Below, one piece after another: positions 1 to 29,733 of a stretch of 29,733 bases of DNA; position 1 is the first letter of the stretch; every line of letters begins with the position of its first letter. Origin of the DNA: a virus; the IMG/VR virus record IMGVR_UViG_3300030106_002370, positions 1-29,733 of that record, one strand, 5' to 3'. The notes beneath the pieces were generated by a model. The model did not search any database, was not told the DNA's origin, and saw only the letters and a program-made list of their open reading frames with translations. The translations under genes and the position numbers were made by a program.

Positions 1-306
1 GGTTATATGTGGGTACTTCCTTATAACTTTTTCGCTGGGGATAAATCGCCTCATATCCTGGTCTGAAGGGGGTGGACCCACTGGATATGGACTCGCCAGG
101 GGGGAGATGCAACTAATATACTTGAGATGGCAAATAGGATTTAAACTAAATCTATTCCTTTTTAATACCCTTTAAAAAAAGAGAGAAAACGGACTGAAAT
201 AAGTTAGGAATCAAAGGGTTAGTCAAGTAAATTTACGTTTATTTGGAGGAATTAGTTATTTTAGTTTACTTTCTTCAAGAGAATATGTAATAAGGATAAA
301 GGTTAC
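1..306. other. AT-rich non-coding left edge
   Basis: I see no convincing gene here. Three frames stay open from the window edge: + frame 2 to a stop at 173-175, + frame 1 to a stop at 64-66, and a minus-strand ATG at 54 reading out of the window. None has a recognisable product, so the tail of a rightward gene or the start of a leftward gene remains possible. Short self-complementary stretches are 2-7 with 22-27, 52-58 with 83-89 (inner pair 60-63 with 75-78), and 138-143 with 147-152. The last is followed by a T-rich stretch and could be a weak terminator. Confidence 0.4.
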
Positions 307-312
307 TTGACT
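221..312. repeat. 10-bp inverted repeat, one arm on the -35 box
   Basis: The ten bases AGTCAAGTAA at 221-230 recur as the exact reverse complement TTACTTGACT at 303-312, 72 bases apart. The right arm contains the -35 hexamer of the rightward promoter. The left arm therefore presents the same TTGACT hexamer facing left, but the best -10 at a suitable spacing there (CTTATT) is poor. This may be a divergent promoter pair, a two-site operator, or chance in AT-rich DNA. Confidence 0.4.
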
Positions 313-335
313 TTTATAAAATAATATGTTATAAT
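307..335 (+). promoter_or_regulatory. Sigma70-type promoter of the rightward gene block
   Basis: TTGACT at 307-312 and TATAAT at 330-335 are separated by 17 bases, so the -10 is perfect, the -35 matches five of six bases and the spacing is optimal. Transcription should start near 342, just before the hairpin leader and 117 bases before the first gene at 459. It is the strongest promoter-like sequence I noticed on the plus strand. Together with the lack of a phage RNA polymerase gene in the window, it suggests the rightward block is read by host RNA polymerase. Confidence 0.8.
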
Positions 336-354
336 ATTAAAGTATTATAAGGAT

Positions 355-435
355 CTCCAAAAGCCCTTTAGGGGGCGTTTGGAGGGAAAGCCAGTGCTAG
401 CGGATTCCGCACTGGCATACCTTCCCGAAGGGAAG
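355..435 (+). promoter_or_regulatory. Structured 5' leader RNA with three closely spaced hairpins
   Basis: Hairpin 1 pairs 355-361 with 378-384 and, after one mismatch, 363-366 with 373-376. Hairpin 2 pairs 390-397 (GCCAGTGC) with 409-416 (GCACTGGC), eight perfect base pairs with an 11-base loop. Hairpin 3 pairs 421-426 (CTTCCC) with 430-435 (GGGAAG) around a GAA loop. The expected transcript start is about 342, so the hairpins begin roughly 14 bases into the RNA. No T-run follows any of them, so they do not look like intrinsic terminators. A cis-acting antitermination element, a translation switch or a small processed RNA are possible; the function is inferred, the pairing is visible. Confidence 0.6.
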
Positions 436-458
436 TTTGAAAACAAAACGAGGCCAGT

Positions 459-689
459 ATGCCCAGCACGTCTATTTACGGGTCTTTCATGGCACCAAAG
501 AAACTAAGCTCTGGTACAGACAACAGAGCAAAGTCTCTCCCAGGTGCTAGCGCAATGAACTTCCCCCCGTTGTCTAACACCTACGGCAGCGCAATGCTGC
601 CACCTCTCTCTCAAAACGACTCTTACTTGGTTAATTTATTACGAACTAACCCTGAAAGATTAGGTATTTTAGCAGAGTTGTTTACTTAG
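459..689 (+). CDS. Small unknown protein, first gene after the leader
   Basis: This 76-residue protein is not one I recognise. It is rich in Ser, Pro and Leu with no membrane segment or known motif. The N-terminal half looks disordered; the last 25 residues could form a helix (NLLRTNPERLGILAELF). The start ATG has a short AGG at 451-453, five bases upstream. It is the first gene after the sigma70 promoter and hairpin leader, so it should be made strongly. The start codon region can pair with the leader (411-420), which suggests translational control. It could be a regulator or host-takeover protein, but nothing in the sequence proves that. Confidence 0.6.
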   Translation: MPSTSIYGSFMAPKKLSSGTDNRAKSLPGASAMNFPPLSNTYGSAMLPPLSQNDSYLVNLLRTNPERLGILAELFT

Positions 690-709
690 TTCACTTTTTA
701 CCTTATGAA

Positions 710-1384
710 ATGCGGTTTTTACTTTTACTATTATTGTGGGTATCTAGCTCCGTTTACGGACAAGAAGAAGTCCCTCCAGAAAGCGACGAGATTGAAAGTT
801 CCCAAGAGGGGAACTTGAACCAAAACAATCAAGACTCCACCGTTAACTCAAATAACGAAACAACGACAAACAACGAAACCTATAACGGGGCAGGTAGTTC
901 AGGGATGCCTGTACAATCAGCAATAGCCCCTAGTTTAATGAGTACGGGGTCAGAGTCTTGCTTACAATCCTCTAGCTTTGGGGTCCAATCTTACGTTTTT
1001 GGAGCTACGAGAGGGTCTTACCGTTTAGACGAGGAGTGTAATCGAAGAAGAGACAGCAAGGTTTTAAGCGATTTGAACATGAAAGTGGCTGCAATCGCTA
1101 GGATGTGCCAAAGTCCCGACATTTGGGAGTCTATGTTTATGTCAGGTACGCCGTGTCCTATTTTAAGGAACGGCAAACTCGTAGTAGGTAAACGGGCTTA
1201 CTTAGAAATGAAAAGAAACCCTGATATACACATACCTACCTACAGTATGAAGAAAGAGTGGTTTAATAGCATTTTAGGTATAGGAGGAACGAAGGATGGG
1301 GAAAACGCAGAAGGTAACGGCAACGGTAGCTCTCTTAGCTTGTCTGAACGCTACCGAAGTTCACTCCGATCAGATCCTGGATAA
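710..1384 (+). CDS. Secreted cysteine-containing protein (Sec signal peptide)
   Basis: The 224-residue product opens with a classical signal peptide: basic R2, a run of leucines at 4-9, and a likely cut after VYG near residue 17. A Ser/Asn/Gln-rich linker (about 19-75) follows, then a compact region with four cysteines (about 84, 110, 133 and 149), suitable for two disulfides in the periplasm. The C-terminal tail is Gly/Ser-rich. I believe similar Cys-spaced proteins occur in other marine podoviruses, without known function. There is no clear ribosome binding site at this ATG. The last 89 bases overlap the next gene in another frame. A role in the host envelope is inferred from the signal peptide and the nearby lysis genes; a virion protein is the alternative. 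Confidence 0.7.
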   Translation: MRFLLLLLLWVSSSVYGQEEVPPESDEIESSQEGNLNQNNQDSTVNSNNETTTNNETYNGAGSSGMPVQSAIAPSLMSTGSESCLQSSSFGVQSYVFGATRGSYRLDEECNRRRDSKVLSDLNMKVAAIARMCQSPDIWESMFMSGTPCPILRNGKLVVGKRAYLEMKRNPDIHIPTYSMKKEWFNSILGIGGTKDGENAEGNGNGSSLSLSERYRSSLRSDPG

Positions 1385-2150
1385 CTTAGTTTTAACAAGC
1401 CAATCTATTGCTAATAGCATGGATATTGGTATACGAGTTGTTGGAGGATTGGCTAACTACGGAGAAGAAGGCGGAATTGCCCCAATAGGAACGGTAGACG
1501 ATTCAGGAGCCTTGATCGCACAAGAACAAGTAACTGCCTATAACGCTGCGCTAAATGCTATGGCTAACGCAGATTATTATTTATTCCAAGACTTTGCAGA
1601 GGACCAAGCAGCAGAAGCCTTGGAGAATATGGAAGACGCTATAGATAATTTTGTAGACGCTGCGGTAGAACTGACTACAGTTATTCAAGTACAAGAGATG
1701 GCAGAAGAGGCCCAAGAAACAGGGAATAACCAAGACGCTCAAGACGTTTCGGATTTTATAGCTACAAACGAAGTTGGGCTACAAGTTGACCAAGAGACTG
1801 TAGACGAATATAACTCAAGCCTAGAGGATATTGAAGAGTATAGCGCGACAGCAGCCATATGGACGGCTGCGTCCCAAAACGAAAACATAGGGGATTGGGC
1901 AGACGGGGTTGCTGAATCTTACGATGTTAGCTTTACGCAAGCGTCAGATGCGTACTTTGAACGCCAAAACGACATGATTAAAGTTGTTTGGGCAGAACAA
2001 GGCATTGCACTAGGGGTTTTCGGAGACGCGAATTTAAACGCTTATGTAGACTTAGCGCAAATACTTGATGCAGGAGAAGAAAGCGAGTTTTACCAACAAG
2101 GGCCAACAGCTAATTCATACGCTTGTTTTATGTACGGCGATTGTGAGTAA
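1296..2150 (+). CDS. Second exported, acidic helical protein
   Basis: This 284-residue protein starts with GKTQK, then a hydrophobic stretch VTATVALLACLNA, typical of an export signal. Cleavage could follow Ser near residue 25. The LLAC at 13-16 is a borderline lipobox, so a lipoprotein is possible, though Lys6 sits close to it. The mature part is very acidic, rich in Ala, Glu, Asp and Gln and mostly helical, and ends with two cysteines (ACFMYGDCE). AGGAGG at 1282-1287, eight bases upstream, fixes this start despite the 89-base overlap with the preceding gene. The product is not recognised. Two consecutive exported proteins before a lysis cassette suggest a joint periplasmic or envelope role. 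Confidence 0.75.
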   Translation: MGKTQKVTATVALLACLNATEVHSDQILDNLVLTSQSIANSMDIGIRVVGGLANYGEEGGIAPIGTVDDSGALIAQEQVTAYNAALNAMANADYYLFQDFAEDQAAEALENMEDAIDNFVDAAVELTTVIQVQEMAEEAQETGNNQDAQDVSDFIATNEVGLQVDQETVDEYNSSLEDIEEYSATAAIWTAASQNENIGDWADGVAESYDVSFTQASDAYFERQNDMIKVVWAEQGIALGVFGDANLNAYVDLAQILDAGEESEFYQQGPTANSYACFMYGDCE

Positions 2151-2653
2151 TGTCTCTTGAAGAAACCGAATTAAAGGTAGGGCAAGTAAAACTAAAAGGG
2201 GTTTACATTGCCCTGTTATTTACGATAGTATCTGGAATAAGTGGAACTATTTGGACAGCTAGTAGTTTGTATGGGCGGTTGGAAGGGTTAGAAGAAAGTA
2301 AAATATCGCGTAGTGCTATTACACCACTAGAAGAAAACTTAAAGCTAGTTGAGCAACAACTAGAAGATAACGATATAAGTAGTTTGCAAGGGAAGTTAGC
2401 TGAGTTAGGCGCAAACCTACAAGCAATCTTAGGTCAACAAGTAGAGTTGTTGGCTTTAAAAGAACGAGTAGTGGACGTAGAAAAGCAAATTGCAGATATG
2501 AAAGCAACGGTACAGTCTGCTGAATTGGTTGTAGAGAAAGTAAATGATTTTGACGAAACACTTTCGGAGACCGACTCTAAGTTTCCAAAGATAAATCGAG
2601 AGATAGATGATATTTGGAAAGCGATGGACGATTTAGCAAACCCTTTACAATGA
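2150..2653 (+). CDS. Membrane-anchored coiled-coil protein, spanin-like topology
   Basis: The 167-residue product has one strong membrane segment at about 18-40 (VYIALLFTIVSGISG onward) and then a long charged heptad-like region to about residue 150. This is the topology of an inner-membrane spanin or another N-anchored periplasmic coiled coil. It starts on the stop codon of the previous gene (TAATG) and ends with ATGA overlapping the endolysin start, so it is translationally coupled inside the lysis cassette. No separate outer-membrane spanin is evident, unless the preceding exported protein is a lipoprotein partner. Spanin function is an inference; a structural or exclusion role is possible. 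Confidence 0.7.
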   Translation: MSLEETELKVGQVKLKGVYIALLFTIVSGISGTIWTASSLYGRLEGLEESKISRSAITPLEENLKLVEQQLEDNDISSLQGKLAELGANLQAILGQQVELLALKERVVDVEKQIADMKATVQSAELVVEKVNDFDETLSETDSKFPKINREIDDIWKAMDDLANPLQ

Positions 2654-3039
2654 TAGTCGAAAGCGGAAAGTATTTTTCAAGAGAAGAGTTGCAATGTACT
2701 CATTGCGGAGCTTGTGAAATGGACGAAGACTTTATGCGACAACTTGATTTACTGCGAGATGCTTTTGGTCCTTTGGTAGTTACGTCAGGTTATCGTTGTC
2801 CAGAACACCCAATAGAGGTTGCGAAAGCGCGACCAGGCGCACACGCTACAGGAAAAGCAGTTGATATAGCAGTAAAGCGAGAAGAGGCTTATCGTTTGTT
2901 GCAGATTGTTTTTCGTTCTGACGTATTTCGTTCCGATTGGAATTTTACAGGTGTGGGTATAAACCAAAAAGGTAGCGGAAGGTTTATTCACTTAGACACT
3001 GTATCAGAAGGTATTAGACCGACAGTTTGGAGTTATTGA
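2650..3039 (+). CDS. Endolysin, M15-type zinc D,D-carboxypeptidase/endopeptidase
   Basis: The protein (129 residues from ATG 2650) should cleave D-Ala-containing peptide cross-links of peptidoglycan at lysis. It shows the M15 signature: SGYRCPEHP, then GAHATGKAVDI with the HxxxxxxD zinc motif, and a C-terminal IHLD supplying the third zinc ligand. An N-terminal pair of cysteines (LQCTHCGACE) is also common in short phage members. An in-frame upstream ATG at 2614 exists, but the start at 2650 overlaps the previous stop as ATGA and is at the expected N-terminus (MIVESGKYFSREEL). There is no signal peptide, so release through the holin encoded immediately downstream is expected. Confidence 0.88.
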   Translation: MIVESGKYFSREELQCTHCGACEMDEDFMRQLDLLRDAFGPLVVTSGYRCPEHPIEVAKARPGAHATGKAVDIAVKREEAYRLLQIVFRSDVFRSDWNFTGVGINQKGSGRFIHLDTVSEGIRPTVWSY

Positions 3040-3040
3040 T

Positions 3041-3424
3041 ATGTTTCAAGCCCTTTTGGGTCCAATAGCAGGGTTAGCTAAAACTTGGGTAGAAGGAAGA
3101 GTAGCTAAGTCGCAAGCCTTGGTTCGTATTAAGGTTGCAGAAGCAGAGTCGCAAGCAGTTATTAAAGAAAAACAAGCGACAGGCGAAATTGATTGGGACC
3201 ACATACAGGCTGCTCAAGCAGCCGATTCGTGGAAAGACGAGTGGCTTACTGTAGTATTTACAGCACCTTTGGTTATCTTACTTTTTGGAGGCGATGAAAG
3301 AGTCTCTAACTTTTTTGCAGCGTTAGAGACAACACCAGATTGGTATCAGTATTTATTAGGTACTATTGTCGCTGCTAGTTTTGGCTTTAGAGGCATTACT
3401 AAGTTTATGGGAAAAGGCAAATAA
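3041..3424 (+). CDS. Holin-like membrane protein (GTA-type 3TM holin family)
   Basis: The 127-residue protein has an amphipathic N-terminal part, a helical charged stretch (about 20-60), the motif SWKDEWLTVVFTAPL leading into a membrane segment (about 68-83), and a second hydrophobic segment near 105-117, ending in a basic tail (KFMGKGK). The KDEWLT box followed by paired hydrophobic segments is what I associate with the 3TM holin family of gene transfer agents and marine phages. It starts one base after the endolysin stop. Its job would be to perforate the inner membrane so that the endolysin reaches the wall. Its own stop overlaps the next start (TAATG). Confidence 0.75.
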   Translation: MFQALLGPIAGLAKTWVEGRVAKSQALVRIKVAEAESQAVIKEKQATGEIDWDHIQAAQAADSWKDEWLTVVFTAPLVILLFGGDERVSNFFAALETTPDWYQYLLGTIVAASFGFRGITKFMGKGK

Positions 3425-3603
3425 TGAAAGGTGTTAACCATTATAAAAAAGATGGTAGTCTGTTTACAGGAAATACCCACAAGATGCCTAATGGAGACCT
3501 ACACTCAGGAAAGACACACGGAAAGACCAGTGTGAAGTTATTTCACTACGGCGAGCTATCAAAGCGAGCACAAGAGAAAGCAAGGAAAAGCCGTCGTGCG
3601 TAA
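3424..3603 (+). CDS. Small basic His/Lys-rich phage protein
   Basis: This 59-residue protein reads MKGVNHYKKDGSLFTGNTHK at its start and ends in a basic helix (RAQEKARKSRRA). The repeated pattern of Lys-Asp-Gly and Gly-x-Thr-His (about 9-34) suggests a small beta unit. I recall near-identical short proteins in many podoviruses between lysis or terminase genes, always of unknown role. It starts on the stop of the holin gene (TAATG) and overlaps the next gene by eight bases, so it is tightly coupled. Nucleic acid binding is suggested only by its charge. Confidence 0.75.
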   Translation: MKGVNHYKKDGSLFTGNTHKMPNGDLHSGKTHGKTSVKLFHYGELSKRAQEKARKSRRA

Positions 3604-3859
3604 AAAAGATCCGCGTTTAAAAAGAGCAGGGGTCTCTGGGTATAATAAACCAAAGCGCACCCCAAGCCACAAAACTAAATCTCATGTTGTGGTAGCTAAG
3701 GAGGGAGACAAAGTAAAGACCATAAGATTTGGACAGCAGGGGGTTAAGGGAGACAAAACTTTAACTCCGAGAGCTAAATCGTTTAAAGCAAGACAGGGAA
3801 AAAACATAGCTAAGGGTAAGATGTCAGCAGCTTATTGGGCAAACTTGGTTAAGTGGTAG
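3596..3859 (+). CDS. Highly basic conserved phage protein
   Basis: The gene starts with GTG inside the end of the previous gene; no in-frame ATG gives the conserved beginning RKKDPRLKRAGVSGYNKPKR. The 87-residue product is very rich in Lys and Arg, has a central beta-like stretch (SHVVVAKEGDKVKTIRFGQQ) and ends SAAYWANLVKW. The architecture, RTPSHKTKSH then IRFGQQGVKG then SFKARQGKNIAKGKMSA, is one I remember from several unrelated phages as a conserved hypothetical protein beside the terminase genes. DNA or RNA binding is likely from the charge, but no function is established from sequence. Confidence 0.75.
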   Translation: MRKKDPRLKRAGVSGYNKPKRTPSHKTKSHVVVAKEGDKVKTIRFGQQGVKGDKTLTPRAKSFKARQGKNIAKGKMSAAYWANLVKW

Positions 3860-3867
3860 AGTAGATT

Positions 3868-4230
3868 ATGGCAGGTAAACGAGGTAATCCCCTTTTAAAG
3901 AAAGGAGGCCCGTCTTTAAACCCAGCAGGTCGTCCGAAAGGCAGTAAGAATAAATTAACTCAAATGCAAAATGAGTTGATAGAACAGTTTGCTGGAGAAA
4001 TGAACAGAGAGTTCAAAGCAGTAATTAAGACGATTATTAGAGAAGCTAAAGGTGGGGATATGGCAGCAGCTAGGCTGTTGATGGATAGAGCAATCCCTGC
4101 TAGAAAAGCCGTAGAACACTACGGAGCTACAGACTCTGGTGGTATTGTTATCAATGTTCAAGGGTTAGAGAGCATAGAGACAGAAGAAGCAGTAGAAGCG
4201 GACTATAAGGAAGTGACGAGTGCCAAATAA
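3868..4230 (+). CDS. Putative small terminase subunit
   Basis: The 120-residue protein begins with a basic segment (GKRGNPLLKKGGPSLNPAGR, then PKGSKNK), the NPAGRPKGSKNK box seen in DUF5681-like phage proteins, which often lie just before the large terminase. A helical core (about 30-85) with AKGGDMAAARLLMDRAIPARK follows, then an acidic tail. The helical build, the position eight bases after one gene and just before the large terminase, and the size support a DNA-recognition subunit for packaging. The assignment rests mostly on context. Its end overlaps a tiny GTG-started reading frame. Confidence 0.6.
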   Translation: MAGKRGNPLLKKGGPSLNPAGRPKGSKNKLTQMQNELIEQFAGEMNREFKAVIKTIIREAKGGDMAAARLLMDRAIPARKAVEHYGATDSGGIVINVQGLESIETEEAVEADYKEVTSAK

Positions 4231-4285
4231 AAAGAGAAAAAGCCCTAATAGTAAGAAGCCTAAAAAGCGACCTTACGGGTACTAG
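4220..4285 (+). CDS. Tiny lysine-rich peptide bridging the terminase genes
   Basis: A 21-codon frame starts with GTG inside the end of the putative small terminase and ends TAG at 4283-4285, where the last G is the first base of the GTG start of the large terminase. The product would be about half Lys/Arg plus Pro/Asn (MPNKKRKSPN and so on). The double overlap fits a coupling peptide whose translation carries ribosomes from one terminase gene to the next. It could equally be a real small basic protein, or simply a leader without function. There is no independent evidence of expression. Confidence 0.4.
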   Translation: MPNKKRKSPNSKKPKKRPYGY

Positions 4286-5571
4286 TGGCAACAGAGCTTA
4301 ATTTTACTTTACACCCTGCACAAAAAGAAATTTTTACCTCGAATGCTAGGTTTAAGGTGGTTGGAGCAGGACGACGTTTTGGTAAGTCTTATCTTGCTAG
4401 AGTCAAGTTGATAGTAAAAGCATTAGAAAATACTAACGAACATGGATATGATCTTACAGATAAGGCGTGTTACTACATAGCACCAACATTTAACCAAGCA
4501 AAAGACATTATGTGGCAGCCATTAAAACAAATGGCAGCTCCGATAACAGAAAAGGTTAGAGAAAACGAATGTATCCTAACGTTAGTTAACGGTAGGCAGA
4601 TACACTTAAAAGGATCTGACCGACCAGAAGGTCTTAGAGGTGTTGGTTTGTCGTATGTAGTGATGGATGAGTACGCTTTTATGAAAGAAGAGGTTTGGAC
4701 CTCTATTATAAGACCTACATTAGCTGATGTACGCGGTGGTGGTTTGTTTATAGGAACACCTAACGGCAAGAACCACTTTTATGACTTGTTTTTAAATGCG
4801 AAAGAAGGATTAGACTCAGAAGATTGGGAAGCTTTTACTTATAAATCCTTAGACAATCCGTTTTTAGACCCTGCGGAAGTAGTGATGGCTACTAAAGACA
4901 TGCCAATGGAGTTTGTTAGGCAGGAATTTGAGGCTAACTTCGCGTCTTTTGGTGGTACAGTCTTTAAAGAAGAGATGATTGAGGTGGTTGATAAGCCAAG
5001 AGGCGCTGGAGATCTTTATATGGCTGTAGACCCAGCAGGGTATGAAGATGTAAAGGGTGTAGCATCTGGTCGGACCAAAAATTTAGACGAAACAGCGATT
5101 TCTATAGTAGAGGTAGATGAAGAAGGGTGGCACGTTCACGAAATAATTACGGGAAGGTGGAATGTTAGAGAAACTGCGGTACGGATTTTAAGAGCAGCTC
5201 AACACTACAAACCAAGACTAGTAGGAATAGAAAGAGGCGCGTTAAAAAACGCGCTTATGCCGTATTTAAACGATAATATGCGTAGATTAAACGTCTATCC
5301 ATACATTACAGAGTTGAGTCACGGTAATCAGAAGAAAGCAGACAGGATTGTTTGGGCCTTACAGGGCCGAATGGAACAAGGAAGGTTAACTTTTTCTCCT
5401 GGGGACTATATGAAAAAGCTTGGTGAGCAGTTATTAGATTTTCCTAATCCACTAGTTCACGATGACATGATAGATAGTTTAGCGTATATAGATCAGATAG
5501 CTGTTACACCATACGAAACGAATGTGCAAACAGAAGAGTGGCAACCACTTGATCCTGTTAGCGGTATGTAA
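4285..5571 (+). CDS. terL: Terminase large subunit (packaging ATPase/nuclease)
   Basis: This 428-residue protein would pump DNA into the prohead and cut the concatemer. The ATPase half shows Walker A GAGRRFGKS (27-35) and Walker B YVVMDEYAF with D127-E128. SIIRPTLADVRGGGLFIGTP lies where the coupling motif belongs. The RNase-H-like nuclease half has the first acidic motif MAVDPAG (D248), a further acidic/His cluster (GIERGALKN) and the closing VHDDMIDSLAYID near 403-415. The length is on the short side of normal. It begins with GTG overlapping a TAG stop; no ATG gives the conserved N-terminus. It is followed 11 bases later by the portal gene, as expected for a packaging module. Confidence 0.95.
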   Translation: MATELNFTLHPAQKEIFTSNARFKVVGAGRRFGKSYLARVKLIVKALENTNEHGYDLTDKACYYIAPTFNQAKDIMWQPLKQMAAPITEKVRENECILTLVNGRQIHLKGSDRPEGLRGVGLSYVVMDEYAFMKEEVWTSIIRPTLADVRGGGLFIGTPNGKNHFYDLFLNAKEGLDSEDWEAFTYKSLDNPFLDPAEVVMATKDMPMEFVRQEFEANFASFGGTVFKEEMIEVVDKPRGAGDLYMAVDPAGYEDVKGVASGRTKNLDETAISIVEVDEEGWHVHEIITGRWNVRETAVRILRAAQHYKPRLVGIERGALKNALMPYLNDNMRRLNVYPYITELSHGNQKKADRIVWALQGRMEQGRLTFSPGDYMKKLGEQLLDFPNPLVHDDMIDSLAYIDQIAVTPYETNVQTEEWQPLDPVSGM

Positions 5572-5582
5572 AAGGATACAGA

Positions 5583-7952
5583 ATGGCAAATGCAAAAATT
5601 GTAGATGTTTATGATACTACCGAAACTTCACCAGAAGCAGGGGTTGTGGACAGTGAGTTAACAGGCTGGATTGTTCATAAAGTTAATAGCTGGGAAGAAG
5701 CTCGTAATAATCAGCATCAACAACGCTGGAAAGAGTATTACCGTTTATGGAGAGGGCAGCATGGAGGGTCTGAGGACAAAATAAGACAACACGAAAGGTC
5801 TAAGATTATTGCCCCTGCTTTACAACAAGCAATAGAAGCTGCTGTTTCTGAAATGGAAGAAACAATTTTTCACAGAAAGCGGTGGTTTGATTTAGAAGAC
5901 GATGTACGAGAAAAAGTATTTTCTCAGTTAATACAAGAGAACGCACAACGAATTGACCCTGCTCAACTAGAAGCGTTAGCGAGAGACGTAGACACACGTT
6001 TAGATCAATTAACTTTACAGTTGTTAGAAGATTTTGAAACTAGAGATATAAATAAAAGCATTTCTGAGATTCTATTGAACGCTGCTTTATATGGAACAGG
6101 TGTTGGTAAATTAGCAGTAGAGCAAAAACCTAGAAGAGTTCCTATTACGGGTTCTGCTGGAACAGCGACAGATATTGAATTGGTTAATGATATACACGTT
6201 AATTTAATTCCTGTTGATCCAAACGAGTTTATTATTGACGTTGCAGCAAAGAGTTTAGATTCTGCTTTAGGTGCAGCTCATGTATACACAATACCAAAAC
6301 ATGAGGTAGCTCAAAAGCAGGATAGAGGTATTTGGAATAAAACGCCTATTGCAGAATATACCCCAGGAGAGGATGCTCACCAACGATTTGATATACAAGA
6401 GCAGTCATACGAGCAAGCAGAGCATTGTGAAATACTAGAGTATCATGGCCTTGTCCCTAAAGATTTGTTTGAGTTAGGACAGAAAGATAGTGTAGTAGAC
6501 CCTTTAGCTGAATTTGCAGAAGAGAATAATAACATTTCTTATGACGACGCTGGAGAGATGGTAGAGTCTATTATTTGGATTGCCAATAGGAGCACTTTGT
6601 TAAAAGTAGTTCGCAACCCTTTTATTATGCAAGATAGGTCTTTTGTAGCGTTTCAGTGGGATACAGTACCTAATAGGTTTTGGGGAAGGGGGGTTGCAGA
6701 AAAAGGTTACAATCCTCAGAAAGCTTTAGACGCAGAACTACGCGCTCGTATAGACGCGCTGGCACTAGCTACTTATCCAGTTGCTTTGGTTAATGGCATG
6801 ATGGCTCCAAGAAACGGAGACTTTACCATTAGGCCAGGAAGAAACATTATTGTGTCTGGTCCTGTTAACGAAGCTTTGGCCCCATTTAAGTTTCCTGGAC
6901 CTGACCCACAAAGTTATAGGCAGTCTGCTGAGTTTGAAAGAATGGTTACTGTGGCAACAGGTTCTATGGATACCGCAGCTCCTTTAGGCGTTAATCCTAG
7001 AAACGAGACCGCAGGTGGAATGTCTATGATGATGGGTGCTATGCTCAAGAGAGCAAAGCGCACCATACGAAATATAGAGTATCAATTTCTATCACCGCTT
7101 ATACATAAAGTAGCTTGGCGATATATGCAGTTTGATACAGAAAGATACCCTGTTGCCGATTATCGGTTCCGAGTTCATGGCGCTATGGGAGCGCAAGCAA
7201 GGGAGTTTGAAGTTACGCAACTAGCGCAATTAATGCAGACAGTTCCTCCTGCTTCCCCTGCGTATTGGATACTTCTTAAAGGCATAATCAATAACTACAA
7301 CATGGACGACAAAGAGAAGTTAGTTCAAGTTGCAGACCAGTTCTTACAGAACGCAATGCAACCACAACAACCTCAACCAGACTTCGACGAGCAAGTTAAA
7401 ATGCGAGCGCAGGGACTTAAAGAACAAGAGTTTCAGCTTAAAGCGCAACAACAAGGTATTGACAACGCTCGTAAAGAAGCTGAGATGCAAGCCGAGGCTA
7501 TTAGAGATCGTGGCGAAGCTATTTGGAATCAAAGTGAGGCTGTACTTAATGTGGCTAAAGCGCAAACTGAAGCGCAGAAAGCTCAGTCTGATTCGGTTCT
7601 TAAAGAAGCAAGAGCAGCGCAAGCTTTGGCTAATACTACAGGAGGAGATACCCCTCCTCTGGAGTATTTAGCTTTAGTGGAAGCTTTAAAAGATTCGTTT
7701 AAAGATGTTACAAACAATGCAGTTAATCAAATAAATAATACTTTAGGTGATAGTTTGGTTTCTTTAGGGCGAAAACAATTTAGTCCTGATATGACACCAC
7801 TTAATAGGAAGCTAGATGCGTTGCTGCAACAACGCGAACAACAAGCTCCGACTAGGATGGACATAGAAAGAGGAGATGATGGTCGAGTGATTAGAATAGC
7901 AGGAAGACCTGTTAGACGCGGTTCTCGTGGCGAATTAAGCGGAATTGAATAA
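5583..7952 (+). CDS. Portal protein, P22-like, with long helical C-terminus
   Basis: The 789-residue portal forms the dodecameric DNA gate at one capsid vertex. The N-terminal part carries the portal-style segment NQHQQRWKEYYRLWRGQHGG and SKIIAPALQQAIEAAVSEME, and the core includes PFIMQDRSFVAFQWDTVPNR, a stretch characteristic of P22-type and marine podovirus portals. From about residue 590 to 715 the chain is Gln/Ala/Glu-rich and strongly helical (MQAEAIRDRGEAIWNQSEAV), matching the C-terminal barrel of P22 portal. A 113-codon overlapping frame inside this stretch is a composition artefact. An AAGGA lies just upstream of ATG 5583. The stop overlaps the fibre start (TAATG). Confidence 0.9.
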   Translation: MANAKIVDVYDTTETSPEAGVVDSELTGWIVHKVNSWEEARNNQHQQRWKEYYRLWRGQHGGSEDKIRQHERSKIIAPALQQAIEAAVSEMEETIFHRKRWFDLEDDVREKVFSQLIQENAQRIDPAQLEALARDVDTRLDQLTLQLLEDFETRDINKSISEILLNAALYGTGVGKLAVEQKPRRVPITGSAGTATDIELVNDIHVNLIPVDPNEFIIDVAAKSLDSALGAAHVYTIPKHEVAQKQDRGIWNKTPIAEYTPGEDAHQRFDIQEQSYEQAEHCEILEYHGLVPKDLFELGQKDSVVDPLAEFAEENNNISYDDAGEMVESIIWIANRSTLLKVVRNPFIMQDRSFVAFQWDTVPNRFWGRGVAEKGYNPQKALDAELRARIDALALATYPVALVNGMMAPRNGDFTIRPGRNIIVSGPVNEALAPFKFPGPDPQSYRQSAEFERMVTVATGSMDTAAPLGVNPRNETAGGMSMMMGAMLKRAKRTIRNIEYQFLSPLIHKVAWRYMQFDTERYPVADYRFRVHGAMGAQAREFEVTQLAQLMQTVPPASPAYWILLKGIINNYNMDDKEKLVQVADQFLQNAMQPQQPQPDFDEQVKMRAQGLKEQEFQLKAQQQGIDNARKEAEMQAEAIRDRGEAIWNQSEAVLNVAKAQTEAQKAQSDSVLKEARAAQALANTTGGDTPPLEYLALVEALKDSFKDVTNNAVNQINNTLGDSLVSLGRKQFSPDMTPLNRKLDALLQQREQQAPTRMDIERGDDGRVIRIAGRPVRRGSRGELSGIE

Positions 7953-10012
7953 TGCCTAGTAGTTATACAACGAATCACAATTTAGAAAAACCAGCCGCAG
8001 GGGAACAGTCTGGAAGCTGGGGAGATACGATTAATTCTAATATGGATATAATCGACTCTGCGATAAAAACAAGTTTAGATTCAATAACAATAACTGCTAA
8101 TAACTCGACGGACGAGACTGTGTACCCCGTCTTTGTAGACGGGGCTACAGGTAGTCAGGGTTTAGAGTCTGATACAGGTTTAACCTATAATCCATCTTCG
8201 GGAGTGCTGACTGCCACAAGCTTTACAGGAACAGTAACAGGAAATGTAACAGGTAACGCCTCTGGTAGTTCTGGTTCTTGCACAGGTAACGCAGCCACAG
8301 CTACTACTTTAGCAACGGCAAGAGATATAGGGGGTGTTTCTTTTAATGGCTCCGCTAGTATCAATTTACCTGGAGTAAATACTTCTGGTAATCAGGACAC
8401 TAGTGGTAACGCTGCTACAGCTACAGTAGCAACTAGTATTACCGCTTCGGCTAATGATAGTACTGACGAAACTGTTTACCCTACGTTTGTAGATGGCGCG
8501 ACAGGAACCCAAGGACTAGAAACGGATACGGGGTTATCTTATAACCCAAGTACAGGGGTTTTAACTACTACCTCAGTAACAGGAAACCTAACAGGGAATG
8601 TTACAGGAAATACGTCAGGAAGTTCGGGATCGTGTACAGGAAATGCAGCAACTGCGACTGCATTAGCTACAGGAAGAACTATTGGTGGGGTATCGTTTGA
8701 CGGTACGGGAAATATCAATCTTCCTGGTGTTAATACAGCAGGCGATCAAAATACTAGCGGAAATGCAGCCACAGCTACAGTAGCTACAAGTGTAACCGCA
8801 AGTGCTAACGACTCTACTGATGAGACTGTTTATCTTACTTTTGTTGATGGTGCTACTGGTACACAAGGCATAGAAACCGACACGGGGCTTAGCTATAACC
8901 CGAGTAGCGGAGTAATTACAGCAACACAGCTTACAGGTAATGTTACTGGTAACGTAACAGGGAATACTTCTGGTAGTTCTGGTTCTTGTACGGGAAACGC
9001 AGCTACCGCAACAGCGTTAGCTTCCGCTAGGACGATTGGGGGCGTTAGTTTTGATGGGACAGGGAATATTAATTTACCAGGGGTAAATACTGCTGGAGAC
9101 CAAGATACTTCGGGAACTGCTGCGCTAGCTACATCGTTTACAGCAACCGCAAATAACAGTACAGACGAGACGGTATATCCAGTTTTTGTGGACGGAGCTA
9201 CTGGAACGCAGGGTGCTGAAACGGATACTGGTTTGTTTTATAACCCTTCCTCGGGCCAACTTACTACAGCGAAAGCTAGAATAGGAACAGGATCAGCCGC
9301 AGCCGATTTAACTCTCGCTGCTGATGTAACACCTACCACAGCCGTAGGCGGCTCGACTAAAGCTGCTATTTTTAGTACGGGTGGTACAGGTAGTGGTGCT
9401 TTTCACGTTGGTTTTGAGATACCGTCTAACGACTCTGCTGATGGGTTTTTTGTATCTACTGACGCAGACAACGACGGAACTGTAGATACCGTAGCAATGA
9501 AGATTAAAGCTAATGGTTATGTAGGTATTCTGAAAACTAACCCAACAACGGCGTTAGATGTAACCGGAACAATAACAGGAGATACGAAAAGTTTTAGTAT
9601 CCCTCACCCACTAGCTAGTAAAGTTGAAACGCACAAACTAATTCACGGCTCTGTAGAGTCTCCTCGGTATGATCTAATTTACAGAGGCAAAGTAACTTTA
9701 GAGAGTGGTGCTGCATCCGTTAACATAGACACAGTATCTAGTATGACAGAAGGTACGTTAGTAGCCTTATGTCGAGATTTACAATCATTTACAACTAACG
9801 AATCAGGTTGGACAGCAGTAAAATCATCTTTATCTGGAAACACTTTGTCTATAGAAGCACAAGACGATTCTTGCACAGACGAAATAAGTTGGATGGTCAT
9901 AGGAGAAAGAAAAGATCCTAATGTAGTTTCTGCTGATTTAACCGACAACACAGGGCGCATTATAGTAGAAATGCCACTTCCAGAAGAAGAAGAAATTTTA
10001 GGAGAAGATTAG
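7952..10012 (+). CDS. Tail fibre-like protein with 118-residue repeats
   Basis: The 686-residue protein starts with a module typical of marine phage fibres: SYTTNHNLEKPAAGEQSGSW, then GDTINSNMDIIDSAI. Residues 50-434 hold three nearly complete copies and one partial copy of a 118-residue Gly/Thr/Asn-rich unit, each with STDETVYP, DGATG, GNVTGN, GSSGSCTGNA and IGGVSF blocks. Such blocks fit a trimeric beta-helical shaft. A region with PTTALDVTGTITGD precedes a C-terminal domain (KSFSIPHPLASK, then ESPRYDLIYRGKVTL) seen in cyanophage-type tail proteins. A host-binding or fibre-shaft role is likely. The location between portal and scaffold, away from the other tail genes, is unusual. Confidence 0.85.
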   Translation: MPSSYTTNHNLEKPAAGEQSGSWGDTINSNMDIIDSAIKTSLDSITITANNSTDETVYPVFVDGATGSQGLESDTGLTYNPSSGVLTATSFTGTVTGNVTGNASGSSGSCTGNAATATTLATARDIGGVSFNGSASINLPGVNTSGNQDTSGNAATATVATSITASANDSTDETVYPTFVDGATGTQGLETDTGLSYNPSTGVLTTTSVTGNLTGNVTGNTSGSSGSCTGNAATATALATGRTIGGVSFDGTGNINLPGVNTAGDQNTSGNAATATVATSVTASANDSTDETVYLTFVDGATGTQGIETDTGLSYNPSSGVITATQLTGNVTGNVTGNTSGSSGSCTGNAATATALASARTIGGVSFDGTGNINLPGVNTAGDQDTSGTAALATSFTATANNSTDETVYPVFVDGATGTQGAETDTGLFYNPSSGQLTTAKARIGTGSAAADLTLAADVTPTTAVGGSTKAAIFSTGGTGSGAFHVGFEIPSNDSADGFFVSTDADNDGTVDTVAMKIKANGYVGILKTNPTTALDVTGTITGDTKSFSIPHPLASKVETHKLIHGSVESPRYDLIYRGKVTLESGAASVNIDTVSSMTEGTLVALCRDLQSFTTNESGWTAVKSSLSGNTLSIEAQDDSCTDEISWMVIGERKDPNVVSADLTDNTGRIIVEMPLPEEEEILGED
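8099..9253 (+). repeat. Three and a third protein-level repeats in the fibre gene
   Basis: Repeat units begin at 8099, 8453, 8807 and 9152 (118, 118 and 115 codons; the last copy stops near 9253). The encoded units are very similar, yet their codons differ heavily: SGSSGSC is ggt agt tct ggt tct tgc after its first codon in copy 1 but gga agt tcg gga tcg tgt in copy 2, and VDGATG is spelled differently in all four copies. Long identical DNA stretches are therefore absent even though the protein repeats are strict. Confidence 0.9.
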
Positions 10013-10013
10013 T

Positions 10014-10196
10014 ATGGCTCGTCCTTTAACTACAGATGATATAGATATGATAGCAGAACGCGCAGCAGAGAAAGCATTACAAAAAGTATATGCAGAAGTT
10101 GGAAAAACGACAGTTAATCGTATTTTTTGGGCGGTAGGTACAGTTATGATTGGGCTAGCTGTTTGGTGGACGGCTACTTGGAATAGTGGTCCGTAG
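10014..10196 (+). CDS. Small single-span membrane protein
   Basis: This 60-residue protein has an N-terminal helical, charged part (DDIDMIAERAAEKALQKVYA) and one membrane segment at about 38-56 (FWAVGTVMIGLAVWWTATW), with the charged part probably in the cytoplasm. I recall similar short membrane proteins in the structural blocks of marine podoviruses. It follows the fibre stop by one base, and its TAG stop overlaps the GTG start of the next gene. Function unknown; an accessory holin-like or virion-internal role are both conceivable. Confidence 0.65.
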   Translation: MARPLTTDDIDMIAERAAEKALQKVYAEVGKTTVNRIFWAVGTVMIGLAVWWTATWNSGP

Positions 10197-10420
10197 TGAA
10201 TAATACTAGTTCTGGATGGAGTAGAGGAGGTTGGGGTCTCGGCCCTTGGGGGATGCCAACCGCAGTTGGTGGCTATGGAACAGGCGAAGCCCCAAATGTG
10301 GATAAACGTAAGTTGTTAGCTCAACGTCGCGCACAAGGTATTTTGCTCGACGATGAAGAAGTAGCAGCTTTGATTGTCCTTAACATAGTGCGAGGTACTA
10401 CTTATGATCCTGGATACTGA
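10196..10420 (+). CDS. Small Gly/Trp-rich protein
   Basis: The gene starts with GTG on the stop codon of the previous gene. The 74-residue product has an N-terminal Gly/Trp/Ser-rich stretch (SGWSRGGWGLGPWGMPTAVG) and then a helical charged part (DKRKLLAQRRAQGILLDDEE). The product is not recognised. A Gly/Trp-rich segment next to a helix is compatible with a small virion or membrane-associated protein. It overlaps the next gene by 17 bases, consistent with co-translation in the head-gene cluster. Confidence 0.6.
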   Translation: MNNTSSGWSRGGWGLGPWGMPTAVGGYGTGEAPNVDKRKLLAQRRAQGILLDDEEVAALIVLNIVRGTTYDPGY

Positions 10421-10667
10421 TGAGCGTCGAAGTTACGACAAGATGTTTGAGACCTTCAATACAGAAGGGTGGTCAATTATTCGACAACGCTTTGTAGATA
10501 TGTTTAATCAAGGAAACAATATATTTGCAATACCAGACGAGAAAACTTTTTGGCAACAAAGAGGTTCGTTGGGTATGTTGCAAGTTTTTGTAGAACTTGA
10601 GGATGTAGTTAAAAGCGAACTAGAGAACTTAGAAAATCAAGTGGAAGAGGATTTCGATAATGATTAA
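10404..10667 (+). CDS. Small helical head-cluster protein
   Basis: The 87-residue acidic protein looks mostly helical, with the segment FETFNTEGWSIIRQRFVDMF and, later, FWQQRGSLGMLQVFVELEDV, followed by an acidic C-terminus. A tegW...R-G-x-L pattern of this kind appears, as far as I remember, in small unknown proteins encoded just before the scaffold gene of marine podoviruses. That position suggests a part in head assembly. It starts inside the previous gene and overlaps the next by eight bases. Confidence 0.65.
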   Translation: MILDTDERRSYDKMFETFNTEGWSIIRQRFVDMFNQGNNIFAIPDEKTFWQQRGSLGMLQVFVELEDVVKSELENLENQVEEDFDND

Positions 10668-10893
10668 CGATTACCGATGCCTTAACTGCAACAGTATTTC
10701 TGAGCATTGGAGCAATAACAAACAAGTTGAAGACTTGTGTTGTGAAGGCTTTATTGCTGAGAAGATTATTTCAGGCGGGAATTTCTCATTACCTGGAATC
10801 GACACAGCCTTTCCTACGGCAGCCGATAAATGGGCTAAACGCCACAGGAAAGCTAACCATCCCGAGCTTAAAAGGCTAGGGATACCTTGTTAA
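10660..10893 (+). CDS. Small zinc-ribbon (FmdB-like) protein
   Basis: The 77-residue protein begins DYRCLNCNSISEHWSNN and then has DLCCEG, so a CxxC plus CC set could bind one zinc ion as in FmdB-type ribbons. The C-terminal half, with FSLPGIDTAFPTAADKWAKR, resembles the tail of phage zinc-ribbon proteins that sit beside head genes. It ends in another cysteine. Function unknown; the gene immediately precedes the scaffold gene. Overlap with the upstream gene is eight bases. Confidence 0.65.
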   Translation: MINDYRCLNCNSISEHWSNNKQVEDLCCEGFIAEKIISGGNFSLPGIDTAFPTAADKWAKRHRKANHPELKRLGIPC

Positions 10894-10926
10894 TCCCCTT
10901 ATATAAGGCAAAGATTGGAGACAAAA

Positions 10927-11760
10927 ATGGCTGATATTTTAGTAGATGCGGAAAGTGAAATCGTTGGTGGTGTTGACGACCAAGCAGATGTAGCTTCTCG
11001 CTTGAGCGAAGAACGAGAACAGCAAGAGGAAGTTCAAGCTACGGACGTAGCCGAAGACGGTCCTGCCGACTCTACAATCCCTTCTAAATTTGAAGGTAAG
11101 AGCGTAGATGAAATTGTTAACTCTTATGTAAATTTAGAGCAACAATATGGACGACAAGGCAACGAACTAGGAGAACTTCGTAAATTAGCCGATTCTTTGA
11201 TTCAAAAAAATCTAAATGAATCTGACGGTCAACAAGTGGACTCTATGGAGAAAGATCTTTCTCAGGACGAGTTCTTTTCCGACCCAGTTACTGCGGTACG
11301 CCGTGTAGTTAACGAGGCTTTAGAGCCTGTAAGAGCAACCCTTAGTGATACGAAAGTTGATTCTACGGTGCAACGATTACAGGCAAAACATCCAGATATA
11401 CAAGAAATTGTACAGGATCTTGGGTTCCAAGAGTGGGTGTTAGAAAGTACTCCGAGACAAGATATGTGGGTTCGTGCTAGTAAAGGTGATTTTGAATACG
11501 CAGATGAGTTGTTTTCTCAGTACAAGTCTACGCATAAAGTAGCGGTAGAGGCGAAGCAAGCACAAGAGAACGCTGTAAAAAGCCAAGAGCTTGAAGCAGC
11601 GAGTGCGGTTTCGGCTGGATCGTCAAAAGATGCAGGGACTTCTGGTAAACCAATTTATAAGCGAGCGGAGTTAATCCGTTTAAGAATGAATGACCCTGAG
11701 CGATACACAGAACTACAATCTGAAATCACACAAGCGTATGCAGATGGACGGGTTCGTTAA
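10927..11760 (+). CDS. Head scaffolding protein
   Basis: This acidic, Gln/Glu-rich, helical protein (277 residues) lies directly before the coat gene, as scaffold genes do. It has a low-complexity acidic start, the segment PSKFEGKSVDEIVNSYVNLE seen in many podovirus scaffolds (a kFeGKs-eei...Y-leL-e pattern), and a basic, helical C-terminus (KPIYKRAELIRLRMNDPERY) suited to contacting coat subunits. I chose ATG 10927 because GGAG at 10917-10920 is six bases upstream; a TTG at 10915 would place this ribosome site inside the gene. It would guide prohead assembly and then leave. Confidence 0.85.
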   Translation: MADILVDAESEIVGGVDDQADVASRLSEEREQQEEVQATDVAEDGPADSTIPSKFEGKSVDEIVNSYVNLEQQYGRQGNELGELRKLADSLIQKNLNESDGQQVDSMEKDLSQDEFFSDPVTAVRRVVNEALEPVRATLSDTKVDSTVQRLQAKHPDIQEIVQDLGFQEWVLESTPRQDMWVRASKGDFEYADELFSQYKSTHKVAVEAKQAQENAVKSQELEAASAVSAGSSKDAGTSGKPIYKRAELIRLRMNDPERYTELQSEITQAYADGRVR

Positions 11761-11795
11761 CACAAAAATCTTACTTATTATAGGAGAAAATTAAA

Positions 11796-12716
11796 ATGGC
11801 TTTTGCAAGTCAAACGACGTTAAACACTACAGATGCGGCGGTCTTTATCCCCGAACTGTGGTCTGACGAAGTGATTGCTGCGTACAAAGCTAACTTAGTT
11901 TTCGCTAACCTTGTTACTCGTATGAATCACGTTGGGAAGAAAGGTGACACTGTTCACATTCCTACTCCTGATCGTGCTTCTGCAAGCGCCAAGGCTGCGG
12001 ACGCTGGGGTTACGCTTATAAACTCAGACGCAGAATCAGAGGTTACTATTAGTATAAATAAGCACTATGAGTACTCAAGACTGATCGAGGACATCCTCGA
12101 AAAGCAAGCAGTATCTTCAATGCGCGGATTCTATACTGATGATGCTGGCTACGCTTTAGCGAAGCAAGTAGACACTGACCTCTGGACAACCACTTACGCA
12201 TTACAAGGTGGCGATGGTGCAGCAGCTTATCACGGAGATAAGGCTGTAATCGGTTCTGACGGTTCTACATTATTTAGTTCTAGTCAGGCTGGGGTAGCTA
12301 TTGCTGATGCTGGTTTACGAAAAGTAATCCAAACACTAGACGACTCTGACATCCCTTTGGATAATCGTGTTCTTATTGTGCCTCCAGTTGAGAAGAAAAA
12401 TCTCACAGGAATTGCACGATTCACAGAACAGGCGTTTTCTGGTGAAGCTGGTGGAGCGAATACAATTCGTTCAGGCTTAATTGGAGATCTTTATGGTGTT
12501 CCAGTTTATGTTTCTACTAACGCACCTACGAACAATAGTTCAAGGGCTTGCTTTTTAGGGCATAAATCAGCTATCGCTTTGGTTGAACAACTAGGGATAC
12601 GAGCGCAAACGCAATACAAGCAAGAGTACTTAGGTGACCTATTTACCGCAGATACAATCTACGGTGTAGGGGAGCTTAGGAACGCTGGCGGTGTTGTCAT
12701 AGCGGTTCCAACCTAA
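11796..12716 (+). CDS. Major capsid (coat) protein
   Basis: The 306-residue protein should form the icosahedral shell. It begins with a conserved-looking head segment FIPELWSDEVIAAYKANLVF, followed by GDTVHIPTPDRA, a stretch with SRLIEDILEKQAVSSMR, and near the end LFTADTIYGVGELRNAGGVV. This arrangement matches the HK97-fold coat proteins of marine podoviruses. The gene has one of the best ribosome sites in the window (TAGGAGA eight or so bases before ATG) and sits between scaffold and a small beta-rich protein. Its codons use more C-ending triplets than its neighbours, as expected for an abundant protein. Confidence 0.9.
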   Translation: MAFASQTTLNTTDAAVFIPELWSDEVIAAYKANLVFANLVTRMNHVGKKGDTVHIPTPDRASASAKAADAGVTLINSDAESEVTISINKHYEYSRLIEDILEKQAVSSMRGFYTDDAGYALAKQVDTDLWTTTYALQGGDGAAAYHGDKAVIGSDGSTLFSSSQAGVAIADAGLRKVIQTLDDSDIPLDNRVLIVPPVEKKNLTGIARFTEQAFSGEAGGANTIRSGLIGDLYGVPVYVSTNAPTNNSSRACFLGHKSAIALVEQLGIRAQTQYKQEYLGDLFTADTIYGVGELRNAGGVVIAVPT

Positions 12717-12732
12717 ACCAAGGAGGTAACCC

Positions 12733-13011
12733 ATGTCTAGGCAATCAGGATTGCCCATAGCAACAGCTTCGGTTGATATTGGAGACTTGGCCCAAGAAGG
12801 GTCAAGTTCCGCTACTATCACTGTTCCTGGTGCGAAGGTGGGTGACTTTGTTCTCTTATCTGCGGATGCAGATCTTGAACAGGGGCAAATATATGGTCAA
12901 GTGCTCTCGGCTAACACAGTTGAGTGGCAATACTATAACGATATAGGCGACCCTGGTGATCTGACAGCTTTCACTCTTAGAGTGAAGGTAATCCCATACG
13001 AGAACCTGTAG
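12733..13011 (+). CDS. Small beta-rich protein, possible capsid decoration
   Basis: The 92-residue product is rich in Val, Thr, Ser and Gly with alternating hydrophobic strands (SSSATITVPGAKVGDFVLLS, then FTLRVKVIPYENL). It begins 16 bases after the coat stop with AGGAGG directly upstream, so it should be made at a level close to the coat protein. A hairpin terminator follows within 15 bases. Size, beta content, expression context and position support a head decoration or stabilising protein; a minor head protein is the alternative. Confidence 0.7.
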   Translation: MSRQSGLPIATASVDIGDLAQEGSSSATITVPGAKVGDFVLLSADADLEQGQIYGQVLSANTVEWQYYNDIGDPGDLTAFTLRVKVIPYENL

Positions 13012-13022
13012 CAAAACTGATC

Positions 13023-13050
13023 GGTAGGGAGGGTTTTCCTCCCTACCTTT
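13023..13050 (+). terminator. Hairpin terminator after the capsid genes
   Basis: GGTAGGGAGG at 13023-13032 pairs perfectly with CCTCCCTACC at 13038-13047 around the loop GTTTT; the next bases are TTTCATT. A ten-pair GC-rich stem with a short T tail is a likely but leaky intrinsic terminator. It separates abundant head proteins from the tail genes, so it could lower transcription of the tail block. Confidence 0.75.
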
Positions 13051-13069
13051 CATTCAAGGAATAAAAAAA

Positions 13070-13864
13070 ATGGCTAGAACTGCTACGACTCTTTTACGAA
13101 TGGTTAACATGATTTTGGTGCGGTTGCGAGAAACAACCGTAACTACTATATCGGGTAGTGGTATAACTGCACACGCAAGTTTGGCAGGTACAGGAAAGAC
13201 CCCATCGTATACAGATACGATTGTTCGTTTGATTAACGACGCTAAAATAGAAGTAGAAGATTCTTACGATTGGATAGAGCTGCGACAGATGATTTCTGTT
13301 TTAGTTGAGTCAGGCGAGATAACTAATAATATTTACGACGACGCTAGTACTGCAAGGCAGCAAGGCGACAAAAGAGGGAGCGATAACCAAGAACATACAG
13401 GACCAAGAAGTAGAGTAATTAGTGTTTGGAATTATACGACAAACTCTTATTTAAGGGGTAGGTCATACGATTGGATGTTAAAACAACATAACGACGCTTT
13501 TGTTTCTGGAGCTACAGGAGAGCCTATGTTTTGGACCGTTGGCCCTCCTGGAAACATGACTAATGATGCACTTGATTTAAAAACATACCCTGTATCTGAC
13601 GGTTCTTATGAGCTAGAGGTCCAGTTATATAATCCACAAGAAGACTTGTCGGCAGACGCAGACATCTTCTTAGCTCCTTGGAACCCTATTTATCTAAGGG
13701 CGTTAGCGTTAGCAATACGAGAAAGAGGAGAAGACGAGGGAGAACAATTTTCTGATGTTATGAAAGCTTATGAAATGGCATTAGGAAATGAGATTGCTTA
13801 CGAGCAAAAACACCAACATCACGGATTAGGTGGTGGGGATTGGACCGTTGTAGGAGACTACTAA
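13070..13864 (+). CDS. Head-tail adaptor / tail tube-like protein
   Basis: The 264-residue protein lies between the coat/decoration genes and the tail nozzle, the position of the adaptor that attaches below the portal (functional counterpart of P22 gp4 or T7 gp11). It has the pattern TDTIVRLINDAKIEVEDSYD followed by WIELRQ near the N-terminus, which adaptor proteins of this class share, and LRALALAIRERGEDEGEQFS in a helical C-terminal region, ending His/Gly-rich. Identification rests on these segments and the gene order. AAGGAA lies just upstream of ATG 13070, after the terminator. Confidence 0.8.
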   Translation: MARTATTLLRMVNMILVRLRETTVTTISGSGITAHASLAGTGKTPSYTDTIVRLINDAKIEVEDSYDWIELRQMISVLVESGEITNNIYDDASTARQQGDKRGSDNQEHTGPRSRVISVWNYTTNSYLRGRSYDWMLKQHNDAFVSGATGEPMFWTVGPPGNMTNDALDLKTYPVSDGSYELEVQLYNPQEDLSADADIFLAPWNPIYLRALALAIRERGEDEGEQFSDVMKAYEMALGNEIAYEQKHQHHGLGGGDWTVVGDY

Positions 13865-13867
13865 TAA

Positions 13868-16027
13868 ATGGCTACTAAACTAGGCTCTTTAGTTGTTCGT
13901 AATCCTGGTGGATACGGACTTAACTTTGAAGCAGAAACTTATATGGACGCTCCGACGTTTGCAGAAACGGCGGATAATATGGTTTATGATGTTTCTGGTA
14001 GGCTTAGTAATAGAAAAGGATTTTCTAAGCTACACGCTAATGCAACGATAAGAGTAGCTCCCACACTTGGGAGTAATCCTTTAGCAACAAGTACAAGCAA
14101 TACGAAACAAATAACAGTAACAGAAAGCAGTCATGGTAGAGCGACGGGAGACTACGTTACTGTTAGTGGAGCAACAGCTACGGCAGGTCAAACAACAGGA
14201 GAATTAAATGTTCGGGCTGTTATTACAAAGATTGACGCTAATAGCTGGAAGTATTTTACAAGTGGTACTAGTACTTCTGCGACCTCTGGTGGTGGTAGTT
14301 CTGTTGTAGTAACTTCTGAACCTAGCATAGATTCTATGGCGGTTTATAACTACTCAGGCTCAGAGCAACTTATCTGTGCTTCTACTAGAAACCAGAAGAT
14401 TTATCACTCAGTAACTCCGTACTCAAGCACTCCAACGGATGTAACAGGTACGGTATCTAGTACAGCGAAAGCAGATGGTAACTGGCAGTTTGTTAACTTT
14501 GATAACAAGATCTATGGCTCTAATGCAGTCGATGGGCCTATTATAGTTAAGTCAGGAACAGGAGCGTTTGCCCCCTTAACAGGAGGTATAACACTAGGGT
14601 CTAACCCAATAGCAACAACTAACACTAGTGTTGAGATGGTGATTACTTATAATACCGCAGATCTTACTATAGGCAACGGACAAGTAGTTACGATTTCAGG
14701 AGCAGCAGATACTAACGGTATTGCTGCTGCTAATATTAACGGAGACAGAACAGTAAAAGAAGCTCCTGTACTTAATAATCTAGCAGGTACAGGAACATTT
14801 AAGATTGATGCAGGGTCTAGTGACGCAGCTTCAAGCACTGGATCTGGAGGAGGCAGTTCTGTAGTAGCAACAGCTCCAGGTACAATCCCTACAGGGGGTG
14901 TTATACACAGTGCTTTTGGTAGACTGTGGGTACAGAAGTCTTACACAGGAACAGACAAAAATGTTATTTCGTACTGTGGAACATTAACCCCTTCTTCTTG
15001 GGGAGTAGATACGGCTGTTGGTGGTGAGATAGATACTTTAGGTACGTTTGGGTCTATTGCTCACGGCTACGACGAGTTAGTAGCTATATCATCGTTTGAT
15101 AAATTCTTAGTGGCGTTTTTACGCAACAGTATTATTATTTACAGTAGTCCTGACAGCCCGAATGATTTAGGCATAGAGAGGATTATTCAAGGAGTAGGTT
15201 GTATTTCCAGGGATAGTGTTCAGCAGGTAGGAAGAGACCTTATCTTTTTGTCTACTAACGGCTTACAATCTTTACGACAGGTTATACAAGAAAATGCAGA
15301 TATAGCAGATTTATCTGCGTTAGTACGCAGACAGTTTTTAACTTCTTTGGGTGCCGAGGCTAATTGGCCTAATATTAAAAGTGTTTATAACGCAGAGGAC
15401 GGACAGTACTGGATAAAATCCCCTAACTCAGATTTAGATGAAGTTTGGATTTTTGATTTACACTCTTTAGATAATGATATACCTGTTCGGGTTACTAAGT
15501 TTAAGGGAGCTTCTTGGGATACTTTTACTTATTTCCAAGGAGACGTATACATAGGGAGTACGGGTCTTTTAGGAAAGTACGACGGGTATGTAGACCAATC
15601 ACCTATAGACTCTACTAAGTACGTTTGTACTTGGCGTTCTAATCCAGCAGATTTTGGTTCTTCTAATTTAAAGTTTTTAAAGAAGTTTGTTACAACAGTT
15701 ATTTCAGGTAGCTCAGATACTATCAATGTTTTGTTTGAGTCTGTTGATACAGGTCAAAGTGGTTACGAGACCTTTGTTATCACAAACACAGCAGGAGCTA
15801 GTAGGCTATCTGGAGACGGTGGGGTTATTGCTTTATGGGGTGCTTCGGACGCGGAGTGGGGAGAAGCAGAGTGGGGCGGTGGCTCTAGTACTTATTACGA
15901 GTTAAACGGCAGTTGTGCAGGGGCAGGGAGAGCTTGGAAGTTAGGCATAGATTTTGAATCTAATGGCTCATCTATAGCACTAGAACAACTAGCTATATAC
16001 GCAAAAACAGGACGCGAAGGTAGATAA
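13868..16027 (+). CDS. Tail nozzle protein (T7 gp12 / P22 gp10-like) with duplicated domain
   Basis: The 719-residue protein would form the tip of the short tail. Its start (LVVRNPGGYGLNFEAETYMD) and segments such as SVQQVGRDLIFLSTNGLQSL, then DGQYWIKSP and GDVYIGSTGLLGKYDGYVDQ, read as successive beta-propeller blades, as in podovirus nozzles. Two Ig-like or small beta domains, residues 66-149 and 242-334, are copies of each other and interrupt the propeller. GGAGA ten bases before ATG 13868 supports the start. It is followed two bases later by the collar-type fibre gene. Confidence 0.85.
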   Translation: MATKLGSLVVRNPGGYGLNFEAETYMDAPTFAETADNMVYDVSGRLSNRKGFSKLHANATIRVAPTLGSNPLATSTSNTKQITVTESSHGRATGDYVTVSGATATAGQTTGELNVRAVITKIDANSWKYFTSGTSTSATSGGGSSVVVTSEPSIDSMAVYNYSGSEQLICASTRNQKIYHSVTPYSSTPTDVTGTVSSTAKADGNWQFVNFDNKIYGSNAVDGPIIVKSGTGAFAPLTGGITLGSNPIATTNTSVEMVITYNTADLTIGNGQVVTISGAADTNGIAAANINGDRTVKEAPVLNNLAGTGTFKIDAGSSDAASSTGSGGGSSVVATAPGTIPTGGVIHSAFGRLWVQKSYTGTDKNVISYCGTLTPSSWGVDTAVGGEIDTLGTFGSIAHGYDELVAISSFDKFLVAFLRNSIIIYSSPDSPNDLGIERIIQGVGCISRDSVQQVGRDLIFLSTNGLQSLRQVIQENADIADLSALVRRQFLTSLGAEANWPNIKSVYNAEDGQYWIKSPNSDLDEVWIFDLHSLDNDIPVRVTKFKGASWDTFTYFQGDVYIGSTGLLGKYDGYVDQSPIDSTKYVCTWRSNPADFGSSNLKFLKKFVTTVISGSSDTINVLFESVDTGQSGYETFVITNTAGASRLSGDGGVIALWGASDAEWGEAEWGGGSSTYYELNGSCAGAGRAWKLGIDFESNGSSIALEQLAIYAKTGREGR
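14063..14869 (+). repeat. Duplicated beta domain inside the nozzle gene
   Basis: Residues 66-149 (14063-14314) and 242-334 (14591-14869) share a TLGSNP(L/I)AT opening, a (V)T(V/I)SGA...T.G centre, a basic/aspartate strand (KIDANSW versus KIDAGSS) and a GGGSSVV ending. The two copies are separated by about 92 residues of propeller sequence. They look like two inserted copies of one surface domain rather than a tandem duplication. Confidence 0.7.
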
Positions 16028-16029
16028 CT

Positions 16030-16722
16030 ATGGCGATTTATACACCAGTAAATGATTTTTCTGCTAAGGATAATTTATCTTCTGGTGATCCAGAAAAGAT
16101 TATACTTGGCTCAGACATGGACGCAGAGACGGCAGCTATTGCTACGGCAATAGATACCGCAGCAGCCAAAGCAATCCCTGCAACTACTGTCGCTTTGTTT
16201 TTTCAAAGCGCAGCTCCTACAGGGTGGACTAAAAGTACTTCTAATAACGACAAAGCGTTAAGAGTTACCAGTGGTTCTGGTGGAGGTACAGGAGGTTCTG
16301 TAGCTTTTGAGACAGCGTTTGCTAGTCAAACTCCAGCAGGAACAATAGCTAATACGACAGTAACGATACCATCAACAACAGGATCTACCGCAGTATCGGA
16401 AGCTCAGTTACCAGCGCACACTCACTTTGTTATTGCAGATACAAATGAAAGTACAACAACTATCTCAACCTCTAACTACGTTAGTGAGAACGGGGGGTTT
16501 GCTGATACGCAAGGCGGTGACACTACAAACGACGCAGAGTATAGAATTGCAGGTACAGCAACCGCAGCTACGGTAGGTAAGTCTAGTTCGGTAGGTAGTG
16601 GAGATGGCCACACCCACACAATAGGCGCAGCAACAGCGCACAATCACTCGTTTAGTGGAACAGCTATAGACTTAGATGTTCAGTACTTAAACGTTATTGT
16701 TTGTACTAAGGACGCTTACTAA
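16030..16722 (+). CDS. Collar-type short tail fibre with HxH iron-binding motifs
   Basis: The 230-residue protein carries ATTVALFFQSAAPTGWTK, the hallmark opening of the phage tail collar/receptor-binding family (T4 gp12-like), then LPAHTHF, GDGHTHTIG and AHNHSFSG. Paired His-x-His motifs of this kind coordinate metal ions along a trimer axis in long and short tail fibre tips. The end YLNVIVCTKDAY matches the closing strand of the family. It is probably the host-contacting protein at the tail tip, next to the nozzle gene. The low-complexity Thr/Ser/Gly centre may be a variable loop. Confidence 0.85.
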   Translation: MAIYTPVNDFSAKDNLSSGDPEKIILGSDMDAETAAIATAIDTAAAKAIPATTVALFFQSAAPTGWTKSTSNNDKALRVTSGSGGGTGGSVAFETAFASQTPAGTIANTTVTIPSTTGSTAVSEAQLPAHTHFVIADTNESTTTISTSNYVSENGGFADTQGGDTTNDAEYRIAGTATAATVGKSSSVGSGDGHTHTIGAATAHNHSFSGTAIDLDVQYLNVIVCTKDAY

Positions 16723-16723
16723 G

Positions 16724-17050
16724 ATGGAATTGAAGGTTGAAGATAATTGTCCTTTAAATAAATTCAAACCTTGCAAGAAGTTTGAATGTGCTTGGTTTGT
16801 TAATGTCAGAGGGACTCACCCACAAACAGGGGATCAGATAGATTCTTGGGCGTGTTCTATGACTATGCTTCCTATGGTGATGATAGAGAACGCACAAAAG
16901 ACCGCGCAAACAGGCGCGGCAATAGAAAGCTTTAGAAACGAGATGGTTAAAGCTAACGACAACGCACAAAAACTGTTTGTAGAAGCTACAACACAAGTTC
17001 AACAACTAAGGCTTGTAGAACAAACTATGGAGATACAAAATGACATTTGA
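16724..17050 (+). CDS. Conserved small phage protein with four cysteines
   Basis: From ATG 16724 the product is 108 residues. The N-terminal half has cysteines in NCPLNKFKPCKKFECAWF and a later WACSM, which could bind a metal; GTHPQTGDQIDSWACSM resembles a conserved box I remember from marine podoviruses. The C-terminal half is helical (GAAIESFRNEMVKANDNAQK). A TTG at 16697 would extend it but would overlap the fibre gene without benefit. Function unknown; it lies between fibre and internal virion genes and overlaps the next gene by 11 bases. Confidence 0.65.
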   Translation: MELKVEDNCPLNKFKPCKKFECAWFVNVRGTHPQTGDQIDSWACSMTMLPMVMIENAQKTAQTGAAIESFRNEMVKANDNAQKLFVEATTQVQQLRLVEQTMEIQNDI

Positions 17051-18095
17051 TTTAGGCGTGTTTGCCGAATACGGACGTGAAGGGGATGATACGATAGCCC
17101 ACGTTTCGACGGGCGAGCGTGTGATTCCTCCAGGGGTTTTAGGAAAAGATCTTTCTAAAAAGATTGATAATAAAATGGAGGCTATGGGCCTTGATCCTGA
17201 CCGATATATTGTCGGTAGTGAAAAGAACTCAATAAACCCTGCAACGGGACAACCAGAGTTTTTTCTAGGCACTCTTTTAGGCGCTGGGGCAAGTCTTGCA
17301 GGAGATCTTTTTGGGAGTCGCTCTGACAGAAAAGCTCTTGAGAAATTAACAGAGGACGCTGAAAGAACTGCTGCAGCCATAGAAGCGTTGGAGTATTCTG
17401 AGCGTGGGATTGGTGGGCCTTTAGGGGGGATAAGCTATGACGAAGACGGAAACCTAGTTGTTACTCCTGGGGAGCGCCCAACAGCTCTTGCAGAGCAGTT
17501 TGCTGCGCTAGGAGCAGACCTAGCAGGAAGAACTACACAAGATGCTGACCGCGTAAGGGGTCTTATAGAAGACCCTATATACAGTAGAGAAGAACTTTTA
17601 GATATGTTTACTTCTGGTTTGCCTATGGCAGAGCGTGGGATTATCTCCGACACAGACAGCGCGTTAAGTCGTATCTTAGGTGGACGAGGCATTAGTTCTG
17701 GTTCCGCAGGAGCTATGGGGAGAGCGCAAGCGCAAGCGGATATGGCAAGACAAGCCTTGAGAACAGGGGCGGAAGCAGGAGCAACAGATGCGTACCTAAG
17801 GAATTTAACGGGTACAAGTAATGCTTTAGCAGCAGCTTTAGGTTTAGAGACAGGGGCTTTAGCTAATCTACAAAATCTAGCAGGGGCTGAATTAGGCGCG
17901 TTAGGCGCACCTTACGCAGCACTTCCTTATTCTTTGGACTATAACAAAAACCGTTCTTTGTTTGATATAGCTCGGTTAACAGGAGCAGCTAATGCTCGTA
18001 TGGGTCCAGCAGAGTTACAAGCAAGGATGGGTGGTAGTAATAGAGGTGGGGCGTTTATGGATTTCCTTGGTAGGTTAATTCCTCAGGATGCCTAA
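17040..18095 (+). CDS. Putative internal virion (ejection) protein 1
   Basis: The 351-residue protein starts with FAEYGREGDDTIAHVSTGER followed by VIPPGVL, a box common at the N-terminus of podovirus internal or tail-associated proteins. A hydrophobic Gly/Ala segment (FLGTLLGAGASLAGDLFG) near 74-91 and long Ala/Gly/Leu-rich helices (about 215-310) follow, suitable for insertion into the host envelope during DNA ejection. It is first of three consecutive large genes in the order expected for T7 gp14-16 or P22 gp7/20/16 counterparts. No enzymatic motif is seen. Confidence 0.7.
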   Translation: MTFDLGVFAEYGREGDDTIAHVSTGERVIPPGVLGKDLSKKIDNKMEAMGLDPDRYIVGSEKNSINPATGQPEFFLGTLLGAGASLAGDLFGSRSDRKALEKLTEDAERTAAAIEALEYSERGIGGPLGGISYDEDGNLVVTPGERPTALAEQFAALGADLAGRTTQDADRVRGLIEDPIYSREELLDMFTSGLPMAERGIISDTDSALSRILGGRGISSGSAGAMGRAQAQADMARQALRTGAEAGATDAYLRNLTGTSNALAAALGLETGALANLQNLAGAELGALGAPYAALPYSLDYNKNRSLFDIARLTGAANARMGPAELQARMGGSNRGGAFMDFLGRLIPQDA

Positions 18096-18123
18096 ACAAC
18101 ACAGAACGACAAGGAGATAAAAC

Positions 18124-19035
18124 ATGGCAAACCCATTTTCTTTTGACATAGATAGACTTGACGCAGCCGGTATAATGGAAGCGCGCGAAAGAAACCAAGA
18201 TAGGACTAAGAAGCGTATGCAAGATATACACGCTTTGATAGTAAACCGTCGGTTGGATAAGCAGTTTGCCAACAACCCAACTTCTTCTGAGGCGTTTCTT
18301 GCTAGATCACAAGCGTTTCAAGGTTACGACCCTGCAAGAGCGCAACAATTCCTAGCTTTAGGTATAGACGCTAAGAAGGAGGAGAACAGAGCGTTAGAAG
18401 CAAAGCTTGCTAGAGAACAGGAGCTGGCGCTAGCTAGGGCAAAAGGCGAGCTCGTTAAGACTAAGACCCTAACAAACAATCAAGAAGCAACTAATTCTGC
18501 TTATCTAATCCAACTGTGGGATGAGCAACAGCCTGGTTTTTGGGCAGGACTCTTGGGGGAAGAAAAAAAATTACCTGAGCTTACCGATGAGTTGCATAGG
18601 GAATTTAACGGACATTTCCAAGACGTTATACGAGACTCCCGTGGCCAATTGAGCGACCAAGATGCTAGGCTCTTGGCGACTCAACGTCTGATAGGCAATT
18701 TTGGGGGTGACTCTACGGAAAATGGTGATGATAATGAAAATGGTGAGAGAGTATATAGGTACAACGAAGATTTGTTAGGAAAGCAAGAAGAGGTAGTTTA
18801 TCGTGACGATACCTACTACGAAGCAGTAAAAGACATGCTCCCTACGGCACATGGCAACAAGACAATAGCTCAGTTGAGAGCTTTAGACCAAAAAGGACAA
18901 CTCAACGTAAACGAAAAGGCGTTAAGGGGTTATTTAGAAAACAAAAAGAAAGAAAAGGAAGCAAAAGCGAGAGCTGCTGGTGCCGTCGAGGCGCTAGGGA
19001 GATATATTAAAGAGAATAGGAAGGTATATAACTAA
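18124..19035 (+). CDS. Putative internal virion protein 2
   Basis: The 303-residue protein is charged, Gln/Arg/Lys/Glu-rich and mostly helical (REQELALARAKGELVKTKTL near the middle), with no membrane segment and no known enzymatic motif. It has a clear ribosome site, AAGGAGA eight bases before ATG 18124, and its stop abuts the start of the largest protein in the window. By position it fits the middle member of the ejection-protein trio of short-tailed phages. The identification is positional. Confidence 0.65.
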   Translation: MANPFSFDIDRLDAAGIMEARERNQDRTKKRMQDIHALIVNRRLDKQFANNPTSSEAFLARSQAFQGYDPARAQQFLALGIDAKKEENRALEAKLAREQELALARAKGELVKTKTLTNNQEATNSAYLIQLWDEQQPGFWAGLLGEEKKLPELTDELHREFNGHFQDVIRDSRGQLSDQDARLLATQRLIGNFGGDSTENGDDNENGERVYRYNEDLLGKQEEVVYRDDTYYEAVKDMLPTAHGNKTIAQLRALDQKGQLNVNEKALRGYLENKKKEKEAKARAAGAVEALGRYIKENRKVYN

Positions 19036-21780
19036 ATGGCAGAAGCTACACAAATAGCAGAAGAAGAAAAACCTGTTGAAGGGACTATTATTCGCGTTGA
19101 AACACCACAAGGAATTAAGCGTGTAGAAATTCCAGGAAAAGAACCCACAGCAGAACAACTACGGGTTATTAGAGACGCTTTTCCTGAGATTAGTACGTTT
19201 AGGAAACTTGCGTACGGCGTTCAAAGTACGTCTTCTGATGTGCAAAACCTTGACCTACTATCTAAAGCATTTTTTCCTCATCTAGTGGACCCTAACGATA
19301 AGCCAGAAGGCTTTGACGAACTCTCTTTTGACGAGAGACGAGACTTTTTATTTAAACAACGCGACGCGGAAATAAAAGAGAAGTACGCAGATGTTATTAG
19401 GGCAGGAGAAGACGACTCTGGTTTTGCTACAGTAGGGAGCTTCTTAGGTGCGGTACTTACCCCCACAAGCTTACTGCCTGTGGGAGCTACTTGGAAAGGT
19501 ATGGCAGGGATAGGAGCAGTACTTGGTGCTGAGTGGAATTTCCTGGATCAATTCGCAGAAAAGGGAGAGGTCTCTCCTAAAGAGGTTGCTGTATCAGCAT
19601 CGCTTGGTGGGGTACTTGCTCCTGCTTTTGGTGTTCCTATGCAAAAACTTGTGCGTCTTAGGCAAAAGAAACGGAACATAACCCTAAAAGAAAACCAAGA
19701 AGCGATCAATTTAGCAGAAGCGCGAAAACAAGCAGGAGAAGAGTGGGACGCAAAAGGTATAGTACAGGGTCCAGCGAGGCCAGTTAGGGAAACTAGAGAG
19801 CAGTACATTAACAGGACAACAGACTCTACAACAGACCAAGGAGTAGAGGCTGCTGTAGTTTCGGGTAGAAGGATAGAAAAAGAAGATCCTAGAGTAGTTG
19901 AGGCTGTAACTAGTATAGATAAAGGTTCACTAGCAACCGCTAGACGAATTAACTCAGGCCTCAGTGGTTTTATAGGTTCAGTGTCCGATACGATAGAGCG
20001 CGTAGGTGGACAACAGTGGAAAGGCTTGCTTCAAAGACACGATCAGGGTGTGACTAGAACACAAGGTATCTCTACGGAAATACCAAGAGAGTTTTTTAAA
20101 GGAGTTAAAAAACTAAGTCCAGAGGGCCGAAAAGAGGTTGATTTAAAGCTGCTTAATGGATCTCTTAACAGGACTGTTTTAGAAAGATTAAACTTTAGCC
20201 CGAAAGCAATAAAGTCTTTTGAGGAGTCTCAAAAACACCTTGACGAATTACACTCTCAGTTAGTGTCGTCTGGTGCGTTTCGTGACGGCGCAGGGTATTT
20301 GAAGAATTACTGGCCCCGACATGTTAAGGACATTGACGGTTTGCGAGAAACCTACCCCGAAGTGCAAAAGGCGTTGGCAGACGCTAAAAAGAAGAAGACT
20401 CTCAGCGACGATGAGGTACAAGCTATAGTACGAAGGATGATGCACAAGCAACAAGCTAGAGAAAAAAGAGTTCGTTTAGACGACAAAAGGCAGATACCTA
20501 GAGTTGATGAAGAGACGCTGCCTTTTTACGACAACATAGAATCTTCGTACACTCGGTACGTTATGTCTGCAAACGAGCAAATACAACTAAGGAAGACTTT
20601 TGGAGTACATAAAAAAGTAAACAAAGATAAGTCTTTGAATATAGACGAGTCTGTAGAAAGTCTGATTCGGAAGGAGGGTGGAGATTTAGCAGGAGAGCAG
20701 CTACAAGCTCTTTCAACACTTTTTAAAGCGCGGTTTGTAGAAGGAAATCAATCCCCTAACAAGCTTGTTCAGGGGTTACGTTCATCCATATACTTATCCT
20801 TCTTAACCAACCCAATTTCTGCGTTAACTCAGTTAGGAGACGTTGGTATTGCTATGTACACTCAAGGCGTAGGTAACGCCCTTCGTGCAGCTTTTGGGCA
20901 AAAACGAATAACGGTTGCAATGCAGGGGTTAGACAACGCGGTAGCAGGGGAACTTCTTACCGAGCTAGGGACAGCTAAGATGTTACACAAAGCCTTTACT
21001 ATCTCTGGCTTTAGGGCCATAGATAGGTTTGGTAAAGAGGTTTTAATGAACGCTGCTGTTAAGAAAGCGCAGAGACTTAGCAAAAGCGAGGCAGGTAAAG
21101 CAACCCTTAAGAAAAAATACGGGAAGTTCTTTGGCGATGAGTTTGACGCTTTGGTAGATGATTTGAACAGAGGTAAGATGGATAGTGAAAATGTCCTGCT
21201 GTACGCTTGGAGCGAACTAGCGGAGGCGCAACCAATCTCTCCTAGTGAATACCCTCTCAAGTATTTACAAATACCAAATGGAAGACTCTTTTACACTTTG
21301 AAAAGTTTTAGTATCAAACAGTTAAATCTTTTGCGACGCAGTATTGTAGACGAGTGGCAACATGGCAGTAAGAAGACGGCGTTAAAGAACGCCGTTGCTT
21401 ATTCTTTGTTAGTTCCAGGAGGAGCTACGGCTGTTTCTTACATAAAGGACGGGGTGTTAGCTAGAGACATGACGATTGACGATCTCCCTGATAGGTGGTT
21501 AGACCACCACCTTAGATTATTTTTCGGGTCTAAGTACTTGGTAGAGAAACAACGTAAAAAGCTAGATGCTGGAGAAATAGCTGCGGAAGTTTTTTTGCCT
21601 CCTGCTGACCACATAACCTCCGTAGGAAAAGCCCTTCTTGGGGACGCAGAAGAAAAGACAGAGGCGATTAAACACATACCTTTTATTGGCAAGCTTTTAG
21701 ACAACTACTACTTTGGTGGCAAAGAACGAGCAGACGAAAAAACTATGGACAGACGGATAGAACGCTTGCGAGGCTACTAA
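19036..21780 (+). CDS. Large internal virion (ejection) protein 3
   Basis: At 914 residues this is the longest product. It opens with a basic/beta stretch (EGTIIRVETPQGIKRVEIPG), followed near 130-185 by a hydrophobic Gly/Ala-rich region (SFLGAVLTPTSLLPVGATWK) and later by another hydrophobic part (LSFLTNPISALTQLGDVGIA near 577-596). The remainder is helical. The size, order and hydrophobic segments match the large internal protein that enters the host with the genome. I do not see a lytic transglycosylase motif, which T7 gp16 has, so a wall-cutting activity is not supported. Internal ORFs on the opposite strand are shadows. Confidence 0.75.
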   Translation: MAEATQIAEEEKPVEGTIIRVETPQGIKRVEIPGKEPTAEQLRVIRDAFPEISTFRKLAYGVQSTSSDVQNLDLLSKAFFPHLVDPNDKPEGFDELSFDERRDFLFKQRDAEIKEKYADVIRAGEDDSGFATVGSFLGAVLTPTSLLPVGATWKGMAGIGAVLGAEWNFLDQFAEKGEVSPKEVAVSASLGGVLAPAFGVPMQKLVRLRQKKRNITLKENQEAINLAEARKQAGEEWDAKGIVQGPARPVRETREQYINRTTDSTTDQGVEAAVVSGRRIEKEDPRVVEAVTSIDKGSLATARRINSGLSGFIGSVSDTIERVGGQQWKGLLQRHDQGVTRTQGISTEIPREFFKGVKKLSPEGRKEVDLKLLNGSLNRTVLERLNFSPKAIKSFEESQKHLDELHSQLVSSGAFRDGAGYLKNYWPRHVKDIDGLRETYPEVQKALADAKKKKTLSDDEVQAIVRRMMHKQQAREKRVRLDDKRQIPRVDEETLPFYDNIESSYTRYVMSANEQIQLRKTFGVHKKVNKDKSLNIDESVESLIRKEGGDLAGEQLQALSTLFKARFVEGNQSPNKLVQGLRSSIYLSFLTNPISALTQLGDVGIAMYTQGVGNALRAAFGQKRITVAMQGLDNAVAGELLTELGTAKMLHKAFTISGFRAIDRFGKEVLMNAAVKKAQRLSKSEAGKATLKKKYGKFFGDEFDALVDDLNRGKMDSENVLLYAWSELAEAQPISPSEYPLKYLQIPNGRLFYTLKSFSIKQLNLLRRSIVDEWQHGSKKTALKNAVAYSLLVPGGATAVSYIKDGVLARDMTIDDLPDRWLDHHLRLFFGSKYLVEKQRKKLDAGEIAAEVFLPPADHITSVGKALLGDAEEKTEAIKHIPFIGKLLDNYYFGGKERADEKTMDRRIERLRGY

Positions 21781-21847
21781 CGCTAGAAGGGAATAAAATA
21801 AGTATCTATACTTTACAACATAAAATACGACAAGAAACAGAGCGCAC

Positions 21848-21976
21848 ATGATCCAACAATTTAAAGAGAAGCTAGGACGGTGGAAGAAAGCCACTATTCA
21901 ATTCGCCAAAAAGATTTGGCAAAAAATTAAAGACTTTGTAGAAAGATGTATCCACACTTTAGGTAGCCTCTTTTAA
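21848..21976 (+). CDS. Small cationic amphipathic peptide
   Basis: This 42-residue frame sits at the end of the rightward block. Its product (MIQQFKEKLGRWKKATIQFA and 22 more residues) carries eight Lys and two Arg against three acidic residues, two Trp, one Cys and regularly spaced aromatic/aliphatic residues, so it could form a basic amphipathic helix that binds membranes or nucleic acid. There is no clear ribosome site, so expression is uncertain. It ends 21 bases before the stop of the opposing reductase gene. Confidence 0.4.
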   Translation: MIQQFKEKLGRWKKATIQFAKKIWQKIKDFVERCIHTLGSLF

Positions 21977-21997
21977 GGGAGGTGCCAGGGCTTGTCC

Positions 21998-23647
21998 TTA
22001 GACTCCGCAGACTCCTCCATCACAGGGGTCGTACTCTTCGTAAACGACTCCTTTGTGTTTGATGGCCTCTTCGTAAGGGATTGAGGTAATGGGCTGTCCT
22101 CCCCTGCTTCCGTCTGGATAGCAGGTGAATCCTCTAAGCCTTGGCGCATACTCTGAAAGGGTTTTAGCGAAGCTCTTAACCTCATCATCTCCGATATTCT
22201 GTCCTGTTGGGAGGTTGATGGTTGAGGAGATGGATTGGTCAACATAGTCTTGTATGTCAGCTTGGAATTTAATTCGCTTTTCGGGTTGAGTAGAGAGGTC
22301 GTAAGCTGTATTGATAGCGGAAGGCTTAATTCCCAAAGTATCGATGAGTGTTTGTGCAGTTCCGTCAACAATGTACTCATACTTCCATCGAGTTCCTTCT
22401 GTGAGATACCGTCGCTTAAATGCAGTTGCAAACACTGGCTCAATGCCTGTCGTAGTTCCTGCGAGGATTCCAATAGTTCCTGTAGGGGCAATAGCCCTGT
22501 AAGCGATAGGGTGCGACAAATATAGTCTGTCGCAATGTTCGTTTGCTGCTCTAATAGATTCATCTTTATAGACTCCCAACCATTCATGTAGCTCAGGGGT
22601 AACTTCGTACTTAGAACCCCGTTTGAGCAACCACTCATGGATTCCCATGAGTCCTAATCCCAACCTACGATTCTTTTCCCTGATTGTTTTTACTTTCGGG
22701 TACGGTAGATCTGCGCGTACTGTTCCACAAACCAAGAACTTAGAAGCTAGGTTAACAATATCCTTAAACTCTTCTAAGCTTTCTACATTCCCTAAGTTAA
22801 TACTGCCTAAGTTACAAACGTCAGAATCATCTGCGCTTGTTACTTCTGTACAAGCGTTCCTTAATGTCTCTTCGGCTTGGTCCCCAAAGTTAAAAGAGAA
22901 CCCTGGTTCTCCAGTGATTAACGCTTGCTTAACATTTTCTAAGAATACAGGGTCTAAGTGTCGGTCCTCTTTTTCTAACCAACTATCACTGTAATTCACT
23001 GAGATATTGGTTTGGTCTAGGGGAGCAGGGAAATTAAAATTAGCTTCTTTAGCCTGTGATAAAGAAACATCATCAGTAACAGGCATGTTGTGCCAATCTT
23101 TAGCACAAAGAAACGCCTCTATATCTTCGTGGCCCTTGTCTAACGAAGCGTAAATAGCACTACGCCTAGAACCGCCCTGCATGACGTTACGGCCTATTTC
23201 GTTAATCATGTACATAAGGGGTAGGGGTCCACTAGAAACGCCCCCTGTGCGCGATAACGTGCGCCCTGAGGGGCGTAATTTAGAGTAGTCTATTCCTATC
23301 CCTCCGCCAAGCATTAAACAGCTATTAGCTCGCCATATTAAATTGGACCACTCTTCTCTGGTATCCTCTTCTGCTTTCAATAAAAAGCAGTTATTCCAAG
23401 CGTGTAACTTTCTACCTGCGTAGTACAGGTAGCGACCCCCTGGTATGAATTTCATTTGATCTATGTATTGAACTAATTGATCCCGTTCTTCTTTCCCTAA
23501 GATGGGGTGAGTCCCGTTCTCCATCGTACCACAAACATCTGAGACACACCGTATTGCTAGATTTCTCCAAGTGTCTTGTGCGCCTTGTGCGTATTTGTTT
23601 TTAAATACATTCTCTCCTAACGTGGTGCGGAAAGGGTTTGTTTGCAT
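21998..23647 (-). CDS. nrdJ: Class II (cobalamin-dependent) ribonucleotide reductase
   Basis: This 549-residue enzyme would reduce ribonucleotides to deoxyribonucleotides for phage replication, using adenosylcobalamin. Visible landmarks: NNCF with the first redox cysteine (C87), the active-site NACTE (C266, E268), the partner cysteine in DVCNLGSINL (C278), the phosphate loop APTGTIGILAGTTTGIEP near 405, and the C-terminal thiol pair CDGGVC (C542, C547). No class I radical-subunit gene lies nearby, and the TGTIGILAGTTTGIEP form fits class II. It is shorter than many bacterial class II enzymes, as phage versions often are. Its ATG overlaps the upstream stop (TAATG). It is the last gene of the leftward operon. 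Confidence 0.93.
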   Translation of the reverse strand: MQTNPFRTTLGENVFKNKYAQGAQDTWRNLAIRCVSDVCGTMENGTHPILGKEERDQLVQYIDQMKFIPGGRYLYYAGRKLHAWNNCFLLKAEEDTREEWSNLIWRANSCLMLGGGIGIDYSKLRPSGRTLSRTGGVSSGPLPLMYMINEIGRNVMQGGSRRSAIYASLDKGHEDIEAFLCAKDWHNMPVTDDVSLSQAKEANFNFPAPLDQTNISVNYSDSWLEKEDRHLDPVFLENVKQALITGEPGFSFNFGDQAEETLRNACTEVTSADDSDVCNLGSINLGNVESLEEFKDIVNLASKFLVCGTVRADLPYPKVKTIREKNRRLGLGLMGIHEWLLKRGSKYEVTPELHEWLGVYKDESIRAANEHCDRLYLSHPIAYRAIAPTGTIGILAGTTTGIEPVFATAFKRRYLTEGTRWKYEYIVDGTAQTLIDTLGIKPSAINTAYDLSTQPEKRIKFQADIQDYVDQSISSTINLPTGQNIGDDEVKSFAKTLSEYAPRLRGFTCYPDGSRGGQPITSIPYEEAIKHKGVVYEEYDPCDGGVCGV

Positions 23648-23853
23648 TACAGCTCCTCGTATAATTTCTTTAAGTGTTGGTAGGTTTGTTTGAACTTCTC
23701 TTCGTTTATCCGATAACCTTCTGGTGTAGCGTCTAAGTGGTGGTACTTAGTGGCTGCATAATATACAGACTCTATGGTGCAGGTAGCTAAAAACAAAGTG
23801 TCTTTCCAGTGGGTTTTAGGTGTTTTTGCTGGGGTCTTCTTAGCTGCTGGCAT
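23647..23853 (-). CDS. Small unknown protein upstream of nrdJ
   Basis: From the ATG at 23853 (which overlaps the previous stop as TGATG) the product is 68 residues; a GTG one codon earlier is possible. A Lys/Pro/Ala/Thr-rich start (AAKKTPAKTPKTHWKD) resembles a flexible DNA-binding tail. A core with ATCTIESVYYAATKYHHLDA and a charged helical end (KFKQTYQHLKKLYEEL) follow. I do not recognise the family. Its tight coupling to the reductase gene and its operon place suggest a nucleotide-metabolism accessory role, but that is inference. Confidence 0.6.
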   Translation of the reverse strand: MPAAKKTPAKTPKTHWKDTLFLATCTIESVYYAATKYHHLDATPEGYRINEEKFKQTYQHLKKLYEEL

Positions 23854-24044
23854 CACTCGTCTCCTTCGGGGTCATAGTATTCATCTATCTCATCTCCTTT
23901 GTCAAACTTATCTAAGTTATCCAGTAAGTTTTGTGCAAACGCAGATAAAAGTTCTTCTGTCGAGATGTTTAAAATCTCTACTACTTCATCAGGGTCGTAC
24001 CTATCGGAAATCTTAACGACGATTTCGTCTAGCGTCATAGTCAT
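23853..24044 (-). CDS. Small acidic unknown protein
   Basis: This 63-residue protein has the segment LDEIVVKISDRYDPDEVVEI followed by LNISTEELLSAFAQNLLDNL, two predicted helices reminiscent of a small helix-turn-helix-like or adaptor fold, and an acidic tail (DEIDEYYDPEGDE). I recall similar short proteins (RYDPD-x-VVE-L-x-I-S/T-EELL) in the replication blocks of cyanophages and pelagiphages, with no assigned function. ATG overlaps the stop of the phosphoesterase gene (TAATG). Confidence 0.65.
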   Translation of the reverse strand: MTMTLDEIVVKISDRYDPDEVVEILNISTEELLSAFAQNLLDNLDKFDKGDEIDEYYDPEGDE

Positions 24045-24805
24045 TAGCCGTATTCCTTTAGTAAGTATTCCATAGAGACCTCCATTAAATCGTAGTCTCC
24101 GTCGTATACTTCATGCTTCATAAGGATACCCGACCAACTTTGGGCGTTCTTCTGTGGCCCTAAGTAGTCGTGGTAATCTGGATAGAATCTTCCACAGACT
24201 AACCCCCTACGGCGTTGTCCTGTGCAGGTGTATATCTCACCTGTTTGCTTCTTTTGTTGATGCCCCATAGTAAAGCTTCTCCCAAGGTTCTTGAGTTTGC
24301 TTTCTATGGTTCCGCCGATAGGCGTAGAGAATAAGGAAGTGGGATTGACGAAATAGTGACTATAACAAATCCCATCTAGTTCTACAACCTCTAAGAAGTT
24401 GTGAGTAGTAACTTCTAGCTCCTGTAAGGGCTTTGTAATCAACTCATCTATATTGAGGTAGTGGTCTAGTCTCCGCATAGACGCGCTATTAGAGGCGCGT
24501 TCTATTCTATGTTCGTGATTTCCCACACAAAAATGAACCTCAGGCTCGTACCTAGGGGTCCGTACCTTGGTTAAAAACGCCTTCATATTTTTCCACCCCA
24601 CCTCTAGGTCGGCCTGGACATTCTTAGACTCCCAGCCCTTATCCCCTGCGTTATCGTAGGTAGAAAGGGAAGGCATGTCCCACCAATCTCCTATGATAAT
24701 GATACGGTCTGGTCGGTGTTTTCTTAGATACTTTGCAGCAGCTACTAAGTGTTCTGTTTCGCTACCTGGGAAGATCTGAGTGTCTGGTATCATGGCGTGT
24801 TTCAT
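24044..24805 (-). CDS. Calcineurin-like metallophosphoesterase
   Basis: The 253-residue enzyme has the metallophosphoesterase motif series: IPDTQ (D8-x-Q10), IIIIGDWWD (G39, D40, D43), VGNHEHR (G95-N96-H97-E98), a lone His in CYSH (H150) and TMGHQQ (G181-H182). The first motif carries Gln where the usual DxH has His, a variant I believe is typical of phage members. Such enzymes cleave phosphodiesters or phosphomonoesters with two metal ions; the substrate is unknown and could be a nucleotide or nucleic acid end. It overlaps the DUF3310 gene upstream as ATGA and the next gene as TAATG. Confidence 0.88.
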   Translation of the reverse strand: MKHAMIPDTQIFPGSETEHLVAAAKYLRKHRPDRIIIIGDWWDMPSLSTYDNAGDKGWESKNVQADLEVGWKNMKAFLTKVRTPRYEPEVHFCVGNHEHRIERASNSASMRRLDHYLNIDELITKPLQELEVTTHNFLEVVELDGICYSHYFVNPTSLFSTPIGGTIESKLKNLGRSFTMGHQQKKQTGEIYTCTGQRRRGLVCGRFYPDYHDYLGPQKNAQSWSGILMKHEVYDGDYDLMEVSMEYLLKEYG

Positions 24806-25035
24806 ATTGCTGTGCCTGTGATCTCAGTAACTGTGTCCTTTTGCTCTGCTTCTATAAGCAGGTCGCAGTAGTGCTTGATCTTTATTAAATCCTCTACCCC
24901 TCCTTTGTCTCGCCACCTCGTAATGTACTTCACGATGCAACCTTCGGCAAAACCTAGCTTTTGTTCTAGGATATACTCAATAGGCTGTATACTAGCTTTT
25001 CTATAATAATCTGGCCCTGTTTGTAATGCGCTCAT
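24802..25035 (-). CDS. DUF3310 family protein
   Basis: From ATG 25035 (ATGA overlap with the endonuclease stop) the product is 77 residues; a TTG at 25041 is the only longer start. The diagnostic stretch SIQPIEYILEQKLGFAEGCI followed by VKYITRWRDKGGVEDLIKIK is the DUF3310 pattern found in very many phages, where it is sometimes labelled nucleotide kinase without firm evidence. It probably acts in replication or nucleotide metabolism, given its neighbours. Confidence 0.85.
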   Translation of the reverse strand: MSALQTGPDYYRKASIQPIEYILEQKLGFAEGCIVKYITRWRDKGGVEDLIKIKHYCDLLIEAEQKDTVTEITGTAI

Positions 25036-25595
25036 AACCAATCCTTAGGGAGTGTATTCCCTACGTCAGAAAGTATTTGATGCTTTTGGCACCAACCTGT
25101 GTACGTTAACTTATGCTTCTTGGTTATCCAGTTATCGTACATGAACAGCATTTTAAAATTGTCTCTGTGAATTACCTCAGAGGTTTCTAACACCGCTAAA
25201 ATTTTAGTTCGACCCGAACCGTCCCACCTTCCTTTGGCTTCCACCCATAGCTCAAGTTCTGGCAACCAGAAATCAGGAGTGTAAATAGCAAGACGACCAA
25301 CGTTAACTGAACCACAGTCGTTACACGTTCCTTTTCTAACAGGGTAGATATACGGTATTTGTTTAGGTTCATACTCAAAAGCAATTCCTCTTTTCAGTAG
25401 GTCTTGAGCTATCTCGTATTCATATTTGCTCTGGTAGGGAGCTATCAACTTGCGTCGTGCTCGTTTTGAACGGACAGTGGTCTGGGACTTTCCTCCATAT
25501 CCAAAGGAGGTCGCAGTTGAGGTTATATTTTTCTTTCCACGCCTCTTGGTAGTTCGCTTCGTAGTAGCTTTGGACCTTTTCTTTTGCTGTGGCAT
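25032..25595 (-). CDS. Endonuclease I (T7 gp3-like Holliday junction resolvase)
   Basis: This 187-residue nuclease should cut branched DNA before packaging and help degrade host DNA. The T7 endonuclease I active site is visible: SKYEYE (E59, matching T7 E20), YTPDFWLP (D108, T7 D55) and VEAKG (E119 and K121, T7 E65 and K67). A CNDC insert (91-94) between the strands is absent from T7. Residues 1-50 are a long Lys/Arg/Thr tail that T7 lacks, encoded entirely within the 3' end of the exonuclease gene (176-base overlap). No internal ATG precedes the catalytic core; a TTG at 25448 is possible but weaker. Confidence 0.9.
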   Translation of the reverse strand: MPQQKKRSKATTKRTTKRRGKKNITSTATSFGYGGKSQTTVRSKRARRKLIAPYQSKYEYEIAQDLLKRGIAFEYEPKQIPYIYPVRKGTCNDCGSVNVGRLAIYTPDFWLPELELWVEAKGRWDGSGRTKILAVLETSEVIHRDNFKMLFMYDNWITKKHKLTYTGWCQKHQILSDVGNTLPKDWL

Positions 25596-26316
25596 TTGTA
25601 ATTCCTTGTGGTAAATACCTTTCGGCCTTCTTCGGGCCGATACCTGGAATCCCTTCTATGTTATCTGCTCGATCTCCTTCAAGCATCTGCCTCCAAAACT
25701 TAATGTCTGCTTGTTCTTGGGTAACTTCTTGTATCTCTCCGCTAACTAAGTTGAGATGAAACCCTGGTATTTGTTTCAAGTCTTTGTCTATGCTTCCTAT
25801 AATGGGAACCCGCCCATTCTGTACAGCATCCAAACAACCTTGACCAAAGAAATCGTCTGCCTCACAGCCTTGGCTAACCTGCGCTGCGTGTCGTTTTATT
25901 AAATAATTTTTTAATTCTTCTAAGTGGGTAGGTCTGTGGTCTTTGTCCCTATTCGCTTTATAATCTGGCGTTAATTCTTTTCTAAAGTTAGGGGTTTGGT
26001 CGTTTCCTGAGAGGTAGGTAATGTACTCTAGGTCGTCTGTTTGGAAATGCGTTGTTACGTTTTGTAACGCTGTTTGTATGAGGGACTTGCAGTTATATAA
26101 GGCGTGGTCTAAGGGTTCTGTGTTTCGTTCCCACTTTAAATACTGCTCTGGAACATTTAACTTAGCTTCTTTTTTGCTAGGAAAAGAAAGCCCCCCATCG
26201 CTGGGGGGATTCCTCTCGTCAAAGTAGATACGCTTTTCGGCTCCAAACCCTGCCCTATAGCAAAGAATGTCACCATCGAGGAGGAGCGTGTATCCACTAA
26301 GACTAACTTGAAACAC
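25420..26316 (-). CDS. 5'-3' exonuclease (T7 gp6 / flap endonuclease-like)
   Basis: The roughly 298-residue nuclease would remove RNA primers and degrade DNA from 5' ends. It shows LLLDGDILCYRAG near the N-terminus (first acidic residues), FRKELTPDYKANR, CEADDFFG, GSIDKDLKQIPG, and GDRADNIEGIPGIGPKKAER, the metal-binding and helix-hairpin-helix segments of the FEN/PolI-exonuclease family, in the right order. No ATG precedes the first motif: GTG 26316 or TTG 26322 must be used, both inside the end of the upstream gene. The last 58 or so codons overlap the endonuclease gene, but LLWIWRK shows the overlap is still genuine exonuclease sequence. A strong hairpin lies within the gene at 26191-26208. 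Confidence 0.9.
   Translation of the reverse strand: MFQVSLSGYTLLLDGDILCYRAGFGAEKRIYFDERNPPSDGGLSFPSKKEAKLNVPEQYLKWERNTEPLDHALYNCKSLIQTALQNVTTHFQTDDLEYITYLSGNDQTPNFRKELTPDYKANRDKDHRPTHLEELKNYLIKRHAAQVSQGCEADDFFGQGCLDAVQNGRVPIIGSIDKDLKQIPGFHLNLVSGEIQEVTQEQADIKFWRQMLEGDRADNIEGIPGIGPKKAERYLPQGITNATAKEKVQSYYEANYQEAWKEKYNLNCDLLWIWRKVPDHCPFKTSTTQVDSSLPEQI
26181..26208 (-). terminator. Terminator-like GNRA hairpin inside the exonuclease gene
   Basis: Read leftward, CCCCCCA (26208-26202) pairs with TGGGGGG (26197-26191) around the tetraloop GCGA, and CTTTCTTTTC follows directly. A seven-pair, nearly all-GC stem capped by a GNRA loop and followed by a T-rich tail is a standard intrinsic terminator. 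It is in the sense direction within codons for PPSDGGLSF, so it may attenuate transcription of the distal replication genes. Confidence 0.5.
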
Positions 26317-26812
26317 CTTCAAAAGCTTCGGAGTAAACCGAGGCGTTTTTCTCTAGGGTGGGATCAGACCCTGGGCGCTTCATGCTATCGGTATCCCCAC
26401 TTGTCCAGCCTTCAAACAGCTTCGCTATTTCAAGAACCTGCTCTGGACTGCTCTCTGGGGTGCAATAATTAACAGCGTTTGTCAAAGCGTTTTGGCGCAG
26501 TATCAACCTCTCCCTGGTGAGAGAAGGTTCGCCCTTCTTAGCACTAGGAAGAGGGGATACGGCAGCCCTATTCGGTTGTGGATCTGGCGACCCTGCGTGG
26601 ATTGTTAGATTTCCCCTTAGATTTTTGTAAACCTTGTTGGGGTCGTTCTTATCTTGCTTGGTCGCGAACATAAAAGATACACTATCTCCTGCTTTCGCGC
26701 CACAAAGTTGTTCAGGGTTAAACGCCGAGTACCAACTAAAGTCACCCTCTAATTGAAAACTTGTACCTCTATCGCCAACTTTACTGATTACTCCTGATAA
26801 CTGCTCTGCCAT
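26303..26812 (-). CDS. Putative single-stranded DNA-binding protein
   Basis: The 169-residue protein starts with a beta-rich stretch (SGVISKVGDRGTSFQLEGDF, then SVSFMFATKQD) compatible with an OB fold, followed by a Pro/Ser-rich linker (about 75-95) and a helical part with TRERLILRQNALTNAVNYCT and EVLEIA-like sequence (EQVLEIAKLFEGWTSG). The combination is what I recall from marine phage genes that occupy the place of T7 gp2.5 between polymerase and exonuclease. The acidic tail typical of gp2.5 is not obvious. TAGGAGA eight bases before ATG and its own upstream promoter suggest high expression, as an SSB needs. Confidence 0.65.
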   Translation of the reverse strand: MAEQLSGVISKVGDRGTSFQLEGDFSWYSAFNPEQLCGAKAGDSVSFMFATKQDKNDPNKVYKNLRGNLTIHAGSPDPQPNRAAVSPLPSAKKGEPSLTRERLILRQNALTNAVNYCTPESSPEQVLEIAKLFEGWTSGDTDSMKRPGSDPTLEKNASVYSEAFEGVSS

Positions 26813-26840
26813 TTTTTTGATCTCCTATTATTGTTCGCTC

Positions 26841-26868
26841 AAAATACACCTTTATGCGTTAGTGTCAA
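26841..26868 (-). promoter_or_regulatory. Sigma70-like promoter before the SSB-like gene
   Basis: Reading leftward, TTGACA (26868-26863) is a perfect -35, and TATTTT (26846-26841) is a four-of-six -10 at 16-base spacing. The -35 overlaps the stop codon of the polymerase palm gene, and the start would be near 26834, just before the ribosome site TAGGAGA (26827-26821). This 52-base gap is the longest intergenic space on the minus strand, which supports a real promoter for the downstream replication genes. Confidence 0.6.
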
Positions 26869-27674
26869 GAACTTTTTTTAACCTCTTCCAATGTGCGTCC
26901 AGAGGCATAGTCTACAGGGAAGGGGATAGGAACAGATATTTCAAATAGCTTTTCTATCTCCTCTCCTACCCCTTCCAACGCTCTCTTGGTACGGTGGATA
27001 ACTTCTTCTGCTTGATCTGTTACTTCTAGTAACACACTGTCATGCACAGTGTTACAAATAGTAGCACTTGTGCCGATCAAGGCTCTGTTTAATCTGTTCA
27101 AAGCGAACATCATAATGTCAGAAGCAGCTCCTTGGATGGGGTAGTTCTTGCATTTCGTGGGACTAATCCTATAGTCGTCTGCCCAAGGGGGTTTCTCAGC
27201 TACAAGTCGAAAGTAGCTGATTGCTTTTGAGGTGATAGGGTGTTTCCAAATAGACGGGATGTAATAACTAGGGACTGATTCAAAGTTAACCTCATCTCCT
27301 CTGTGTTTTAGGGTTATGTTGCCACACTCTAACATCTGCTTTTGCCAAGAAAGGACAGAAGGGTATCGAGAAAAATACTCTTTGATAAAGGTACTCGCTA
27401 ACTCTTCGTCAACATTCCAGTGCTTAGCTATGCCTTTGGCTCCTGCCCCGTATTGAAGTTGGAAAGAGAAACCTTTTGCTAATCGTCTCTCTTGAGGAGA
27501 GATCTCACTTTTGCGAAAAATTCTTTTAGCAAAATGATTGTGCATGTCCATGCCAGAACCAATGTCTTCTATCAGTTGATGATCTCCTGTGGCTAATGCC
27601 AGCACGCGAATTTCTAGCTGTGCATAATCAAACTCATAGAACATACGGTCTGTTTTAAAGTGTGACAAAATCAT
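26865..27674 (-). CDS. Family A DNA polymerase, palm/fingers half (split gene, part 2)
   Basis: The 269-residue product contains the whole polymerising site: motif A DYAQLEIR (D16), motif B RRLAKGFSFQLQYG (R63, K67, Y75) and motif C HDSVLLE (H211-D212), plus NYPIQGAASDI. The residue matching E. coli position 762 is Phe (F71). It lacks the exonuclease and thumb, which the preceding gene supplies. Its ATG overlaps the previous TGA as ATGA, with AGGGA seven bases upstream. Family A polymerases normally are one chain, so the two halves either associate or are joined by frameshifting. A sequencing error of one base is the dull alternative. Confidence 0.9.
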   Translation of the reverse strand: MILSHFKTDRMFYEFDYAQLEIRVLALATGDHQLIEDIGSGMDMHNHFAKRIFRKSEISPQERRLAKGFSFQLQYGAGAKGIAKHWNVDEELASTFIKEYFSRYPSVLSWQKQMLECGNITLKHRGDEVNFESVPSYYIPSIWKHPITSKAISYFRLVAEKPPWADDYRISPTKCKNYPIQGAASDIMMFALNRLNRALIGTSATICNTVHDSVLLEVTDQAEEVIHRTKRALEGVGEEIEKLFEISVPIPFPVDYASGRTLEEVKKSS

Positions 27675-28831
27675 TGGCTTTTCCCTGAGATGTTTTGCAT
27701 ATTGGGTTTCGAGCTGCTTAGTCTACCCGTTTGTGTTATGCAATGATTGTAGCTGGGGTGAATCCTCCCCTTAACAGCAAAATCTATATACGGTTTGAAG
27801 TAAGTGTTAATTGTTTTGGAAAGATTCCTAATCTCCAACAACTCTCTGCAAAATGCGTGAGCATTGCTATCTCCAGGCAAGCTGAGTATTCGGTTTATAG
27901 TTTGTGCTCCTGATGTTTTTTCCCAACCCTTGTTAACAAACTCTTGACTAATATCGTCTTCGCAGAGTGGTTCAACATCGTGGTAACGATCTTCTTTTCG
28001 GGTTTTCTGTTGGCCTTTCTTCACCCCACCTTTAAACAAAACGGGTTCTCCCAATTCATCTGTAAGGGGAACGTCAGTTTTATAACGCACCTCTCTGCCC
28101 CAAAGGAGAGCCGTCACTTGAGAGGAAGAAAGTATGTTTAAAACTCCTAATTTTTCGGGCCAAAAGGCGCTATAGGTTCCAGTCGTATACTGTATTTTAT
28201 AGGCTAGTTTATTTTCCAATTCCGTAACTTCTTTGGTAGCACTTGTTTTATCGAAAGGCAAACCGTTATGCGCCATCTTGGTCGTAGCAAAAATTCCATC
28301 CATCATGTGTTCAAAGTATTGTGTTTTGTACGGGTCGCCTTGTAAGAAGGCGAGTTGATCTTGGAATAAGGTTTGAGTTGCTCTAACATCTTCGTATAAA
28401 TAATTGCGTAGTAGCGTAGGGTCTATCTTGTCTGACCCAATCCCAACTTTAAATCGTTCTTTTATTTCAGTGTCTTTCTCAAATGGAACATCAAGTCTCT
28501 CACAGGTATTTTCTAAGCTAGGACTTACGATAGACCGCCCTGTCCAGAGGTATTCAAATTTCTGTGTGTCCCAAATGCTGCATCGAGAGGGGAAGTTATC
28601 CATTTCTCTCATAAGATAATGCAAGTCAAAGGATAGATTATGTCCTACCAACAATGTGTCCTCGTCTATTAAGAGTTCGTTGGGGTCGCTTGTGTGGGTC
28701 AACGGGTAATTGTCTGCGATATACCCTATCATCACAGAACGATTACCTGGGTAAGCAGGGCTGGCCCCGAAGTGTGGTTGTGGGGCGTTAATCGTAGTTT
28801 CAATGTCTAAAATTATAATGCTATAGGGCAT
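27671..28831 (-). CDS. Family A DNA polymerase, 3'-5' exonuclease/thumb half (split gene, part 1)
   Basis: From ATG 28831 the product is 386 residues; CGGGAGA about nine bases upstream supports this start over a TTG at 28882. The proofreading site is complete: ILDIETT (D9, E11), VGHNLSFD (N65, D69) and NYLYEDV (Y144, D148). The chain then runs through a helical thumb to RIHPSYNHCITQTGRLSSSK and PNMQNISGKSQ, where family A enzymes normally continue a dozen or so residues to motif A. Here a TGA stops the frame and the palm half starts at the overlapping ATG. The helicase gene overlaps its start by 11 bases. Confidence 0.9.
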   Translation of the reverse strand: MPYSIIILDIETTINAPQPHFGASPAYPGNRSVMIGYIADNYPLTHTSDPNELLIDEDTLLVGHNLSFDLHYLMREMDNFPSRCSIWDTQKFEYLWTGRSIVSPSLENTCERLDVPFEKDTEIKERFKVGIGSDKIDPTLLRNYLYEDVRATQTLFQDQLAFLQGDPYKTQYFEHMMDGIFATTKMAHNGLPFDKTSATKEVTELENKLAYKIQYTTGTYSAFWPEKLGVLNILSSSQVTALLWGREVRYKTDVPLTDELGEPVLFKGGVKKGQQKTRKEDRYHDVEPLCEDDISQEFVNKGWEKTSGAQTINRILSLPGDSNAHAFCRELLEIRNLSKTINTYFKPYIDFAVKGRIHPSYNHCITQTGRLSSSKPNMQNISGKSQ

Positions 28832-29733
28832 ATTTATTTCTCCCGTCTCTCTGACTATAAAACTGAGCTGTTGATTTATCAAGGTTTATCGCAGCTCCCT
28901 GGCTACGGTAATCGTCATTCGCGTATGGGAGTTTATTCTTTGGTGCGCGGATAAATCTCACGTTGGGTTCTTCTTTGGTCTGACCAATTAAAATGATAGC
29001 GTCAGCTTCACCTTGAACAGAGGTCTTACTATTGTATAACGATCCCATGTCTGCGTATTTCTTGTTCTCTGCTGTCGCATCAAGCTGAGAGGCTCCAATA
29101 ATGGGGCCGTACATTTTCGCTAAGTCTCTAACATACTGAGCGAGTTTAGCGTAGCGATCTACTCCAGTTTTTTCGTTCTCAAACCCACCTAGTTTCCATA
29201 GCTGGTCGATGATAATTACCTTTGGATGGTAGGCTTCAAGCACACTTTCTATGTCGTGGACGGTCATACCTGATTTATCTAGGGAAATGATTTTGTTTTT
29301 TCCTAGCCTATTTTGATAGGCTTCAATAGCTTTCTTCGGATCTGCGTCTAACTCACTTCTTGTCCAGTGTAAAGCAGCTTGAATTCTACGGGCTGCCACA
29401 CGTTCCCTGGGTTCCTCGTTGTTACACCACAACACACACTCACCTTCTTTGAGCTGTGTCGCAAAGTGGCAAGCGGCTTGAGCTAAAAAAGTAGTCTTGC
29501 CTCCGTCTGGTCTGCTACCCAGTAATAAAAAATCTCCTTTCCCGATTGGACCTAACATTAAATTCAACTCCTCTAAAGGCCAGGAGTATCGTATGCCTTC
29601 TTTAAGTGAGGAAACCTGCGTTAATACTTGATCGTCTGTCGTTGTTAAACTGTCTTCGTCTTGGCGAAGATCGCGGAGATTTAATTTCATTTCTTGAAAC
29701 AGGTCAAGTAGGTCTGAAACTGGACAAAGCCCG
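28821..29733 (-). CDS. DnaB-like replicative helicase, N-terminus beyond window
   Basis: The RecA-fold core shows GSRPDGGKTTFLAQ (Walker A, near K65 counted from ATG 29690), WCNNEE with a catalytic-type Glu, VIIIDQLWKLGG (Walker B) and IIGASQLD (sensor), the order of DnaB/gp4 hexameric helicases. The frame stays open past ATG 29690 to the window edge with helical sequence (PVSDLLDLFQE), and that ATG has no good ribosome site, so I treat the gene as cut by the edge. Alternatively ATG 29690 is the true start; a different frame ends there as ATGA. It would unwind DNA ahead of the split polymerase. Confidence 0.85.
   Translation of the reverse strand, partial: GLCPVSDLLDLFQEMKLNLRDLRQDEDSLTTTDDQVLTQVSSLKEGIRYSWPLEELNLMLGPIGKGDFLLLGSRPDGGKTTFLAQAACHFATQLKEGECVLWCNNEEPRERVAARRIQAALHWTRSELDADPKKAIEAYQNRLGKNKIISLDKSGMTVHDIESVLEAYHPKVIIIDQLWKLGGFENEKTGVDRYAKLAQYVRDLAKMYGPIIGASQLDATAENKKYADMGSLYNSKTSVQGEADAIILIGQTKEEPNVRFIRAPKNKLPYANDDYRSQGAAINLDKSTAQFYSQRDGRNKYAL

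Follow-up and report, generated by a model that had tools for sequence, protein, structure and literature searches.

Split DNA polymerases are already known from bacteriophages, in family A from MEP401 and MEP402 and, as an active enzyme, in family B from T4-like phages. For the OM43 phages MEP401 and MEP402 and most of their group, split polymerases have been reported and an intron was suspected (PMC10580990). The family B case is the bipartite gp43 of Aeromonas phages 44RR and 25, a two-chain replicative polymerase with a homing endonuclease or a spacer at the seam; gp43A and gp43B of phage 25 purify together and polymerise, and the split NrdA of Aeh1 is functional as well (PMC2988022). In podoviruses of the LUZ24 type, family A polymerase functions are carried on separate genes, gp25 being annotated as the exonuclease subunit and gp34 as polymerase part II, although the break there, to judge from the annotations, apparently falls between domains. 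A survey of virioplankton PolA did not mention splits.

Here we describe a split family A polymerase in a stretch of 29,733 nucleotides from IMG/VR virus record IMGVR_UViG_3300030106_002370 (the window), which belongs to an uncultured, probably marine phage. It is highly probable, in our judgement, that the window codes for one family A replicative polymerase made as two polypeptides, with the tail of the first docking on the second, and that the split had its origin in a mobile gene. New are the window's lineage and its ATGA seam free of inserts, evidence that speaks against an intron and a frameshift, the break that the window has in common with the Vibrio phages ICP2 and VP41s3, a series of relatives in which the seam is an insertion hotspot, and the prediction of a docking tail.

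One family A DNA polymerase is encoded in two halves by two minus-strand genes, 27671-28831 and 26865-27674. The first (the N-half) runs from an ATG at 28831 to a TGA at 27671; its product of 386 aa ends in ...GRLSSSKPNMQNISGKSQ (the last residues are also written ...CITQTGRLSSSKPNMQNISGKSQ) and comprises the 3'-5' exonuclease domain, the thumb and the first palm segment with its TGR ... NMQNISGK tail. The second (the C-half) runs from an ATG at 27674 to 26865; its product of 269 aa begins with MILSHFKTDRMFYEFDYAQLEIRVLA... and comprises motif A, the fingers with motif B, motif C and the remaining palm. The stop and start codons share the 4 nt ATGA (27671-27674), and a Shine-Dalgarno-like AGGGA (27682-27686) lies seven bases 5' of the C-half ATG. 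Both elements are present as claimed in the initial annotation, as are the catalytic motifs that it had assigned to the two halves. The three 3'-5' exonuclease motifs (DxE, NxxxD, YxxxD) occur in the N-half as DIETT, NLSFD and YLYEDV, together with TGR/NMQN; D148 and Y144 are invariant among 22 sequences, and the match to Pfam exo1 is just under the cut-off. The C-half contains the family A motifs A (DxSxxE-like; FDYAQLE), B (RxxxKxxxFxxxYG; RRLAKGFSFQLQYG) and C (HD; VHDS), and in an alignment of 25 sequences D212, H211 and K67 are invariant and D16 nearly so. The C-half matches Pfam DNA_pol_A with 1.5e-37, and the two halves cover complementary parts of this model, N-half 55-134 and C-half 151-260 of 381. 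In PHROGs they match phrog_9556 (8e-44) and phrog_2573 (1e-39), respectively, both of them families of stand-alone halves that are also matched by the halves of MEP401 and ICP2. A single polypeptide, which is usual for family A enzymes but not strictly defining, is replaced by two genes in the window and in 36 IMG/VR relatives.

Profiles of the N-half and the C-half were aligned to the Klenow fragment to place the break. The N-half profile reaches the Pro of NLQNIP, at chain index 357, and the C-half profile begins at index 368; if the fragment begins at residue 324, these correspond to Pol I residues 680 and 691. The C-half profile would then start before D705, a catalytic residue of E. coli Pol I. 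Placed in this way, the break interrupts the palm; the TGR/NxQN segment precedes it and motif A follows (E. coli Pol I ~680-691). The position between the NMQNISGK segment and motif A given in the initial annotation is thus correct, but its description as a boundary between thumb and palm is not, as the cut runs within the palm. A break between NxQN and motif A, with halves that match phrog_9556 and phrog_2573, is also what characterizes split PolA of the Zobellviridae type. Little or no sequence is missing at the break, since the residues from NxQN to motif A add up to 27-41 in split forms and to 36-43 in comparable fused ones.

A DNA-level search of a phage collection gave no match, and protein searches were therefore used. 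With the C-half as query the locus L001 was found, and a subsequent profile search yielded 56 IMG/VR loci, all of which were scored for both halves. Of these, 36, on independent contigs and from many metagenomes, have a split polymerase, as do six phages in the databases (ICP2, ICP2_2013_A_Haiti, VP41s3, MEP401, MEP402 and MW202697). The close relatives of the window are, every one, metagenome contigs; a scan of GTDB genomes found neither a close relative nor a host. L001, the nearest relative, comes from another metagenome and shares 70% amino acid identity in the C-half. It has the same ATGA, which is also identical in L003, L004, L006-L008, L015, L018, L021, L023, L024, L030, L034 and L035, and most relatives have an SD-like sequence 5' of the C-half start. 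In a maximum-likelihood tree, whose long branches make the deep nodes unsure, the window's clade comprises 35 rows, of which 34 are split and one is fused; within this clade the same break is kept down to ~31% identity. A comparison of the window with L001 shows saturation at synonymous sites. Where dS was measurable, dN/dS ranged from 0.02 to 0.17 in both halves, and purifying selection on each of them is strong.

These data bear on whether the split is an artefact of sequencing or assembly, or a recent frameshift mutation private to this phage, in what is otherwise a normal single-chain gene. The halves adjoin and are one base apart in frame, as such an event would leave them, and the one fused member of the clade, L029, differs from its sister L026 by a single junction base. 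Against this, the break recurs in 36 other contigs from many metagenomes as well as in the six database phages, and the start codon and SD-like sequence have been kept while synonymous divergence between the window and L001 reached saturation; we regard such an event as extremely improbable. By all indications of the sequence comparison the split is no sequencing error, its recurrence being far beyond chance, and represents an old two-part arrangement. The initial annotation had preferred a natural two-chain polymerase to a random frameshift, and the comparison of stop and start codons among related genomes, with the same split in 34 of 35 clade rows and the ATGA recurring in L001 for example, bears it out.

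The fused polymerase (L029:1155-3179) is a single chain that lacks one junction base relative to L026. A relative in which one base joins both frames had been named as the case that would speak against a natural split, and it exists this once. However, L029 branches within the split clade, and at the position where fused enzymes have PR it retains SGK, the residues typical of the split lineage. A secondary fusion, or an error in that contig, is therefore the best explanation. On either account, its single chain is a sign that both halves are parts of one enzyme.

Among described phages, the Vibrio phages ICP2, ICP2_2013_A_Haiti and VP41s3 (Zobellviridae) have the break at the same place as the window (NLQNISN followed by the stop, then MSDIKRC..). 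They differ in that their identity to the window N-half is 32-34% and that they form a separate branch nearer to the fused T7-like enzymes. Their seams contain an HNH gene in ICP2, 9 nt in ICP2_2013_A_Haiti and an 88-aa ORF in VP41s3; the ICP2 record annotates one gene joined across the HNH ORF, whereas the Haiti isolate has two adjacent genes. MEP401 and MEP402 (Zobellviridae-like, OP830906 and OP830907) likewise have a family A polymerase in two genes, with the exonuclease and the first part of PolA in the N-half. Their break, however, lies ~18 residues further downstream (N-half end ..DGEIKTLFLSRYGE, C-half start MILNADAKALEW), a 77-aa ORF separates the halves, and they belong to a clade separate from that of the window; the break of MW202697 is also ~18 residues off the place used in the window and ICP2. 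We did not adopt a single origin for all splits, since break positions differ between the MEP401 type and the ICP2/window type and the tree needs three changes. The bipartite gp43 of 44RR and 25 is of family B, with another break place and another lineage.

The genes around the polymerase form a replication operon, and MEP401 and MEP402 have the same helicase-polymerase-exonuclease-endonuclease-phosphoesterase-RNR module. Upstream in the operon is a DnaB-like helicase gene (28821-29690, minus strand; Pfam DnaB_C, phrog_19), just beyond which the record ends. Next downstream are genes for a conserved 169-aa protein (26303-26812, minus strand; phrog_18140), with orthologues in L001, L003 and L004, and for a 5'-3' exonuclease (25420-26322, minus strand; Pfam 5_3_exonuc_N, phrog_107). 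The phrog_18140 protein, of 166-169 aa, stands between the C-half and the exonuclease in the window and in these three relatives; its N-terminus looks beta-rich, which makes it a candidate ssDNA-binding or polymerase accessory protein. The exonuclease gene overlaps that of a T7-like endonuclease I by ~176 bases in different frames (25420-25595), and as this overlap is also long in L001 (~170 bases) and L004 (~227 bases), it appears to be conserved. The replication module also includes a ribonucleotide reductase (21998-23647), of which the barrel domain is recognized and a match to the B12-dependent insertion domain is below the cut-off; a 221-aa ORF overlaps the 3' part of this gene on the same strand. 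A 914-aa protein without a PHROG match (19036-21780) stands at the end of the structural module.

The two-ORF layout would be only apparent if programmed -1 ribosomal frameshifting yielded a full-length polymerase. The window and 16 other junctions do have the second ORF in the -1/+2 frame relative to the first, open for 0-78 nt upstream. The in-frame slippery site, the stimulatory structure and the conserved frame relation of a programmed frameshift are nevertheless all lacking. The window junction, GGGAAAAG, contains no -1 slippery heptamer in the reading frame; the junction RNA folds no better than shuffled sequences (z +0.8), and a stimulatory structure was not found. Among 26 insert-free junctions the C-half start occurs in all three frames relative to the N-half stop (17, 6 and 3), so that other relatives have a +1 or 0 relation. 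The C frame is open upstream for only 6 nt in L001; in L030 it is open for 0 nt, a TAA codon lying in frame directly 5' of the C-half ATG, and in ~16 loci whole genes stand between the halves. Because the frames vary and genes intervene, programmed frameshifting is effectively excluded for the family as a whole, and we consider it extremely unlikely. This goes beyond the earlier argument that frameshifting was less likely for want of a proper -1 heptamer, which was sound. Predicted sigma-70 promoters and terminators near the seam were at chance level only.

The ~16 loci with other genes between the halves have inserts of up to 1.46 kb. These are a 193-aa HNH endonuclease (L010, L012, L013, L014, L020 and L041), a 185-aa MT-A70 methyltransferase (L019), an 89-aa ORF (L009 and L016), multi-gene blocks of 1.14-1.46 kb with DUF3310- and MazG-like ORFs (L022 and L027) and a short ORF (L046); the database phages add the HNH gene of ICP2 and the ORFs of VP41s3, MEP401/402 and MW202697. 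The HNH, methyltransferase and 89-aa inserts begin on the N-half stop (TAATGA) and end no more than a few bases from where the C-half begins. Since the inserted genes fill the distance from stop to start, the C-half must initiate by itself in these relatives, and the simplest reading is that the C-half of the window is likewise translated from its own start.

The same geometry bears on a spliced intervening sequence, intron or intein, at the seam. Such elements do occur nearby: gene 31 of SPO1, also a family A polymerase, has an HNH-carrying group I intron near the same conserved codons (GRLSSNEPN/AQQFP), and the ICP2 record joins its halves across the HNH gene. The SPO1 intron differs in being spliced, so that one chain is restored, and in its site 6-8 codons upstream, whereas in the window nothing separates the halves, which overlap by 4 nt, and no intron lies between exons. 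In the HNH, methyltransferase and 89-aa loci the inserted ORF occupies the stretch from N-half stop to C-half start, so that a ribozyme core would not fit, and neither half has room for intein ends. At gathering thresholds Rfam detected no introns in 12 insert loci, but missed the known SPO1 intron as well; a permissive search was therefore used, and lack of space remains the main argument. In permissive mode six insert loci were negative for introns, while the SPO1 intron, as positive control, was found. We consider splicing at the seam very unlikely, although a splicing element may have been the origin of the split.

The inserts reveal how readily the contents of the seam change. The C-half genes of L009, L010, L012-L014, L016, L017, L019 and L020 are 94.6-100% identical at the DNA level. 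Within this group four junction contents are found at one nucleotide: none (L017), HNH (L010), methyltransferase (L019) and the 89-aa ORF (L016), despite ~95% nucleotide identity of these four C-halves. As near-identical genes hold four contents at one position, the seam is an insertion hotspot, probably one seeded by homing endonucleases. The intron point of SPO1 gene 31 (L084:2085-2932) is 6-8 codons from the split site. This proximity suggests that HNH elements repeatedly target the same conserved polA DNA, and makes the conserved seam DNA a known kind of homing target. A second insertion site may follow the C-half: in L003 a Dcm-like cytosine methyltransferase gene (L003:7000-7974) lies directly 3' of it with ATGA coupling, and the near relative L004 is without this gene.

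Structure models are consistent with two parts of one enzyme. The AlphaFold2 model of the C-half (pLDDT 92) shows a palm plus fingers fold and matches Bst Pol I in Foldseek (TMq 0.74). That of the N-half (pLDDT 88) is confident for the exonuclease and thumb and matches the family A Klenow, T7 and phiVC8 polymerases, so that palm, fingers and thumb are all accounted for. (Aligning the fused L029 with separate halves misaligned most N-halves, and it was left out of the folding.) Residues 362-386, which form the C-terminal tail of the N-half (NHCITQTGRLSSSKPNMQNISGKSQ; 27674-27748, minus strand), have pLDDT < 50 when modelled alone, which could also reflect the shallow alignment of 22 sequences. 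No other stretch of the protein is as conserved (0.86 vs 0.49 elsewhere). In single-chain enzymes this segment is part of the palm and touches the primer-template. Because the tail is a palm segment that is predicted to be unfolded alone and yet the most conserved, we infer that it binds the C-half in trans, most likely docking on the palm and thereby completing the active site, and that DNA synthesis requires both halves.

The N-half and C-half might instead be independent proteins, an exonuclease or primer-template factor and a truncated polymerase. Each is a complete gene, and phages of the LUZ24 type do hold exonuclease and polymerase parts apart. However, the cut through the palm leaves the proofreading exonuclease, the thumb and the TGR/NxQN primer-template segment on the N-half, and both catalytic aspartates and the fingers on the C-half. 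The conserved tail without a fold of its own and the joining of both halves in L029 also argue against independence, which we find scarcely credible. The preferred reading is one enzyme, presumably an obligate heterodimer with a joint activity of the halves. Ribosomes would finish the N-half at the TGA and then begin the C-half at the overlapping ATG, either by re-initiation, that is translational coupling, or through its own Shine-Dalgarno sequence; the overlap, the SD-like sequence and their conservation are observed. The N-half tail would then dock on the C-half palm to give the heterodimer. The split itself probably goes back to a mobile gene, for instance a free-standing HNH endonuclease, that inserted into the seam, where the DNA is conserved and codes for a loop, or else to an intron there that lost splicing. 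As the window seam is without an endonuclease, its homing-endonuclease origin is deduced from the relatives. These likewise suggest an order of events in which the insert was later lost or swapped, the seam staying a cassette site, and loss of the insert left the tight ATGA.

In a wider sense, and only tentatively, uncultured and largely marine phages may have stably replaced a single-chain family A polymerase by an obligate, palm-cut heterodimer, at least twice and at nearly the same place, the cut being selected as a docking site for mobile or cargo genes (HNH, methyltransferase and others) and assembly being set by translational coupling. The reported oddity of split polymerases with suspected introns in OM43 phages can now be treated as a two-chain enzyme whose seam is mapped and which is open to test, and for the window and the insert-bearing relatives an intron and a frameshift are no longer tenable readings. 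A naturally split family A polymerase is also a possible tool. Metagenomic PolA surveys that use full-length models or single marker residues would miss or truncate such phages. The four seam contents in near-identical genes amount to a natural experiment on how mobile genes make essential genes into pieces.
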